Source: Sulfitobacter mediterraneus
GTDB lineage: Bacteria; Pseudomonadota; Alphaproteobacteria; Rhodobacterales; Rhodobacteraceae
Assembly: GCF_003054325.1 (NCBI RefSeq)
Contig: NZ_QBKU01000001.1
Location: 1 to 64,000 of the forward strand
Direction: 5' to 3'
DNA length: 64,000 bases
The notes under the pieces were generated by a model. That model was given only the letters and a program-made list of their open reading frames with translations, did not search any database and was not told the DNA's origin. Shown here piece after piece: positions 1-64,000 of the stretch (positions within the stretch are counted from its first letter, which is position 1; each line of letters opens with the position of its first letter). The position numbers and the translations under genes are program-made.

Positions 1-338
1 TCGCGCGTCTGTGGCATTGGGCCGTCAGCAGCGTTCACAACCAGGATCGCGCCGTCCATCTGCGCCGCACCGGTGATCATGTTCTTGACGTAGTCAGCGT
101 GGCCGGGGCAGTCAACGTGCGCGTAGTGACGTGCTTCGGTTTCATACTCAACGTGCGCGGTAGAGATCGTGATCCCACGGGCTTTTTCTTCGGGCGCGCC
201 ATCAATCTGGTCATACGCTTTGAAGTCACCAAAATACTTGGTGATCGCCGCTGTAAGCGTCGTTTTGCCGTGGTCAACGTGGCCGATTGTGCCAATGTTG
301 ACGTGCGGCTTATTACGTTCAAACTTTTCCTTTGCCAT
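1..338 (-). CDS. tuf: Translation elongation factor Tu, N-terminal part
   Basis: Partial gene running off the left edge; about 112 N-terminal residues are present of a family length near 390. EF-Tu is the cytoplasmic GTPase that carries aminoacyl-tRNA to the ribosome. The GTP-binding P-loop GHVDHGKT is at about residues 19-26, followed by the switch I region around RGITI and the DCPGHADY G3 motif near residues 80-87. The ATG at 336-338 gives the standard start [14 protein letters not shown]. An upstream purine run (AAAGGG) lies about 11 bases before the ATG. The next gene upstream on the same strand is a lipoprotein, so tuf probably has its own promoter in 339-458. Identity is certain; the 3' end is outside the window. 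Confidence 0.98.
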
Positions 339-458
339 GCTGCAAGCACCCTTTTGTAATTGAAGGGCCCATCGGACCCGATCCTCATATGGCGGGCGAT
401 GTATTGGGTCTGGAGCCTAAAATCAAGCAGGACTTCGCGCGATCACGTGGAACCGCAA

Positions 459-1025
459 TTATTCTGCCGCAACTGCGCCTTCTGCGTCCCCGTTGAACCA
501 TCCGTTTTCGGCATTCTGCTTGACCAGATAGCTTTCAATGGCTTTTGCGGCGTTCTGGGACAGGTTTTTGAGCTGCTCTTCAGCGCTTTTTGTATAGCCC
601 GATCCGACAACCGGACCTTGATCAAAAGATTCGAACACAGTGATTTGATGCGGCTTTGGCGTCAGCTTGAGGTTTTTGGCATCATCCCAAACAGTCAGAT
701 TGATCACGAGAATCGATTTTGGCGCAAACAGAACCGGCACGCCGGGCTGGGCCAGCACATAACCCTCGATGCTCATCCCGAAATGATAGTTGCGGGTGCC
801 GTTGTAACGTCCAAAACGTTCTTCGGTGGCATCTGTCAACGCTTTGGTCAGCTCCTCCTTGCTGGCCTCACGGCTCAGCGGGCCTTTGACCGCTTTGGGT
901 GCCACGGCGATATTATGCTGTAGTTTGAAATCTCCCAGCGGCACCGCAGCCTTGTTCAGATCAGCCGCACCATTACAGGCAACCAGCATGAAAAGGGACA
1001 GCACAACCAAAACAACACGCATCAT
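459..1025 (-). CDS. Small predicted lipoprotein of unknown function
   Basis: A 188-residue protein with a lipoprotein signal: hydrophobic residues 3-16, then lipobox LVAC with Cys17. It is expected to be lipidated and anchored in the cell envelope. The rest is a mixed alpha/beta domain with no motif I recognise. Two ATG codons stand in tandem (1025 and 1022); the first is chosen because AAAGGG lies 8 bases upstream. It is divergent from the cytochrome P450 gene and precedes tuf on the same strand. The function is unknown; the export signal is the only safe inference. Confidence 0.75.
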   Translation of the reverse strand: MMRVVLVVLSLFMLVACNGAADLNKAAVPLGDFKLQHNIAVAPKAVKGPLSREASKEELTKALTDATEERFGRYNGTRNYHFGMSIEGYVLAQPGVPVLFAPKSILVINLTVWDDAKNLKLTPKPHQITVFESFDQGPVVGSGYTKSAEEQLKNLSQNAAKAIESYLVKQNAENGWFNGDAEGAVAAE

Positions 1026-1158
1026 AACAGAGCCCTTTCAAGGCGGAGGAGACCGCATTTCGATACCGCAAGCCCCCGCAAGGTGCAATCATTTGCCGCC
1101 TTGGCCAAAGCGCTGTTCAACCCTATCTAGAAGACAGGACCATTCGGAGGACCATCAG

Positions 1159-2514
1159 ATGACCGCCGCCAGCCCCCTGCCCGTTCGCGTGCCGCTTGTC
1201 ACAGAGCCCAAGAGCATACTTGAAAGCCTGCAAATGGCGCGGCGCAATGTGCTGAGCATCATACCGGCCATCGCCATGACCCAGCCAATGGTCTCTGGCA
1301 AAACCGGCAAGCGTTGGCATATGGTGATGGACCCCGGCGCGATCCGGCAGATATTGCTGGACCGGCTGGAGGATTATCCAAAATCCGTAGTCACCAAGAA
1401 CCTGCTGAAACCGGCCATTGGCGAATCGTTATTCATTGCCGAAGGGGCGCATTGGCGCTGGCAAAGGCGGGCCGCTGCTCCGGTGTTTTCGCACCGCAAC
1501 GTTATGAACCTTTCACCGATCATGACCGCCGCGGCAGAGCGCGCCGCAGACCGGATTACCGCCGCAGGGCCGCGGGCGGTCAATATGCTGGACGAAATGG
1601 TCACCACCACTTTTGACGTCATCGGCGATGTGACCTTTTCGGGCGGCGATACCTTTGACCGCGACAAAGTGCATGGCGCAATTGACGATTACATCGCCGA
1701 GGCGGGCAAGATCAGCCTGTTTGACATACTCGGTCTGCCCGACTGGATCCCGCGCCCCGGCAGGGTGATGTCGGGCAAGGCGCTCAAAGAAATGAAGTCC
1801 CTCGCGGACAATGCTATCGTCGAGCGGGCGCAACGCGGCAATGACGGGACGCCAGATTTGCTTGATCTGCTCTTGGAAGGGATTGACCCGGAGACAAAGC
1901 GGCAGATGTCGACAAGCGAGCTGCGCGATAATCTGCTGACCTTCATCGTGGCGGGGCATGAAACCACTGCGCTGACCTTGGCCTGGGCGATGTATCTGGT
2001 CGGCTTTGACAAGGCGGTTCAGGACCGTGCCCGCGCCGAAGCACAAAGCGTTCTGAATGGCCGCGCCTGCACCGGCGATGATGTGGAAAACCTGCCATTT
2101 GTCCGCATGATCATTGACGAAGCCTTGCGGATGTACCCCGCCGCCGGGATCATTTCGCGCACTGCACAAAAGGCCGATACCCTCTGTGACCGCGAGATCA
2201 AGCCCGGCGATACAGTGATGATTCCTATATATGCGCTGGGGCGGCATCAGATGCTGTGGGACGATCCCGATAGTTTCCGCCCTGAGAGGTTTGCCGATCG
2301 CAAGGCGATTGACCGCTACGCTTATCTGCCCTTTGGCGACGGCCCGCGTATCTGCATCGGGGCGTCTTTCGCCCTGCAAGAGGCGGTGATAATTCTGGCA
2401 ACCTTGCTGTCGCGGTTCGAATTCACACCTGTGGCTGGCAAAGATCCTGAACCGGTTATGATCCTGACACTGCGCCCCGAAGGCGGCGTTTGGATGACCG
2501 CAAAACCGCTGTGA
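1159..2514 (+). CDS. Cytochrome P450
   Basis: A 451-residue soluble haem monooxygenase. The I-helix oxygen-binding motif AGHETTA is at residues 265-271, the ExxR salt bridge at 321-324, and the haem-binding loop FGDGPRICIG has the thiolate Cys399. There is no N-terminal membrane anchor. The start at 1159 is chosen because GGAGG lies 8 bases upstream; the open frame extends to 826 but over the divergent lipoprotein gene. No ferredoxin or ferredoxin reductase gene is nearby, so electrons must come from partners elsewhere. The substrate cannot be told from the sequence. The fold and catalytic class are secure. Confidence 0.95.
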   Translation: MTAASPLPVRVPLVTEPKSILESLQMARRNVLSIIPAIAMTQPMVSGKTGKRWHMVMDPGAIRQILLDRLEDYPKSVVTKNLLKPAIGESLFIAEGAHWRWQRRAAAPVFSHRNVMNLSPIMTAAAERAADRITAAGPRAVNMLDEMVTTTFDVIGDVTFSGGDTFDRDKVHGAIDDYIAEAGKISLFDILGLPDWIPRPGRVMSGKALKEMKSLADNAIVERAQRGNDGTPDLLDLLLEGIDPETKRQMSTSELRDNLLTFIVAGHETTALTLAWAMYLVGFDKAVQDRARAEAQSVLNGRACTGDDVENLPFVRMIIDEALRMYPAAGIISRTAQKADTLCDREIKPGDTVMIPIYALGRHQMLWDDPDSFRPERFADRKAIDRYAYLPFGDGPRICIGASFALQEAVIILATLLSRFEFTPVAGKDPEPVMILTLRPEGGVWMTAKPL

Positions 2515-2574
2515 TCCGGCAGGCGTTCTTTTGAGGAAGACGGTGTGAACCTCTTAGAAAGCCCGCCGCTCCGG

Positions 2575-3690
2575 TCACTTGCAGATGTTTTGTAGCGCGG
2601 CCCAACTCTCATCGGGCATCGACGGAAAATAGGTGCCATCTGGATCAACCGCAGCCCGCGCAGCGCGAATCCGTTCCCCCATCGCGGGATGAGTGAGGAA
2701 ATGCGCTGCCACGCCGCTGCGGTCGCCGTGCTCTCCCTGAAGGTTTTCAAACATTCGGCCCAAGGCGGCTGGGCTGATCGATGCATCCTCCAGCGCCTCG
2801 TGCGCAAAAATATCGGCGGCGGTTTCGGCCGCTTGCGAATACTGCGCCGCAATCAACCGTTCCGTCAGAAACAGCACAGCTGCACCGCCCGCAAAATCCC
2901 CGAACAAAAGCCCCAGCACCCCAATGGACCCGGCAGAGCGCAGGGCATGACGCGTGGGGTCGCGGCTGATCACATGGCCGATTTCATGGGCAACAACAGC
3001 GGCCACCTCATCGGGGCCATCTGCGGCCTCGATCAAACCGCGAAATAGCACCACAAAACCGCCCGGCAGGGCAAAGGCATTGACCATTTCGTGATCAAGT
3101 ACGGCAATCGTCACGTCCTGCCGAAACGCACGGTCGCCGCTGATTTTGGTCACCAGTTCATTCAGCGCCGCTGTGCCAGCCTCTGCTGTGCAGACGTCAA
3201 TCGGGGTCAGCCCGGTGTCATCCAGCGCCTCTCGGATATGGCCAAAGGTCGCCTCGCCCAGCGCCTTTTCCCCCTCAATTGGGATGAACTTCGCCATGTT
3301 GTCCGCCAGCAGTGGCACCAGCACAAAGATCTGCAAAGCCACGGCAGCCACGGCGGCAACGGCCCATTTGATCAGCCGCCCGCGCCCCTTAGGCGGAGCG
3401 CGGCGTTTGGCCTGCGGCAGGGCGGACAGCAAGAAAGGATTGGGCGACACCAGCCGCGCCAATGGATCACCTGTCCAGCGCAGCACATATTGCGCCCGAC
3501 CCGAAATGTCCGGCAAGGCGCGGACTTCGGTCAATGGCCATTCCACCACCCGACCATCGTCCAGAGTGATCTCAAGCAGGCTCTGCCCCTGTGTCAACGC
3601 CAGTGTCACCCCGCGCGGCTGCGGCACATCCCCATCGAAATAGCTTGCGCCGGTGGCATCCATGGCGCGGGGAGAGAGGCCCCCGGTCAT
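2575..3690 (-). CDS. M48-family zinc metalloprotease, membrane-anchored
   Basis: A 371-residue protein. Residues 1-105 form a leader domain, then one membrane segment at about 106-129, then an M48 peptidase domain. The zinc-binding HEIGH motif is at residues 235-239, with the third ligand Glu probably 289 in ETAAD. Hydrophobic stretches after HEIGH (about 256-275) may be a second membrane contact. By analogy with the HtpX/Oma1/BepA superfamily it probably degrades damaged or misassembled envelope proteins; the substrate is inferred only. Its start overlaps the stop of the DUF898 membrane-protein gene by four bases, so the pair is likely one operon and the two products may cooperate. It converges with the P450 gene. 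Confidence 0.9.
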   Translation of the reverse strand: MTGGLSPRAMDATGASYFDGDVPQPRGVTLALTQGQSLLEITLDDGRVVEWPLTEVRALPDISGRAQYVLRWTGDPLARLVSPNPFLLSALPQAKRRAPPKGRGRLIKWAVAAVAAVALQIFVLVPLLADNMAKFIPIEGEKALGEATFGHIREALDDTGLTPIDVCTAEAGTAALNELVTKISGDRAFRQDVTIAVLDHEMVNAFALPGGFVVLFRGLIEAADGPDEVAAVVAHEIGHVISRDPTRHALRSAGSIGVLGLLFGDFAGGAAVLFLTERLIAAQYSQAAETAADIFAHEALEDASISPAALGRMFENLQGEHGDRSGVAAHFLTHPAMGERIRAARAAVDPDGTYFPSMPDESWAALQNICK

Positions 3691-4955
3691 ATCGCAGCCC
3701 CCAGATCTAGGGCTTCGGCAAAGCCCTCGGCCTCAGCAAAATCATCGCGGGCACGTTGGCTGATGTGATCAAGTCCGTGATGATCCGGCAGGCGGGTGGT
3801 CAGCGCCATATGCCGCATGATCGGGAAGGTGACAAAGGTGTTGTAGAGCACGCCCCAAAGCAGAAACGCGGACAGATACAGCACCCCCATCAGCACCACG
3901 GCCACCCAACGCGGCCAGTCGCCGACCGCCGACATGCTGCCCAATCCAAACCACGCCAGAAAGCTGTCAAAGCCAAGCACCGCAGCGCCCATGAGAATGA
4001 CCAACAATACCGAGAAGGTGAGCACGAGATAGGAGATAAGAACCCCAAGAACATAGATCATTGCGATCCGTGCGCTGTTGAGACCGGAATGAAACGTGAT
4101 CCCCGGCGCGGTCTTGTGGTTCGCCAAGATTCGCTTGGCCGTCCAGCGATAATGGACAGCGCCGTAGATCAGTCCAAGAATACAGAGCAGGCCCAACAAC
4201 AGACGCTCTGGTGAGGCTGCCACTGCCGCCGGACCCTCTTCGGTGAAGAACCCTTCAACACCGGCAACGAAACCATCAACAGAGCCCTCCATCTGTGGAA
4301 ACAGCGGGGCAATCCAGATCAGCCAAATGACCAAAGCGCCAGTGGCTATCAACGACAGCACAAACGGCACCGCCGCACGATACAGCATCGTCCAATGCCC
4401 GCCCTGCGTCAGTCGAGCCGATCCAAAAAACGTCCTGTCGGTTCGATATTTCTCAAGCCAGAACGTCATGCGAGGCCACAGGATACCCAAGGTGCAAAGG
4501 GTGATCGCCCAATGCACCAAGGCCCGCCACGCATAGCCCCACGCGCCTTTTTCGAGGCCGAACCGCACCCCGCGCCAGCGGGTGCGCCCCAGAACGTACC
4601 GCCGCGCCCGATACCGCGCATAAAACCAAATCGGGATCACCCCGGCGAAACTCGCCAGATACCCAACCCAAGAAGAATTGAAGACCGAGAAACTGACAAA
4701 CATCAGCAGCAGATTCACGATGCCGATGTAGAAAGTCAGGATCACCACTGCGATAAAAAAGCCGAGCAGCTTTTCAATGGGATCACCCACATATTCCATC
4801 GGATGACCACCCGGCCGGATCGCCGACCAATACCAGCGGCGCAAGCGCGTCTTCATCCAGAACCGGTAAATGCCCAATGTGATGACCGTCAGAAACCCGG
4901 TCTTCAGCGCCAGCCAGAACAGCGCCCAACGGCTACCGACGAACTCCACCTGCAT
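3687..4955 (-). CDS. DUF898 (YjgN-type) polytopic membrane protein
   Basis: A 422-residue integral membrane protein with the repeated DUF898 pattern: aromatic-rich segments such as TLGIYRFWMKTRLRRYYW-like motifs near residues 22-45, and about eight to ten hydrophobic helices. The function of the family is unknown. It is co-directional with parC upstream and overlaps the M48 protease downstream, an arrangement suggesting a membrane-protein and protease pair. The ATG at 4955 begins close to the domain start. The frame stays open upstream through a Pro/Ala-rich stretch into the 3' end of parC with no ATG or GTG and only a weak Shine-Dalgarno signal, so the true N-terminus is uncertain. Confidence 0.85.
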   Translation of the reverse strand: MQVEFVGSRWALFWLALKTGFLTVITLGIYRFWMKTRLRRWYWSAIRPGGHPMEYVGDPIEKLLGFFIAVVILTFYIGIVNLLLMFVSFSVFNSSWVGYLASFAGVIPIWFYARYRARRYVLGRTRWRGVRFGLEKGAWGYAWRALVHWAITLCTLGILWPRMTFWLEKYRTDRTFFGSARLTQGGHWTMLYRAAVPFVLSLIATGALVIWLIWIAPLFPQMEGSVDGFVAGVEGFFTEEGPAAVAASPERLLLGLLCILGLIYGAVHYRWTAKRILANHKTAPGITFHSGLNSARIAMIYVLGVLISYLVLTFSVLLVILMGAAVLGFDSFLAWFGLGSMSAVGDWPRWVAVVLMGVLYLSAFLLWGVLYNTFVTFPIMRHMALTTRLPDHHGLDHISQRARDDFAEAEGFAEALDLGAAI

Positions 4956-5056
4956 CCAGCCCGGTGCCTTGGCGGCATTCGGTGCGGGCGGCGCGGTGGG
5001 CGGTGTCCCCCAAGGGCCAGCGTTGGAGGATTGATCAGTGATATGGTGGGCCCGGA

Positions 5057-7360
5057 TCAGGTGAACGTGTTGTCACGTGGGAAACCGCGCGGCGCCATGC
5101 GCCCGGCGCTGGCCCGTTTGCCGGACCATTCGGTCAGATCCGTTTCGGTGCGCGTACGCCCTGCCGGATCTAGCCAGCTGAGCCCCTGCGCACTGTCAAA
5201 GGTGGTGGCATCCGAAAGCCCGCCATCCTTGTACTTTTGCAAGCGCACGCCTTTGCCCCGGCCCATTTCGGGCAGCTCATCCACCCCGAAAACCAGCACT
5301 TTGCGATTCTCGCCCACGGTCGCGACCATATCGCCATCGACCTCATGGCAGATCAGCGCCGTGACATCACCGCGCACGTTCAGTACCTGTTTGCCGCTGC
5401 GGGTTTGCGCAACCACATCGTTTTCGGGGACAATAAATCCGTCCCCGGCACTTGAGGCCACCAGCAGCTTGCGATCCGGACGGTGGATAAACAGCCGGAC
5501 GATCTGAACTTCATTGGGCAGATCGACCATCAGACGCAGGGGTTCCCCCATACCGCGTCCGCCCGGCAGGGCGCTGGCAGAAACGGTGTAAAACCGACCG
5601 TTCGAGCCGAACACCAACAAACGATCCGTGGTTTCCGCATGGAAAATGAAACGCGGCCCGTCACCATCCTTGAACTTCAATTCGCGGGCCAGATCGATAT
5701 GCCCGGTCATGGCGCGAATCCAGCCCATCTCGGAGCAAACCACCGTGATCGGCTCCCGGTCGATCATCGCCTCGATTGGCACCTCTTCCACTTCGCCCGC
5801 CTCGGCAAAGGTGGTGCGGCGGGCGCCGCCAGCGTAGTCTTTGCCAAACTGCTTTTTCGTGGCACGCAGTTGTTCGGTGATCGATGTCCATTGCAGGTCT
5901 TCGCTTTCCAGCAAGTCCTCAAGGCCCGCGCGTTCTTCCATCAACGCCGACTGCTCGCGCATCAACTCCAACTCTTCCAATCGCCGCAAGGACCGCAGAC
6001 GCATGTTCAGGATCGCATCCGCCTGAACCTCGCTCAGCTCTCCCTCGCCGGGGACGGGCGACACATAATCGGCCTCATCCATGGCGCGAACGTGGGTCTT
6101 GCCCCAATCCTCGCGCATCAGGGCCGCCTTGGGATCGTCATCGTATCGGATGATGTCAATCACGCGGTCAAGGTTGAGAAAGGCTACGATAAAGCCTTCA
6201 AGCACCTCAAGACGGTGATCGATCTTTTCCATTCGGTGAACAGAGCGCCGCTGCAACACCTCGCGCCGGTGATCTACAAAGGCACGCAGCACCTCTTTCA
6301 TCGAACAGACGCGTGGGGTGACCCCATCGATCAGCACGTTCATATTGAGCGAGAACCGGACCTCCAGATCGGAATGCCGGTACATCATCCCCATCAGAAC
6401 CTCTGGATCGACATTCTTAGAGCGCGGCTCAAGGATCATCCGGATGTCATCGGCAGATTCGTCGCGCACATCGGCAAGGATCGGAATCTTCTTGGTCTGG
6501 ATCGCTTCGGCAATCTTTTCGATCAGCTTTGATTTTTGAACCTGATAGGGGATCTCGGTGATCACAATCTGCCACTGCCCGCGGCCCAGATCCTCAACCT
6601 CGTAGCGGCAGCGCAGGCGGAACCCGCCCTTGCCCGTGCGGTATGCCGTCGCGATGTTCTCTGGCGGCTCTACGATGATACCGCCTGTCGGGAAATCCGG
6701 CCCCGGCACATAGTTCAGCAGCGTGTCATCGCGGGCATCAGGCGTTTTGATAAGGTGGATGCAGGCGTCACACAGCTCGGAGATATTATGCGGTGGTATA
6801 TTGGTCGCCATCCCAACCGCGATCCCGCTGGACCCGTTGGCCAGCAGGTTTGGGAATTGTGCAGGCAGCACCACAGGTTCGGTCAGGGTGCCGTCATAAT
6901 TTTCCCGAAAATCAACGGCGTTCTCAGTAAGCCCTTCAAGCATTGCCTCGGCGACGGCGGTCATCCGGGCCTCAGTGTACCGGCTAGCGGCGGGGTTATC
7001 GCCGTCAATATTGCCAAAGTTCCCCTGCCCATCGACCAGCGGATAACGGACGTTAAAATCCTGCGCCAGACGTGCCATCGCATCGTAAATCGCGGCATCG
7101 CCATGGGGGTGATAGTTGCCCATCACATCGCCCGAAATCTTGGCCGACTTTCGGAACCCCCCGTTGGAGGCCAGCCGCAGCTCGCGCATCGCATAGAGAA
7201 TTCGCCGATGCACCGGCTTGAGCCCGTCCCGCGCATCCGGCAGGGCCCGGTGCATGATCGTGCTCAACGCATAGGTCAAATACCGCTCACCCAGCGCGCG
7301 GCGCAGGGGTTCGGACAGATTATGCGGGTCCATGCTGGGGGGATCGGTCACGTCAGACAT
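5057..7360 (-). CDS. parC: DNA topoisomerase IV subunit A
   Basis: A 767-residue type IIA topoisomerase subunit that cuts and rejoins DNA to unlink daughter chromosomes, acting with ParE. The catalytic tyrosine is Tyr128 in AASRYTEARM, and the breakage-reunion domain begins with the LPDARDGLKPVHRRILYAM motif at residues 40-57. The C-terminal half holds the beta-pinwheel repeats. The length fits ParC rather than GyrA (usually over 850). The start at 7360 (MSDVTDPP) is preferred; the frame is open for 24 more codons but those are not domain-like. The quinolone-region Ser (E. coli ParC S80) is Ala89 here. It is divergent from the SH3-protein gene. Confidence 0.97.
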   Translation of the reverse strand: MSDVTDPPSMDPHNLSEPLRRALGERYLTYALSTIMHRALPDARDGLKPVHRRILYAMRELRLASNGGFRKSAKISGDVMGNYHPHGDAAIYDAMARLAQDFNVRYPLVDGQGNFGNIDGDNPAASRYTEARMTAVAEAMLEGLTENAVDFRENYDGTLTEPVVLPAQFPNLLANGSSGIAVGMATNIPPHNISELCDACIHLIKTPDARDDTLLNYVPGPDFPTGGIIVEPPENIATAYRTGKGGFRLRCRYEVEDLGRGQWQIVITEIPYQVQKSKLIEKIAEAIQTKKIPILADVRDESADDIRMILEPRSKNVDPEVLMGMMYRHSDLEVRFSLNMNVLIDGVTPRVCSMKEVLRAFVDHRREVLQRRSVHRMEKIDHRLEVLEGFIVAFLNLDRVIDIIRYDDDPKAALMREDWGKTHVRAMDEADYVSPVPGEGELSEVQADAILNMRLRSLRRLEELELMREQSALMEERAGLEDLLESEDLQWTSITEQLRATKKQFGKDYAGGARRTTFAEAGEVEEVPIEAMIDREPITVVCSEMGWIRAMTGHIDLARELKFKDGDGPRFIFHAETTDRLLVFGSNGRFYTVSASALPGGRGMGEPLRLMVDLPNEVQIVRLFIHRPDRKLLVASSAGDGFIVPENDVVAQTRSGKQVLNVRGDVTALICHEVDGDMVATVGENRKVLVFGVDELPEMGRGKGVRLQKYKDGGLSDATTFDSAQGLSWLDPAGRTRTETDLTEWSGKRASAGRMAPRGFPRDNTFT

Positions 7361-7563
7361 AGATGTTGTGTATCCAAGGGGCGCGGATGCAGCAAGCGGA
7401 TGATGGGCCGCAAAGGTGAAACACACGTGCAAATTGCGACAGATTTACCACGGGGAGAGGTTGATATCATTTCCCCTCCCGGTGAATCGCTAAATTTGCT
7501 ATTGAACTTTAGGGGGGAGATTGACGTTAAGCTCCAAACATCTGCACTTTCGGGGTTCTTGTC

Positions 7564-8211
7564 ATGTTTCGGTTTATCTTGGTTTCCTTTGGCTTTTTGG
7601 GCTGGTCATTTTATGAAATGAGCGGTGGGGCTGATTTTGATCCGATCAACACCCGCATGGCGCGTCTAGAAACAGTGAGTCCAACCCCGTTTGACAACCC
7701 GTCCAGCAGCAATGCGCAGGTTGTCCTGGCCTCCGCGCCTGCGGTTGCGACCGACACCAACCCGCCTTTGAATGAAGCTGTGACGCGGGTCTCGCTGAAC
7801 CTGACCACCTTGCAAGAAGCATTGGACCAGTCGGGCAGCGCGGCCACAGTGGCGCCCGCCGCTGCCGCAACGGTCGATACCGCAGCCGTGCCGACCAACG
7901 TGGCGGTCACAACGGCGTCCGCCGACACGCCCGCGATCATTCCCAGCCTGATCATCCAAGACGACACCACCAGCCCCGATGTCAGCTCTGCCGCGCTGGT
8001 GTCTGAGGTCGGCCTCGACATTCGCACCGTGTCAGGCAATCGCGTCAATGTACGCGGCGGGCCAAGCACGAATTTCTCGGTGGTCAGCAAACTGATCCGC
8101 GGCGACGCGGTTGAGATCCTCGAAGACAACGGCAACGGCTGGGTCAAAATGCGGTCTGTCCTGACCGGTGAAGAAGGCTGGATGGCTGATTTCCTGTTGT
8201 CTGAAAGCTGA
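7564..8211 (+). CDS. SH3-domain envelope protein with Ala/Thr-rich linker
   Basis: A 215-residue protein. Residues 1-18 are hydrophobic and probably a membrane anchor or signal. A long low-complexity linker rich in Ala, Thr, Val and Pro runs from about 25 to 145. A bacterial SH3 domain follows at about 150-213 (RVNVRGGPSTNFSVVSKL, then GDAVEILEDNGNGWVKMR). Such domains usually bind peptidoglycan or proteins at the cell wall. The start at 7564 has only a weak Shine-Dalgarno sequence. The gene is divergent from parC across a 203-base gap and is closed by the terminator at 8246-8273. The exact role is unknown. Confidence 0.8.
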   Translation: MFRFILVSFGFLGWSFYEMSGGADFDPINTRMARLETVSPTPFDNPSSSNAQVVLASAPAVATDTNPPLNEAVTRVSLNLTTLQEALDQSGSAATVAPAAAATVDTAAVPTNVAVTTASADTPAIIPSLIIQDDTTSPDVSSAALVSEVGLDIRTVSGNRVNVRGGPSTNFSVVSKLIRGDAVEILEDNGNGWVKMRSVLTGEEGWMADFLLSES

Positions 8212-8245
8212 TCCAAGATTGCCATTCTGAATATCACACGTCATG

Positions 8246-8273
8246 AAAGGCCTCCCCTCCGGAGGCCTTTTTT
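8246..8273 (+). terminator. Rho-independent terminator carrying the next gene's ribosome binding site
   Basis: Perfect 10-bp stem AAAGGCCTCC / GGAGGCCTTT (8246-8255 and 8261-8270), loop CCTCC, followed by a T run to 8273. It lies after the SH3-protein gene. The ATG of the SDR gene starts at 8274, directly after the T run, and the GGAGG of the 3' arm (8261-8265) lies 8 bases from that ATG. Confidence 0.88.
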
Positions 8274-9101
8274 ATGTCTGAACGCTCCATCCTCATCACC
8301 GGCTGTTCCAGCGGCATCGGCCATGCCGCCGCGCAAACCTTGCGCGCGCGGGGCTGGCGCGTGTTTGCGGCTTGTCGCAGGAAAGAAGATTGTGATCGCC
8401 TTCGCCGTGAAGGATTTGACGCACCACGCCTCGACTATCAGGATGACGACAGCATCAGAACCGCGTTGGCCGAGGTGCTTGAGGCAACCGGGGGTACTTT
8501 GGACGCAGTATTCAACAATGGCGCTTATGCGATCCCCGGCGCGGTTGAAGATCTGCCAACGGACGCCCTGCGCGACATTTTCGAGACCAACGTGTTTGGC
8601 TGGCACAGCCTGACCCGGGCGGTCCTGCCGGTAATGCGGGCGCAGGGACATGGACGGATTGTGCAATGTTCCTCGGTTCTGGGCCTGATCACGATGCCGT
8701 GGCGCGGTGCATACAGCGCCAGTAAATTTGCGCTTGAAGGTCTGACGGATACATTGCGCATGGAAATGAGCGATACCGACATCGACGTGATCTTGATCGA
8801 GCCGGGGCCGATCACCTCTGCCTTCCGGGCCAATTCAATCCTGCAATTTGAGCGATGGATTGATTGGAAAAACGCCCCTCGCGCTGCGCAATACGAAACC
8901 GAGCTGCGTCCACGGCTCTACAACTCAGTGAAAAAAACCACCTTTGAGCTTGGCCCCGAAGCGGTGGTGAACAAACTGATCCACGCCATCGAAGCGCACC
9001 GCCCGCGCCCGCGCTATTACGTCACAGTCCCGACCTATTTTTCCGGTTTCACGCGGCGTTTGCTGCCCACACGCCTGCTCGACAAGGTGATGGGTGGCTG
9101 A
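8274..9101 (+). CDS. Short-chain dehydrogenase/reductase (classical SDR)
   Basis: A 275-residue NAD(P)-dependent oxidoreductase. The Rossmann glycine motif TGCSSGIG is at residues 9-16, Ser134 and the YSASK motif (Tyr147, Lys151) form the catalytic centre, and the usual NNAG is NNGA at 81-84. Arg-rich residues after beta-2 (CRRKEDC, 34-40) suggest NADP(H) preference. The substrate is unknown. The ATG at 8274 directly follows a terminator hairpin whose 3' arm carries the only GGAGG at proper spacing, so translation may depend on whether the hairpin forms. The next genes downstream are co-directional after about 60 bases. Confidence 0.92.
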   Translation: MSERSILITGCSSGIGHAAAQTLRARGWRVFAACRRKEDCDRLRREGFDAPRLDYQDDDSIRTALAEVLEATGGTLDAVFNNGAYAIPGAVEDLPTDALRDIFETNVFGWHSLTRAVLPVMRAQGHGRIVQCSSVLGLITMPWRGAYSASKFALEGLTDTLRMEMSDTDIDVILIEPGPITSAFRANSILQFERWIDWKNAPRAAQYETELRPRLYNSVKKTTFELGPEAVVNKLIHAIEAHRPRPRYYVTVPTYFSGFTRRLLPTRLLDKVMGG

Positions 9102-9160
9102 AAAAACTTGCGCACAGATTATGGCCCGCTACATCACCATAGAACCCGAAAGGAATGGCT

Positions 9161-9367
9161 ATGCCCTCTGACCCGCTTTTTGTTATCGTGATCCTCGCCG
9201 TGCTTGCGGTCGTTGTTGTGCTGATGGTCGGGCTTGGCGGCTTTGCCGGAGGCGGCGCGTTTAACAAGCGCAACGGCAACAAGATCATGCGCCTGCGTAT
9301 CATCGCCCAATTCATCGCGGTGCTGCTGATCCTGGGGTATATCTACTTTCGCAAGGACGCAGGCTGA
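9161..9367 (+). CDS. Small twin-transmembrane-helix protein
   Basis: A 68-residue inner-membrane protein with two helices, at about residues 5-27 and 42-60, joined by a basic loop (NKRNGNK). It matches the small twin-helix proteins (DUF2909/HIG1-like) often found next to cobalamin adenosyltransferase in alphaproteobacteria; the function is not established. The start at 9161 (MPSDP) is preferred over the ATG at 9155, because AAGGA at 9150-9154 lies 6 bases before 9161 but directly abuts 9155. Its stop overlaps the start of the next gene by one base, so the two are almost certainly co-translated. Confidence 0.88.
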   Translation: MPSDPLFVIVILAVLAVVVVLMVGLGGFAGGGAFNKRNGNKIMRLRIIAQFIAVLLILGYIYFRKDAG

Positions 9368-9939
9368 TGGTCGTACTGAACAAGATCTACACGCGCACGG
9401 GTGATTCCGGCGCCACCGCCCTTGGCAATGGCACACGTGTCGCGAAACACAGCGCAAGGGTTGAGGCATACGGGACCAGTGACGAACTGAATTGTTTTGT
9501 TGGCGTGGCCCGGCTAGAGGCCACCGGCGAAACCGACGATGCCTTGTCGCGCATCCAGAATGATCTTTTCGATCTGGGTGCAGACCTGTGCCGCCCCGAT
9601 ATGGAAGCTGACAAAGACGCCGAATACCCGCCTCTGCGCATGACCGCAGAACAGGTCGACCGCCTTGAGGCAGAGATCGACATTATGAACGCCGAACTGG
9701 ACCCGCTGCGCAGCTTTATTCTGCCCGGCGGCACCACATTGGCCGCGCAATTGCATGTCTGCCGCACCGTGGCCCGCCGCGCCGAACGGCTGGCGGTTTT
9801 GCTGTCCGAACAAGAAACGATCAACCCCGTTGCGGTGAAATACCTAAACCGGCTCAGCGATTGGTTCTTTGTCGCCGCACGCATGGCCAACAACGGCGGC
9901 AAGGACGACGTGCTTTGGGTGCCGGGCGCCAACCGCTGA
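9367..9939 (+). CDS. Cob(I)yrinic acid a,c-diamide adenosyltransferase, PduO type
   Basis: A 190-residue ATP:corrinoid adenosyltransferase, which makes adenosylcobalamin from reduced corrinoid and ATP. The N-terminal ATP-binding motif KIYTRTGDSGATALGNG (about residues 6-22) and the downstream SDELNCFVGVAR and RAERLAVLLSEQE blocks are typical of the PduO/MMAB family. The product is the cofactor needed by methylmalonyl- and ethylmalonyl-CoA mutases, which fits the presence of mcd in this window. It is coupled to the twin-helix protein by a TGATG-type overlap and converges with the GyrI-like gene. Confidence 0.94.
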   Translation: MVVLNKIYTRTGDSGATALGNGTRVAKHSARVEAYGTSDELNCFVGVARLEATGETDDALSRIQNDLFDLGADLCRPDMEADKDAEYPPLRMTAEQVDRLEAEIDIMNAELDPLRSFILPGGTTLAAQLHVCRTVARRAERLAVLLSEQETINPVAVKYLNRLSDWFFVAARMANNGGKDDVLWVPGANR

Positions 9940-9947
9940 GCCTTGGG

Positions 9948-10430
9948 CTATTCCTTGGCTGCCACTGGCAACCACAACTCATAGGCCATCGCATCAGGGC
10001 TGTTCCGCTCATCCGGACCATAGCGTTCAAACACCGCACCCTCGCGCAGTTTGTATTCTGACGACGGCAACCAGTCGCAGAACATCCAATCCATCTGTCC
10101 GGGCAGATCTGTCATTGGCCCAAAGACCCGGCGCAGGGCATAAAGCCCCTCGGACAGATGCATCTCGCAAAACCCCTCCGGCAGTTGGTCCGGTACGGAT
10201 GCCACCTCCAACCCGACGCCATAGCGAAAGCCGCCCTTTTCATCGTGAGAAAACGAAACGCCATACATCGTATCCGGCACCGCCCCCGCGATATCAGGGC
10301 CGGCGGCAAAGAACGCCTGCCACAACTTCGGTATCTCGCTGCGGGTGTCTGCCGTGAAACTCCCGGCCATGCCGACCAGAGTACGAGCCTCGCCTGTCGT
10401 CAGCTCCACCGGCTGTGCATCGGTTTTCAT
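9948..10430 (-). CDS. GyrI-like / AraC effector-binding domain protein
   Basis: A 160-residue stand-alone GyrI-like domain (SOUL/AraC effector-binding fold). The pattern is VGMAGSF near the start, then IPKLWQAFF, YGVSFS, and a C-terminal WLPSSEYKLREGAVFERY block. Such proteins bind small hydrophobic ligands; the ligand here is unknown. Two adjacent ATGs (10433, 10430) follow GGGAG; the second has 6-base spacing and is chosen. A longer frame to 10484 lacks a ribosome binding site. It converges with the adenosyltransferase and is divergent from etfBA. Confidence 0.83.
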   Translation of the reverse strand: MKTDAQPVELTTGEARTLVGMAGSFTADTRSEIPKLWQAFFAAGPDIAGAVPDTMYGVSFSHDEKGGFRYGVGLEVASVPDQLPEGFCEMHLSEGLYALRRVFGPMTDLPGQMDWMFCDWLPSSEYKLREGAVFERYGPDERNSPDAMAYELWLPVAAKE

Positions 10431-10651
10431 CATCCACTCCCTCAAAGGTCCAGTCGTCTTGAGCGATACCAAATCCTGAAACATTTCGGAAAAGTTTTGC
10501 CTAGCTGAGGCGCTAACATAAAAAACGCGGCGTACTTAATGCCGCAATTGCCGATTTTGCCCTGTTTCGGTTGTAATCCTTTCGCTAAACCAGCCGAGAG
10601 GAAGTTCAAGGACTTGCCATTGGGTGAGTCGCAATCAAGGAGAAAACGCTC

Positions 10652-11410
10652 ATGAAGGTACTCGTGCCGGTCAAGCGCGTGATTGACTACAACGTGAAAG
10701 TGCGCGTCAAAGCGGACGGATCGGGTGTTGATCTAGCCAACGTAAAAATGTCGATGAACCCGTTTGACGAAATTTCCGTCGAACAGGCGATCCGTCTGAA
10801 AGAAGCCGGTCAGGCGGACGAAGTGGTTGTTGTATCCATTGGCGTCAAGCAGGCGCAGGAAACACTGCGCACCGCGCTGGCCATGGGCGCCGACCGCGCC
10901 ATTCTGGTTGTGGCTTCTGATGATGTGCATAACGACATCGAACCGCTGGCCGTGGCCAAGATCCTCAAAGCGATCGTAGACGAAGAACAGCCCGGTCTGG
11001 TTCTGACGGGCAAACAGGCGATCGACAATGACATGAACGCCACTGGCCAGATGCTTTCTGCGCTGCTGGGTTGGTCGCAGGGTGCATTTGCCTCCGATAT
11101 CAACATCGACGGCGACAGCGCCGTTGTAACCCGCGAAGTGGACGGCGGTCTTCAGACGATCAAGGTGTCCATGCCAACGGTTATCACCGTTGATCTGCGC
11201 CTGAACGAGCCGCGCTATGCGTCGCTTCCGAACATCATGAAAGCCAAGAAAAAGCCGTTGGATGAAAAGACCGCTGCTGACTATGGCGTTGACGTGTCCA
11301 ACCGTCTGGAAATCGTAAAAACCGTTGAGCCGGAAGAACGTGCCGCCGGTATCAAAGTCGGCTCCGTGGACGAGCTGGTCGAGAAACTCAAAGAAGCGGG
11401 GGCTGTGTAA
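10652..11410 (+). CDS. etfB: Electron transfer flavoprotein beta subunit
   Basis: A 252-residue ETF beta subunit. With EtfA it forms the soluble FAD/AMP carrier that accepts electrons from acyl-CoA dehydrogenases and passes them to ETF-ubiquinone oxidoreductase. It begins [17 protein letters not shown] and has the family signature in [23 protein letters not shown] (about residues 180-205). AAGGAG lies 8 bases before the ATG. It overlaps etfA by one base (TAATG). The acyl-CoA dehydrogenase Mcd elsewhere in this window is a likely electron donor. Confidence 0.98.
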
Positions 11411-12336
11411 TGGCTGTTCTTCTCCTTGCGGAAGTAACCGATGGCGAACTGGCGATGGACGCAACGGCCAAGGCCGTGACCGCTGCCAAGCAATTGGGTG
11501 ATGTGACTGTATTGGCTGCCGGTGGTTCTGCTGCTGCGGCGGGCGATGCGGCTGCCAAGATTGATGGCGTTGCCAAGGTTCTGGTGGCGGAAGATGCATC
11601 TCTGGGTCACCGCCTCGCGGAAACCACTGCCGCCCTGATCGTGTCTCTGGCGGGCGATTACGATCACATCGTTGCACCGGCCACCACAGACGCCAAAAAC
11701 GTGATGCCACGTGTGGCCGCGCTTTTGGACGTGCAAATCATCTCTGACGCCTCCGGCGTTGTGGATGCGGATACGTTTGAGCGTCCGATCTATGCTGGCA
11801 ACGCGATCCAAACCGTCAAATCCACAGATGCCAAGAAGGTCATCACCTTCCGGACCGCAACATTTGATGCGGCTGGCGAAGGCGGTTCTGCCTCTGTTGA
11901 AACCATCGGCGCGGCCGCAAACCCCGGTCTGTCCGAATGGGTCGAAGACAAGGTTGCCGAATCCGATCGTCCAGAGCTGACGTCGGCTGGCGTTGTGGTC
12001 TCCGGTGGTCGCGGTGTCGGTTCCGAAGACGATTTTGCCCTGATCGAAAAACTGGCTGACAAACTGGGTGCCGCCGTTGGCGCATCCCGCGCTGCGGTTG
12101 ACAGCGGCTATGCCCCGAACGACTGGCAGGTTGGCCAGACCGGCAAAGTTGTTGCACCTGATCTTTATGTTGCCGTCGGCATCTCCGGTGCGATCCAGCA
12201 CCTTGCAGGTATGAAAGACAGCAAGATCATCGTCGCCATCAACAAAGACGAAGAAGCGCCAATCTTCCAGGTTGCTGACTTTGGTCTGGTTGCTGACCTG
12301 TTCGAGGCCGTGCCCGAACTGATCGAAAAAATCTGA
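11410..12336 (+). CDS. etfA: Electron transfer flavoprotein alpha subunit
   Basis: A 308-residue ETF alpha subunit that holds the redox FAD. The C-terminal FAD domain shows [10 protein letters not shown] (about 196-205), [38 protein letters not shown] and a late [21 protein letters not shown] segment, all diagnostic. The start overlaps the etfB stop, so the subunits are co-translated in equal amounts. A clear terminator closes the operon at 12366-12394. Its order with the downstream 3-hydroxybutyryl-CoA dehydrogenase is common in Rhodobacterales. Confidence 0.98.
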
Positions 12337-12365
12337 TTGTCAGAGGGTCACCTCTGATCAGACCA

Positions 12366-12394
12366 AACGGCCCGCCTCACTGGCGGGCCGTTTT
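12366..12394 (+). terminator. Rho-independent terminator of etfBA
   Basis: An 11-bp stem AACGGCCCGCC / GGCGGGCCGTT with loop TCACT, ending in TTTT. It also lies at the 3' end of the convergent DUF6473-like gene, whose stop is at 12398, so it may serve both strands. Confidence 0.88.
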
Positions 12395-12397
12395 GCG

Positions 12398-13231
12398 TTA
12401 AAGGATCCGGTGCAAGGCAGAGACCACCGCATCTGCCGCCTCGATATGCGCCTGCTGGCCAAGCATTTCCTCGGCAGCCATGGCCTCCATCTCGGCAAAT
12501 ATCATCCCTTCGGTTCCCATCACCCGCGCTCTCGGGGAGGCAACGACCTCAACCACATGCGTGGCATGACCGGCGACCTCATCCATCATCTGCCGCGTGA
12601 TAAAAAGCGGATCGTTCCCAATGGATTGCGGAGGACCGCGCCCGCTATCCCTCGGTTTATGCTCAGAAAACCAAAGCAGGATGGATTTGCCCCGAACCTG
12701 GCTCAACATCAGCCGCATTCGGGCCAGCCAGGCCTGCTGCAACTCTTGCAACACCGTGGCAAACCGGTCCGGTGACACCTCAAGCAGACGCGTCAGCATA
12801 TGTTTGGTAAAATGGAAATCGGCAAAATCAACCTCGCGGTAGATCGTCGCCAACAGCGATGAAGCCGAGACAAACCGATCATTGCGCCGGGGATGCACCG
12901 CATAAAACCGGTTGGTCATATTCTGCGCTCCCAGCACCTGAATAACCGCAACATCCGCCTGCGCCGCCGCGCCCAGAATAAACGGGTCATTCACAAACAC
13001 ATCGATCCCGGCATTTGGCACGCCAAAATTCGCGGCGGTTTTGCCAATCTCCTCCTCCACCAAAACCGGAAACGGTTTGGCGAGGAATTTTCCATATGTC
13101 TCCGTACCGCCAATAAATGCGACATAGGGTTGATCCAAATCGCGTTTTGGCCCCCGGAACAACAGTTTCGAATTGCCATATCGGCACGGAAGATAGTCGA
13201 GGGCCCCCAGCCCTAATGCATCAAAGGTCAT
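12398..13231 (-). CDS. DUF6473-like protein of unknown function
   Basis: A 277-residue protein resembling the DUF6473 family, which I know mainly from Rhodobacterales. Conserved-looking blocks are LGALDYLPCRYGNSKLLFRGP near the N-terminus, then AFIGGTETYGKF, a DVFVNDP segment and QVLGAQNMTNRFYAVHPRRNDRF. The family is sometimes placed near sulfotransferase-like folds, but no PAPS-binding loop is visible. The ATG at 13231 follows AAGG at 8-base spacing; a GTG at 13240 is possible but has no ribosome binding site. No export signal is seen. It lies on the opposite strand between etfA and the hydroxybutyryl-CoA dehydrogenase. Confidence 0.72.
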   Translation of the reverse strand: MTFDALGLGALDYLPCRYGNSKLLFRGPKRDLDQPYVAFIGGTETYGKFLAKPFPVLVEEEIGKTAANFGVPNAGIDVFVNDPFILGAAAQADVAVIQVLGAQNMTNRFYAVHPRRNDRFVSASSLLATIYREVDFADFHFTKHMLTRLLEVSPDRFATVLQELQQAWLARMRLMLSQVRGKSILLWFSEHKPRDSGRGPPQSIGNDPLFITRQMMDEVAGHATHVVEVVASPRARVMGTEGMIFAEMEAMAAEEMLGQQAHIEAADAVVSALHRIL

Positions 13232-13388
13232 CACACCCACCTTGTTTCATTCACCCAGATCCAACATGCCTCAACCAATCCTGCGATTCGCTTAACGAGT
13301 GAATTTGCCACGCTTTTTGGACAAACCCTGCCCTTGCGACTGCCCCCCGCCGCACCCTATTGTAGGGTCAGGCAGAAAAGGACATTCC

Positions 13389-14264
13389 ATGGACATCCAA
13401 TCAATCGGCATCGTCGGCGCAGGCCAGATGGGCAATGGTATCGCACATGTGATGGCCCTGGCCGGGTATGACGTGCTTGTCACCGACGTCAGCGCCGACG
13501 CGCTGAAAAACGCCATGGACACCATCGAAGGCAACCTTGGTCGGCAGGTGGGCCGGGGCAAAGTGTCAGAGGCAGATGCCAACGCGGCTATGGCCCGGAT
13601 CAAGACAACTCAAACGCTCACCGATCTGGGGCAAAGCGATCTGATCATTGAGGCCGCGACCGAGCGCGAGACTGTCAAACAAGCCATCTTCGAAGACCTG
13701 CTGCCGCACCTGAAACCAGATACAATTCTGACCTCAAACACCTCTTCGATTTCCATCACCCGCCTGGCCAGCCGCACCGACCGCCCGGAAAAATTCATGG
13801 GCTTCCATTTCATGAACCCGGTCCCGGTGATGCAATTGGTCGAATTGATCCGCGGCATCGCCACAGACACCGAAACCTTCGACGCCTGCAAAGCCGTGGT
13901 GGACCGCCTCGGCAAAACCGCCGCCTCTGCCGAAGATTTCCCGGCCTTCATCGTAAACCGCATCCTCATGCCAATGATCAACGAGGCGGTTTATACCCTG
14001 TACGAAGGCGTAGGATCTGTGCAATCCATCGACAGCTCAATGAAACTGGGTGCCAATCACCCGATGGGCCCGCTTGAACTGGCGGATTTCATCGGTCTCG
14101 ACACCTGCCTGGCGATCATGAACGTGCTGCACGACGGGCTGGCCGATACCAAATACCGCCCCTGCCCCTTGCTCACCAAATATGTCGAAGCCGGATGGCT
14201 CGGCCGAAAAACCGATCGCGGCTTTTACGACTACCGCGGCGAAGTGCCGGTTCCGACCCGCTAG
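13389..14264 (+). CDS. 3-hydroxybutyryl-CoA dehydrogenase
   Basis: A 291-residue NAD(P)-dependent 3-hydroxyacyl-CoA dehydrogenase acting on short chains. The Rossmann motif GAGQMGNG is at residues 10-17, SNTSSISIT near 117-125 and the catalytic HFMNPVPVMQLVELI block at about 139-153; the C-terminal domain contains NRILMPMINEAV and DLGA-like helices. The start at 13389 follows AAAAGG at a good distance; the frame is open 30 codons further but is not protein-like. It links acetoacetyl-CoA and 3-hydroxybutyryl-CoA, so it may serve butyrate or polyhydroxybutyrate metabolism or the entry to the ethylmalonyl-CoA pathway. Which direction it runs is not visible. Confidence 0.94.
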   Translation: MDIQSIGIVGAGQMGNGIAHVMALAGYDVLVTDVSADALKNAMDTIEGNLGRQVGRGKVSEADANAAMARIKTTQTLTDLGQSDLIIEAATERETVKQAIFEDLLPHLKPDTILTSNTSSISITRLASRTDRPEKFMGFHFMNPVPVMQLVELIRGIATDTETFDACKAVVDRLGKTAASAEDFPAFIVNRILMPMINEAVYTLYEGVGSVQSIDSSMKLGANHPMGPLELADFIGLDTCLAIMNVLHDGLADTKYRPCPLLTKYVEAGWLGRKTDRGFYDYRGEVPVPTR

Positions 14265-14283
14265 AAAAGACCGCCCGAGGCCT

Positions 14284-14334
14284 CCCTTTTTGGCCTTAAA
14301 TACCTCCGGGGAGTTTGAGGGGCTGGCCCCTCAA
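14284..14334. repeat. Dispersed intergenic element, copy A
   Basis: A 19-base core (14284-14302) matches copy B at 44287-44305 in 18 of 19 positions. It is followed by a GC-rich arm and a perfect 9-bp inverted repeat, TTGAGGGGC / GCCCCTCAA, at 14315-14334. It lies between two convergent genes, as does copy B. Confidence 0.75.
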
Positions 14335-14389
14335 CCTTTGCCGTAGAAACCACCCCTAAAGTCTATTGCCGCGCCATCAGCGCCGCGCT

Positions 14390-15280
14390 TTAGTCCTTCA
14401 GAGCAAGGGTCTGCTCGCGCAGCCAAGCCATAAAGCCGCGCGGATCATCAGCGCGGGCGTCGATCTCGCCCTGCAGTATAGGATGGCCCACAATCGGCGC
14501 TTGGGGCTTGTCACAACTGTGTACGATTTCATGCAGCAGTAACCCCTGCCGCAACATCGGGCTGACTTTGTTGGCGATCTGGTAGGCACGGCTGTTTTGG
14601 CCGGGAAATTTCATCGGAACAACCGTGGCGCCCGATCTGCGGATCATCTTGGCGGTAAAGACATTCCATTCCGCCTCCACCGCCGGCCCCCACCATGTTT
14701 GGGATGAGGCAACCACACCCGATGGGAACAGGGCGACAACACCGCCCTCTTTCAAATGCGCCATCGCCTTGGCCCGCATCTCAACGCCTTTGCGCTGTGC
14801 ATCAGGATCATGGGGGAACGGCACGGGGATCATATAGCTGCCCGCCACCTCATCAATCGAGGTCAGCAAAGACCGCGTCAGAATACGGTAGTCGGGGCGC
14901 ACACGGCCAATCAGATCAGCAAAGATCATCCCGTCCACCATACCGTGCGGATGGTTGGCAACCACAATCACGGGTCCGGTCTTGGGAATGCGGTCCAGCT
15001 GTGCCTGCGGGGTCAACAAGTCGATACCCATGGTATCAAGCGCGGCGCGCCAGAACGGTTGCCCCGACGGGGTGCCGCGTTTCTCGAACCGCTTGATCAT
15101 CCGCAAAATCTTCAGCTTTCCGGTAAACAGCTCGATGATGCTGATGATCCGCGATTTGACCGGATCATCAAAGGTAGACGCATAAGACAAGCTGCTGCGG
15201 TCATAGGTGACAAAAGACACTTCGCCCGCCTCGGGCGTCGCCGTTTCAGCCGCGTCTGATGTTTGCAGATCTTTCACCAA
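14390..15280 (-). CDS. Lysophospholipid acyltransferase family protein
   Basis: A 296-residue PlsC-like acyltransferase. The catalytic block NHPHGMVDG is at residues 109-117, with the H-x5-D spacing also seen in hemolysin-type acyltransferases, and the glycerolipid-binding FPSGV motif lies further on in a VVALFPSGVVA strand. It probably transfers an acyl chain from acyl-ACP or acyl-CoA to a lysolipid at the inner membrane. The acceptor (lysophosphatidic acid, lyso-ornithine lipid or other) cannot be told. It lies 33 bases downstream of ptsH on the same strand, so it may be the last gene of the PTS-ChvGI run. Confidence 0.88.
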   Translation of the reverse strand: MVKDLQTSDAAETATPEAGEVSFVTYDRSSLSYASTFDDPVKSRIISIIELFTGKLKILRMIKRFEKRGTPSGQPFWRAALDTMGIDLLTPQAQLDRIPKTGPVIVVANHPHGMVDGMIFADLIGRVRPDYRILTRSLLTSIDEVAGSYMIPVPFPHDPDAQRKGVEMRAKAMAHLKEGGVVALFPSGVVASSQTWWGPAVEAEWNVFTAKMIRRSGATVVPMKFPGQNSRAYQIANKVSPMLRQGLLLHEIVHSCDKPQAPIVGHPILQGEIDARADDPRGFMAWLREQTLALKD

Positions 15281-15313
15281 GACATGTCACCCTTTTCCGG
15301 TCGCTCGAAACGC

Positions 15314-15583
15314 TCAGAAACCTTCGCCGAACTTGTCCGCCACCAGCGCCGTCAATGCCTCCGCAAGGGCCTCTGCATCTGGTCCCGTGGTCTGAACGTC
15401 GATTGTGCTGCCGCGTGAGGCAGCCAGCATCAGCAACCCCATTATGCTATCGCCACAAGCGGTCATGCCATCTTTGCTGACGTCGGCGCGGGCGTCAAAT
15501 GCCTCGACCACTTCGACCAGTTTGGCAGAGGCGCGGGCGTGCAAACCCTTTTCGTTCACGATCTTTAGGGAAAATTCGGGCAT
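15314..15583 (-). CDS. ptsH: HPr phosphocarrier protein
   Basis: An 89-residue HPr. The active-site His15 sits in GLHARASAKL and the regulatory Ser46 in CGDSIMGLLML. Both phosphorylation sites are intact, and a HprK gene is in the same run, so Ser46 phosphorylation is expected. No sugar-specific EIIBC is present nearby, which suggests a regulatory rather than transport PTS. It lies 13 bases after the EIIA gene. Confidence 0.97.
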   Translation of the reverse strand: MPEFSLKIVNEKGLHARASAKLVEVVEAFDARADVSKDGMTACGDSIMGLLMLAASRGSTIDVQTTGPDAEALAEALTALVADKFGEGF

Positions 15584-15596
15584 AAAATTGGGCTTT

Positions 15597-15989
15597 CTAA
15601 CCTGCGCTCACGTTTTGGCTGTCGATATACTTTTTACCAGCATCAAGCGCGGCGCGCACCGCATCAGGCACATCCATTTGGCGGGATTTGGCCAGTTTGA
15701 TCAGCATTGGCAGATTGGCACCGTACAAAATCCGGCGGTTCTCTGGCCGGCACGCCAATAGAGACAGGTTTGACGGCGATCCGCCAAACAGATCCGTTAC
15801 GATCACCACGCCTTCGCCCTGATCCACCTCGTCGGCGGCAGCACAAATCTCGGTTTCCTTGGCACTGCGGTCATGATCTGCATGGATTGAGATTGCGCGG
15901 ACCCCGTTTTGTGAGCCGACAACATGTTCAATCGCAGCGAGGTATTCCCCCGCCAGCCCGCCATGTGCGACTATCACAATTCCGATCAC
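15597..15989 (-). CDS. PTS EIIA component, mannose family
   Basis: A 130-residue EIIA-Man-type protein with phosphorylatable His9 in VIVAHGGLAGEY, and DLFGGSPSN at about residues 67-75. It takes phosphate from HPr. The start is GTG at 15989, overlapping the rapZ stop as GTGA; longer frames upstream lie inside rapZ. No EIIB, EIIC or EIID gene is nearby, so it is probably a regulatory phosphate acceptor. In other alphaproteobacteria this EIIA is tied to HprK and ChvG/ChvI signalling; that link is inferred here from gene order. Confidence 0.93.
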   Translation of the reverse strand: MIGIVIVAHGGLAGEYLAAIEHVVGSQNGVRAISIHADHDRSAKETEICAAADEVDQGEGVVIVTDLFGGSPSNLSLLACRPENRRILYGANLPMLIKLAKSRQMDVPDAVRAALDAGKKYIDSQNVSAG

Positions 15990-16903
15990 GTCGATGTCTC
16001 TTTCCGGTCCTGCCGATCCAACTCGCGGTGTCTTATTGACACTTGCCAGCCCTGCTGCGCAAGGCGCAAAGCATGATCTTCTGCCAACGTCACCGACCGA
16101 TGCTGCCCGCCCGTACACCCAAAGGCGATTGAAATGTGTGATTTTCCCTCATCCTGAGAAGCGGGCAAGATCAACTGGCTCAATTCGAACACCTTATCTG
16201 CGAATCCCGCATAGCGTTGATCTCCTTTGACATAGGCCGCAACCGCGGCGTCCGTCCCGTTTAATCTCCGCAGGGTCTCGTCCCAGAATGGGTTGCGCAG
16301 AAACCGGCAGTCAAACACCATATCCACACTGCGCGGCAGCCCGCGCTTGTAGGAAAAAGATTGCACCGAAATACTCAGATCGTGTTTGCCGCCGGGTGCA
16401 AACCAGTGTTCAACCTCCGCCCGCAGGTCATGCACGTTCAACTGGCTGGTATCGATCAAGATATCGGCCCGCGTCCGCAACGGGCGCAGCAGCGCCTGTT
16501 CGCGCTCGATGCCCGCGGCGGGGCTGTCTTCGGGGGCAAGCGGGTGCCGTCGGCGGGTTTCCGAAAACCGGCGCAGCAGCACATCTGTGTCACAATCAAG
16601 ATAGAACAGTTCGACCTTTAGATCGGCACGGGCCGACAATTCACCCAGCAGATCAAGAATGACATCGGTCGAAAAGTCACGGTTTCGCGCGTCGATCCCG
16701 AGGGCCATCGGGCGGTCTTGCTCAGGGCTGGCCAGCAAGGCAGGCAAAAGCCGCAGTGGCAGGTTGTCGATGGTCTCAAATCCCGCGTCTTCAAGCACAT
16801 TCAGCGCCGAAGACCGGCCCGCGCCGGACGGTCCGGTCACCAGCACAATGCGGCGCTGCGGCCCCTCGTCGGGGTTCACTGAGGCGTTGTCATCGGGGAT
16901 CAT
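15986..16903 (-). CDS. rapZ: RNase adapter protein / nucleotide-binding protein RapZ (YvcJ family)
   Basis: A 305-residue RapZ-family P-loop protein. Walker A GPSGAGRSS is at residues 24-32, with the typical follow-on ALNVLEDAGFETIDNLP. The C-terminal domain has the CTGGQHRSVTLAE signature. In E. coli RapZ presents a small RNA to RNase E to control glucosamine-6-phosphate synthase; in alphaproteobacteria its target is less clear. It overlaps hprK by four bases at one end and the EIIA gene at the other. Identity is firm; its local role is inferred. Confidence 0.95.
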   Translation of the reverse strand: MIPDDNASVNPDEGPQRRIVLVTGPSGAGRSSALNVLEDAGFETIDNLPLRLLPALLASPEQDRPMALGIDARNRDFSTDVILDLLGELSARADLKVELFYLDCDTDVLLRRFSETRRRHPLAPEDSPAAGIEREQALLRPLRTRADILIDTSQLNVHDLRAEVEHWFAPGGKHDLSISVQSFSYKRGLPRSVDMVFDCRFLRNPFWDETLRRLNGTDAAVAAYVKGDQRYAGFADKVFELSQLILPASQDEGKSHISIAFGCTGGQHRSVTLAEDHALRLAQQGWQVSIRHRELDRQDRKETST

Positions 16904-17331
16904 GACCGCAGATTTATACTTCGCCGGAGGGAAAGCAAGATCGCTGCGGCAAAATGCGGCCCATCAACCCGGCACAGACATGGCAGCGCGATCCCCAGCA
17001 CGTCGATGGTTTCGGGTTCAGGCAGTCTCTTGGCGCTTTGCCGCCCCATATCAACCGCCAGCACCACCTGCGCGGAAGCGGCATGAGGGACGCCCAGAAT
17101 GCCGACGCCCCGCGCCTCAATCTGGCCCGCGATGGCCTCTGGCACTGAAGCACGCAATGTCTTTGAGCTTCGGGTGATGATTGTGCGGTCATCCGCGACC
17201 AATTCTGCCCCCAGTGCAATCAGTTGAAGCGCCAAGGCAGACTTACCCGTCCCCGATGCGCCAAGGATAAGCACTGCATGCCCCTCCACACTCACAGATG
17301 TGGCATGCAGAGTCTCGGTCAGCGGTGCCAT
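16900..17331 (-). CDS. hprK: HPr kinase/phosphorylase, short alphaproteobacterial form
   Basis: A 143-residue HprK catalytic domain. The Walker A motif GASGTGKS is at residues 24-31, with EIEARGVGI-like (QIEARGVGILGV) and DDR segments following. The N-terminal domain of the Firmicutes enzyme (about 310 residues) is absent, as is usual in alphaproteobacteria. It phosphorylates and dephosphorylates Ser46 of HPr. The gene lies directly after chvG, so the two-component system and the PTS switch are probably co-transcribed. Confidence 0.95.
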   Translation of the reverse strand: MAPLTETLHATSVSVEGHAVLILGASGTGKSALALQLIALGAELVADDRTIITRSSKTLRASVPEAIAGQIEARGVGILGVPHAASAQVVLAVDMGRQSAKRLPEPETIDVLGIALPCLCRVDGPHFAAAILLSLRRSINLRS

Positions 17332-17349
17332 GCCGTCATCGCTTTCTGA

Positions 17350-19077
17350 TCAGGTTGGCAGGCCCACAACAAACCGGGCACCCAGAGGTTCAGATGTGAT
17401 ATCCGCCTCGGTCGGGCGAATGTTCTCGGCCCAGATCACACCGCCATGCGCCTCAACGATTTGCTTGGAAATCGCCAGACCCAGGCCGGAGTTGTTACCA
17501 AAATGCTCAACCGGGCGTTCAGAATAGAACCGCTTAAAGATTTTTGACAGCGCCTGATCGGGGATACCCGGACCAGTGTCTTCGACCACCACCAGTACCC
17601 GGTTTTCGCGTTTACGCGCCCAGACCCGGATCGCATCGCCATCTTCGCAGAACGAAATGGCGTTGGTGATCAGATTCACAAAGACCTGCGCCAATCGCGC
17701 TTCGAGCCCATGCACAAGGATTGGGTTGGCGGGCAGATCACTAATGAAATCAATGCCTTTGCTCTTGGCGTCTTCACCCAAATACTGGCTGAGATTGCCG
17801 ACCATATTGAGCAGGTCAAACTGTTCTTCTTCTTCCTTGACCAGTTCGGAATCCAGACGGGATGCATTGGAGATATCGCTGACCAAACGGTCGAGCCGCC
17901 GAACATCGTGGTCAATCACATCCAGCAGTTTTTCACGCTGATCTTCACGCTTGATCATCCGCAATGTGCCCACCGCCGAACGCAGCGAGGCCAGCGGGTT
18001 TTTGATCTCATGCGCCACATCAGCAGCAAACTGTTCGTTGCCGTCAATCCGGTTGTAAAGGGCCGAAACCATACCGCGCAATGCACCGGACAATCGCCCG
18101 ATCTCATCAGGCCGCGCCGTCAGGTCAGGGATCCTGATCCGTCCGGGGTTCATCTTGCGGGCATCCTTGTCGCGGCCCAGTTCGGCTGCGGCGGCCAAAT
18201 CAGCCAACGGATTGGCAATGGTTGACGCCAAAACAAGGCTCAGACCAATGGACACCAGAGTGGCAATCACAAACATTTGCAAAACGCGTTCGCGTTCGCT
18301 GCGGACCAATTTATCAATTTCACCCGCAGCAGAGGCAATCGCCACAACACCCAGCGGCTGACCGGACTGCATTATGGGGGTCAGAACCGTGAACAAAGTG
18401 TTGCCATTGGCATCAATCGTGTTCTCGATCTGCGTGCCGGAAGCCAGGCTACCTGCGATCAACGGCTTGAATTGTTCTTCCAATGGCAGGGCGGGGGTAT
18501 CCCCGTCACTGCTGCTGAACAGGCCGGACACTGCATCCCAGACGAAGGTCAACCCATCAGTGAGCAAGGTGCGGCTGTCGTCGCCTTCCCCGCCAAGCTT
18601 TTCGGCCAAGGGCAAGCGCCCTTCGCTTGTGGCAATCAGCGTCTCGGAGGTATCAAAAACAAAAACATCCACGCCGCTTCGCAGATCAAGACCGTCCAGC
18701 GTGGCAGCGACATCGACCTCACCGCCTGCCGCCAGATTTACAACAGCACCGTCCGGCAAACGCGCTTCGATCACGTCGGCGATCAATTCCGCCTCAGACA
18801 AAAGCGAAGACGCCCGTTGCAGGGCCAGTGAATCCCGCGAGGAGTTCAGATACAAAATGCCCGCCACCAACACATTCAACGCAATCAGGTTGAACGTGAT
18901 GATTTTGCGGGTCAGCGGCGAGGTGCGCAGTGAAAACAACCCACGCCGTTCGCGCCGCACGCGCAGCTCGTCCGGGGCAGATTGATCCGGCGCAACCCAA
19001 TCGTCACCCAGAACAACATCGCCGTCTCGTGAGGTGGTGCTCAGATCCCGCACAAAGTTCCTTTCGGCCAGTGCCAT
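17350..19077 (-). CDS. chvG: ChvG-type sensor histidine kinase
   Basis: A 575-residue membrane kinase. TM1 is at about 59-77, a periplasmic stimulus-sensing domain runs to about 260, TM2 follows near 265-290, then a HAMP-like linker, the H-box AHEIKNPLASLRSA with His356, and the ATPase domain (NAISFCEDG, VEDTGPGIP, SGLGLAISKQIV). In alphaproteobacteria ChvG senses low pH or envelope stress and is held off by the periplasmic ExoR; no exoR is in this window. It lies 9 bases after chvI and upstream of hprK. Confidence 0.95.
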   Translation of the reverse strand: MALAERNFVRDLSTTSRDGDVVLGDDWVAPDQSAPDELRVRRERRGLFSLRTSPLTRKIITFNLIALNVLVAGILYLNSSRDSLALQRASSLLSEAELIADVIEARLPDGAVVNLAAGGEVDVAATLDGLDLRSGVDVFVFDTSETLIATSEGRLPLAEKLGGEGDDSRTLLTDGLTFVWDAVSGLFSSSDGDTPALPLEEQFKPLIAGSLASGTQIENTIDANGNTLFTVLTPIMQSGQPLGVVAIASAAGEIDKLVRSERERVLQMFVIATLVSIGLSLVLASTIANPLADLAAAAELGRDKDARKMNPGRIRIPDLTARPDEIGRLSGALRGMVSALYNRIDGNEQFAADVAHEIKNPLASLRSAVGTLRMIKREDQREKLLDVIDHDVRRLDRLVSDISNASRLDSELVKEEEEQFDLLNMVGNLSQYLGEDAKSKGIDFISDLPANPILVHGLEARLAQVFVNLITNAISFCEDGDAIRVWARKRENRVLVVVEDTGPGIPDQALSKIFKRFYSERPVEHFGNNSGLGLAISKQIVEAHGGVIWAENIRPTEADITSEPLGARFVVGLPT

Positions 19078-19086
19078 CGGTCCAGA

Positions 19087-19788
19087 TTATTCTTCGTTAT
19101 ATCTGTAGCCGATGCCGTACAGCGTCTCAATCGCGGAGAACTCATCATCCGCGGTGCGCATCTTTTTGCGCAGACGTTTGATGTGGCTGTCGATGGTCCG
19201 GTCATCCACATAAACCTGATCGTCATAGGCGACGTCCATTAACTGATCGCGCGATTTCACAAAACCCGGACGCTGCGCCAAGGCCTGAAGCAGCAGGAAT
19301 TCTGTCACGGTGAGTGACACGTCCTTGCCCTTCCAGCTGACTGCGTGGCGCAGCGGATCCATCCGCAGATCACCACGTTCCATCACCTTGGTCTCTTCGG
19401 TTTCGCCGACCTCATCCGTGGCAACCGCATCCTGACGGCGCAAAAGTGCGCGGATGCGCTCGACCAACAGGCGCTGGCTGAACGGTTTTTTCACATAATC
19501 ATCGGCGCCCATCCGCAGGCCCAGAACCTCGTCAATCTCGTCATCTTTGGACGTGAGAAAGATCACTGGCATCGCGGTTTTCTGGCGCAACCGCTGTAGC
19601 AAATCCATGCCGTCCATGCGCGGCATCTTGATGTCCAGAACGGCCATATCGGGAAGACGTTTGTTGAATGCGTCGAGTGCGGCCTGCCCATCGTTGTAGG
19701 TTTCAACTTCAAAGCCTTCTGCTTCGAGAGTCATCGAAACAGACGTCAGGATGTTCCTGTCGTCGTCCACCAATGCAATTTTTGACAT
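19087..19788 (-). CDS. chvI: ChvI-type response regulator
   Basis: A 233-residue OmpR-family regulator. The receiver has the acidic pocket Asp8-Asp10, the phosphoacceptor Asp52 in AVLDIKMP and Lys in LTSKDDE. The C-terminal winged helix has [15 protein letters not shown] as recognition region. The start at 19788 ([10 protein letters not shown]) follows AGGAAACAGGC; the frame is open eight codons further. The gene is divergent from pckA across 374 bases, as in many alphaproteobacteria, and ChvI could act on both promoters. Confidence 0.96.
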
Positions 19789-20162
19789 TGCCTGTTTCCT
19801 TATGCTGCTCAATTTTTAATTTTTTGTTTTGCGGCCATTGATCAACACTTTTGCCCCCCGAATCAATCTCAAACTGCGAATCAGTCTCCAAACACACCGT
19901 AATTTCGCCATAATTTGGTTAGGAATGGCTAAATTGCCGCAGTTTACCCTATCGAACCCTGCCATGATTTCAGGCGTTGCCCTGCGGAATTTGGGGGCTG
20001 AGGCCAAAGTTTGCCATGATGGCGCTAACTGCGGCAAAGCCGCCTGTTCATATCTTTCGCGGTCGTGTTATGAGGCGTTTCAAGGCCCTAATGAGGCCCA
20101 GGGCCAAGTGGCCTGATTAAGCCAGATAGCGCCAGTTTGCGCGCGCCTACAGGAGACATTGT
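19789..20162. promoter_or_regulatory. Divergent chvI / pckA control region
   Basis: A 374-base AT-richer region without a gene. It must hold the promoters for chvI (minus) and pckA (plus). TGCCATGAT occurs twice (about 19970 and 20014). GGCCCT (20084-20089) and AGGGCC (20100-20105) could pair in the pckA leader. AGGAGA precedes the pckA ATG. No strong terminator or small RNA is evident. Confidence 0.55.
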
Positions 20163-21761
20163 ATGACATTTGGACGGGTAAACCCGCAGTTCCGCCTTGA
20201 AGATCAACAGATCAACGGGCTGGGCAATGTCTATTATAACCTGATGGAACCCGCGCTGATCGAAACCGCGCTCAAGCGTGGCGAAGGCACTCTTGGCAAT
20301 GGTGGCGCCTTCCTTGTCACAACCGGCAAATTCACCGGACGCTCCCCCAAAGACAAACATGTCGTGATGACCGACAGCGTTGCAGACAGCATCTGGTGGG
20401 AAAACAACGCGCAGATGTCCCCCGAAGGGTTTGACGCCCTCTACGAAGACATGATCGCCCATATGCAAGGTGGCGAATACTTTGTGCAGGATTTGGTGGG
20501 CGGCGCGGACCCGCGTCATGCCATCAACGTGCGCATGGTCACAGAGCTGGCTTGGCACGGCCTGTTCATCCGTACCATGCTGCGCCGGCCAGAGCGTGAG
20601 GCGCTGGATGAGTTCATCGCCGACTTCACCGTGATCAACTGCCCCAGCTTTCAGGCCGACCCAAAAAAACACAACTGCCGGTCCGAAACCGTGATCGCGA
20701 TGAATTTCGACCGCAAGATGATCTTGATCGGCGGCACAGAATACGCAGGCGAGAATAAAAAGTCGGTCTTTACCCTGCTCAACTACTTGCTACCGGAAAA
20801 GGGCATCATGCCGATGCACTGCTCGGCCAACCACGCCACGGGCAATCCCGTGGACACGGCTGTATTCTTTGGCCTGTCCGGCACGGGCAAGACGACACTG
20901 TCCGCTGATCCCCAGCGCACTCTGATCGGTGATGACGAACACGGCTGGTCGGACAATGGCACCTTCAACTTTGAAGGCGGCTGCTACGCCAAGACAATCA
21001 ATCTCAGCGCCGAAGCGGAGCCAGAGATTTACGCAACCACCAAGAAATTTGGCACTGTCATCGAGAACATGATCTTTGACGAAGATACCAAAGAGCTGGA
21101 TTTTAACGACGACAGCCTGACCGCCAACATGCGCTGCGCCTATCCGCTGCACTATATTTCTAACGCTTCGGAAAAGGCCGTGGGCGGTCACCCCAAGAAC
21201 ATCATCATGCTGACCTGCGACGCCTTTGGTGTTTTGCCCCCCATCGCGCGGCTGACCCCGGCGCAGGCTATGTATCATTTCCTGTCCGGCTTCACTTCCA
21301 AGGTCGCAGGCACTGAACGCGGCGTGACCGAGCCGGAGCCGACATTCTCAACCTGCTTTGGTGCGCCCTTCATGCCGCGCCGCCCCGAGGTTTACGGCAA
21401 CCTGCTGCGCGAAAAGATCGCCCAGCATGGCGCGACCTGCTGGTTGGTCAACACCGGCTGGACCGGCGGCGCCTATGGCACCGGATCACGTATGCCGATC
21501 AAAGCCACGCGTGCCCTGCTGACTGCCGCGCTTGAGGGCGCGCTGGCAGATGTGAAGTATCGCAAGGATGCGAACTTCGGATTTGAAGTGCCTGTGGCGG
21601 TTGACGGTGTTCCGGATATCCTGCTCGATCCGCGCCGCACATGGGACAATGCAGAGGCCTATGACCGCCAGGCGGCAAAGCTGGTCAATATGTTCTCTGA
21701 GAACTTTGCGCAGTATCTGCCCTTTATTGATGACGACGTGAAAGCCGCCGCAATCGGTTGA
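20163..21761 (+). CDS. pckA: Phosphoenolpyruvate carboxykinase (ATP)
   Basis: A 532-residue gluconeogenic enzyme converting oxaloacetate and ATP to phosphoenolpyruvate, CO2 and ADP. The P-loop GLSGTGKT is at residues 237-244. The conserved [10 protein letters not shown] segment near the N-terminus and the GEHGWSD-like block [10 protein letters not shown] after the P-loop mark the ATP-dependent family. AGGAGA lies 6 bases before the ATG. The gene is divergent from chvI and ends in a strong terminator. The location next to ChvGI/HprK suggests control by carbon state, an inference. Confidence 0.98.
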
Positions 21762-21780
21762 TCGATTGAACGAAACAAAC

Positions 21781-21812
21781 AAAAAGAGCCGCAGAAACCT
21801 GCGGCTCTTTTT
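21781..21812. terminator. Bidirectional terminator between pckA and the GNAT-like gene
   Basis: A perfect 14-bp stem with A and T tracts: AAAAAGAGCCGCAG / CTGCGGCTCTTTTT around loop AAAC. The flanking A and T runs let it work on both strands, which fits its position between convergent genes. Confidence 0.93.
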
Positions 21813-21833
21813 GTTTGCCAAAGGGGTTTGGGG

Positions 21834-22550
21834 TCAGGCGGCTTCCATCACCAGATCTTCTACCGGAATATCCAGCAGGAACCGCGCATCCTCTTGGCTG
21901 AGCCAAGTCAGGAATGCCTCAATCGGCACGTCACGTCCGGCGATCTGCCATTTCAAGGCGTTCGGTTCATTGTGCATATAGCCCATGCGTTCCGCAAAGC
22001 CCTTGAACGCCACGGTGCGCAACATAAAGCCGAACATATAGTCAGGGTTCCAACGCCGCGTCACTTCTAGCAAGCCGGTCCGCGCCAGAACGGTCGACAG
22101 GCCAGAGCCGCGGTACTTGCCCTTCTCCGGGGCCATCCAAACCTCGCCATGGTACACCACATTACCATCAATGCGGTGAGAGCCCGGCGTTGCCCGAAAC
22201 CGCGACCGTTCGAGGTTCACCCCGGGGATCGGAGGTGGAAAATCCCGAAACCGGCTCAGCAGATGATTGGCCAGCGTTTTTCCGCCCAAGGGCACCTTTT
22301 TGGCCGCTTGAGTGTGGATCAATTCACCTTCTTTATTCCGTCCGGTCAGCCAAAAAGCATTCTTTTCGGACAGATCGTGCATTTCGTAATTGAAAGGCGC
22401 ACCCAGATTCTGAACCTTGCGTTCTTCTGAAATAATTTGGCTGTACTCCTCGAAATCACTACCAATTGTGATTTCGACCCCGTGAGACCGCAATACATTG
22501 CGACTGGTCGCGATAAACGGTGCCGCGTCCTGAGGGAATTGGATCGTCAT
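21834..22550 (-). CDS. Uncharacterised protein with a GNAT-like C-terminal half
   Basis: A 238-residue cytoplasmic protein that I do not recognise. The block GEVWMAPEKGKYRGSGLS (about 135-152), followed by a helix and FKGFAERMGY, resembles strand 4/helix 3 of GNAT acetyltransferases, where R/QxxGxG/A binds acetyl-CoA. That assignment is a pattern match only. The start at 22550 is preferred because AAGGAG lies 7 bases upstream; the frame extends 16 codons more. It lies downstream of the LysR-like regulator on the same strand with a 98-base gap. Confidence 0.65.
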   Translation of the reverse strand: MTIQFPQDAAPFIATSRNVLRSHGVEITIGSDFEEYSQIISEERKVQNLGAPFNYEMHDLSEKNAFWLTGRNKEGELIHTQAAKKVPLGGKTLANHLLSRFRDFPPPIPGVNLERSRFRATPGSHRIDGNVVYHGEVWMAPEKGKYRGSGLSTVLARTGLLEVTRRWNPDYMFGFMLRTVAFKGFAERMGYMHNEPNALKWQIAGRDVPIEAFLTWLSQEDARFLLDIPVEDLVMEAA

Positions 22551-22648
22551 ACTCTGTCTCCTTTGGCTTATTGTTTCCCACACTAGTACAAACAGCAAAA
22601 AAACACCCGATAATTGAATCGGATGGCCAAAGTTGTTGAGATATGATG

Positions 22649-23590
22649 TTATTTTCCGAGAATTTCCCTTTCAAAGATGGCGTCTTCGGGGTCGAACGCG
22701 ATGGGCGTGACCGGGTCCAATGATTCGATCAAAGACGGATCCAGCCCGGTAATCCGAACCTGATCCACCGGCAGGATCAGCGACATCACCGCCGGTGATC
22801 CATCGGGGAAAAACCCGCTCAGGATCAATCTTTGGTAAGCAATTGGCACGAGCGATTCGCTTGGAAGGCGCGGCATTCGGGTAAAAACGTGATCCAAACG
22901 GGCGGTTTGGGTGGCTTCCACCTCATGAAATGCCTCGTAAATCAGGTAAGAAAATTCCTCACCCGCAGGCATTTGGCTAATCGGGCGACCAATACTGGAG
23001 CGCGCATAGTCCTGTCCGAACCAATTCACATAGACCGATTTTTGGCCAAATTCGACGCAGATCCACGCCCCTTCGGTCTGGCGATAGATAATCAAATACG
23101 GGCGCACATGAGCAAATTGCGGGCTCTCAATCTCACCCGCTGACATCGCCCAGGCGCGAAATGTCTCGCGCAACAGCAATGACGGGTCTTTCCAGATGCG
23201 GCCGATCGGCTGTTGTTCTTGATAGAAATCCCACTGCCCTACATGCGCCTTGAGAAGCTGCAAATGGCCAACAGAACTGACCTGGCCGCGTAACCAAGTG
23301 GTCCCGCGGGCCAATATATCCTTGGCTCCGGGCAGGGCCGCCTCGCCCGCAGCGGTCAATTGATAGCGCCGGTCATCCACGTAAAAAAGCTGCGCACCCA
23401 TCTCTTCCTCCAAGGTCGAGATGTGCCGCCTGACAGTCTGCCGCGTGCTGCTAAGATCCTTCACCGCATGCGATAGGTTTAGCGTCGCTGCGAGAGTCAC
23501 AAAGGACCGTATCATTTCGAACAAGAGCGCCGGTGGCGGAGGAAGCTTGTCCGGTGCCGCCTCGGGCTTGGGATTTAGATGTTGGTTCAT
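22649..23590 (-). CDS. LysR-like transcriptional regulator with unusual effector domain
   Basis: A 313-residue protein. A LysR-type winged helix-turn-helix covers about residues 22-85 (LNLSHAVKDLSSTRQTVRRHISTLEEEMGAQLF). The rest does not read as the standard LysR periplasmic-binding-like domain: it has many aromatic residues (WDFYQEQQPIGRIW, VNWFGQDYARSSIG). The first 20 residues are Pro-rich. It is divergent from the XRE gene, and two identical 13-base repeats stand in the shared upstream region. Target and ligand are unknown. Confidence 0.75.
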   Translation of the reverse strand: MNQHLNPKPEAAPDKLPPPPALLFEMIRSFVTLAATLNLSHAVKDLSSTRQTVRRHISTLEEEMGAQLFYVDDRRYQLTAAGEAALPGAKDILARGTTWLRGQVSSVGHLQLLKAHVGQWDFYQEQQPIGRIWKDPSLLLRETFRAWAMSAGEIESPQFAHVRPYLIIYRQTEGAWICVEFGQKSVYVNWFGQDYARSSIGRPISQMPAGEEFSYLIYEAFHEVEATQTARLDHVFTRMPRLPSESLVPIAYQRLILSGFFPDGSPAVMSLILPVDQVRITGLDPSLIESLDPVTPIAFDPEDAIFEREILGK

Positions 23591-23608
23591 ATCGGGCCCA
23601 TGGTATGT

Positions 23609-23643
23609 AAATCATCCATCAGTGCAACAAAAATCATCCATCA
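23609..23643. promoter_or_regulatory. Direct-repeat operator candidate between the LysR-like and XRE genes
   Basis: AAATCATCCATCA occurs at 23609-23621 and again at 23631-23643, exactly 22 bases apart, about two DNA turns. A 10-bp palindrome TTCAATTGAA lies nearby at 23679-23688. The repeats lie 19-53 bases upstream of the LysR-like start codon. Confidence 0.55.
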
Positions 23644-23737
23644 ATTGTACATATTTCTCCCAAAAGTGGAAAAATCTATTCAATTGAACGCGCTTAAGAA
23701 GTTCGCGATCAATGTCAGGCACAACCAGAGGTTTTTT

Positions 23738-24097
23738 ATGTCACATCCAGTCGATATCCACGTTGGTCGCAAGCTAAAGCAGATCCGCACGTTGCGGCGC
23801 CTGTCACAGACCGACGTGGCGAAAAAGCTGAACCTGTCTTTCCAGCAGATTCAAAAATACGAAATCGGGTCGAACCGGGTCGCTGCCAGCCGCCTCTTTG
23901 AACTGGCTCAAATCCTTGATGTTCCGCCGTCCTACTTCTTTGAGGGACTGCACGACAACAACAACGCCGCCCCTGCCCAAGATGCCGGAATGGAAATCGT
24001 CACCGCCCTTGCCGCGATCAAGGACGAAGCCGTCAAAACCCGCATCAAGACCTTTATAGAAGACGTTTCAGGCGTCACCGTCGCACGGCGCGGCTAG
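23738..24097 (+). CDS. XRE-family helix-turn-helix regulator
   Basis: A 119-residue DNA-binding protein. A Cro/CI-type helix-turn-helix spans about residues 7-64 (GRKLKQIRTLRRLSQTDVAKKL, then FQQIQKYEIGSNRVAASRLFELA), followed by PPSYFFEGL and a short C-terminal helix. This pattern matches the widespread alphaproteobacterial XRE group that includes PraR-like regulators. The start at 23738 is set by AGAGG 7 bases upstream; the longer frame is an untranslated leader. It is divergent from the LysR-like gene. Confidence 0.88.
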   Translation: MSHPVDIHVGRKLKQIRTLRRLSQTDVAKKLNLSFQQIQKYEIGSNRVAASRLFELAQILDVPPSYFFEGLHDNNNAAPAQDAGMEIVTALAAIKDEAVKTRIKTFIEDVSGVTVARRG

Positions 24098-24140
24098 CCC
24101 TGATGCGCAAAAGCATCCTCAAAGGGTTTGCCCATGCGCT

Positions 24141-24905
24141 CTAGAACAGAGCGCGGCGCACCAAATTTGCACCAGCAAACAGCAGCACAATCAACGTAGA
24201 CCGCCGGAAGATCTTTTGATCTATCCGGTCGGAAACGCGTCCGCCGAGCCACATGCCAAACATGGCAGGTGGCACCAAGGCGAGCGAGAACGGAAGTGTT
24301 TCGGCGCGGAGCACGCCGGACCCGAGATGCGCACCAAACAGGGCCAACGCTCCGCCACTGTAGATCACCCCCTGAATGCGCATCTGGTCCTGTTTGGGGG
24401 TCTCAAGCGCGGTGAGATACATCACTGTTGGCGGCCCCCACACGCCAGACATCCCCCCGATAAACCCCGCAACGGCGCCAATCATGGCTTCGACAGTGGC
24501 GGATCGCCGCCCGAGACGTAACGTCACTCCGAGCAGCTGGATCAGTACAAAGACCATCACCGGCACGCCAATCAGCAATTGCAGGACCTCAACCGGCACA
24601 ATCCGCACCATTTGAGCCGAACACACCAACGCAATCCCGCCAACGGCCAGAAACACTCGGAACGCTTTGATCGACTGCCAAGCGGCACCTACACCTTGCC
24701 GCAGAGATTGCACGGTGTTGGCCACCAGTGTCGGCACGATCAGCCCCGCCAGTGCATATTCCGGCGCGATAAAGGTCGTCAGTCCCGAAATGATGACCAA
24801 GGGCATCGCAAACCCCACAACACCTTTTACGAATCCGCCGAACACCGCGATGAGCAGGGCAAGCGTCAATGTCGTCGGCGTTAAAAAGGGGAAAATCGCA
24901 TCCAT
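24141..24905 (-). CDS. TauE/SafE-family (TSUP) permease
   Basis: A 254-residue inner-membrane protein with about eight helices. The N-terminal half has the GGFVKGVVGFAMPLV motif (about residues 23-37) and the second half its counterpart GGMSGVWGPPTVMYL, the internal repeat typical of the family. These transporters move sulfite, sulfoacetate or other organosulfur compounds, or other small anions; the substrate cannot be told. The ATG at 24905 is chosen over a TTG at 24944. It converges with the XRE gene and is divergent from mcd. Confidence 0.88.
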   Translation of the reverse strand: MDAIFPFLTPTTLTLALLIAVFGGFVKGVVGFAMPLVIISGLTTFIAPEYALAGLIVPTLVANTVQSLRQGVGAAWQSIKAFRVFLAVGGIALVCSAQMVRIVPVEVLQLLIGVPVMVFVLIQLLGVTLRLGRRSATVEAMIGAVAGFIGGMSGVWGPPTVMYLTALETPKQDQMRIQGVIYSGGALALFGAHLGSGVLRAETLPFSLALVPPAMFGMWLGGRVSDRIDQKIFRRSTLIVLLFAGANLVRRALF

Positions 24906-25050
24906 AGGCCTACATAACACCTCTGGATTTCGCTGCACCCGCAATTTCGCCGCGTAATTTTAGAACAAAATGCCACATGCAAACGTATCTTTGTTGTGCT
25001 GCACCTGCGAAAAGGATATGCCGTGACCAAGCTAAAAGAGGATCAGAAAC

Positions 25051-26736
25051 ATGGCTCATGATGGTCAGGACGTGACAATGCACACATCGATTATTCTCGA
25101 CAACCTGTTGGAACTGACAGCTGCGGCGGTTGCCCCGGTGGATGCCGTTCTGGAAAAAGCGGTCACATCAGTCCGAGCCTTGGTGAGTGCTGATGGCCGT
25201 GTTTCTGCCGCACTTATTGAGCAACATCAAACGGCTGCACATGGTTTGGCTTGGCTTGCGACCTATGCACAAGCCCTGCGCCAAATGCAAAAATGGGCAG
25301 ACAAGCTGTCAGGCGAGGGCCGCTTTGGAGAGACCGAACAACTGATCCACCAGATCGCCTTTGGTGAATACCTTTGGCAGATCTACGGCGGCATCCAGAT
25401 GAATCAGGGGGAAATGCTGCGCTTGCAAGATCTTGGCCTCAGCCAAGACGACATGCGTGACATGATGGACCCCGCCATCATGGCCCTGACCCAAGGTGGT
25501 AACACCCAGAATGCCCGCACACGCTTGGTCGAACTGATGCAGGAACATTCCGCTAATATCACGGTCGGCGCCAGCGGTCTGGTCGAAGAGCTTGAGATGA
25601 TCCGCGAACAGTTCCGCCGCTATGCCGTGGAAAAGGTCGAACCCTTCGCCCACGACTGGCACCTCAATGATGAGCTGATCCCCATGGAGGTGATCAACGA
25701 ACTGGCCGAGATGGGCGTCTTTGGCCTGACCATTCCAGAAGAGCACGGCGGTTTCGGCCTGTCCAAGGCCTCAATGTGTGTGGTCTCAGAAGAACTGTCG
25801 CGCGGTTATATCGGTGTTGGATCGCTCGGCACGCGCTCCGAAATTGCCGCGGAATTGATCATCGCGGGCGGCACGGACGAACAAAAAGCCAAGTGGCTGC
25901 CCCGCATCGCCTCAGCCGAGACCCTGCCCACGGCGGTCTTTACCGAGCCGAACACCGGCTCTGATCTGGGCTCCCTGCGCACCCGCGCGGTGAAAGATGG
26001 CGACGACTACAAAATCACCGGCAACAAGACATGGATCACCCACGCCGCCCGCACCCATGTGATGACCTTGCTGGCCCGCACCGATCCAAACACCACTGAT
26101 TATCGCGGCTTGTCGATGTTCCTTGCGGAAAAGACCCCCGGCACTGACGAAAACCCCTTCCCGACAGAAGGTATGACCGGCGGCGAGATCGAAGTGCTCG
26201 GCTACCGCGGCATGAAGGAATACGAACTGGGCTTTGACGGGTTCGAAGTCAAAGGTGAGAACCTGCTCGGCGGGGAAGAGGGCAAAGGCTTCAAACAGCT
26301 GATGGAAACCTTTGAAAGTGCCCGCATCCAAACCGCGGCCCGCGCAATTGGTGTGGCGCAATCGGCGCTCGATATTTCCATGCAATACGCCCAAGACCGC
26401 AAACAATTCGGCAAGGCGCTGATCAACTTCCCGCGTGTGTCGTCCAAACTGGCGATGATGGCGGTCGAACTGATGGTGGCCCGCCAGCTGACCTATTTTT
26501 CTGCCTTTGAAAAAGACGAAGGCCGCCGCTGCGACGTTGAGGCGGGCATGGCCAAGCTGCTGGGGGCAAGGGTCGCTTGGGCGGCTGCGGACAACGGTTT
26601 GCAAATCCATGGCGGCAACGGCTTTGCCCTTGAATACAAAATCAGCCGTGTGTTGTGCGACGCCCGCATTCTGAACATCTTTGAAGGTGCAGCAGAAATT
26701 CAGGCGCAGGTGATCTCACGCCGCCTCTTGGGCTAG
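25051..26736 (+). CDS. mcd: (2S)-methylsuccinyl-CoA dehydrogenase
   Basis: A 561-residue FAD enzyme of the acyl-CoA dehydrogenase superfamily. About 175 N-terminal residues precede the usual domain, an extension characteristic of Mcd. The core shows EEHGGFGLS, TEPNTGSDLGSLRTRA (FAD/substrate), GNKTWITHAA, DRKQFGKALINF and the C-terminal QIHGGNGFALEYKISR...IFEGAAEIQ. Mcd oxidises methylsuccinyl-CoA to mesaconyl-CoA in the ethylmalonyl-CoA pathway for acetate assimilation, with electrons going to ETF. AGAGGA lies 9 bases before the ATG at 25051; an in-frame ATG at 25078 is an alternative. Other pathway genes (ccr, ecm, mch) are not in the window. Confidence 0.9.
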   Translation: MAHDGQDVTMHTSIILDNLLELTAAAVAPVDAVLEKAVTSVRALVSADGRVSAALIEQHQTAAHGLAWLATYAQALRQMQKWADKLSGEGRFGETEQLIHQIAFGEYLWQIYGGIQMNQGEMLRLQDLGLSQDDMRDMMDPAIMALTQGGNTQNARTRLVELMQEHSANITVGASGLVEELEMIREQFRRYAVEKVEPFAHDWHLNDELIPMEVINELAEMGVFGLTIPEEHGGFGLSKASMCVVSEELSRGYIGVGSLGTRSEIAAELIIAGGTDEQKAKWLPRIASAETLPTAVFTEPNTGSDLGSLRTRAVKDGDDYKITGNKTWITHAARTHVMTLLARTDPNTTDYRGLSMFLAEKTPGTDENPFPTEGMTGGEIEVLGYRGMKEYELGFDGFEVKGENLLGGEEGKGFKQLMETFESARIQTAARAIGVAQSALDISMQYAQDRKQFGKALINFPRVSSKLAMMAVELMVARQLTYFSAFEKDEGRRCDVEAGMAKLLGARVAWAAADNGLQIHGGNGFALEYKISRVLCDARILNIFEGAAEIQAQVISRRLLG

Positions 26737-26774
26737 ATCAGGCGGGGCGGATCTCTCCGCCCCCTGCCACCACT

Positions 26775-27140
26775 CTACCCGTAGACTGCCCAAAGGCTCA
26801 GCGCAGGAATACCCAAAAAGATGATCCATTGCGGCATCTGTTTGAGATTGCCAAGCTGGCCAATGCCATAGGCAATGAACAACCCGGCAAAACCAACCTG
26901 TACCGCGCATATCATCCAAAGCAGGGCCGGGTTCGGCACATAGGCCAGCCAGGCAAGCCCCGCCGCCATAAGCATCAACATAACAGTGACCCCATGCCAA
27001 ACCACATCGGCAACGGCCTTGACCGGCTTGCTGAGGTTTGATTGTCGGATCGGCGTCATAATCTCGGGACCGCCAGCAAACACATGAATGGCACTGGTCA
27101 GCAACATCAACAAGGCGGCGATCATCAAAGCAACGGACAT
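26775..27140 (-). CDS. Four-helix membrane protein divergent from a TetR regulator
   Basis: A 121-residue protein with four hydrophobic helices (about 3-22, 47-66, 70-92, 98-118). I do not recognise the family. AAGGAG lies just upstream of the ATG. One of two inverted TetR-type operators (27156-27171) sits about 16 bases upstream of the start, so it is probably repressed by the divergent TetR protein. Some TetR-controlled small membrane proteins are involved in lipid or solvent stress, but nothing here proves that. Confidence 0.75.
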   Translation of the reverse strand: MSVALMIAALLMLLTSAIHVFAGGPEIMTPIRQSNLSKPVKAVADVVWHGVTVMLMLMAAGLAWLAYVPNPALLWMICAVQVGFAGLFIAYGIGQLGNLKQMPQWIIFLGIPALSLWAVYG

Positions 27141-27155
27141 CTTGTATCTCCTTAT

Positions 27156-27212
27156 CCATACGCTACCGTATGTTTCATATCAGCTTGCTGCCGTCAATAC
27201 GGTAGCGTATGG
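27156..27212. promoter_or_regulatory. Paired TetR operators
   Basis: CCATACGCTACCGTAT (27156-27171) and its exact reverse complement ATACGGTAGCGTATGG (27197-27212). Each copy is itself an imperfect palindrome (ATACG-4-CGTAT). They fill the gap between the divergent starts at 27140 and 27219, so binding would cover both ribosome binding sites or promoters. Confidence 0.85.
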
Positions 27213-27218
27213 TTGCCT

Positions 27219-27773
27219 ATGACCAAATCAAACCGCCTCACATCCGAAAGCTGGATCGCAGCAGGCTTTCTGTCTCTTGCGCAAAACGGCCCGAAATCCC
27301 TGCGGGCAGAGCCATTGGCACGAAGCCTAAAGACCACAAAAGGTTCGTTTTATTGGCATTTCTCCGATGTTCCGGCTTTTCACACGGCGATGCTCACCCT
27401 TTGGGAAGATCGCGCATTTTCCAGCATCGTGGCGGAACTGGATACAATGACGGACCCGAGGCAACGGTTGCGGGCACTGGGTCAGATTGCTGCGGTTTCC
27501 GCGCCAGAAGAAATGGGCGGACAAGACCTTGAACCAGCAATCCGCGCCTGGGGCCGCGATGACGCAAATGTCGCCGAGGCCATCGCGCGGGTCGATGCCA
27601 AGCGCGAAGGCTATCTTGCCGATCAATTGGCGCAGCTCGGCCTTTCTAATCCGGCGTTTGCCCGGATCATCTATGCTGCCTATGTGGGCGGTGACGACCT
27701 GTGCAGCCGAGATGGCGGCGATCCTGCCCCGGCATTGACCACCCTGATTGACCTGATCTTGGCACTGGAATGA
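27219..27773 (+). CDS. TetR/AcrR-family transcriptional regulator
   Basis: A 184-residue repressor. The N-terminal helix-turn-helix (about residues 8-50) contains GPKSLRAEPLARSLKTTKGSFYWHFSD, the classical TetR pattern ending in YWHF. The rest is an all-helical ligand domain. The start at 27219 (MTKSNRL) is chosen because the longer frame reads through the operators and the divergent gene. Its stop overlaps an ATG at 27770, so the META lipoprotein may be coupled. It likely controls itself and the divergent four-helix protein. Confidence 0.93.
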   Translation: MTKSNRLTSESWIAAGFLSLAQNGPKSLRAEPLARSLKTTKGSFYWHFSDVPAFHTAMLTLWEDRAFSSIVAELDTMTDPRQRLRALGQIAAVSAPEEMGGQDLEPAIRAWGRDDANVAEAIARVDAKREGYLADQLAQLGLSNPAFARIIYAAYVGGDDLCSRDGGDPAPALTTLIDLILALE

Positions 27774-27811
27774 CCCTTGCAGATGCCCGTTGCCCGACCT
27801 ACCTGAGGGGA

Positions 27812-28204
27812 ATGAAATGGATCGCCCCTCTTGTTCCGCTCAGCTTGGCCGCAGGCTGTTTTGCCGATGAAACCCTGCGCGGCTATGGCGCGGCAGACAA
27901 AACATGGATGCTGACCGAGGCACGTGACTTTGCCGCCAATCCGGAAATCACACTGACCTTCCCCGAAACCGGCCGCATCGCCGGGCAAGCCCCCTGCAAC
28001 AGCTATTTCGCCACAATGGATGTCCCCTACCCCTGGTTCGAGACAGGTCCAATTGCCGCAACCAAACGCGCCTGCCCTGACCTCAGGACCGAGGCCGCGT
28101 TTTTCAACGCGCTGGAGGCGGCCACATTGTCCGAAGTATTGGGCAACACCCTGATCCTCTCCGACGATGACGGGATGCTTATGGTTTTCCGATCCGGCGG
28201 CTGA
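27812..28204 (+). CDS. META-domain (HslJ-like) lipoprotein
   Basis: A 130-residue exported protein. The lipobox LAAGC gives Cys16 after a short signal ([15 protein letters not shown]). The domain resembles META/HslJ: KTWMLTE near the start, then [20 protein letters not shown], and [18 protein letters not shown]. Family members are linked to heat or antibiotic stress in the envelope. The start is uncertain: GAGGGG abuts the ATG at 27812, while an ATG at 27770 overlaps the TetR stop and would add 14 residues. Its 3' end overlaps recO on the other strand. Confidence 0.8.
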
Positions 28205-28913
28205 ACGCCTCAACATATCTCGCCCGCGCCTCTGGCAGGGGTTTCCCGCCCAGATCCTGCGCCAGATGTGACTTCAGGAAATATCCAGTGGTTTTGAAGG
28301 CCTGCAAAATCTGTGCGGCCTCTCCATCGCCTTCCCCCCGCAACACCGGGGGCAGTGGCAATAGACGATCGGCCCATTCCCCGGCGCCCTTCGCCGAAAC
28401 AGCCCGACCCGATTTGGGCGAGACATAGATCAGTTCATCGTTTGATCCCGTCACCGCGCAGGCCGTCAGATCGAGCCCATACCCCATGTCTTCCAGCAAG
28501 GTCAGTTCCCAATGCAAATAGGCCAGTGGCCAAACCGCCTCATCCCCCAACAAATCCAAAAGCGCCTCTGTGCGGCGGTACAATGCGGCGTGCGGCTCCC
28601 GCTCCGGCAGGCAAAACGACAACAGCGCCGTGACCGCGTTCAGCCCCGCCAGCGTCATCCGGTCCCCCATTGCCGCCGCCGCGCGGCTGCGCACCGGTTC
28701 TACTTTGAAACTGCCAATGTGGTCTTCCAGACGCGCCCGCCAGGCCACATCAAGCTGCGCACCCGGCTGCAGGATCGGCGCGATCTTGCGACTGGTGCCG
28801 CCGCGCACCACGCCCATATGCCGGCCCTGCTCGGGCGTGAACATCTCAATAATGGCCGAGGTTTCCCCATGGCGGCGCGTGCTCAGCAATATACCCTGAT
28901 CGCGCCATTCCAT
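28179..28913 (-). CDS. recO: DNA repair protein RecO
   Basis: A 244-residue RecF-pathway mediator that loads RecA onto SSB-coated DNA with RecR. The N-terminal OB fold begins [32 protein letters not shown] and continues with [10 protein letters not shown]. The zinc cysteines of some RecO proteins are not evident. The ATG at 28913 overlaps the stop of the DUF1491 gene (TGATG), which settles the start against the GTG at 28916. It is the last gene of the lepB-rnc-era run. Confidence 0.94.
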
Positions 28914-29242
28914 CACCCAAGCCCTTCTTCATCCAAAAGATGGCGGCCCTGCCGGTCCTCAACTTCGATCACCCAGATGTCAGGATCAAATCCGCGTTGC
29001 CGTGCAATGGCATCGTCCACTTCGGCCTCTGGACCGCTGCTCAACTCGACCCAGCGCCGCTCACCGCTCATCAGATCAAAAGACCGCTGAAACACCATCG
29101 CGCGACCATCCAACGTGGACAGTTTCACCAGAACCGCACCGCCCGTGTCATCGCCATGAGCCACCACAAAGGCCGGAATATCCTGAAACCGCAAACGCGC
29201 AAGATAGGCATCAATCCAGAACCGAGAGGTCAGTCGCGCCAT
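28913..29242 (-). CDS. DUF1491 family protein
   Basis: A 109-residue protein of a conserved alphaproteobacterial family, usually between era and recO. It begins [41 protein letters not shown], the family hallmark. The function is unknown; no catalytic motif or membrane segment is visible. The start at 29242 follows AGAGGGG at 7-base spacing; the frame extends 16 codons more. It is coupled to recO by a one-base overlap. Confidence 0.9.
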
Positions 29243-29326
29243 TGGCAACCCCTCTTCATTTGGCCAAAAAAACTCAATCCGCCCCTGCACATCACGCAGG
29301 CGCCCAAAATGTCAGAGCTTGCCCGC

Positions 29327-30235
29327 TCAGCCATTCCCATCTTTGAAATCCAGACCCATCTCGGAATAGCGTTCCGCATCATCCAGCCAGTTTGGCCGCA
29401 CTTTGACCTGTAGAAACAGATGCACTTTGCGGCCAAGAAATTCTTCCAATTCCTCCCGCGCGGCCTTGCTCACGGATTTGATGGTCTCGCCCTTATGGCC
29501 CAAAACGATCCCCTTGTGACCATCACGAACCACATAGATCAACTGGTCGATCTTCGCAGACCCATCCTTGCGCTCTTCCCAATTTTCGGTCTCGACCGTC
29601 ATCTGATACGGCAATTCCTGATGAAGGCGCAGGGTCAGTTTTTCGCGGGTCATTTCGGCGGCGATCATCCGCATTGGCAGATCCGCAATCTGGTCTTCGG
29701 GATACAGCCACGGCCCCTCGGGCAGAACACCCGCCAGATAGTGCCGCAACACATCAACCCCATGACCGCGTTCGGCAGAAATCATGAAGGTTTCTTCAAA
29801 ATTGAACCGTGCATTGAGATCCTGACTGAGGCCCAGCAACACCGGCGCTTCGACCTTGTCGATCTTGTTGATGGCCAGTGCCACGCGCCGCCCCTCCCCG
29901 ATATCGGCCAGCCCTTCAAGAATACGCTCAACGCCTTCGGTGACGCCGCGATGCGCCTCGATCAGCAAGACAACCACATCCGCGTCCGCAGCCCCGCCCC
30001 AGGCGGCAGCCACCATCGCGCGGTCCAGCCGGCGACGCGGCTGAAACAGGCCGGGTGTGTCGACGAACACGATCTGCGCATCCCCCTCCATCGCGACGCC
30101 GCGAATGCGGGCGCGGGTGGTTTGCACTTTATGTGTGACGATACTGACTTTGGCGCCAACCATACGGTTGAGCAATGTGGATTTGCCTGCGTTAGGCTCT
30201 CCGATCAGGGCGACGAAACCGGCGCGGGTGGTCAT
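29327..30235 (-). CDS. era: GTPase Era
   Basis: A 302-residue GTPase that binds 16S rRNA and helps mature the 30S subunit. The G1 motif GEPNAGKST is at residues 12-20, G3 DTPGLF and G4 NKIDKV follow, and the C-terminal KH domain shows [26 protein letters not shown]. The ATG at 30235 overlaps the rnc stop by four bases. Because both enzymes act on rRNA, coupled expression makes sense. Confidence 0.97.
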
Positions 30236-30918
30236 TTGTTTTTCTCCAACTGCGCCAGCAAACTTGTGGCGGCGGCCTGTTCGGCCGCGCGTTTTGATGG
30301 GGCGGTGGCACTTGCCTCGGCCCCGTTGTCCAGCCGCGCCGCAATGGTGAATACCGGCGCATGGTCCGGCCCGCTGCGGGCGGTGGTGACGTATTTTGGT
30401 GGCGCCAGCTTGCGCGCCTGCGCCCATTCCTGCAAGGCGGTCTTGGCATCGCGGGCGTCCTCTTCGACGGTTTCGATCCGCCCTCCCCAAAGCCGCAGCA
30501 CAAGCCCCTTGGCCGCGTCAAAGCCGCCATCGAGGTAAACCGCGGCAATCACCGCTTCAATCGCATCGCCAAGCAGTGCCTGTTTGCGCCGCCCCCCCGA
30601 AAGCATCTCGGAGCGGCCAAGCTTGAGCACTGTGCCCAGATCAATGTCGCGAGCCACATCGGCGCAGGTTTCCTTGCGCACCAGCGCATTGAAGCGCGGG
30701 GCCAACTGCCCCTCTGTCGCGCCGGGGTCCAGCGCCAGCAACGCCTCGGCCATAACAAGGCCCAGCACCCGATCGCCCAGAAATTCTAGCCGCTGGTTGT
30801 CATCGCGATTGGCCGAAGACATCGAGGCATGGGTGACCGCCCGGTTCAACAGCTCCGGCGCGGCAAAGTGGTGGCCAATCCGGCCTTCAAAGGCCTTGAG
30901 TTCGCCGCTCAGCTTCAT
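30232..30918 (-). CDS. rnc: Ribonuclease III
   Basis: A 228-residue double-strand-specific endoribonuclease for rRNA and mRNA processing. The signature [13 protein letters not shown] has the metal ligands Glu45 and Asp49; the second acidic pair is in [18 protein letters not shown]-terminal dsRNA-binding domain covers about 155-224. It overlaps lepB upstream and era downstream by four bases each. Confidence 0.97.
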
Positions 30919-31751
30919 TCGATGCCTTTAAAGAACCGGTCACTGCGCCATGTCCAGAAGAACAACATCGACCGCCCGGCAGAGCTGAACATGATCCGGT
31001 CCGCACGGCCGATCAGGTTTTCGTAAGGCACAAACCCGACGCCGCCCGCCTGCTGCGCCAAGCGGCTGTCTGCGGAATTGTCGCGGTTGTCACCCATAAA
31101 GAAGTAGTGCCCTACCGGCACGGTATAAACGCCAGTGCGGTCGGACCCTTGATTGGTGATGTTCAAAATCGCGTGGCTCGATCCGCCAGGCAGCGTTTCG
31201 ATCATACGGCCTTTCGTGCACAACCCGCCTTCACCCACTGCGCCATTTTCACAGCGCGGGCGCAGACGTTGCGGGCCCTGCGGGGCCATGACCTCATCAA
31301 AGGTTCCAGCCTCTTTCAGCTTTACCGCCTCGCCATTGATGTGCAAAACGCCAGCTTTCATCTGGATCTTGTCACCAGGCAAGCCGGTCAACCGTTTGAT
31401 GTAGTCGCGCCCCGAAACCGGATGGCGGAACACCACAACATCGCCGCGCTCAGGCTCGCCGCCAAACAGGCGCGTGTTGTCACCATCAAATGCGCCGCAG
31501 ATGTCCTTTGCGTCCACTTCGATGCCAAATCGCGGCATCATCAGACTGGGGCAAGAGGCATAGGAATACCCATAGGCCATTTTGTTCACAAAGAGGAAAT
31601 CACCAATCAGCAGCGTCTCTTTCATCGACCCTGACGGAATCCAGAACGGTTGAAAGAACAGCGTACGAAACACACCGGCGATCAGCAGGGCATAAACAAT
31701 GGTCTTGATCGTTTCGACAAAACCGTTGTCTGTCTTTTCCTTCTCGGCCAT
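30915..31751 (-). CDS. lepB: Signal peptidase I
   Basis: A 278-residue inner-membrane serine protease that removes signal peptides. TM1 is at about 14-32. The catalytic Ser42 is in PSGSM and the general base Lys119 in [12 protein letters not shown], with the late [11 protein letters not shown] box. The start at 31751 (MAEKEKT) follows AAGGA at about 10 bases; the 20-codon upstream extension is not conserved-looking. It heads the lepB-rnc-era-DUF1491-recO run. Confidence 0.96.
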
Positions 31752-31862
31752 GCGGCGCAATCCTTCATTCGTGGGTGTGGGGTACATGCGGGGCGATGCC
31801 CTCACTGTCAAGGGAGTGGCGCCTGCATCGGCGGTCTGCCGTTGCGGCTCTTGGCATTGTGA

Positions 31863-32264
31863 TCAGGCCAAGGGCCGTGCCTCGATCACCACAAAGGCCT
31901 GCGCCCAAGGGTGATCGTCCGTCAGGGTCACATGGATGATCGCCTCGTGCCCCGGCGGGGTCATGCTGTCCAGCCGGTCTTTAGCCCAACCCGTGACCTC
32001 CATCACCGGTTGCCCGGTGCGCAAATTGCTGACCGCCATGTCACGCCAACTGATCCCCATGCGCAGTCCCGTGCCCAGCGCCTTTGAACAGGCCTCCTTG
32101 GCCGCCCAACGTTTTGCATAGGTGCCAGCAACATCCTTGCGGCGTTCGGCCTTGCGCTGCTCAACTTCGGTGAACACGCGGTTGCGAAACCTGTCGCCAA
32201 ACCGGTCCAGCGTGCCCTGTATGCGTTCGATATTGGCCAGATCGGTGCCTATCCCAAGGATCAT
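31863..32264 (-). CDS. acpS: Holo-[acyl-carrier-protein] synthase
   Basis: A 133-residue AcpS that transfers phosphopantetheine from CoA to apo-ACP. It begins [15 protein letters not shown] with the metal ligand Asp8, and has the [15 protein letters not shown] motif with the second acidic ligand. AGGAG lies 8 bases before the ATG. It follows pdxJ and a small exported protein on the same strand, an order typical of proteobacteria. Confidence 0.95.
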
Positions 32265-32273
32265 TTGCGGCTC

Positions 32274-32714
32274 CTATCGCGCCTGCCAGGCTTGCAGCCG
32301 GGCAAGATCGATCCGCCAACGGGTTGGCACGGTCGGGCAGCAGCGCGGATCATTCGGCCCCGGCATCGTTGTTGTCATCATCGCAAAGCCACCCTCGAAG
32401 ACCACATCACGCGGGTTATGGCCAAAGAGATCGGCCACCGGACCAGCAAAACCCCATGGCCCCTGAGGCTGTTTCAGAAACAGGCCAACTGCAATGCTAG
32501 TGCTGCCTGCCGATCCTTCGATGTACTCATACACAACGCCAAACGCCGCTGTGGCCTGCGTTGGATTGGTGGAGTTGGGCAACCAGTAGGAGGCCTCTGC
32601 GCTGCCGCTACGGGTTAAATGAGAAAACAGCAGCGCATCAAGATTGCCCCAGCCTTCTGCCGCTACGGGCAAGCCCGCAATGCAGATCGCAGCAGAGAGC
32701 AAAATCGCTTTCAT
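32274..32714 (-). CDS. Exported protein of unknown function between pdxJ and acpS
   Basis: A 146-residue protein with a classical signal peptide (MKAILLSAAICIAGLPVAA, cleavage probably before EGWG). The mature part has no motif I recognise; a CC pair occurs in DPRCCPTVPTRW. Start choice is open: the ATG at 32714 gives the clean signal, while a GTG at 32720 overlaps the pdxJ stop as GTGA. It is probably periplasmic. Confidence 0.7.
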   Translation of the reverse strand: MKAILLSAAICIAGLPVAAEGWGNLDALLFSHLTRSGSAEASYWLPNSTNPTQATAAFGVVYEYIEGSAGSTSIAVGLFLKQPQGPWGFAGPVADLFGHNPRDVVFEGGFAMMTTTMPGPNDPRCCPTVPTRWRIDLARLQAWQAR

Positions 32715-32716
32715 CC

Positions 32717-33472
32717 TCACACCGGATCGCGTGCGTCATCCATAAGGCGGCGCATCTCTGTGATCGCAGGCTCCAGCCCGAGGAAAATCGCCTCACCAAT
32801 CAGGAAATGCCCTATGTTCAACTCACGCACTTCTGGGAAGGCCGCGACCGGGGAGACCGTGTCATACGTCAGGCCATGCCCCGCATGGACCTCAAGACCC
32901 AGAGAATGGGCAAAGGTGGACATCTCTTCAAGCTTCTTCAACTCCGCCTGTGCTTCGGGCCAGCGGCCTTCGGAAAAGGCGTCACAATAGGCCCCTGTGT
33001 GCAATTCGATCACCTCTGCGCCGATGCGGTTTGCCGCCTCGATCTGGCGTTGATCGGCGGCGATAAAAATAGACACACGGCTGCCCGCCTCGCGCAGAGG
33101 CGCGATGAAATGGGCCAGCTTGTTTTCCTCACGGGCCACTTCCAAACCGCCCTCTGTGGTGCGCTCTTCGCGTTTCTCGGGAACGATGCAAACCGCATGG
33201 GGTTTGTGACGCAGGGCGATCTTTTGCATCTCCTCCGTGGCGGCCATTTCAAAGTTCAAAGGCACGGACAGCACATCCATCAGCCCCTCAATATCGGCAT
33301 CAGAAATGTGACGGCGGTCTTCGCGCAGATGCGCGGTGATCCCGTCAGCACCCGCCTTTTCCGCGATCTTGGCCGCCCGCAACGGATCAGGATAGGCCCC
33401 GCCCCGCGCATTGCGCACTGTCGCCACGTGATCAATGTTCACACCCAGCCGAAGCTTTTCCTGCGATGCCAT
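32717..33472 (-). CDS. pdxJ: Pyridoxine 5'-phosphate synthase
   Basis: A 251-residue TIM-barrel enzyme that joins 1-deoxyxylulose 5-phosphate and 3-amino-1-hydroxyacetone phosphate to make pyridoxine phosphate. It begins [25 protein letters not shown] and has [13 protein letters not shown] (about 44-56), EMAATEEM and the late [11 protein letters not shown] block. AAAGGGGG precedes the start. It supplies vitamin B6 for the many PLP enzymes of the cell, including the MalY-like and CobC-like proteins here. Confidence 0.97.
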
Positions 33473-33506
33473 ACCGCCCCCTTTGAATCAGTCAGTTAAA
33501 GGGAAC

Positions 33507-34163
33507 CTAGTCCGCTTTGCGCTTGGCGTCAGCCTTATGTGCCGCTTTTTGTTTCAAAGCTTCGAATTTCGCTTTGATTAGGCCGCGGCGGCGCTTTTGA
33601 TAGGCCCGCAAAAGCGGCACCATCAGGTAATAGCTGATCGTCGCACAGATGATGCCGGGCAGAATGCCACCGATCATATAGGGATAGAAAACCTCGTCTG
33701 CGAAGACCAGAATACCGGTCCAGTCGGTTTCCTCATGGGTAAAGATCGCACGAAAATTTACCCACAGATCCGCGCCCGCATCCGCGAATTTGCCCACAAA
33801 TGACCGATGCTCCCCCTCATGCATCCGCGTGCCCAAGATCCAGTGGCCGGTCTTGAGGGAGGCAATGCCAATCGGGACATAGGTCAGGGGATTGCCAAAA
33901 AACGTACCCATCAATGCGGCAAGGATATTGCCCTTCATTGTCCGCGCAATCAGTGCCGCAATGATGAAGTGAAACCCGTAAAGCGGCGTGAACGAGGTAA
34001 AGACCCCGCCCCAGATGCCCCGGGCAATGCGTTCAGGGCTGTCGGGCAGGCGCCGCATCCGGTGTTTGACGTAGTGAAACGCCCGCGTCCAGCCACCGCG
34101 CGGCCAAAGAAACTCGGCCACCGCGCGCAATGTCGGCTTTGGATCGCGGCGCTTAAAGATCAA
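33507..34163 (-). CDS. DUF2062 membrane protein
   Basis: A 218-residue protein with two or three hydrophobic helices (about 58-75, 82-100, 165-190) and a basic C-terminal tail rich in Lys and Ala. The block GVFTSFTPLYGFHFIIAALIAR, then GNPLTYVPIG, is the DUF2062 hallmark. Function unknown. The start is a TTG at 34163, supported by GAGGGA 8 bases upstream; no ATG occurs before residue 35. It lies between the rsh gene and pdxJ. Confidence 0.87.
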   Translation of the reverse strand: MIFKRRDPKPTLRAVAEFLWPRGGWTRAFHYVKHRMRRLPDSPERIARGIWGGVFTSFTPLYGFHFIIAALIARTMKGNILAALMGTFFGNPLTYVPIGIASLKTGHWILGTRMHEGEHRSFVGKFADAGADLWVNFRAIFTHEETDWTGILVFADEVFYPYMIGGILPGIICATISYYLMVPLLRAYQKRRRGLIKAKFEALKQKAAHKADAKRKAD

Positions 34164-34198
34164 ACTTGGGTTCCCTCGTGGTCACGCGCGCACCTCGT

Positions 34199-36349
34199 TC
34201 ACGCGCCTTTCTCAGCATGCTGTACCGCATTTACATCCCGATACCTCGAAATGGCAGCGACTTCGCTCTCTGCCTCCAATGTCACCATCAGGGAGTGCAG
34301 ATGCGCAACATCCCGCAGGGACACATAGATCAAAAGACGGTAAAAATCCGGTTTGCGTTCTTGAAACTCAAGATCCGAGATATTGGCTTCGGCCTCACCG
34401 ATCAAGGTGCAGATACGCCCCAGAACCCCGGTGCCGTTGCCTATCGTCAGGTCAATCACCGCATCATAAACCGCTGGATGGTTGCCCTCGTGCCAGCGCA
34501 GGTCGATCCAACGCTCCGGTTGATCCTCGTAGGCCGACAGGCGGTCACAATCAATTGAGTGAACCGTCACGCCCTGCCCCCGGAACGTGATCCCGATAAT
34601 CCGCTCGCCGGGCAAGGGATGGCAACAAGGGGCGCGGTCAAAAGATTGCCCCGGCTCAAGGCCGACAACGGCGCGGGCGGTATCTACCTGTTCGCCCTTG
34701 CGCGGGCTCAGGTCGGCATAGACCGCCTGCACCACATCGTGGCCAGTGATCTCTGAACTGCCCAGCTGCGCCAGCAAATCCTGCATCCCATCAAGGCGCA
34801 TGTTCTTCGCGGCGGTCCGCAACACTTTGTCCGTTGCCTCTTTGCCCACATGGGCAAAGGCCGATCGCGCCAACTCGCGGCCCAGTTTGACGAAACGCGC
34901 CCGGTCTTCTTCGCGCAGGGATCGGCGGATCGCTGATTTGGCTTTGCCCGTGGTTGCGATGTCCAGCCAGGTCACCTGCGGGGTCTGGCCCTGTGCACGG
35001 ATGATCTCGATGGATTGGCCATTCTTGACACGGGTCCAAAGCGGCACGCGCATCCCGTCCACCTTGGCCCCCACACAGGCGTTGCCGATCCGCGTGTGGA
35101 TCGCATAGGCAAAATCGATTGGCGTCGCCCCGCGTGGCAATTTCACCACGTCCCCCTTGGGGGTAAAGCAGAACACCTGATCGGCATACATTTCCAGTTT
35201 GACCGCTTCGAGGAAATCTTCGTGATCCTCTTCAGCGTCAAATTGTTCGGTCAGCTGCGCAATCCAGCGGGCCGGATCAACCGCAAACGGGTTTTTCGAC
35301 CGCACGCCATCCCGATATGACCAATGCGCCGCAACGCCGGTTTCGGCCACGTCGTGCATCTGGCGGGTACGGATCTGCACCTCCACCCGTTTGCCATCTC
35401 GCCCGGAGACGGTGGTGTGAATCGACCGGTACCCGTTGGTCTTAGGCTGGCTGATGTAGTCCTTGAACCGGCCGGGCACCGCAAACCAACGGCGGTGGAT
35501 CGTGCCCAAGGTCCGGTAACAATCCTCTTCGGTATCCGTGATAATGCGAAAGCCGTAGATGTCGGAGAGCCGGCTAAAACTCAGCTCTTTCTCCTGCATC
35601 TTGCGCCATATCGAATAGGGCTTTTTAGCGCGGCCAAACACATCCGCCTCAATCCCTGCCTGTTCCAGTTCATGTCGCATGTCGCCGCTGATCCGCTGGA
35701 TCACATCGCCGGTTTCACGCTGCAAGGTGATGAAACGGCGGATGATGCTGGCACGGCCCTCGGGGTTGAGCACACGAAACGCCAGATCCTCCAGCTCTTC
35801 GCGCATCCACTGCATCCCCATGCGACCCGCAAGCGGCGCATAGATATCCATGGTCTCACGCGCCTTTTGCACCTGTTTCTCGGGGCGCATGGATTTGATC
35901 GTGCGCATGTTGTGCAGACGGTCCGCCAGCTTGACCAGAATCACCCGAAGGTCTTTGGACATCGCCATAAAGAGCTTGCGAAAGTTCTCGGCCTGTTTGG
36001 TCTGGGTCGAGTTCAGTTGCAGATTGGTCAGCTTGGTCACGCCATCAACCAGCTCTGCCACCTCGTTGCCAAACAGTTTCTCAACCTCGGCATAAGATGC
36101 AGGCGTGTCTTCGATGGTGTCATGCAATAGCGCAGTAATGATTGTGGCATCGTCCAGCTGCTGTTCGGTCAGGATCGCGGCAACAGAGACGGGGTGGGTG
36201 AAATAGGCCTCACCCGAATGGCGGAACTGCCCCTCGTGCATTTCGGCCCCATAGTCAAAGGCCGCACGGATCAGTTTTTCATTTGTTTTTGGATTGTAGC
36301 CCTGAACAAGGGCTACAAGATCATCGGCAGTGATTTCGGCGGTGTCCAT
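34199..36349 (-). CDS. Bifunctional (p)ppGpp synthetase/hydrolase (Rsh)
   Basis: A 716-residue RelA/SpoT homolog, probably the main alarmone enzyme of the cell. The hydrolase HD domain shows THPVSVA (His52), LLHDTIED (His76-Asp77) and LADRLHNMRT. The synthetase domain has YGFRIITDTEEDCYRTLGTIHRRW and KDYISQPKTNGYRSIHT. A TGS domain (FTPKGDVVKLPRGATPIDFAYAIH) and a C-terminal ACT domain follow. The hydrolase residues look intact, so both activities are expected. It lies beside rpoZ, as in E. coli, where ppGpp binds RNA polymerase at omega. Confidence 0.96.
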   Translation of the reverse strand: MDTAEITADDLVALVQGYNPKTNEKLIRAAFDYGAEMHEGQFRHSGEAYFTHPVSVAAILTEQQLDDATIITALLHDTIEDTPASYAEVEKLFGNEVAELVDGVTKLTNLQLNSTQTKQAENFRKLFMAMSKDLRVILVKLADRLHNMRTIKSMRPEKQVQKARETMDIYAPLAGRMGMQWMREELEDLAFRVLNPEGRASIIRRFITLQRETGDVIQRISGDMRHELEQAGIEADVFGRAKKPYSIWRKMQEKELSFSRLSDIYGFRIITDTEEDCYRTLGTIHRRWFAVPGRFKDYISQPKTNGYRSIHTTVSGRDGKRVEVQIRTRQMHDVAETGVAAHWSYRDGVRSKNPFAVDPARWIAQLTEQFDAEEDHEDFLEAVKLEMYADQVFCFTPKGDVVKLPRGATPIDFAYAIHTRIGNACVGAKVDGMRVPLWTRVKNGQSIEIIRAQGQTPQVTWLDIATTGKAKSAIRRSLREEDRARFVKLGRELARSAFAHVGKEATDKVLRTAAKNMRLDGMQDLLAQLGSSEITGHDVVQAVYADLSPRKGEQVDTARAVVGLEPGQSFDRAPCCHPLPGERIIGITFRGQGVTVHSIDCDRLSAYEDQPERWIDLRWHEGNHPAVYDAVIDLTIGNGTGVLGRICTLIGEAEANISDLEFQERKPDFYRLLIYVSLRDVAHLHSLMVTLEAESEVAAISRYRDVNAVQHAEKGA

Positions 36350-36386
36350 GCCTGCTGCCTTCTTAGCGCCCAGAGGCGCGCGGGCC

Positions 36387-36740
36387 TTAGCCCTGCCCCT
36401 GTGCAGCCATCAACTGGCGCAGCAACATTTCTTCGGACATGCTGTCTTCTTCGGGCTTGTCCTGCTCGGCACCCATCAGAAGCGCCATTGCGTCCTCTTC
36501 GGGTTCATCAACCTCGATCTGGTTCTGGTTGCTTTCAATCAGACGCTCGCGCAGATCATCTGCGGATTGTGTCTCGTCAGCAATCTCGCGCAGCGAAACA
36601 ACGGGGTTCTTGTCGTTGTCGCGGTCTACGGTCACGGCGGACCCGGCAGAGATTTCACGCGCACGATGCGCCGCAAGCATTACCAGCTCAAAGCGGTTGG
36701 GAACTTTATCGACACAATCTTCTACGGTGACGCGGGCCAT
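36387..36740 (-). CDS. rpoZ: RNA polymerase omega subunit
   Basis: A 117-residue omega subunit. The N-terminal part [29 protein letters not shown] is diagnostic; an acidic, low-complexity tail follows (about 80-117). Omega helps assemble RNA polymerase and forms part of a ppGpp site, in keeping with its location just upstream of rsh. GGAG precedes the ATG by a few bases. Confidence 0.96.
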
Positions 36741-36812
36741 GGAATACTCCGTTCAGTCTATCGGATCTCAGAAGCAGGCTATCTAGGCCTCTTTTATACG
36801 AGATACAAGCCG

Positions 36813-37424
36813 CTATTGACAGAGCCGGACCTCTAATTTGTCGGCCTCCGGTAGGGCGTCCAGCATCTGTGCAACAGTGATTCCAAGGATCGGATGCATC
36901 CAGTCCGGCGCGATCTCTGCCAAAGGTACCAGGACAAAGGCCCGGTCCTGCATCCGAGGATGCGGCAGGATCAACCGGTCCGGCGTGCTGCCCACCTGTG
37001 TCTCAAGCGGCATATCGCGCCATGTGGCGTGGGTTTGCAGATCCGGCAAGACCGCGTCGCAATAGGCTATCATGTCCAGATCCATCGTGCGCTGGCCCCA
37101 CCTTTGCACTCTCTCGCGGCCCAATTCAGCTTCAATCTCATGCAGCACCGCTAATGTTTCTTCCGCGCTCCATGGCACGGCTATCTCGGCGGTTGCATTA
37201 ATATAGTCAGGTCCAGCCCCTGCGGGAAACGCCGGAGTGTGATACAATGAACTTGTTTTTCGAATCACTGCCCCGCGTTTTTTTAGGGCTTCAAACGCCG
37301 CCAGCGTGGTCTCGACTGGCGTTCCAATGGATGACGTCAGGTTACCCCCAAGTGCAATTAGGACCAATTGATCTGAATTAAGCTGATTCCCGCCGTTTTC
37401 TTTGTGTTCTCGGTCTTGCAGCAT
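36813..37424 (-). CDS. folK: 2-amino-4-hydroxy-6-hydroxymethyldihydropteridine pyrophosphokinase
   Basis: A 203-residue HPPK of folate synthesis that transfers pyrophosphate from ATP to the pterin. Motifs: ALGGNL near residue 25-30, TSSLYHTPAF, the catalytic RWGQRTMDLDMIAY and LPHPRMQDRAFVLVPLAEIAP. The N-terminus is about 18 residues longer than in E. coli FolK and hydrophilic. The ATG at 37424 follows AAGGA; a TTG at 37430 is possible. It is divergent from the NYN gene. Confidence 0.94.
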   Translation of the reverse strand: MLQDREHKENGGNQLNSDQLVLIALGGNLTSSIGTPVETTLAAFEALKKRGAVIRKTSSLYHTPAFPAGAGPDYINATAEIAVPWSAEETLAVLHEIEAELGRERVQRWGQRTMDLDMIAYCDAVLPDLQTHATWRDMPLETQVGSTPDRLILPHPRMQDRAFVLVPLAEIAPDWMHPILGITVAQMLDALPEADKLEVRLCQ

Positions 37425-37551
37425 GGTCAAAAATCCTTAGGAATGCGCCCCGGCCAATCGGGCGAGAATACTTCGGTCACGTACTGTTCTCATAAGCTAC
37501 CTGCACATTGGATCAACAGCATGAGTGGCGGCACCGCCGAAAGGAAATCAA

Positions 37552-38106
37552 ATGTTTTACAAGGATGAGCGTCTGGCGCTGTTCATTGACGGCTCAAACC
37601 TCTACGCAGCGGCCAAGACGCTAGGCTTTGACATCGACTATAAATTGCTGCGTCAGGAATTTGTCCGCCGCGGTAAGATGCTGCGTGCATTCTACTATAC
37701 TGCGCTGCTGGAGAACGATGAGTATTCCCCGATCCGCCCATTGGTGGACTGGCTGAACTACAACGGTTTCACCATGGTGACCAAACCGGCCAAAGAATAT
37801 ACCGACAGCATGGGCCGCCGCCGGGTCAAGGGCAACATGGACATCGAACTGGCCGTTAATGCGATGGAATTGGCACCGCATGTGGATCACATCGTGATCT
37901 TCTCGGGCGATGGCGATTTCCGCCCCTTGGTCGAAAGCCTGCAACGGCAGGGTGTTCGCGTATCGGTTGTTTCCACCATCCGCAGCCAACCACCGATGAT
38001 CTCCGATGACCTGCGCCGCCAGGCCGACAATTTCATCGAACTCGAAGACCTCAAAGATGTCATTGGCCGCCCCCCGCGTGAGCCGCTTGCCGAATCCGAC
38101 AGCTGA
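37552..38106 (+). CDS. NYN-domain protein (LabA/DUF88 family, PIN-like nuclease fold)
   Basis: A 184-residue protein. The NYN core shows LALFIDGSNLYAAA (about residues 7-20), a central KGNMDIELAVNAM and IVIFSGDGDFRPLVESLQRQGVRV; the conserved acidic residues (Asp in IDGSN, Asp in NMDIE, Asp pair in SGDGD) form the predicted metal site. Such proteins are thought to be RNases. It starts at 37552 with AAAGGA 6 bases upstream. It is divergent from folK and closed by a strong terminator. Confidence 0.92.
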   Translation: MFYKDERLALFIDGSNLYAAAKTLGFDIDYKLLRQEFVRRGKMLRAFYYTALLENDEYSPIRPLVDWLNYNGFTMVTKPAKEYTDSMGRRRVKGNMDIELAVNAMELAPHVDHIVIFSGDGDFRPLVESLQRQGVRVSVVSTIRSQPPMISDDLRRQADNFIELEDLKDVIGRPPREPLAESDS

Positions 38107-38126
38107 TCAAAACTCAGTCATTGAAA

Positions 38127-38164
38127 AAACGCGCCAGAGGCGGATAAATGCCTCTGGCGCGTTT
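38127..38164 (+). terminator. Rho-independent terminator of the NYN gene
   Basis: A perfect 15-bp stem from 38127-38141 and 38150-38164 (AAACGCGCCAGAGGC / GCCTCTGGCGCGTTT) with loop GGATAAAT. Confidence 0.93.
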
Positions 38165-38286
38165 GCGTGCTAAAATAAGTCGGGAAAAAATCGCCGTACA
38201 TTTCTGTGCGACGCCCTATTAAGAATATACATATTTACAACCCCCACGCGACCCCCCGAAATCGGGGGAGGGAGATACTGAACAGA

Positions 38287-39006
38287 ATGCTTGTTGACCA
38301 AGCGACCAGACTGGAACAGATCCAGTGTACAGAAGCATTGTGGCTTGGCGTGGTGGAGACCTTCGCCAAAGCGGGCCTGCGGCATGCGGTCTACCTGACC
38401 GTGGGCGCCGATTTTGACGCGCCATTTATGCGCAGTACGATCCCCGGCCTTTATGAAAATTACCCCCCTGAACGTGATCCGTTCCTGCGCCATTCCTGCA
38501 CCAGCTACGACATCCTGACCCTGGGTGCCGCCTATATCGACAGCCATCCTTATGTAAGCGAAACCGAACGCGCCTTTGTCAAACGGGCAGCGACAGCTGG
38601 GTTGAATGCCGGCCTGGGCATCCCCGTGCGGCTCAAAGGATTTGACCGCTTTGGTGGTTTCATCCTGGGCAATGATCAAGATCGCGCCGGCTTTGATGCC
38701 GATATCCTGCCCCGCGCAGATGAATTGCGTTTGTTCTGCCACCTGATGCATCGCCGATTCGAAGACTTGGCCGCAGAAGCGGCGATGCCTTTGCCTCAGG
38801 AATTTGACACCCTCAGCCCGCGCGAGCGGGAAATTGTGCTGCTGCTTGCCCGCGGCTGTAGCAGACAGGAAGCGGCCGAGATCTGTTCCATTTCTGTGCA
38901 TACTGTGTCGGATTATGCCAAAACGGCCTATCGCAAGCTTGGCGTAAACAATCGCGCTCAAGCCGCCGCATTGCTACACGCGGCGGCCACGGGCGGTCGG
39001 GGTTAA
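38287..39006 (+). CDS. LuxR-family regulator with autoinducer-binding domain, no luxI nearby
   Basis: A 239-residue regulator. The N-terminal autoinducer-binding-type domain covers about 15-165; the YPPERDPFLRH block keeps the Asp-Pro pair of acyl-homoserine-lactone receptors, but the Trp expected 13 residues earlier is not at that place. The C-terminal LuxR helix-turn-helix (LSPREREIVLLLARGCSRQEAAEICSISVHTV, about 178-210) is intact. No luxI-type synthase is in the window, so it is a 'solo'. The start at 38287 is about 12 bases after GGAGGGAG, and a CCCCCGA/TCGGGGG hairpin (38253-38268) overlaps that purine run. Confidence 0.88.
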   Translation: MLVDQATRLEQIQCTEALWLGVVETFAKAGLRHAVYLTVGADFDAPFMRSTIPGLYENYPPERDPFLRHSCTSYDILTLGAAYIDSHPYVSETERAFVKRAATAGLNAGLGIPVRLKGFDRFGGFILGNDQDRAGFDADILPRADELRLFCHLMHRRFEDLAAEAAMPLPQEFDTLSPREREIVLLLARGCSRQEAAEICSISVHTVSDYAKTAYRKLGVNNRAQAAALLHAAATGGRG

Positions 39007-39887
39007 GCCGCCACTTTGCCGATCGCTGTGGCCGCTACCGGGCGGCGCAAGGCGTATTGTCCGGCAACCACACTGGCCAAGACGATGACCATGCCAATGA
39101 CCTGACCGGGCGTCAGCGTTTCGGACACAAACAACCACCCTAGAACCGTCGCACTGATTGGGCTGAGCAGACCCAGCACCGAAACCGCCGCAGGTTGCAA
39201 CCGCGCGATGCCGCGCAGCCAGAGGACATAAGTCAGCGCCGCACCAATCAGACCAAGATACCCAAGCCCGATAAGATTGCTCAGGGTCAGCGTTGTCCAA
39301 TCCGTTTCCGCAAAGGGCGCAAACGGCAACAAAAGCAATCCACCCGCCGTCAATTGCCACGCAGTAAACGTCAGCGCGGGCACAGGCGGCTGCCATTTGC
39401 GGCTCAACACCGTGCCCAGCGCCATTGAAGCAGACCCTAGAATCCCCGCCAGCACCCCCAGGCCGTCCAGCTTTGCCTCGGGTGTCAGAATCAACAAGGC
39501 CACCCCCAAGACGCCAGCCCCGATGGCCAACAGTGACAGAGGCCGGATCGCAGTGCCCAACAGCCCGCGTGCCGCGAAGATCACGATGAATGGCTGCAAC
39601 GCCCCCATCACCGCCGCCACACCGCCCGGAAGACGGTAGGCCGCAAAGAACAGCAAGCTCCAGAAAATGGCGAAGTTCAGCGCACCCAGAACCAGCATGC
39701 GCGGCACCCAAATGCCCTGTGGCAATTGCCGCACCAACAGCAACAACAAAAGCCCCGCAGGCAAAGCTCTGAGAAGGGAGATCGTCAAAGGATCGAGGTT
39801 CGGCAGAAATTGAGTGGTAACGATATAGCTGCTGCCCCAAATCGCCGGTGCCAATGCAGTGAGAAACAGATCGTGAGAGCGGGTCAT
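39003..39887 (-). CDS. EamA-family (DMT) transporter
   Basis: A 294-residue inner-membrane protein with about ten helices in two EamA repeats: the first starts FLTALAPAIWGSSYIVTTQFLP, the second follows GLGVLAGILGSASMALGTVLSRKW. The start at 39887 is supported by AAAGG 9 bases upstream. The substrate is unknown; drug, amino-acid or metabolite export is typical. It is divergent from a MarR regulator with shared palindromes, so it is probably the MarR target. Its 3' end overlaps the LuxR-type gene by four bases. Confidence 0.9.
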   Translation of the reverse strand: MTRSHDLFLTALAPAIWGSSYIVTTQFLPNLDPLTISLLRALPAGLLLLLLVRQLPQGIWVPRMLVLGALNFAIFWSLLFFAAYRLPGGVAAVMGALQPFIVIFAARGLLGTAIRPLSLLAIGAGVLGVALLILTPEAKLDGLGVLAGILGSASMALGTVLSRKWQPPVPALTFTAWQLTAGGLLLLPFAPFAETDWTTLTLSNLIGLGYLGLIGAALTYVLWLRGIARLQPAAVSVLGLLSPISATVLGWLFVSETLTPGQVIGMVIVLASVVAGQYALRRPVAATAIGKVAA

Positions 39888-39901
39888 GGTCAAAGGCCTT
39901 T

Positions 39902-39961
39902 CATTATCTTGACGTAAAGAATCTTGATATGGAGATAATGAAAGAAATCTTGACGTCAAGA
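39902..39961. promoter_or_regulatory. MarR-type operator cluster
   Basis: A perfect 14-bp palindrome TCTTGACGTCAAGA at 39948-39961 and a near copy TCTTGACGTAAAGA at 39907-39920, 41 bases apart. CATTATC (39902-39908) and GATAATG (39934-39940) form another inverted pair. All lie between the divergent EamA and MarR genes. Confidence 0.75.
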
Positions 39962-39984
39962 CACCTCCCGTGTTTTCTGCGCGG

Positions 39985-40464
39985 ATGGACGACATCGACA
40001 AGATCAAAACCCAATGGGCCAAGCAGCGCCCCGACCTGAACACCGACCCAATGGCTTTGATCGGTCGGATCTCACGGCTGTCGCATCATCTCAGTCAGGA
40101 AATGGGAAAAACCTTTGACGCGCATGGCCTGACCAGTGCGGGGTTTGATGTTTTGGCCACCTTGCTGCGCTCCGGCCCGCCGCATGCCCTTTCGCCCAAT
40201 CAACTGCTCGCCACGATGATGGTCACGTCGGGCACCATGACCCACCGGATTGATCTGCTTGAAAAAGACGGGCTGGTGCGCCGCATCCGCAACCCGGACG
40301 ACAAACGCGGTGTGGTGGTTGCCCTGACGGACAAAGGCATAAAAACCGTTGATGCCGCAGTCACAGATCACGTGGCAACCCAGACACGGCTGGTCTCGCA
40401 CCTTGCGCCTGACCAACAAATACAGCTCAACGCATTGCTCAAGGTGTTCCTCAACGGCCTGTAG
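39985..40464 (+). CDS. MarR-family transcriptional regulator
   Basis: A 159-residue regulator. The winged helix-turn-helix shows LTSAGFDVLATLLRSGPPHALSPNQLLATMMVTSGTMTHRIDLLEKDGLVRRIRNPDDKRGVVVALTDKG-type features spread over about 45-110, with the DKRG wing. The ATG at 39985 is chosen; a GTG at 39970 would add five residues, and neither has a strong ribosome binding site. It probably represses itself and the EamA transporter through the palindromes upstream. Confidence 0.92.
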   Translation: MDDIDKIKTQWAKQRPDLNTDPMALIGRISRLSHHLSQEMGKTFDAHGLTSAGFDVLATLLRSGPPHALSPNQLLATMMVTSGTMTHRIDLLEKDGLVRRIRNPDDKRGVVVALTDKGIKTVDAAVTDHVATQTRLVSHLAPDQQIQLNALLKVFLNGL

Positions 40465-40542
40465 CGCCCCCGTTTCCAACACCGCCAGACTGGACCCGGC
40501 CCGCGCGAACCCCTATCTGACATCCAAGAGCAGGAGCCCGCC

Positions 40543-41493
40543 ATGACCAAACCGCCCCTCACCCTATACCTTGCTGCGCCGCGCGGCTTTTGCGCGGGTG
40601 TGGACCGCGCGATCAAGATTGTTGAAATGGCCTTGGAAAAATGGGGCGCGCCTGTCTATGTCCGCCATGAGATCGTCCACAACAAGTTTGTCGTCGATGG
40701 CCTGCGCGACAAAGGCGCGGTGTTTGTTGAGGAACTGTCTGATTGCCCTGACGACCGGCCCGTGATCTTTTCCGCGCACGGCGTGCCCAAATCCGTGCCG
40801 AACGCCGCCGCCGCCCGCAATATGGTTTTTGTCGATGCCACCTGTCCGCTGGTCAGCAAGGTGCATATCGAGGCACAGCGCCACGCCGATGCAGGTCTGC
40901 AAATGATCATGATCGGTCACGCTGGACACCCCGAAACAGTCGGGACAATGGGGCAATTGCCCGAGGGCGACGTGCTGTTGGTGGAAACCCCTCAAGACGT
41001 GGCAAAGGTCGCTGTGCGCGATGCGTCCAAACTCGCCTATGTGACCCAGACCACCCTGAGCGTCGATGACACCGCCGAGATTGTCGCGGCGCTCCAATCC
41101 CGGTTTCCTGCCATCATCGGCCCGCACAAAGAAGACATCTGCTATGCCACCACCAACCGCCAAGAGGCGGTCAAGGCAATGGCACCCAAATGCGATGCTA
41201 TGCTGGTTGTCGGCGCACCCAATTCATCAAACTCAAAACGGCTGGTCGAGGTCGGCAACCGCGCGGGCTGTTCCTATTCGCAACTGGTGCAACGCGCCGC
41301 CGATATCGATTGGCGCAGCCTCGATGGCATCTCTTCAATCGGCATCACCGCTGGCGCCTCTGCGCCCGAGGTTCTGATCAACGAAGTCATCGACGCCTTT
41401 GGCGCCCGATACAACGTCACCCGCGAATTGGTGGAAACCGCACAGGAAAACGTCGAGTTCAAAGTGCCGCGTGTGCTGCGCCAACCGGCCTGA
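40543..41493 (+). CDS. ispH: 4-hydroxy-3-methylbut-2-enyl diphosphate reductase
   Basis: A 316-residue iron-sulfur enzyme, the last step of the MEP isoprenoid pathway, giving IPP and DMAPP. The three cluster cysteines are Cys17 (GFCAGV), Cys101 ([11 protein letters not shown]) and Cys200 ([10 protein letters not shown]). GHAGHPE and the SSNSKRL block are also present. AGGAG lies 6 bases before the ATG. The gene is followed by a LysE-type exporter after 63 bases. Confidence 0.97.
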
Positions 41494-41556
41494 GCATTGG
41501 CCTTTACGCCTTTGCCCGCCTTGCATAGGCTTGGCTGAAACGGCTGGAGGCATCTC

Positions 41557-42171
41557 ATGATCACATTTCAATTCTTACTCACCGCACTGGTTGTCGTGCT
41601 GGCCCCCGGAACAGGGGTGATCTACACGCTGGCGCTAGGCCTTGGCCAAGGTCGGCGCGCCGCGCTTTGGGCCGCGCTGGGATGTACCTTCGGGATTGTG
41701 CCGCACCTCACTGCGGCAACCCTCGGCCTTGCCGCAGTATTGCACACCAGCGCCTTGCTGTTCTCCATCGTCAAATGGGCCGGGGTCGCCTACCTGCTGT
41801 ATTTGGCATGGCAGATCTTGAAATCCGGCGGTGCGCTTTCTGTCACGGCGGAGGACAAACGCGACATTGGCCTGCGCATTGCCCGGCGCGGGGCGCTGAT
41901 CAATATCCTGAACCCCAAACTGTCGATCTTCTTTCTGGCCCTGCTGCCGCCTTTCCTGTCGGGCAACGCCGCAACAGCAACGGCAGAAATGTCGGTGCTC
42001 GGGCTGGTGTTCATGGCCATGACCTTTGGCGTTTTTGTGATCTACGGCTGTTTCGCCGCCGCCGCTCGCACATGGATCCTCGGCTCCGAACCGGTGATGC
42101 GCTGGTTGAACCGCAGCTTCGCCGCGATCTTCGCCGCGCTGGCGGGCCGCCTCGCGCTAGAACGCGCCTGA
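41557..42171 (+). CDS. LysE-family translocator (RhtB type)
   Basis: A 204-residue inner-membrane exporter with about six helices. The N-terminal VVVLAPGTGVIYTLALGLGQGRRAALWAALG motif is the family hallmark, here with the usual 'PGP' replaced by PGT. Members export amino acids or related small molecules; the substrate is unknown. GGAGG lies 6 bases before the ATG. The stop is one base before the ATG of the split DUF3429 gene. Confidence 0.92.
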   Translation: MITFQFLLTALVVVLAPGTGVIYTLALGLGQGRRAALWAALGCTFGIVPHLTAATLGLAAVLHTSALLFSIVKWAGVAYLLYLAWQILKSGGALSVTAEDKRDIGLRIARRGALINILNPKLSIFFLALLPPFLSGNAATATAEMSVLGLVFMAMTFGVFVIYGCFAAAARTWILGSEPVMRWLNRSFAAIFAALAGRLALERA

Positions 42172-42172
42172 C

Positions 42173-42313
42173 ATGGGCCGCATCCCCGCCCCTGCATTTC
42201 TGCTCGGCCTTGCGGGGTTGTTGCCCTTTCTCTGGGGCGCATTGCTGATCCTTGGCTTTTCGGGCGGGTTAGAAGCGATCCTGCCTCAATCGCTCAGCGG
42301 CGATGGTGGCTGA
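42173..42313 (+). pseudogene. DUF3429 gene, 5' fragment (frameshifted)
   Basis: A 46-residue frame starting MGRIPAPAFLLGLAGLLPFLWG, which reads like the first helix of a DUF3429 membrane protein. It ends at TGA 42311-42313. The remaining three helices continue in another frame from 42316. A one-base insertion within about 42304-42310 would join the frames (…GDG-WLIMMRYGG…). The start is one base after the LysE stop. It is either a broken gene, a sequencing error or a re-initiating gene pair. Confidence 0.75.
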
Positions 42314-42315
42314 TC

Positions 42316-42624
42316 ATGATGCGCTACGGCGGCATCATCTTGCCGTTTATGTCCGGCGTGCTCTGGGGTTTTGCGACCAAGGCGACAGGACCGCAGGCCG
42401 CCATGGCCTATGCCCTGTCGGTCTTGCCGGCGCTCTGGTGGTTTTTCATGCCGGGGACCGGATATATGTCCGCGCTGATCAACCTCGCCAGCGGCTTTGC
42501 CGGGTTGCTGTTTCTTGATTTTGCATTTCAACGCTGGGGTCTGGCACCCGGTTGGTGGATGTCTTTGCGCCTGCAGCTGTCCTCGGTTGTGCTGGCTTGT
42601 ATTGCTGTGGGGATCTTTGCATGA
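42316..42624 (+). pseudogene. DUF3429 gene, 3' fragment (frameshifted)
   Basis: A 102-residue frame with three hydrophobic helices (about 6-24, 30-50, 53-70 and 78-100 in part). MRYGGIILPFMSGVLWGFATKA is the DUF3429 hallmark (TMEM69-like proteins in eukaryotes). The ATG comes two bases after the stop of the 5' fragment, and GGTGG six bases upstream could allow re-initiation. Its stop overlaps the methyltransferase start (ATGA). The helices themselves look undamaged. Confidence 0.75.
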
Positions 42625-43208
42625 GCGATGACGAAACACTCAAGGTCTATGCCGAAAAGGCCGACGATTATGCCGCCGTTGTCGGCGACGATCATGACCC
42701 GCATCTGGCGGACTTCGCCAAGGCCCTGCCCAAAGGCGGCGCGGTGCTCGACCTTGGGTGCGGGCCGGGGCATGTCGCGGCGGCGCTTGCCCGCGATGGC
42801 TTTGACCTCACCGCCACAGATGCGGTGCCCGAAATGGTCGCGATGGCCAATGCCCACCCCGGCGTGTCGGCCCACTGCGCCACCTTTGATGAAATTTCCG
42901 GAACCGACCTTTATGATGGCATCTGGGCCAACTTCAGCCTCCTGCACGCATCGCGCAGCGATATGCCCCGCCACCTGGCCGCCCTCAAATCCGCGCTCAA
43001 ACCCGGCGGTGTCTTTCACATCGCCCTCAAATCCGGCAGCGGCAGCAAACGCGACGCCATCGGCAGGCTCTATACCTACTATACAGACGCCGAACTCACC
43101 GGCCTTTTGGAGGCCGCAGGATTTTCTGTCACCAATCACGCATCAGGACGCGGAAAAGGGCTGGACGGCACCTATGCCGATTGGATAGCCCTGCGCGCAT
43201 ATGGCTAA
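42621..43208 (+). CDS. Class I SAM-dependent methyltransferase
   Basis: A 195-residue methyltransferase. Motif [10 protein letters not shown] is at residues 42-50, followed by ATDAVPEMV (acidic end of beta-2) and a late GGVFHIALK strand. The substrate is unknown. The start at 42621 overlaps the upstream stop as ATGA. Its last codons overlap the rnhA start by 8 bases, so the chain DUF3429-methyltransferase-rnhA-TRIC channel is one coupled run. Confidence 0.92.
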
Positions 43209-43653
43209 ATTATACGCATACACAGATGGCGCTTGCTCAGGTAACCCCGGCCCCGGTGGCTGGGGCGCATTGATGCAGGCAAAGGACGGCGAAACTGTTG
43301 TCAAGGAACGCGAACTCAAGGGCGGCGAGGCCGCGACCACCAACAACCGCATGGAACTGATGGCCGCGATCAGCGCGCTTGAGGCGCTGGACCGGACGAC
43401 GGAAATTACCATCGTCACCGACAGTAACTACGTCAAAAACGGGATCACCGGCTGGATCTTTGGTTGGAAGAAGAACGGCTGGAAAAACGCCGCCAAAAAG
43501 CCGGTGAAAAACGCCGAACTCTGGCAACGGCTGGACGAGGCCAACGCCCGCCATCAGGTGACATGGGAATGGGTCAAAGGCCACGCAGGACATCCCGAAA
43601 ACGAACGCGCCGATCAACTGGCCCGTGACGGCATGAAGCCGTACAAGCCGTGA
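43201..43653 (+). CDS. rnhA: Ribonuclease HI
   Basis: A 150-residue RNase H that cuts RNA in RNA-DNA hybrids. The catalytic residues are Asp9 ([14 protein letters not shown]), Glu52 (NRMELMA), Asp74 (VTDSNYV) and Asp138 (NERADQLA). The basic handle [16 protein letters not shown] is present. The ATG lies inside the end of the methyltransferase gene; the TRIC gene overlaps its stop as GTGA. Confidence 0.97.
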
Positions 43654-44273
43654 GCCTGATCAACCTTCTGGATTATGGATCGGTCCTGATCTTTGCCATC
43701 ACCGGCGCATTGGTCGCCAGCCGCGCCCAGCTTGACCTTGTCGGCTTTGCCTTCATCGCCAGCCTGACCGCCCTTGGCGGCGGCACCATCCGCGACCTGC
43801 TGCTGGACCGCAACCCGATCTTCTGGATCGACAACCCAACCTATCTGGCCGTCGCAGGCGCGGCCGCGCTGGCGGTGTTCTTTTCCGCCCACCTATTGGA
43901 AAGCCGCTATCGCACTCTGATCTGGCTCGATAGTTTCGCTCTCGCCATTGCCGTCGCCGCGGGGGCGGCTGTTGCCATCGGCCAGGACCAATCCGCCGTA
44001 ATCGTGATCCTGATGGGCATGATCACCGGATGTATGGGCGGGCTGATGCGCGATGTTGTGGTCGGGCAGGTTCCGCTGATCCTCAAACAGGGAGAGCTTT
44101 ATGCAACCGCCGCCTTTGCAGGCGCCGCCGCCGCCGCCGCGGGCCGTCACTTCGGCCTTGACCCACTACTGTCCCTATCGGCCTGCGCGTTGATCAGCTG
44201 GATTCTGCGGGCCGGATCATTGGCGCTTGGTTGGCATTTGCCGGTCTACAAAAGCACACCGCCCAAGGTCTGA
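43650..44273 (+). CDS. Trimeric intracellular cation channel (TRIC)-family membrane protein
   Basis: A 207-residue membrane protein (UPF0126/YadS type) with about seven helices and two pseudo-repeats, marked by [12 protein letters not shown] (about 41-52) and [11 protein letters not shown]. Bacterial TRIC proteins are K+-permeable channels; some may move other solutes such as glycine. The start is GTG at 43650, overlapping the rnhA stop. It is followed by a dispersed repeat element before a convergent gene. Confidence 0.9.
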
Positions 44274-44286
44274 ACGCACCGCCCTG

Positions 44287-44341
44287 CCCTTTTTGGCCCT
44301 AAATATTCCCGCCGGAGGCATGGCCTTGCCCCGCAAGGCCA
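44287..44341. repeat. Dispersed intergenic element, copy B
   Basis: A 19-base core at 44287-44305, differing from copy A (14284-14302) at one position, followed by a GC-rich arm and the inverted repeat GGCCTTGC / GCAAGGCC (44322-44329 and 44333-44340). It lies between the convergent TRIC gene and a small membrane-protein gene. Confidence 0.75.
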
Positions 44342-44347
44342 CCTGCA

Positions 44348-44584
44348 TCAGCGCCGCCAGTGAAACGGCACAATAATGAGCGCCCCGATTGAAGATACAA
44401 TTGCATTCATTCCGGCACTGTCAAAACCGATGTTGAACATGATCCGAACAAAGAAGAACACAAACGCCCCGCCCACACAGATGATGATGCTCTGCAAAAT
44501 CCCGTTGTGGGTCCAACCGGTTTTTTCCGACAGATAGCCAACGATCCCGGCGATCACGACCGTGCCAAACATCGTCAGAAACAT
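44348..44584 (-). CDS. Small three-helix membrane protein (GlsB/YeaQ-like)
   Basis: A 78-residue protein with three hydrophobic helices. FGTVVIAGIVGYLSEKTG near the start recalls the GlsB/YeaQ/YmgE ('transglycosylase-associated') family, but the match is partial, and it may be a lineage-specific family. GGGAGAG lies 6 bases before the ATG, inside the end of fmt. The two genes are separated by two bases and are probably co-transcribed. Confidence 0.75.
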   Translation of the reverse strand: MFLTMFGTVVIAGIVGYLSEKTGWTHNGILQSIIICVGGAFVFFFVRIMFNIGFDSAGMNAIVSSIGALIIVPFHWRR

Positions 44585-44586
44585 CG

Positions 44587-45501
44587 CTACTCTCCCGTCA
44601 ACCGTTGGCCAGCGCCGATCTGTGCGCCCTGCTGAAACACTTGCGTATCCTGCGCCGCTTTGCCCGCCCGTTGCAAGCGGGTCAGCACCACTGCACCTGC
44701 CCCGCAGGCCACCCGCAGATCAGATCCAAGCACCTCACCCGCCGTGCCGGACCCGTCTGCCAGTCGCGAGCCAAGCGCCTTGATGCGCACGCCATCCAGT
44801 TCAAACCACGCGCCGGGAAAGGGCGACAATCCCCGGATCAACCGGTCTACCTCGACCGCCGGTTTACTCCAGTCGATCCGCGCCTCGGCTTTGTCAATCT
44901 TGGCGGCATAGGTCACGCCCTCATCGGGTTGCGCGGCCGGGGTCAACTGGTCCAAACGGCCCAGAGCCTCCACGATTGCGCCTGCGCCCATTTGGCTCAA
45001 CCGATCATGCAACTGTGCCGTGGTTTCTTCTGCTCCAATCGGGGTGGTCTTGCGCAACAACACCGGTCCAGTGTCCAGTCCAGCCTCCATCTGTATGATG
45101 CACACGCCGGTTTCCGCATCCCCCGCCATGATCGCCCGGTGAATAGGCGCCGCCCCGCGCCAACGCGGCAGCAGGCTGGCGTGAATGTTCAAACAGCCCC
45201 GTGCCGGTGCATCCAGCACCGCTTGCGGCAGGATCAGCCCATAGGCCACCACCACCGCAACATCGGCACCAAGCGCGGCAAAATCCGCCTGCGCCTCTGG
45301 CGTCTTCAGCGACACCGGATGACGCACCTCGAAACCCAACTGTTCGGCCCGCGCTTGCACGGGACTTGGGCGATCCTTCTTACCGCGCCCTGCCGGTCGT
45401 GGCGGCTGGCAATAAACGGCGGCGATCTCATGCCCTGCCGCCGCCAGCGCCTCCAGCACGGGCACCGAAAAATCCGGGGTTCCCATAAACACAATGCGCA
45501 T
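44587..45501 (-). CDS. fmt: Methionyl-tRNA formyltransferase
   Basis: A 304-residue enzyme that formylates initiator Met-tRNA using 10-formyl-tetrahydrofolate. It begins [19 protein letters not shown] and has the catalytic [21 protein letters not shown] block (His and the conserved downstream Asp in [13 protein letters not shown]). The C-terminal tRNA-binding domain follows from about residue 210. It lies downstream of the three def genes, whose active member removes the formyl group, a functional pairing. Confidence 0.97.
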
Positions 45502-45535
45502 CGCTGGCTCCTGACTGCCGGAGGTGCCGGCCCTG

Positions 45536-46033
45536 TTATCCGTTCAGTTTACGCGCCTTGCGCAACAGCATGTCACGTTTGACCTTGCTGAGATTGTCAA
45601 AATACATCTTCCCCGCCAGATGATCGATCTGGTGCTGGACGCTGGTCGCCTCCAGCCCGACAAAATCACGGCGGGTGATTACGCCGTTCTCATCCAGAAA
45701 CCGCACGGTCACACCGCGCGGGCGGCTGATCTTGGCGGAAACACCGGGCAAGTTCGGGCTGGCCTCTTCGTGCACATGCATCACGGCGGAGGCATCAATC
45801 ACCTCCGGATTGGCCATGCGCACCCGGCGGTTGCGCCCCTCGGAGGCATCTACGACCGCCACTTTCAACATCACGCCAATCTGCGGCGCGGCGAGGCCCA
45901 CACCGGGCATGGCGTCCATCGTCTCGATCATGTCATCCCAAAGCCTGCGGATCTCGTCGGTGATCTCGCTCACCGGCTCTGCCGCTCGGCGCAAGCGGGC
46001 ATCGGGCCAGGGGATAAATCGTCGCTGGGTCAT
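45536..46033 (-). CDS. Peptide deformylase-like protein, probably inactive
   Basis: A 165-residue member of the deformylase family, third in a tandem of three. Motif 1 [10 protein letters not shown] is intact at 44-53. In motif 2 the metal-binding Cys of EGCLS is replaced: the segment reads EASPN, with Ser92 at that place. In motif 3 the catalytic Glu of HEIDH is Gln135 (HQIDH). Without the Cys ligand and the Glu base, normal deformylation is unlikely. It overlaps the second def gene by four bases. It may bind nascent chains or ribosomes without catalysis, or modulate its neighbours; that is speculation. Confidence 0.9.
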
Positions 46034-46527
46034 TGGGCTTGATACTCCGTTATCAGATCGGCGCGGGTTTGCGCATCCAGATGATCAAAGGTCACAACGC
46101 CGTCCAGATGATCCAGTTCGTGCTGGGCGCAGACCGCGCCAAAGCCGTCAAAACTCTGCACATAACGCCCGCCGTTCAGACCGGTCCAGACCATCTGCAC
46201 CTGCGTGGGACGGGAAACCTCGGCGGTCACGCCCGGAATGCTCAGACATCCTTCGGTGTTCACGGCGCGGTCTTCGCCAATCTCCTGCAACATCGGATTG
46301 ATGCAAACCAGCGGGTCAGATTTGCCCTCTTTCCAGCCGATATCCATCACAAAAATCCGCAACATTGCGCCCACCTGAGGCCCGGCAAGGCCACGGCCCG
46401 GCGCGTCATACATGGTCTCAAGCATATCGCGGGCCAGTGTTTCGATCTCCGGCGTGATCTTCTCAACCGGCGCACAGATCTCTGCCAGTCGCGGATCGGG
46501 CCACAGGACAATTGGCAGAACGCTCAT
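46030..46527 (-). CDS. def: Peptide deformylase, second paralog
   Basis: A 165-residue deformylase. Motif 2 EGCLSIPG with Cys94 and motif 3 QHELDH with His136, Glu137 and His140 are intact, so metal and base are kept. Motif 1 is altered to GRGLAGPQVG (Arg45 and Gly49 in place of Val/Ile and Ala), which may change substrate choice. It overlaps both flanking def genes by four bases. Confidence 0.93.
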   Translation of the reverse strand: MSVLPIVLWPDPRLAEICAPVEKITPEIETLARDMLETMYDAPGRGLAGPQVGAMLRIFVMDIGWKEGKSDPLVCINPMLQEIGEDRAVNTEGCLSIPGVTAEVSRPTQVQMVWTGLNGGRYVQSFDGFGAVCAQHELDHLDGVVTFDHLDAQTRADLITEYQAQ

Positions 46528-47042
46528 CCGCGCGCCAACTCGCGTTTGAGCTTGACCATTTTGCGGGTGATCATCTGGCGCTTGAGCGGTTTGAGGTAAT
46601 CAATGAACAGCTTGCCGTCCAAATGGTCGATCTCATGCTGCACACAAGTCGCCCACAACCCATCAAACCCCTCTTTGTGTTCGGTGCCATCGCGATCCAT
46701 CCAGCGCACCTCAACCTCTGCGGGGCGGGTGACTTCGGCAAATTGTTCGGGGATGGACAGACAGCCTTCCTCGTAGGTGTTCAAATCCGTTGACGAGGCC
46801 AGAACCTCAGGATTGTACATCACCACAGGGCGCGGGCTTTCGTTTTCCTCTTTGTTGCAATCAAGCACGATCACCCGCTGCAACAACCCGATCTGCGGCG
46901 CGGCCAGCCCAATGCCCGGCGCGTCATACATCGTTTCGAGCATATCATCGCCCAAAGCCCGCAGCGTATCTGACAAATCGTCAACAGGCGCAGCGGTCTT
47001 CTTGAGCCGTGGATCGGGGTGCAAAAGGATATTACGTTTCAT
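46524..47042 (-). CDS. def: Peptide deformylase, canonical
   Basis: A 172-residue iron/zinc enzyme that removes the N-formyl group from nascent proteins. All three motifs are canonical: [10 protein letters not shown] (43-52), EGCLSIPE with Cys94, and QHEIDH with His136, Glu137, His140. It is the first gene of the def-def-def-fmt run and the one most likely to carry the main activity. The ATG at 47042 is chosen by homology; no good ribosome binding site precedes it. Confidence 0.95.
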   Translation of the reverse strand: MKRNILLHPDPRLKKTAAPVDDLSDTLRALGDDMLETMYDAPGIGLAAPQIGLLQRVIVLDCNKEENESPRPVVMYNPEVLASSTDLNTYEEGCLSIPEQFAEVTRPAEVEVRWMDRDGTEHKEGFDGLWATCVQHEIDHLDGKLFIDYLKPLKRQMITRKMVKLKRELARG

Positions 47043-47136
47043 GCAGCTGATGTAGGCGATGGGCCTGCGCACTGCAACAGGGCTTGCAGCCCCTGTATTT
47101 CCCGCTAGCTTGGCCCAAATTCCACAGGAGACCTCC

Positions 47137-48306
47137 ATGAGCTTTGACGAGATTATCGACCGCCGCGGCACCCATTGCGCAAAGTGGGACAAGATGGAGG
47201 CGATTTATGGCGTCCCCGCCGATGACGGTATCGCGATGTGGGTCGCCGATATGGATTTTCAGCCGCCGCAAGTGGTGCGCGATGCGATGCAGGCACAGGT
47301 CGATCACGGTATTTTTGGTTATTTCGGCGATGACAGCAAATACATCGCGGCGATCCAGTGGTGGATGCAGAATCGCCATGGCTGGACCGTAGAGGCCGAT
47401 TGGATTTTCACCACTCATGGCTTGGTCAACGGGACCGCGATGTGTGTCGATGCCTTTACCGCGCCCGGCGATGGTGTTGTGCTGTTCACGCCGGTTTACC
47501 ACGCCTTTGCCAAGGTGGTTAACGCCGCAGGCCGCAAGGTTGTCGAATGCGAGATGGTCAACAACAACGGCCACTACGAGATGGATTTCGACAGCTGGGA
47601 TGCCCAGATGACGGGCAGTGAAACTATGCTGGTGCTGTGTTCGCCGCACAATCCCGGCGGCCGGGTCTGGACCAAAGGCGAACTTGAGCAGGTAGCGGCC
47701 TTTGCCAAGCGGCATGACCTGATCCTGGTGTCGGACGAAATTCACCATGATCTGGTGATGCCCGGCAACACCCATACACCGATGGCCAAGATCGATGGCA
47801 TCACTGACCGCCTGATCATGATGACGGCGACCACCAAGACATTTAACCTAGCGGGCGGGCATTCGGGCAATGTGATCATCGAAGATCCAAATCTGCGCGG
47901 CAAATTCGCGGCGCGGATGAATGCGCTTGGATCATCACCCAATTCCTTTGGCCTGATCATGGCCACTGCGGCCTATTCCCCTGAAGGCGCCGCATGGGTG
48001 GATGATCTGGTGGGCTACCTTGATGGCAATCGCAAGCTTTTCGATGCGGCAGTGAATGCTATCCCCGGTTTGGCGTCGATGGATCTGCAATCGACCTATC
48101 TGGCTTGGGTGGACTTTGACGGCACCGGGATGAGCCGCGAGGAGTTCACCAAACGGGTCGAAGGGGACGCCCGCATCGCGGTAAACCATGGCCCAACCTT
48201 TGGCAAAGGCGGTGAAAGCTTTTTGCGGTTCAACATCGCCACGCCCCGCGCCCGCATAGAAGAGGCCTGCAACCGTCTGGCCGAAGCTTTCAAAGACCTC
48301 CAGTAA
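47137..48306 (+). CDS. MalY/PatB-type PLP aminotransferase (C-S lyase)
   Basis: A 389-residue fold-type I PLP enzyme. The cofactor lysine is Lys234 in TATTKTFNLAGGHSG; the N-terminal DRRGTHCAKWDKM and GIAMWVADMDFQPP blocks are typical of MalY/PatB. Such enzymes split cystathionine, cysteine or other thioethers; cystathionine beta-lyase in methionine synthesis is the likeliest role. AGGAG lies 7 bases before the ATG. It is divergent from the def run. Confidence 0.92.
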   Translation: MSFDEIIDRRGTHCAKWDKMEAIYGVPADDGIAMWVADMDFQPPQVVRDAMQAQVDHGIFGYFGDDSKYIAAIQWWMQNRHGWTVEADWIFTTHGLVNGTAMCVDAFTAPGDGVVLFTPVYHAFAKVVNAAGRKVVECEMVNNNGHYEMDFDSWDAQMTGSETMLVLCSPHNPGGRVWTKGELEQVAAFAKRHDLILVSDEIHHDLVMPGNTHTPMAKIDGITDRLIMMTATTKTFNLAGGHSGNVIIEDPNLRGKFAARMNALGSSPNSFGLIMATAAYSPEGAAWVDDLVGYLDGNRKLFDAAVNAIPGLASMDLQSTYLAWVDFDGTGMSREEFTKRVEGDARIAVNHGPTFGKGGESFLRFNIATPRARIEEACNRLAEAFKDLQ

Positions 48307-48449
48307 CCGCTCCAACGGGGCCGGTCCAAGCAGGGCACTGACCTTGCTTGGATCGATCGGCGGGCAAGTCCACTTTTGTCGAATTTCTTCTTGACCTAAA
48401 GTTAGGTTAAGCCCGCAAGGTCACTCTCAGACCTTACTGAGAGACACCT

Positions 48450-49346
48450 ATGATACCGATTTGGATTGTTGCTGCTCTTGCCACCGCCTCCTGTTTCGCG
48501 GTGTCGGGCCTGCTTGCCTATGACGCGGCGCGGGCGCTTGGTGCAACGGTGTTTAGCTTTGTTCGGATGGCATTGGTCGCAATCGGTGCAGGCGGGTTGG
48601 TGCTGCTGTTCGGGCTCGACAGCCGGATGAACGGCGATGATGTTGCGCTGCTTTGTGCTTCGGGGGTGATGGGAGTGTTTCTGTCTGACACCCTGCGCTA
48701 TGCCTCGCTTTCACGGGTAGGGCCACAGCTTCAATCGCTGCTCGGCACCGCCACCGCGCCCTTTGCGCTTTTGTTGGGCTTTCTTGTTTTGGGACAGACG
48801 ATTTCTATGCTGTCTTTGGTTGGCACCGGTATGATCATAGCGGGCCTCGTCGCCGCTGCGAGTGCCCGCAGCAATACCAGTGACACAAGATTCACCGGCG
48901 ACACTGCGGGCCTCACGCCGGGCATCGGGTTTGGTCTGGGGGCCGCACTCACCCAAGCGGGCAGCGTATTGATCGCAGCGCCGGTCATGGCCAAGGGCAT
49001 TGATCCGTTGTCAGCAACCTTTGTTCGTTCCGTTGCAGGGGCGTTGAGCTTGCTTTTGCCCGTCTTGCTATCTGCCCCGCGCCGAAGCAAAATTCAAAGC
49101 ATGACCCGCCCCGTGGCAAAGCAGGTTGTCTTCAGCGCCGTCGTCGGCACTGGCCTTGGCATGTCACTGCAGCTTTTCGCATTGGCAAGTGGGCCGGTCG
49201 GCATTGTTGCAACCTTGTCCGCAACAACGCCCCTGATCGTTTTACCGATGATCTGGATCATCGGTCGGTCCCGGCCCAAAGCATTGGCATGGCTTGGCGC
49301 CGTCATCGGAGTGGCTGGCGTCGCGCTGATCTCGAACGCGTCCTAA
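48450..49346 (+). CDS. DMT/EamA-like transporter
   Basis: A 298-residue inner-membrane protein with about ten helices in two halves (GLLAYDAARALGATVFSFVRM early; ALTQAGSVLIAAPVMAKGIDPLSATFVRSVAG in the second). The ribosome binding site is weak (GAGAG). The substrate is unknown. Its stop overlaps the convergent small gene by four bases. The 143-base gap upstream holds nothing I can name. Confidence 0.87.
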   Translation: MIPIWIVAALATASCFAVSGLLAYDAARALGATVFSFVRMALVAIGAGGLVLLFGLDSRMNGDDVALLCASGVMGVFLSDTLRYASLSRVGPQLQSLLGTATAPFALLLGFLVLGQTISMLSLVGTGMIIAGLVAAASARSNTSDTRFTGDTAGLTPGIGFGLGAALTQAGSVLIAAPVMAKGIDPLSATFVRSVAGALSLLLPVLLSAPRRSKIQSMTRPVAKQVVFSAVVGTGLGMSLQLFALASGPVGIVATLSATTPLIVLPMIWIIGRSRPKALAWLGAVIGVAGVALISNAS

Positions 49347-49702
49347 CCGGCCCGCCCATCCGAAATCAGACCAACAGGCGCATCTGCTGCCTTTTCAAAG
49401 TCCAGCGCAGCGGCGTAGGCCACAGCTGTGGCGCGCTTGAACTCATAACGCATCTCGCCCGCTTCTTCCTCGCTGGCGATAATCAGGCATTGGAACAGGT
49501 GGTTGGCCCCATCATAAAGATCCACCAAACCACGCAGTTTTGGTGCATCTTCTGCCTCTACCGCAAAGCCGGTTTTCCACATCCGCAGCACCGGATAGAT
49601 CACCCCATTCACGTCAATCCGCAAACGTGATGCCTTGCGCAGACTATCGCGCCGCGCCGCATCGAGACCCGCCTGAACCTCTTTGGAGAAAAAAATTTCC
49701 AT
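49343..49702 (-). CDS. Conserved-looking small protein of unknown function
   Basis: A 119-residue soluble protein. I do not recognise it. The middle (RLRIDVNGVIYPVLRMWKTGFAVEA and LVDLYDGANHLFQCLII) alternates strands in a way that recalls a PilZ-like barrel, but the RxxxR c-di-GMP motif is absent. It converges with the DMT transporter and is divergent from the glutathionyl-hydroquinone reductase gene. Confidence 0.65.
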   Translation of the reverse strand: MEIFFSKEVQAGLDAARRDSLRKASRLRIDVNGVIYPVLRMWKTGFAVEAEDAPKLRGLVDLYDGANHLFQCLIIASEEEAGEMRYEFKRATAVAYAAALDFEKAADAPVGLISDGRAG

Positions 49703-49877
49703 AGCAAACCCCCATTCACCTGATCAAAAACTGCCCTAAACCATGGCAAAATCAAGTTAAATTTCTATGACACCCGCCAAACTGTGCAAATTTGCAGAGG
49801 CGCATGCGCGGCAGTTGCCCCTGTGGTTTTACTAAAACACCCCTAAATCTGACCAAACAGCGCACAAGGAGATCAAA

Positions 49878-50852
49878 ATGGGCCTATTGGTAGACGGAAA
49901 ATGGCAGGACAAATGGTATGACACCAAGTCGACCGATGGCGCCTTCAAACGATCCGCCGCAAAATTCCGCAACTGGATCACCGCAGATGGCACCGCCGGA
50001 CCCTCTGGCGAGGCGGGCTTCAAAGCCGAATCGGGCCGCTATCATCTTTATGTCAGCTATGCCTGCCCCTGGGCGCACCGCGCACTGATCTTTCGCGCAC
50101 TGAAAGGGCTGGAGGATCACATAACGATCTCTGCCGTACATCCGGATATGCTGGGCGAGGGGTGGACCTTTGCGGACGATTTTGACGGGGCGACCGGCGA
50201 TACCCTGTTTGGCTATCCCTATGCCCGCGATGTCTATACCCGTGCCGATCCGAAATTTACCGGTCGGGTCACCGTGCCGATCCTATGGGACAAAACCCAG
50301 AACACCATCGTTTCCAACGAAAGCTCCGAGATTATCCGCATGTTCAACAGTGCGTTTGACGGTATCACCGGCAACACCGATGACTATTGGCCCGTCCAAA
50401 TGCGCGACCAAATCGAAGCCGTAAATGATCGCATATATGACACCTTCAACAACGGCGTCTACAAGGCCGGTTTTGCAACCACCCAAACCGCTTATGACGC
50501 GGCGATAGTGCCTCTATTCGAGACACTCGATTGGATCGAAGACATCCTGACAAAGAACCGCTATCTGATCGGAGATCAGATCACCGAAGCCGATTGGCGA
50601 CTGTTCACCACGCTTGTGCGGTTTGATCCGGTGTATCACCAGCATTTCAAATGCAATCGCAAACGCATTGTCGATTACCCCAATATCTGGGCCTACACCC
50701 GAGAGTTATATCAACAGCCCGGCGTTGCGGGCACGGTTAATTTTGATCACATCGTGCGTCATTATCACTACAGCCATGATACGATTAACCCAAACCGGAT
50801 CATCCCGATCAACCCCGTGCTGGATTTCGACGCCCCGCATGGCCGCGGTTAA
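49878..50852 (+). CDS. Glutathionyl-hydroquinone reductase (YqjG/Xi-class GST)
   Basis: A 324-residue Xi-class glutathione transferase. The active-site Cys63 is in YACPWAHRALI, the hallmark of enzymes that reduce glutathionyl-hydroquinones. The GST C-terminal domain shows LIGDQITEADWRLFTTLVRFDPVYHQHFKCN and a late YP-NIWAYTRELYQ block. AAGGAG lies 6 bases before the ATG. A 12-bp palindrome TGCAAATTTGCA (49785-49796) lies about 80 bases upstream. Confidence 0.94.
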   Translation: MGLLVDGKWQDKWYDTKSTDGAFKRSAAKFRNWITADGTAGPSGEAGFKAESGRYHLYVSYACPWAHRALIFRALKGLEDHITISAVHPDMLGEGWTFADDFDGATGDTLFGYPYARDVYTRADPKFTGRVTVPILWDKTQNTIVSNESSEIIRMFNSAFDGITGNTDDYWPVQMRDQIEAVNDRIYDTFNNGVYKAGFATTQTAYDAAIVPLFETLDWIEDILTKNRYLIGDQITEADWRLFTTLVRFDPVYHQHFKCNRKRIVDYPNIWAYTRELYQQPGVAGTVNFDHIVRHYHYSHDTINPNRIIPINPVLDFDAPHGRG

Positions 50853-51214
50853 CAGCCCTCGGCGCAATAATGCTCAACCATCGTCGCCAGATCTTCTGGC
50901 GGCGTGGTGGCAGGCAAAAAGGCCCGTGCATTGGCAAAATGCGCAAAGATCGATCCGTCCGAAAAAAACGTTCTGCCGGTTACAAAAACCACCCGTGCAT
51001 TTGGTTGCCGAAAGCTGGCAAAATCCGCCACATTCATCGCCGATCCGCCCTTGAGTTCGAGATCCAGCACGATGGTTTCGAAAGGTTCATCCGACAGACA
51101 ATTGATCGCATCATCCGGCCAGCACACCAGTTTAGTTTCCATGCCCAGACGGTCCAGATGCCGCTGCCACAACTGACCAAGGTCTTGGCAGCTTTGGACG
51201 ATCAACACTTGCAT
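50849..51214 (-). CDS. Stand-alone degenerate receiver-domain protein
   Basis: A 121-residue CheY-like protein without an output domain. Asp51 in IVLDLEL sits where the phosphoacceptor would be and Thr79 in FVTG is kept. The N-terminal acidic pair is replaced (LIVQSCQD) and the conserved Lys near FLPA is missing, so Mg-dependent phosphorylation is doubtful. AAGGAG precedes the ATG. It overlaps the end of the reductase gene on the other strand. Confidence 0.8.
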   Translation of the reverse strand: MQVLIVQSCQDLGQLWQRHLDRLGMETKLVCWPDDAINCLSDEPFETIVLDLELKGGSAMNVADFASFRQPNARVVFVTGRTFFSDGSIFAHFANARAFLPATTPPEDLATMVEHYCAEGC

Positions 51215-51401
51215 GGAAGCTCCTTCAAAAGGATCAAAACGACCCGCATCTCACTGGTCTGCCCAATTCGTTAACAAAAGGTTAACGGACGTCCGAAACC
51301 TTTAACCTTTGCAACATGACTTGAACACTTGGCACAATTCCGCTTTGACCTTTGCACCATCCGGCACAATTTGGCCGGTGACGCACAAAAGGAAATGCAA
51401 G

Positions 51402-52349
51402 GTGGACAGCGGCAAACGGGATCATGGCGGCGGGTTGGACGCGGCAGCGGCGCAGTATGGCGGACAGCGCGGTGATTGGCTTGATCTGTCTACCGGCATC
51501 AACCCTGTGGCCTTCCCCTTGCCCGAAATCCCGGAAAACGCCTGGACCGCCTTGCCCGATGAGGCGGCCTTGTCAGAGTTGGAAAGCGCAGCCCGCAGGT
51601 TTTGGAAAGTGCCCGAAGGCGCCGCCGTGATGGCGGTCCCAGGTGCCTCCGCTGCGATTGTTCATATTCCCCATCTGGCGCCTGCTGGCACAGTGCATAT
51701 TCCGGGACCGACCTACAATGAACACGCCGCCAGTTTCGCGCAGGCCGGGTGGCGCGTAAGCCATGACGCCGGTCATGCCACGGCAAGCGTCCATGTCCAC
51801 CCCAACAATCCCACAGGGCAGCTTTGGCAGGTATCAGATCTGCATGGCGCGTTGCGTGTGATCGATGAAAGCTTTTGTGATGTGACGCCGGACAGGACCT
51901 TGATGGATCAGGCGCTGACCCCCGGCACGCTGATTCTGAAAAGCTTTGGCAAGTTCTGGGGGCTTGCAGGTGTGCGGCTGGGGTTTGTGATTGGCGATCC
52001 GGCCCTCTTGAACCAGCTTCGTGCGATGCTGGGCCCATGGGCGGTTGCCGGCCCTGCACTGACCATTGGCGCCGATGCCCTGCGTGCGCAGCAGTGGGCG
52101 GAGGGAACCCGCAACCGGCTGCACAAAGACGCCTTGCGCCTTGACGCGTTGGTCACCGCCAAAGGTGCAAAGCTGGTGGGGGGGACTGATCTTTTCCGGC
52201 TTTATGAGGTGGAGAATGCCGCCGAATGGCAAGGAACACTGGCCCAACACCATATCTGGAGCCGCATCTTTCCCTACAATCCCCATTGGTTGCGCCTTGG
52301 CCTGCCGACCCCGGACCAATGGACCCGTATCGAAAAGGCAATGCTATGA
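51402..52349 (+). CDS. cobC: Threonine-phosphate decarboxylase-like PLP enzyme of cobalamin synthesis
   Basis: A 315-residue fold-type I PLP enzyme of the CobC/CobD group, which provides the aminopropanol arm of cobalamin. The cofactor Lys184 is in [14 protein letters not shown]; the N-terminus has the family [15 protein letters not shown] and DLSTGINP blocks, and the middle HPNNPTG. The start is GTG at 51402, set by AAAAGGA 8 bases upstream; the longer frame starts with an unsupported TTG. Its stop overlaps the next gene as ATGA. Confidence 0.9.
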
Positions 52350-53260
52350 ACACAGCCGCACTGTTGATCATCGCCATGGTTCTGGATGCCGCGATGGGAG
52401 AGCCGAAATGGCTTTGGCAGCGGATGCCACATCCGGCTGTTCTCATGGGCCGGGTTGTTGGCTGGCTTGATATGACGTTGAACAGCGGTACTGGGCGCAA
52501 GATCAAAGGAAGTCTTGCGCTCGTCTTGCTGATCCTTCTGGGCTGGTTCGTCGGTAATGTTCTGGCGCTCTTTGGTCCTATAGTCGAAATCGTCGTTGTG
52601 GCGATTTTACTGGCGCAAAGATCACTGGTCCAACACGTTCAAAAAGTCGCGGACGGATTGCGGATGTCGGTGCAGCAAGGCCGCCGCGATGTGGCCATGA
52701 TTGTGAGCCGCGACACGGCCACAATGGACGGATCAGCCGTGGCCCGTTCCGCCATCGAAAGCGCCGCAGAAAACCTCAGCGATGGGGTGATCGCCCCGGC
52801 GTTTTGGTTCCTGATTGGGGGGCTTCCCGGATTGCTGGTCTACAAATTTGTAAACACCGCCGATAGCATGATCGGCTATCGCACCCCTCGCCATGAACAG
52901 TTTGGCTGGGCTTCTGCACGGATGGATGACCTGCTGAATTTGGTGCCTGCCCGTTTGACCGCACTCTTGATCGCGCTGCCTGCAGGGGTGATCGCCCAAT
53001 GGCAAATGATCCGCAGCGACGCCGCACAGCATAAATCACCCAACGCCGGTTGGCCGGAGGCGGCCATGGCCCGCGCCATTGATGTGGCCCTCGCCGGTCC
53101 ACGCACCTATGATGGCATCACGCAACAATTTGCATGGGTGCACAGTTCCGGATCGCGCAACATCGGCCCTGTTGAAATTGATGCGGCAATCACGCGTCTG
53201 TGGCATGCATGGGCTCTGATGTTGGGCGTTGCATTTCTGCTGTGCCTGTTAACGAGTTAA
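52346..53260 (+). CDS. cobD: Adenosylcobinamide-phosphate synthase (CbiB/CobD)
   Basis: A 304-residue inner-membrane enzyme that attaches aminopropanol (or its phosphate) to adenosylcobyric acid. The first helix and [24 protein letters not shown] (about residues 13-36) match the family, as do [31 protein letters not shown] and [29 protein letters not shown]. It overlaps the cobC stop. With the PduO-type adenosyltransferase at 9.4 kb it indicates B12 synthesis in this organism. Confidence 0.95.
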
Positions 53261-53269
53261 AGGAAGAAT

Positions 53270-54442
53270 ATGCGCCGCTTTTTGATCGCCGCTGCCCTGA
53301 CCGCAGCCCCCCTGACCGCCCTTGCCGATGTGCCCTGTGGCGGATCATTCTCCAAATTTGTGCAAGGTCTCAGAACCGAGGCCATTGCCGCAGGCATTGC
53401 GCCCAGCACCGCAAAAGCGTTCTTTGCCGGGGTCAAAAAAGACCCTGCCGTTCTGCGGGCCGACCGGAAACAAGGCGTGTTTCAGATCCCTTTTGTGGAT
53501 TTCTCGCGCCGCCTGATTTCCAACGACAGGATCAACAGAGGCCGCGCCAACGGCAAAAAATTCGATGCGATCTTTGACCGGATTGAAAAAACCTATGGCG
53601 TGGATCGCGGTGTCTTGCTGGCGTTTTGGGCCTTTGAAACCGACTACGGCAGCTTTCAGGGCGATTTCAACACCGCCAATGCCCTCGTCACCCTTGCACA
53701 CGACTGCCGCCGCCCCGAATTGTTCCGCCCGCAGGTCATCGCCGCGGTAGAGCTTTTTGCCCAAGGCGGGTTTGATCCGAAGTCCACCACCGGCGCATGG
53801 GCCGGAGAGATCGGCATGGTGCAAATGCTGCCCCGCGACATTCTGGAAAACGGTGTGGATGGCGATGGCGACGGCCAAGTGTCCCTCAAAACCTCCGCGC
53901 CGGATGCACTGATGTCGGGGGGTAAGATGTTGCACCACCTTGGCTGGCGCGCAGGCGAGCCTTGGTTGGACGAGGTTGCAGTTCCGAATGACTTCGATTG
54001 GTCCCTGACCGGGCTGGACGTCCAGAAATCTACGGCCGAATGGCGGGCACTGGGCGTCACTGCTCGCAACGGCGATCTTGCCAATGGATTGACGGCCTCC
54101 TTGCTATTGCCGCAAGGCCGCGGTGGCCCGGCCTTTATCGCTTACCCCAACTTCCGCGTCTATTTTGACTGGAACCAAAGCTTTACCTACGTGATGACCG
54201 CCGCCTATTTTGCCACCCGATTGCAGGGGGCCAAGGTCTTTGACGCTGGCAACCCCGAGCCGGGACTTGAAGGTGGCCAAATGAAACAACTGCAAACCAA
54301 ATTGCAGGGCCGTGGCTATGATGTGGGCGACATTGACGGTATCCTTGGCGCAAAGACCCGCACCGCGGTGCGCCGCGAACAGGCACGGCTGGGTCTGGCC
54401 GTTGATGGCTGGCCAACGCCCGCCCTTCTTGGCAAACTTTGA
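53270..54442 (+). CDS. Lytic murein transglycosylase (MltB-like) with peptidoglycan-binding domain
   Basis: A 390-residue exported enzyme. A signal peptide (residues 1-19, cleavage after LTALA) precedes the SLT_2 transglycosylase domain with catalytic Glu123 in WAFETDYGSF, and GEIGMVQMLPRDILENGVDGDGDG. A PG_binding_1 domain covers about 325-390 (LQTKLQGRGYDVGDIDGILGAKTRTAVRREQ). It cuts peptidoglycan to 1,6-anhydro-muropeptides in the periplasm. AAAGGA is just before the ATG. Confidence 0.94.
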   Translation: MRRFLIAAALTAAPLTALADVPCGGSFSKFVQGLRTEAIAAGIAPSTAKAFFAGVKKDPAVLRADRKQGVFQIPFVDFSRRLISNDRINRGRANGKKFDAIFDRIEKTYGVDRGVLLAFWAFETDYGSFQGDFNTANALVTLAHDCRRPELFRPQVIAAVELFAQGGFDPKSTTGAWAGEIGMVQMLPRDILENGVDGDGDGQVSLKTSAPDALMSGGKMLHHLGWRAGEPWLDEVAVPNDFDWSLTGLDVQKSTAEWRALGVTARNGDLANGLTASLLLPQGRGGPAFIAYPNFRVYFDWNQSFTYVMTAAYFATRLQGAKVFDAGNPEPGLEGGQMKQLQTKLQGRGYDVGDIDGILGAKTRTAVRREQARLGLAVDGWPTPALLGKL

Positions 54443-54454
54443 TCGGAGACTGAG

Positions 54455-54850
54455 ATGCCGCTGAAACGTACGTCTGCCCAAATGGTCGCCGAGGCCCGCG
54501 CCCGCATCGAGGAAATCGGCAGTGCGGATGGCATCGCGATGGCCAGTGATCCAAATGTTCAGATCGTCGATATCCGCGATCCCCGCGAACGGGAACGGGT
54601 CGGATTTATCCCGGGCAGTTTTCATTGTCCTCGCGGTATGTTGGAGTTCTGGGTGGACCCGGACAGCCCCTATTTCAAAGAGGTGTTTGGGGAGGATAAA
54701 AAGTTCGTCTTTCACTGCGCCTCCGGCTGGCGATCCGCCATTTCGGTAGCCACATTGCAAGACATGGGATTTGACGCCGCGCATCTCAAAGACGGATTTT
54801 CCGGATGGGAAAAGGCCGGGGGCCCAGTTGAAAAGAAAGCGGCGAAGTAA
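54455..54850 (+). CDS. Single-domain rhodanese-like sulfurtransferase
   Basis: A 131-residue rhodanese. The active-site Cys88 heads the loop CASGWRS, and VQIVDIRDPRERERVGFIPGS is the typical entry. It can carry persulfide sulfur; the partner is unknown. GGAGA precedes the ATG. It lies 12 bases after the transglycosylase gene and is followed by a bidirectional terminator. Confidence 0.93.
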   Translation: MPLKRTSAQMVAEARARIEEIGSADGIAMASDPNVQIVDIRDPRERERVGFIPGSFHCPRGMLEFWVDPDSPYFKEVFGEDKKFVFHCASGWRSAISVATLQDMGFDAAHLKDGFSGWEKAGGPVEKKAAK

Positions 54851-54952
54851 GATCGTGTTAACCATGCTGTGACAGGTAGATTGAAACTCAGAGCGGATTT
54901 GACTACTCTTGAGTTTCCGGCACGTGCATATTCGAACATATCACTGCAAAAA

Positions 54953-54982
54953 GACCCCGCAGAGCTGGTACTCTGCGGGGTC
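54953..54982. terminator. Bidirectional terminator between the rhodanese gene and a small minus-strand gene
   Basis: A perfect 12-bp stem GACCCCGCAGAG / CTCTGCGGGGTC with a 6-base loop (54965-54970). On the minus strand it is followed by TTTTT (54948-54952), on the plus strand by ACTTTTATT. The rest of 54851-55003 shows nothing else. Confidence 0.9.
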
Positions 54983-55003
54983 ACTTTTATTCAAGGGTTC
55001 GAA

Positions 55004-55093
55004 CTATCCCTCAAACAAAAGCCGGATGATCGTCGTCAGCAACGTCGCCGCCGCAATCAAGACCATCCACTTCCGGAACGTGTTTTCATTCAA
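55004..55093 (-). CDS. Candidate 29-residue single-helix membrane protein
   Basis: A short frame with a TTG start at 55093 and TAG at 55004-55006. The product begins MNENTFRKWMVLIAAATLL and continues through a hydrophobic helix to end RLLFEG, so it is a single-pass peptide with a basic end inside. The signal AAGGAGGTGAT (55099-55109) is close to the full anti-Shine-Dalgarno complement; its AGGAGG core ends 9 bases before the TTG. A strong terminator on the same strand lies 22 bases after the stop. A mini-frame ATG-GAT-TGA (55096-55098 onward) sits between the site and the TTG and is a rival start. No family is recognised. Confidence 0.55.
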   Translation of the reverse strand: MNENTFRKWMVLIAAATLLTTIIRLLFEG

Positions 55094-55177
55094 TCCATAT
55101 CACCTCCTTGCACCGCAACGGTTTGCGGCAGGGGCAGCCTAGGAATGATTTCTCAAGGAGGCGTTAACCACTAATTC

Positions 55178-55525
55178 TCAGGGACGGACAGGGAATCTCT
55201 GGCCGTCTTCGGTAACCATCACAACCCGCCCATGACTGCGCACAAATTGGTCGCAGCGCTGCCTACCATTTCGGAAATCCACACAGACAACACCATCCGG
55301 ATCAATCCGATACCGACCAAAAGCCGTGCCGCCGCCCGCGTAGGTATAGCTATAGGCACCCCCTACCGAATACTGCGACACACCACCTTCGAAGAAGACC
55401 AGAGATTGATTGGCAGTCAGTGCAATCACCTCTGGGCGCGGCAATGGCTGGTCGCCCTCCAATAGGGCAAAGCCGTCCGCCAAGGCGCAAACGGGGAAAC
55501 ACAAGATAAACAAAATGGATCGCAT
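55178..55525 (-). CDS. Small exported protein of unknown function
   Basis: A 115-residue protein with a signal peptide (MRSILFILCFPVCALA, cleavage probably before DGFALL). The mature part has a Gly/Tyr-rich centre (SQYSVGGAYSYTYAGGGTAFGRY) and a basic end with a Cys pair (VVCVDF...RCDQF) that may form a disulfide. It lies between smc upstream and the 29-residue gene downstream. Periplasmic location is likely; no function is visible. Confidence 0.75.
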   Translation of the reverse strand: MRSILFILCFPVCALADGFALLEGDQPLPRPEVIALTANQSLVFFEGGVSQYSVGGAYSYTYAGGGTAFGRYRIDPDGVVCVDFRNGRQRCDQFVRSHGRVVMVTEDGQRFPVRP

Positions 55526-55567
55526 GCAGAAAACCTATGCGATCACACCCGGCCAGAACACAAACGT

Positions 55568-58500
55568 TTACGCGACCAGCGTTTCCGCTTTCTTAAGATC
55601 CACCGAAACCAATTGGCTGACGCCTTGTTCGGCCATCGTGACACCAAACAACCGGTCCATCCGCGCCATGGTCACCGCGTGGTGCGTGATGATCAGGAAC
55701 CGCGTGTCGGTCTGACGGCACATCTCGTCCAACAGATCACAAAAGCGGGTGACATTGGCATCATCCAATGGCGCGTCGACCTCATCCAGAACACAGATCG
55801 GCGCGGGATTGGCCAGGAACACCGCAAAGATAAGCGCCATGGCCGTCAACGTCTGTTCGCCGCCCGACAGCAGGCTCAGTGTGCTGAGCTTTTTGCCCGG
55901 CGGTTGGCACATGATCTCAAGGCCTGCCTCAAGTGGATCATCGGATTCCACCATCACCAGATTGGCCTCACCGCCGCCAAACAGATGCGTGAACAACATC
56001 GAGAAGTTTGAATTCACTTGCTCGAAGGCGGTCAAAAGCCGCTCGCGCCCCTCACGGTTCAGGCTGGCGATACCGCTGCGCAGGGTCTTGATCGCCTCTT
56101 CCAGATCGGCCTTTTCATTGGTCAGGGTGTCATGCTCTTCCTGAACTTCCTTGGCATCTTCTTCCGCGCGCAGGTTGACCGCGCCCAATGCATCCCGTTG
56201 ACGCTTGAGGCGGCTCACGTCGGCCTCCAACGTGGTTGAAGGCGGCATTTGATCCGGGTTCACATCCAAAGAAGTCAGCAATTGGTTCGGTGTCATCTGG
56301 CTTTCTTCGGCAATCCGTTCGGCAGCAGCGCCAACGGTCTCCCGCGCCGCTTCTGCCAATGCCTCTGCCCGCGCCCGTGCCTCACGGGCCTCAGATGCCA
56401 GCCGCTCTGCATCGCGCTCCTGAACGGTCGCTTCGCGCAGGGTGGCCTCTCCGGTTGCCAGAGCCTGCGCCGCCTCGGTCCGGCGGCCCTCTGCCACAGT
56501 CATCTCCGAACTCAACTGGTCGCGTTTCGCGGCGATCTCTGCCGGGGCGGCGCTGGCCTCCTTTAGTTCCGCCTCTGATGCGGTCTTGCGCTCGATCAAC
56601 TCGGCGCTGCGTTTCTCTGCCGTCTCCAAACGGTGCCGCCAGCCGCTTAGCTCTTTGGTCACTTCTTGCGAACGGCGGGTGCGGGCCTCGCCTTCGCGGC
56701 GCAATTCATCATGGCCGGACCGGCGCGACATCATCGTGATCCGCGCGGCCTCTACCGTCATGCGGATGTCCTCGATGCCAGCCCGCGCCGCGCCCAGATC
56801 GCCCAGATCAGACAGAGCGCGTTCCGCCTCAAGCACGCGGCCCCGCGCTGCCAAGGCCTCGTCCTCGTGCCGCTTAACGGCCAGACCAAGGCTTTCCAAG
56901 CGCCCCTGTGCCAGATTGCGATCCGCCTCCGCACGGCTCAGGGCGCGGCCCGCATCCGCCACCATCCGGTCTGCTGTGCGCCGGTCTTCGCGGGCGCGTT
57001 TGTCGGCCTCAGATTGCTCGGCCAAGGTCCGGGTCAAAAGATCATGCGCCGCACGCGCCCCTTCGGCCCGCTGGCTGGCTTGTTCGAGCGATTGCTTGAG
57101 CACCTCAAGCCGGTTTAGTTGCTGTAACCGGAGCGCCGCCGCTGAAGGCGCATCTTCGGCCCAGGCGCGGAACCCGTCCCAGCGCCACAAATCCCCCTCG
57201 GGCGAGACGAGCCGCTGACCGGGCAGCAGGGCGGCTTGCATGGCAGGGCCGTCGTCGGGGTCGACCAAGCCGATCTGCCCCATGCGCCGCGACAGAACAT
57301 CCGGCACCGATACGTGCTGGGTCAGTGGCGTCACGCCGGTCGGCAAGGGCTGTGCCGTGTCATAGCTTGGCAATACCGCCCAGCCTGACGGACCGTCCGC
57401 ATCCACCTCTGGCGCCCGCAGATCATCTGCCAGGGCCGCGCCCAATGCCTTTTCAAACCCGTGTTCCACCTGCAGGCGGTCAAGGATCTGGCCACCCTCG
57501 GCCGTGTCGCGTTCCACCAGCTTGGCCAGCGCCGTTGTTTCCGCCCGCAGCGCGTTCATCTCGCCTTCGGCCTCGGATCGTTCGGCACGGGCTTCGGCCT
57601 CTCGGGTTTGGGTTTGTGCCCGCGTCTCCTCGGCGCGGATCAACGCCTCGTCCGCCGCTTTGGCGGCCGCGACAGCCTCGGCCTCGGCGATCTGAGCGGC
57701 TTCGAAATCATCGCCCGCCTTGGTCAACGCGGCCTGACTTTGCGCCACTGCATCATGGGCTTTCTGGGCTTCGGCCTCCGACCGGTTCTGGGTCTTGCGG
57801 CTGTCTTCAAGCAGTCGCTCTGCCGACCCGTGCCGCGCGGCAAGGCGGGCGACATCTTCGGTCTGTTGCGCCAGATCCCCCTCGCGGGCCTGCAACACCG
57901 CTGCCGCCTCTCGGGCCGCCTCGGATGCTGCCTCAAGCGCAGTGTCATGGCCTTCACCGGCCTTGGCCAGTTCGCGGGCTTCCCAATCCAACCGCTCAAT
58001 CGTTTCACCCGCGTCGCGGTTCAATCCACCCTCGCGCTCAATATCGCGCGCCAGTTGGGCAATCCGGCCCGTGAGCGTATCAATCGTCGCCTTGGCGCGG
58101 GTTTCCTGATCATCCAGCGTGTCGCGTTGCACCGTCAGGCGCTGCAAGACCGCAACCGCAATCGCCTCTTCCTCGCGCAGGGGCGGCAAGGCATCCTCGG
58201 CGAGCTGTCGCGCTTTGGCCGCCTGCTGTACGATGGCCTGCCCCTGACTGGCGGCGGTCACACGGTTGCGCAATTCCTCATCCGCCGCGGCACGGGCATC
58301 ATCCGCCTCGCGCCACCGGCGATACAGCAACATGCCTTCAGTCCGGCGCAGCTGATCGCCGATCTCGCGGTAGCGGGCCGCCTGACGCGCTTGCCGCGCC
58401 AATTGAGACAATTGCGCCGCCAGTTGTTCAATCACGTCATCCACACGGGCCAGATTGGTCTCTGCCGCGTTCAGCTTCAGCTCCGCCTCGTGGCGACGTT

Positions 58501-59023
58501 GGTAAAGGCCCGAAATCCCGGCGGCTTCTTCCAGAATGCGCCGCCGGTTCTTTGGCTTGGCATTGATCAGCTCGGCAATTTGCCCCTGCCGCACCAACGC
58601 CGGGCTATGCGCACCCGTTGAAGCGTCCGCAAACAGCATCTGCACATCCCGTGCCCGCACATCTTTGCCCGCTGCCTTATAGGCACTGCCCACATCACGG
58701 GTGATCCGGCGCACGATTTCAAGCTGGTCATTGTCGTTGAAACCGGCAGGTGCCAGCCGTTCGGTATTGTCGATATGCAAGGCCACTTCGGCAAAGTTGC
58801 GCGCGGGCCGTGTGGCCGCACCGGCAAAGATCACATCTTCCATACCGCCGCCGCGCATCGCGGTGGGACGGTTCTCCCCCATCACCCAGCGCAACGCCTC
58901 AAGCAGGTTGGATTTCCCACAGCCATTTGGCCCCACCACACCTGTCAAACCATCAGCGATGATCAGGTCGGTTGGATCCACAAAGCTTTTGAAGCCCGTC
59001 AATCTGAGTTTGGAAAAGCGCAC
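55568..59023 (-). CDS. smc: Chromosome segregation protein SMC
   Basis: A 1151-residue condensin ATPase that organises and segregates the chromosome with ScpA/ScpB. Walker A GPNGCGKSN is at residues 31-39. Two long coiled coils flank a hinge around residues 520-620. The C-terminal LSGGEQTLTAMALIFA signature and CVLDEVDAPLDDANV Walker B follow. The coils are very rich in Ala, Glu and Arg. No scp genes are near. The 167-base upstream region holds two TTATCCCCA boxes. Confidence 0.97.
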   Translation of the reverse strand: MRFSKLRLTGFKSFVDPTDLIIADGLTGVVGPNGCGKSNLLEALRWVMGENRPTAMRGGGMEDVIFAGAATRPARNFAEVALHIDNTERLAPAGFNDNDQLEIVRRITRDVGSAYKAAGKDVRARDVQMLFADASTGAHSPALVRQGQIAELINAKPKNRRRILEEAAGISGLYQRRHEAELKLNAAETNLARVDDVIEQLAAQLSQLARQARQAARYREIGDQLRRTEGMLLYRRWREADDARAAADEELRNRVTAASQGQAIVQQAAKARQLAEDALPPLREEEAIAVAVLQRLTVQRDTLDDQETRAKATIDTLTGRIAQLARDIEREGGLNRDAGETIERLDWEARELAKAGEGHDTALEAASEAAREAAAVLQAREGDLAQQTEDVARLAARHGSAERLLEDSRKTQNRSEAEAQKAHDAVAQSQAALTKAGDDFEAAQIAEAEAVAAAKAADEALIRAEETRAQTQTREAEARAERSEAEGEMNALRAETTALAKLVERDTAEGGQILDRLQVEHGFEKALGAALADDLRAPEVDADGPSGWAVLPSYDTAQPLPTGVTPLTQHVSVPDVLSRRMGQIGLVDPDDGPAMQAALLPGQRLVSPEGDLWRWDGFRAWAEDAPSAAALRLQQLNRLEVLKQSLEQASQRAEGARAAHDLLTRTLAEQSEADKRAREDRRTADRMVADAGRALSRAEADRNLAQGRLESLGLAVKRHEDEALAARGRVLEAERALSDLGDLGAARAGIEDIRMTVEAARITMMSRRSGHDELRREGEARTRRSQEVTKELSGWRHRLETAEKRSAELIERKTASEAELKEASAAPAEIAAKRDQLSSEMTVAEGRRTEAAQALATGEATLREATVQERDAERLASEAREARARAEALAEAARETVGAAAERIAEESQMTPNQLLTSLDVNPDQMPPSTTLEADVSRLKRQRDALGAVNLRAEEDAKEVQEEHDTLTNEKADLEEAIKTLRSGIASLNREGRERLLTAFEQVNSNFSMLFTHLFGGGEANLVMVESDDPLEAGLEIMCQPPGKKLSTLSLLSGGEQTLTAMALIFAVFLANPAPICVLDEVDAPLDDANVTRFCDLLDEMCRQTDTRFLIITHHAVTMARMDRLFGVTMAEQGVSQLVSVDLKKAETLVA

Positions 59024-59123
59024 CTGTGTGACGGCTCCGATGATTCCTTGGGTTCATCGAAAATGCGGGCTGCACCCCCTTCAAGTCAACCAAAACACAC
59101 AACAGGCGGGGGTAATCCGCCGG

Positions 59124-59152
59124 TTATCCCCAAGATATTGGGGTTATCCCCA
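59124..59152. promoter_or_regulatory. Repeated TTATCCCCA boxes upstream of smc
   Basis: TTATCCCCA at 59124-59132 and 59144-59152, 20 bases apart in the same direction, about two DNA turns. They differ from the DnaA box TTATCCACA at one base. CCCCAA/TTGGGG (59128-59143) is an inverted repeat between them. They lie about 100-130 bases upstream of the smc start codon. Confidence 0.45.
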
Positions 59153-59190
59153 GCGCACCACCCTGAATTGAGGCCTCCGATCCGGCGCCT

Positions 59191-59484
59191 CTAGTCACAA
59201 TCCAGAATCCCCGTCGCCTGTGCCTGATCGCCGCGCACCTCCTTGACGGTGCAGCCGCTGACCTGCGCCATCGCGATACCCGCACGCCGCTGGATCGGGC
59301 CAAATCGGGGCGCATATTCCGCGTTGATGCGAATGGCCTCGGCCAGTTCACCCCGCACCCGCACATCGAATGTTGACCCTTCGACCGTGATCCGGGTCGC
59401 AGGCAGCCCGCGGAAATGCGGACCTGCGGTGTTGCAGGCCGACATTCCACAGATCAATAGCATCGTTTCAACCAGACGTCGCAT
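59191..59484 (-). CDS. Small predicted lipoprotein
   Basis: A 97-residue protein starting MRRLVETMLLICGMSAC, with Cys17 as a plausible lipidation site (the GMSAC box is acceptable, not ideal). The mature domain RITVEGSTFDVRVRGELAEAIRINAEYAPRFGPIQRRAG is unlike any family I know. It lies upstream of smc on the same strand. Function unknown. Confidence 0.65.
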   Translation of the reverse strand: MRRLVETMLLICGMSACNTAGPHFRGLPATRITVEGSTFDVRVRGELAEAIRINAEYAPRFGPIQRRAGIAMAQVSGCTVKEVRGDQAQATGILDCD

Positions 59485-59519
59485 CTCTTAATCATTGGAC
59501 TGCAAACATTAAGATTCTA

Positions 59520-59945
59520 CTAAGCATCTTCAGAATAGAGGAACGCACTGCCATCAGGCCGGTTAAGCCAGCAACTGGTCTTATTGATCTTCATTCGTTT
59601 ACTGCGAATCTGCGGAGATTTTGATGCGGCAGTCGCAGCTTTCAATCGTTCACCCTGACAGAAAGGGATTTTTACCTTCTGATAGCCTTTGTCTCGCATG
59701 CATATTTCAAGATTCTTGGCCCGCAATGCAGCATTCACATCTGTCGAATACACACCAACGTATGGAGCCCATCCAACCTGAGTATTTGTTGGAACCTGCT
59801 GTGTCGCTCTTGTCGCACAAGAGACGGAGTCACGTTCGTATTTATCATATGTCACATTTTGCCGAACAAAGAAATCCTGATCAACGCAACCAGCGACGGT
59901 CGCCAGGCTCAACAGAAGACCCAATCCAATTTTAAAATTATTCAT
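59520..59945 (-). CDS. AT-richer predicted lipoprotein
   Basis: A 141-residue protein with lipobox VAGC (Cys20) after MNNFKIGLGLLLSLAT. The mature part has several Cys (SVSCATRA, LEICMRDKGYQKV, IPFCQGERL, KTSCWLNR), suggesting disulfides. The start at 59945 is an ATG; a GTG at 59957 is possible. Base use is clearly less GC-rich than in neighbours, a possible sign of transfer. Function unknown. Confidence 0.72.
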   Translation of the reverse strand: MNNFKIGLGLLLSLATVAGCVDQDFFVRQNVTYDKYERDSVSCATRATQQVPTNTQVGWAPYVGVYSTDVNAALRAKNLEICMRDKGYQKVKIPFCQGERLKAATAASKSPQIRSKRMKINKTSCWLNRPDGSAFLYSEDA

Positions 59946-60031
59946 TTTTCCACCCACTTAAAATAGAAGGTATTCTGGTTCGTTCAACCTGAACATGCAA
60001 CACCGTATCCGAAATTGAACTTCTTACTTCG

Positions 60032-60050
60032 TGGTCATATAATTTGACCA
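60032..60050. promoter_or_regulatory. Palindrome upstream of the FadR-type regulator
   Basis: TGGTCA (60032-60037) and TGACCA (60045-60050) are inverted around a 7-base AT centre. The half-sites resemble the TGGT...ACCA pattern of FadR-subfamily GntR operators. It ends 17 bases before the start codon at 60068. Confidence 0.55.
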
Positions 60051-60067
60051 ATCAAAGGAATGATCGC

Positions 60068-60832
60068 ATGCCCTTCCGCCCCGTTGCCCCCGAAAAACTC
60101 TCCCACGCCGTGGTCCGCCAGATCGAAGAACTGATCCTGCGCGGCATTCTGCGCCCCGGCGAACGCCTGCCGTCAGAAAGAGAGCTGGCCGAACGGTTGA
60201 ATGTGTCGCGTCCCTCCCTGCGGGACGCCATCGCGCAGCTACAGGCCTCTGGCCTTTTGTCAGCAAAGCCGGGCGCCGGGATCTACGTGGCCGAGGTGCT
60301 GGGCAGCGCCTTTGCACCAGCGCTTGTTGAATTGTTCGAACGTCACGAAGAAGCGGTTTTTGATTACCTGTCGTTTCGCCGTGACATGGAGGCCCTCGCG
60401 GCAGAGCGAGCAGCGAAATACGGCTCTGACACGGATCTGGCGGTGGTGCAGGCGGTTTTCGACAAAATGGAAGCCGTGCACAGCAAGCGCAACGCCGAAG
60501 AGGAGGCGCAGCTGGACGCGCAGTTTCACATGGCCATCATCGAGGCGAGCCATAACGTAGTGATGCTGCATATGATGCGGTCGATGTATGAATTGTTGCG
60601 CGGCGGCGTGTTCTACAACAGGCAAGTGATGTTCAAACAGCGCACCAGCCGCGCCGCGCTTTTGGATCAGCACCGGGCGATCAACGACGCCTTGCAAGCA
60701 CGCGATCCGGTTGGTGCGCGGGCCGCAATTGAGAAACACCTGAATTTTGTCGAGGCCTCCCTGAATGATCAGCAAAAGGCGGAACGGAACGAAGAAATCG
60801 CCCGGCAGCGCCTTCAGCACGAAACAGAATAG
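60068..60832 (+). CDS. GntR-family regulator, FadR/FCD subfamily
   Basis: A 254-residue regulator. The N-terminal GntR winged helix shows GILRPGERLPSERELAERLNVSRPSLRDAIAQLQASGLL (about 30-70). The C-terminal FCD domain has FRRDMEALAAERAA, QLDAQFHMAIIEASHN with metal-type His, and LLDQHRAINDAL. It is similar in type to PdhR/LldR/GlcC, which sense organic acids. The ATG at 60068 follows AAAGGA at 8 bases. No obvious target operon is adjacent, and it converges with the protease gene. Confidence 0.93.
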   Translation: MPFRPVAPEKLSHAVVRQIEELILRGILRPGERLPSERELAERLNVSRPSLRDAIAQLQASGLLSAKPGAGIYVAEVLGSAFAPALVELFERHEEAVFDYLSFRRDMEALAAERAAKYGSDTDLAVVQAVFDKMEAVHSKRNAEEEAQLDAQFHMAIIEASHNVVMLHMMRSMYELLRGGVFYNRQVMFKQRTSRAALLDQHRAINDALQARDPVGARAAIEKHLNFVEASLNDQQKAERNEEIARQRLQHETE

Positions 60833-60841
60833 CCAGCTGCC

Positions 60842-61702
60842 TTATGACCCGCCTGCATCCAGAGCGCCTTTGAGGGCTTTTTCGAAGACACTATTGCGCA
60901 CGCTTAGGCTAAAAACACCACTTTGGGTCACAAACGTGCCGACGAAGACACCCGCGATCTGATAGTTCCCGCCCCTATTGATCAGCAAGGGCGCACCAGA
61001 ATCGCCCCGCATCGCGGCACAAGTGTTGAGATAGACCCGCTTGGCCCGATCCGTTGTCGTTGCCCCGCATAGCTCAACCAAGGACAGCACATGCGACCGC
61101 AGCGCGGGATAGCCGGCAAGTTGCACCTTGGCTGATGGCGCAGCTGGATTGAACGGCGCAAGCGGCAGATAGCCTTTCGCATCCGCAATCGGATCAGCCA
61201 GCACCAGCAGCGCCCAATCCTGCGAAAAGTCTGCTTTGAAATCCCGGCTGGTTACGTCATGCACCGGATCAACCACATAGCGGGCAATCCGCGCAGTCGC
61301 CTGCCCCTTGCCGCGTTGGTATCCCGCCACAAAGAACAGACTCTGAACCGGGATCCATGACTTGCGCTGAAAATTGTAAAGGCAGTGAGAGGCCGTCAAA
61401 ACCACGGTGCTGGACAGCAACGTGCCGGTGCAATGGCTGCGTATATTGCGATCCGTGGAATTGACCCGCCCGACCGTGCGCCATGGCCATTCCGCAGACG
61501 GCAGTATCGGCCGCGCACGGATCGCATCACACCCCTCACCCAGTCGCTGCCCCACGCCGCATACCGCATCAAGCGCGGGCTGAAACAGATCAACATCCAG
61601 AAGACCGGCATCCGGCAGATCGGCATCCTCTGCCTGCGCCACAGGCGCAAAGGCCAGCGCCAGAAGAAACGAAAGCATCGCAAGTCCATATCGAAATGCC
61701 AT
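60842..61702 (-). CDS. Exported trypsin-like serine protease
   Basis: A 286-residue S1-family protease. Signal peptide residues 1-24 (cleavage after AQA). The triad is His106 (TASHC), Asp162 (QDWALL) and Ser235 (RGDSGAPLL). Paired cysteines (91/107, 212/228) fit trypsin-fold disulfides, and an N-terminal region with two further Cys (48, 58) precedes the domain. The substrate is unknown. It converges with the FadR-type gene. Confidence 0.92.
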   Translation of the reverse strand: MAFRYGLAMLSFLLALAFAPVAQAEDADLPDAGLLDVDLFQPALDAVCGVGQRLGEGCDAIRARPILPSAEWPWRTVGRVNSTDRNIRSHCTGTLLSSTVVLTASHCLYNFQRKSWIPVQSLFFVAGYQRGKGQATARIARYVVDPVHDVTSRDFKADFSQDWALLVLADPIADAKGYLPLAPFNPAAPSAKVQLAGYPALRSHVLSLVELCGATTTDRAKRVYLNTCAAMRGDSGAPLLINRGGNYQIAGVFVGTFVTQSGVFSLSVRNSVFEKALKGALDAGGS

Positions 61703-61832
61703 ATGTGCCCCTAGATAGAATCAATGCAGGCGGCCTTGGGTTGAAATCGAGCCGCCATGAGAAAGATGTTAAAGTGGCAGTGGCAAAAAGAGAAATTGTT
61801 GCCTGCTGCGGGAAAATAGTCAGTCTAAAATG

Positions 61833-61862
61833 AAAAAGCCCCGGCGTGGACCGGGGCCTTTT
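61833..61862 (-). terminator. Terminator of the ATP synthase F0 cluster
   Basis: On the minus strand: stem GCCCCGG / CCGGGGC with a 6-base loop (61838-61857) followed by TTTTT. It lies 21 bases after the atpF stop. Confidence 0.87.
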
Positions 61863-61882
61863 GTCGATCTGTAACGCACCGC

Positions 61883-62443
61883 TTAGTGCAGTTTGTCACC
61901 CACTTGCGCGATGGCATCGTCAATCAGCTTGTTGCCGTCTGTGGCAGTCATCTGCTTGGCGATCACGTCGCGGGCGGCGGCAACGGCGATCGTTACTGCC
62001 TGATCACGTACCTCTTTGACAGCGGCAGCTTCGGCAGATGTGATCTGATCCTCGGCTGCGGCCATGCGGCGCTCAAGAGATTTGGCCAGATCCACCTGCG
62101 CCTGTGCGGCAGCGGCTTTGGCTTCTTCCTTGGCGGCGGTCACGATACGGTCCGCTTGGTCCTGAACTTCCTTCTGCTTGCGCTCATATGAGGCCAGCAG
62201 AGTTTGGGCTTCTTCCCGCAGTGCGCGGGCTTCTTCCAGTTCGGATTTGATCGTGTCTGCACGTTTGTCCAACATGCCGCCCAGAAGGCTAGGCACTTTG
62301 AAATAGAACAGAACCGCGATGAACAGGATGAAGGCCAGCAGAACAACAAAATCAGTGTTCTTCAGCGAGAAGAAAACATCACCTGCCGCGAGGGCGGGAG
62401 AGGCGATCATACCGGCAAGAACGGCTGTAAGGGTCAAACGCAT
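61883..62443 (-). CDS. atpF: ATP synthase F0 subunit b
   Basis: A 186-residue b subunit of the stator stalk. The first 19 residues (MRLTLTAVLAGMIASPALA) read like a signal peptide, then a membrane helix at about 32-50, then a long Ala/Glu-rich coiled coil. This form pairs with b' in alphaproteobacteria. It is the last gene of the F0 run and ends in a terminator. Confidence 0.94.
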   Translation of the reverse strand: MRLTLTAVLAGMIASPALAAGDVFFSLKNTDFVVLLAFILFIAVLFYFKVPSLLGGMLDKRADTIKSELEEARALREEAQTLLASYERKQKEVQDQADRIVTAAKEEAKAAAAQAQVDLAKSLERRMAAAEDQITSAEAAAVKEVRDQAVTIAVAAARDVIAKQMTATDGNKLIDDAIAQVGDKLH

Positions 62444-62446
62444 GGC

Positions 62447-62980
62447 TTATCCTTTCATCCGTGCTGTGACTGCGGCGGTGACGGTTTTGGCGTCTGCCTT
62501 ACCACCCATCGCAGCGACGATTTCCTTGGTGGTGTCTTTTGCCACGACCTTCACGTTCTCCAGCGCAGAAGCGCGGATCTCGCTAATGGCTTTGGCCGAT
62601 TCCGCCGCTTTCGCAGCAATCTCGGCATCCGCCTTGGAAATGGCGACATCAAGGTCTGCCTGAATTTCTGCTTTGGCGGCTGCTACAATGCGCTGCGCCT
62701 CGGCGCGGGCATCAAGCAAAGCCTTGTCGTAGGCAGCTTCGGCCTCAATGGCCTTGGCCTTGAGATCTTCGGCTGCGGCGATGTCATTGGTGATCGTACC
62801 CTGACGTTCGGCCAAAACCGCGCCAATACGTGGCAGGGCCACGCGGGACAGGATCAGATATGTCGCGATCAGCGCAAGAACGAGCCAAAAGATCTGGTTG
62901 CCCCAGGTGGAGAAATCCAGCTGTGGCATGCCCGGACCCGCGGCTGCGGCGTCGGCTGCGCTATGTGTTTCAGTTGCCAT
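62447..62980 (-). CDS. ATP synthase F0 subunit b'
   Basis: A 177-residue b' subunit. A hydrophilic N-terminus (1-27) precedes the helix [24 protein letters not shown], then a coiled coil rich in Ala and Glu. Separate b and b' subunits are typical of photosynthetic bacteria and other alphaproteobacteria. It lies 3 bases upstream of atpF and after atpE. Confidence 0.93.
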
Positions 62981-63067
62981 CTTGGCTTCTCCTTGGAAAC
63001 TTGGCCGTTACAGTCGGGCAGACATGTATCACGCCTGCCCGCTCGTAAGGATGTCGTTACCTAAGAG

Positions 63068-63292
63068 TTAAACAGCGAACATCAGCAGCAGAGCAACGAG
63101 GAACGAGAAGATCCCCAGGGCTTCTGCGAACGCGATGCCGATGAACAGTGTTGCTGTCTGAGAAGCAGCAGCGGATGGGTTGCGCAGTGCGCCAGCCAGG
63201 TAGTTGCCTGCAACGTTGCCAACCCCGATTGCGGCTGCGCCGGAACCGATTGCTGCCAGACCTGCGCCGATGTGTGCGAGTTCGCCTTCCAT
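63068..63292 (-). CDS. atpE: ATP synthase F0 subunit c
   Basis: A 74-residue two-helix proteolipid that forms the rotor ring. The ion-binding carboxylate is Glu57 in [10 protein letters not shown], and the polar loop Arg37 in ALRNPSA. No Na+-type Gln/Ser ligand set is evident, so protons are the likely coupling ion. It lies between atpB and the b' gene. Confidence 0.97.
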
Positions 63293-63350
63293 GTGAATTC
63301 TCCTTACGATTGGAAGTTGAGTATTTGGACGGGTGTGTAGATCGCCCGAA

Positions 63351-64000
63351 TTAGTGAGACGGATGCAATGCGTCTTTCAGATACACGCATGTCAGAATGG
63401 TAAATACGTAGGCCTGGATGAAGGACACCAGCACCTCAAGCCCGTACATGGCTGTGATGGCCACAACCGAAACCGGGCTGATCACTGTGATCGCGGCAAA
63501 GCCTGCGAACACTTTGATCACCGCGTGGCCCGCCATAACGTTGCCCGCCAAACGAATGGAGTGGCTGACCGGACGCACGAAATAAGAGATCAGTTCGATA
63601 ATCGCCAGAACCGGACGCAGCGGCAGTGGCGCCGAGGCCACCCAGAACAGGCCCAAGAAGGCCGCGCCGTTTTTGACAAAGCCCAGAATGGTCACCGTCA
63701 GGAATACCGCCAGCGCCAGCACCACTGTGACCGCAAAATGCGACGTCGGGGTAAAGGATGTCGGGATCAGGCCGAGGAAGTTGGCACAGACAATGAACAT
63801 GAACAGCGTCATGATGTAGGGGAAGTATTTCACCCCCTCCTTGCCGCAGATGTCTTCGACCATTTTGTAGACAAAACCGTAGGCCAGCTCAGCAACCGAC
63901 TGCATCCGCGAGGGGATCATCGCCCGTTTGGAGCTGCCCAGAACCAGCAGCGCAAAGGTCGCAACAACGGCCAGAGCCATCCAGACGGTGGCATTGGTTA
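63351..64000 (-). CDS. atpB: ATP synthase F0 subunit a, C-terminal part
   Basis: Partial gene running off the right edge; about 216 C-terminal residues are visible (the frame reads ...[12 protein letters not shown]). The essential Arg is in [14 protein letters not shown]. Several membrane helices follow, and the end is [15 protein letters not shown]. It forms the proton half-channels against the c ring. It is the first gene of the atpB-atpE-b'-atpF run seen here. Confidence 0.96.

Follow-up and report, generated by a model that had tools for sequence, protein, structure and literature searches.

Known type I systems and the present locus

In silico prediction of type I toxin-antitoxin systems is difficult, according to PMC12390103, which gives Proteobacteria, Firmicutes, and Tenericutes as the only phyla in which such systems had been identified. 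The closest described system is the par locus of plasmid pAD1. As outlined in the accessible part of PMC7472228, it consists of convergent RNAs (RNA I and RNA II) with a shared terminator, DRa and DRb repeats, a 5' stem-loop, and a GUG start for the 33-residue peptide Fst. The same part of that paper defines the Fst/Ldr signature as a Trp residue between the transmembrane helix and a charged C terminus, together with a P/D/S/TXXXG motif. It describes par-type layouts in Firmicutes and states that the Gram-negative members of this peptide superfamily are regulated differently, the regulation of ldr/rdl being more like that of hok/sok.

A survey of open-license papers on type I toxin-antitoxin systems in Rhodobacter, Roseobacter, Alphaproteobacteria, and Sinorhizobium/Caulobacter, or on CtrA and toxin-antitoxin systems, yielded no description of a locus like the one presented here; the survey was at the level of listings and is weak evidence. 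The locus is probably a new variant of the par-like type I toxin-antitoxin module, with a peptide outside the Fst/Ldr superfamily, found in Rhodobacteraceae only.

The 29-codon gene and its product

The locus lies in the window, that is, the whole 64-kb stretch of DNA that was analyzed. On its minus strand, smc is followed by a 115-codon gene, a 29-codon frame, and a hairpin terminator (Table 1), past which genes for a rhodanese-domain protein and an SLT_2 transglycosylase enter from the opposite side. The small membrane-peptide gene that the earlier note had placed here, with a TTG start, a strong Shine-Dalgarno (SD) sequence, and a terminator, is borne out by the sequence.

Table 1. Features of the locus in the window, listed along the minus strand
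Feature	Position	Strand	Description
smc	55568..59023	-	
115-codon gene	55178..55525	-	exported-looking product
CtrA full-site-like box	55153..55167	-	TTAA-cgcctcc-TTGA, 7/8 positions
Putative -10 of sense promoter	55136..55141	-	TAGGCT; hand-read, with weak column signal
5' hairpin	55112..55129	-	18 nt, 7-bp stem and 4-nt loop; ends 2 nt before SD
Shine-Dalgarno sequence	55099..55109	-	AAGGAGGTGAT; strongly conserved in 55 copies
Direct repeat, first copy	55071..55103	-	DRa, SD end and start; DRb, codons 5-8
29-codon gene, TTG start	55004..55093	-	TTG...TAG; peptide MNENTFRKWMVLIAAATLLTTIIRLLFEG; proposed type I toxin-like peptide
Terminator hairpin	54953..54982	.	GACCCCGCAGAG-TACCAG-CTCTGCGGGGTC; 13 pairs, then TTTTT
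Direct repeat, second copy	54915..54944	- (as written)	beyond terminator; antisense RNA has its complement
Putative antisense RNA	54916..54990	+	about 75 nt; start and end predicted
Putative antisense promoter	54881..54909	+	TTGAAA, 17 nt, TACTCT; -10 weak here, better in most relatives

The peptide has a charged N terminus with RKW, followed by a hydrophobic core (hydropathy of 2.45 over residues 10 to 23) and R24, and is conserved as a protein. W9, located N-terminal to the helix, is present in all 24 rows of the peptide alignment; W26, near the C terminus, is common without being conserved and has no charged tail after it. Homologues are mostly 28 to 30 residues long. This organization points to a single-helix membrane peptide, which would insert into the membrane.

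Database searches find no known RNA family at gathering score in the window and, around the locus, only 8 weak RNA-family matches at E ≤ 5, all under the gathering score. Matches to known protein families are weak as well, that of the window peptide being to YtcA (E of 0.0031; 18.4 bits versus a cut-off of 28.8). None of 24 members matches the Fst or Ldr family (Pfam at E ≤ 10, NCBIfam at E ≤ 1), and no P/D/S/TXXXG(C) motif is conserved in the peptide helix. Because the peptide lacks a Trp followed by a charged C-terminal tail after the helix, as well as the motif and any profile match, membership in the Fst/Ldr superfamily was rejected.

The pN/pS ratio in the peptide frame is 0.49 across codons 9 to 27, the two other frames giving 1.12 and 1.50, and pN is lower than pS in 324 of 325 pairs. 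These values are for 26 of the 29 readable copies, with G007, G333, and G412 left out. A frame conserved in relatives, with mostly silent change, was the test that the earlier note had set, and the gene passes it. These comparisons indicate that the 29-codon frame is under purifying selection and that the gene is real. It forms half of a larger unit. A chance ORF in an intergenic region, one among the many short ORFs of the mechanical listing, deserves practically no credence, given the conserved frame, the pair counts, and the occurrence of the unit in dozens of genomes.

Shine-Dalgarno sequence and start codon

AAGGAGGTGAT has a single exact copy on the two strands of the window, and its AAGGAGG ends 9 nt 5' of the TTG. 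Its conservation is seen in column profiles drawn from 55 of the 64 copies. Among the 62 copies readable at the start column (G452 and G022, which could not be anchored, are not among them), this codon is CTG in 47, GTG in 5, TTG in 3, and ATC in 2, with ATA, CTT, ACT, GGG, and CCG in one copy each; G323 is one of the CTG copies and G412 one of the GTG copies. The rival ATG-GAT-TGA mini-frame mentioned in the earlier note is indeed present at the window locus, yet ATG is found in the start column of none of the 62 copies, the window included.

Five copies, among them that of the window, have an in-frame TGA at the SD end, so that translation there has to begin at the codon 9 nt downstream; one of these, G441, has GGG in the start column and is probably dead. 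An in-frame GTG overlaps the SD in 53 of the 62 copies, which makes the start codon uncertain in those copies, and an ATG follows GGAGG after just 2 nt in 15 of the 62. Judging from the start column, initiation at CTG is likely.

Leader hairpin and putative sense promoter

The 5' hairpin lies directly next to the SD. When the copies are read in a fixed frame, 53 of the 64 form all 7 stem pairs and 5 further copies form 6. The stem covaries, with a score of 0.371 versus 0.215 after shuffling (0/500 shuffles), at most 0.142 for slid versions, and 90% of the cells paired, although the relatedness of the copies can inflate such shuffle tests. The signal from pairs changed on both sides is weaker and is matched by 21 of the 500 shuffles. 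The hairpin is the probable 5' end of the mRNA: the column profiles have a weak TA...T signal with a spacing that would suit a transcription start at the hairpin.

The full-length mRNA (54945 to 55129, minus strand) is predicted, by a fold that had no control, to pair its SD with the terminator tail in a 5'-3' closure. The SD is largely paired in most of the predicted full-length folds, likewise uncontrolled, and is not contained in the hairpin.

A consensus scan for ordinary sigma-70 promoters finds none in positions 53500 to 56500, and the TTAA box is the better fit for the sense promoter. In 29 of 32 copies, a TTAA-N7-TTAA-like box begins 57 to 62 nt upstream of the SD. The box matches at 7 or more of its 8 positions in 20 of the 32 (z of 16.3), as against 0/32 in control windows and 0 to 5 of 32 for other spacings (z of 1.9 to 9.2); the near-duplicate of G073, G007, is omitted from these counts. 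In the second genus surveyed, the box reaches at least 7/8 in 17 of 31 copies, other spacings do so in 1 to 7 of 31, and the control in 0/31.

In the part of PMC6180460 that was available, TTAA-N7-TTAA is given as the CtrA full site, located near -35 when activating, and the corresponding part of PMC4046655 employs TTAA-N7-TTAAC for Dinoroseobacter shibae. The present promoter thus resembles the CtrA-dependent promoters of Rhodobacter sphaeroides and D. shibae, as far as these sources describe them, in having such a full site near -35, a placement that depends on the predicted start site. The genome of the window encodes a CtrA orthologue (202 aa aligned with a Caulobacter fragment at 75% identity). 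The motif and its spacing suggest that CtrA perhaps activates the sense promoter.

Terminator, direct repeats, and predicted antisense RNA

The earlier note had described the terminator as the gene's own. The strong hairpin stands; it also scores as terminator-like on the plus strand and probably serves both directions, in which case it would be shared with a predicted converging antisense RNA that the note overlooked. Terminator-like calls mean little by themselves, because the 3-kb stretch around the locus contains 3 of them and its shuffled versions average 4.0, which puts their number not above the shuffles. A search for the terminator motif in 345 genomes of the family finds one copy in each of 7 genomes, with the peptide gene just upstream in 6 of the 7 (the window's included; 5 of the 6 others). 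One copy per genome in the 7 carriers does not support a mobile repeat.

When the units are read side by side, the second copy of the direct repeat usually has the shorter gap between DRa and DRb. The two copies change together. In 28 units (the deletion copy L136 and the chance match L140 being omitted), the start region scores 34.2 against its own post-terminator region and 18.9 against swapped ones, the best of 20,000 permutations reaching 24.2; the own partner is the best of its row in 15 of the 28. The predicted energy of the RNA duplex is -38.3 kcal/mol for own partners versus -23.8 kcal/mol for swapped ones (0/20,000 permutations), the own partner being best for 24 of 33. The 31 copies of the second genus, collected after the idea had been formed, include many close relatives, several of them near-identical. 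They give -38.8 versus -24.2 for the duplex and 35.2 versus 21.2 for the repeat score (0/10,000 in each case), with the own partner strictly best in 17/31 and 13/31, respectively.

Paralogues within one genome also pair best with their own partners. The self versus cross duplex energies are -42.7/-39.0 versus -18.2/-30.1 in G920, -38.7/-37.5 versus -14.6/-20.0 in G1011, and -43.5/-47.9 versus -24.9/-20.7 in G980, and the three G1020 paralogues behave likewise. Separate specificity is thus seen in four of the five genomes with paralogues. The exception is G1024, whose upstream copy (G1024a) has unspecific pairing, no recognizable terminator, and its CTG out of frame; as the terminator was not found, its repeat test ran with a wrong boundary. 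Some copies with an open frame pair poorly with their own partner, namely, G333 (-18.9; rank 23 of 33), G313 (rank 9), and G957 (rank 3). Rank 2 is held by G276, G471, G007, and G073, and G412 is fourth in the repeat score yet best in duplex energy. The worst cases include the decayed copies G452 and G022. By sequence and predicted energy, the repeats would permit pairing in trans at the SD and the start codon.

Most units have a sigma-70-like promoter directed back toward the terminator, typically TTTACT, 17 nt, and CATCAT or TATATT, with the -10 ending 36 to 51 nt from the terminator. The -10 of the window is weak, matching 3 of 6 positions in a count by hand. With a -10 position range picked after inspection, the promoter score is at least 8 in 20 of 32 units (G007 omitted as a near-duplicate of G073), compared with a mean of 1.9 and a maximum of 6 in shuffles and 3 on the other strand. 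In the second genus, for which this range had already been set, 25 of 30 copies (G1024a omitted) reach this score, the shuffles having a mean of 1.6 and a maximum of 5 and the other strand having 2. An RNA from this promoter would begin within the second repeat and end at the terminator.

The spacer between the antisense -35 and -10 is often similar, TTTTTGGCAAGGAAT-like, beyond the plain need of sigma-70, and is possibly a regulator site.

If the locus were simply a small-protein gene translated constitutively and closed by an ordinary terminator, with the distal repeat as a duplication relic without RNA function, the ORF, the SD, and the terminator would be enough. The repeat that changes together with its partner across genera and the backward promoter at a fixed distance after it make this explanation highly improbable.

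Distribution and gene neighborhood

In the genus of the window, smc is present in all 62 genomes surveyed and the stretch behind it is readable in 61 (short in G076 and G032); an intact homologue follows smc in 5 of the 62 (the window, G007, G073, G010, and G082). A search with a 10-row profile finds the unit or a recognizable remnant in 25 of 394 Rhodobacteraceae genomes, which come from 393 genera, about one genome per genus. Four of the 29 matches were judged to be chance: G160, G282, and G362, which lie in frames of 562 to 614 residues, and, after reading, G419. The second genus carries 33 copies, damaged ones included and several in tandem, in 27 of 84 genomes (G968 and G1037 being excluded from 29 matches). 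All these counts are lower bounds, as the profile's first look was loose and short peptides are easily missed.

Two Ruegeria genomes, Pelagimonas varians, and one Rhodobacteraceae metagenome-assembled genome (behind L009 to L012) have no match at E ≤ 0.01. A class-wide search of 385 genomes gives, besides the window's own, a single match, within a 592-residue frame. In 244 genomes of the order, many of which may themselves belong to Rhodobacteraceae, 10 of 11 matches are real (G160 was dropped), all in Rhodobacteraceae. The class and order genomes searched contain no real match outside this family. Plasmid and phage searches find no copies, with a 28-residue query of little power, and of 21 stretches of viral contigs that fit a pattern, none was confirmed.

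Within 1.5 kb, smc is upstream of 23 of 28 units and the SLT_2 gene is convergent with 23 of 28. The earlier note had placed the gene downstream of the 115-residue gene and predicted its conservation there. The unit is conserved, with smc as the usual upstream partner; the 115-residue gene is near only 7 of the 28 units, one of which has it at the far side.

The 115-residue protein, encoded directly behind smc in the window, belongs to no Pfam family; its named relatives point to Rhodobacteraceae as the family concerned. Its YSYTYAGG-like and FPVRP stretches are kept in relatives, and its gene is found in many, though not all, genomes of the window's genus.

Tandem units are found in L145 (G920), L152 (G1020), L154 (G1011), and L159 (G1024), with repeats that are mostly self-matching; Ldr loci, too, occur as tandem copies. 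G980 (L182) and G1020 (L181) have an additional distant copy with a variant peptide, RTVM or RLVM replacing RKWM. The damaged copies comprise G022, G452, G919, G441, G443, G994, and G1024a, as well as G1020b and G192 with a moved stop, and the alteration hits the peptide frame, the start, or the length. G022 is frame-shifted, with a damaged SD. In the damaged G919 and G441, antisense pairing remains strong (-40.6 and -36.7). This is the pattern that one would expect if the toxin were lost first, in a class that is small and defined by the authors and has G333 as a counter-case. G004 (L086) retains, at about positions 260 to 470, the hairpin, the SD, a single copy of the repeat, and a -35-like site, TTTACC; it lacks the peptide body and the terminator, as though a deletion had run from one direct repeat to the other.

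The location behind smc, the single copy in most carrier genomes, and the CtrA-like box give the unit a host-integrated look. They would suit a harmless small membrane protein under antisense control, such as one that regulates a protein of the envelope or of division, that is off except under certain conditions; the toxicity of the peptide, moreover, is deduced from the layout. Type I toxins, in contrast, would be expected to occur patchily and to decay, to form tandem copies whose repeats have diverged, to start at codons other than ATG, and to pair tightly with an antisense RNA; all of this makes the harmless-protein explanation an unlikely one, if still to be reckoned with.

Comparison with par and predicted mechanism

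As far as the available part of PMC7472228 describes pAD1 par and the par-like loci on Firmicutes chromosomes, the unit has, as judged here by sequence, the same predicted convergent layout with a terminator that is probably shared. It further resembles pAD1 par, as presented there, in the two-part direct repeats over the start region, the 5' stem-loop by the SD, the non-AUG start, and the hydrophobic peptide of about 30 residues. In contrast to the par and Fst/Ldr features given in that source, the conserved Trp and the charges precede the helix, whereas the Fst/Ldr Trp follows it, and the 5' hairpin abuts the SD, whereas the par stem-loop contains it. The host group is another one, and the promoter has a CtrA-like box. 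With Ldr/rdl and hok/sok of Gram-negative bacteria, the unit shares a short membrane peptide and a predicted antisense RNA; it differs from them, so far as the same source describes them, in its par-like terminator and direct-repeat layout.

Because its parts match those of the pAD1 par locus in the available account (PMC7472228), we read the unit as encoding an antisense-silenced, probably toxic membrane peptide. From the conserved ORF, the covarying hairpin, the co-changing repeats, the motif of the antisense promoter, and the spaced TTAA box, we infer the following model. The minus-strand RNA would begin at or near the 5' hairpin and would encode the 29-residue membrane peptide, whose translation would begin at a codon other than AUG, preceded by an almost complete SD. 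On the plus strand, a short RNA would start in the second repeat copy and converge on the same terminator. It would pair in trans with the mRNA over the SD, the start codon, and codons 5 to 8 and thereby block translation. The free peptide, when unrepressed, would be toxic.

More tentatively, and with rather less confidence than in the module as such, the units could form a par-type lineage of one alphaproteobacterial family in which the cell-fate regulator CtrA switches on the toxin mRNA. With near-cognate starts (mostly CUG) and an almost full match to the anti-SD, the peptide would then be made only in CtrA-active cells where the antisense RNA is outrun.

A par-layout module with an unrelated peptide, spread over a single family of Alphaproteobacteria, would imply that this arrangement either arose twice or traveled. 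If a type I toxin carried a CtrA box, the module would be linked to the circuit that governs cell differentiation in these bacteria. The start column, with no ATG in 62 copies, provides a natural set of variants in which CUG initiation could be studied.
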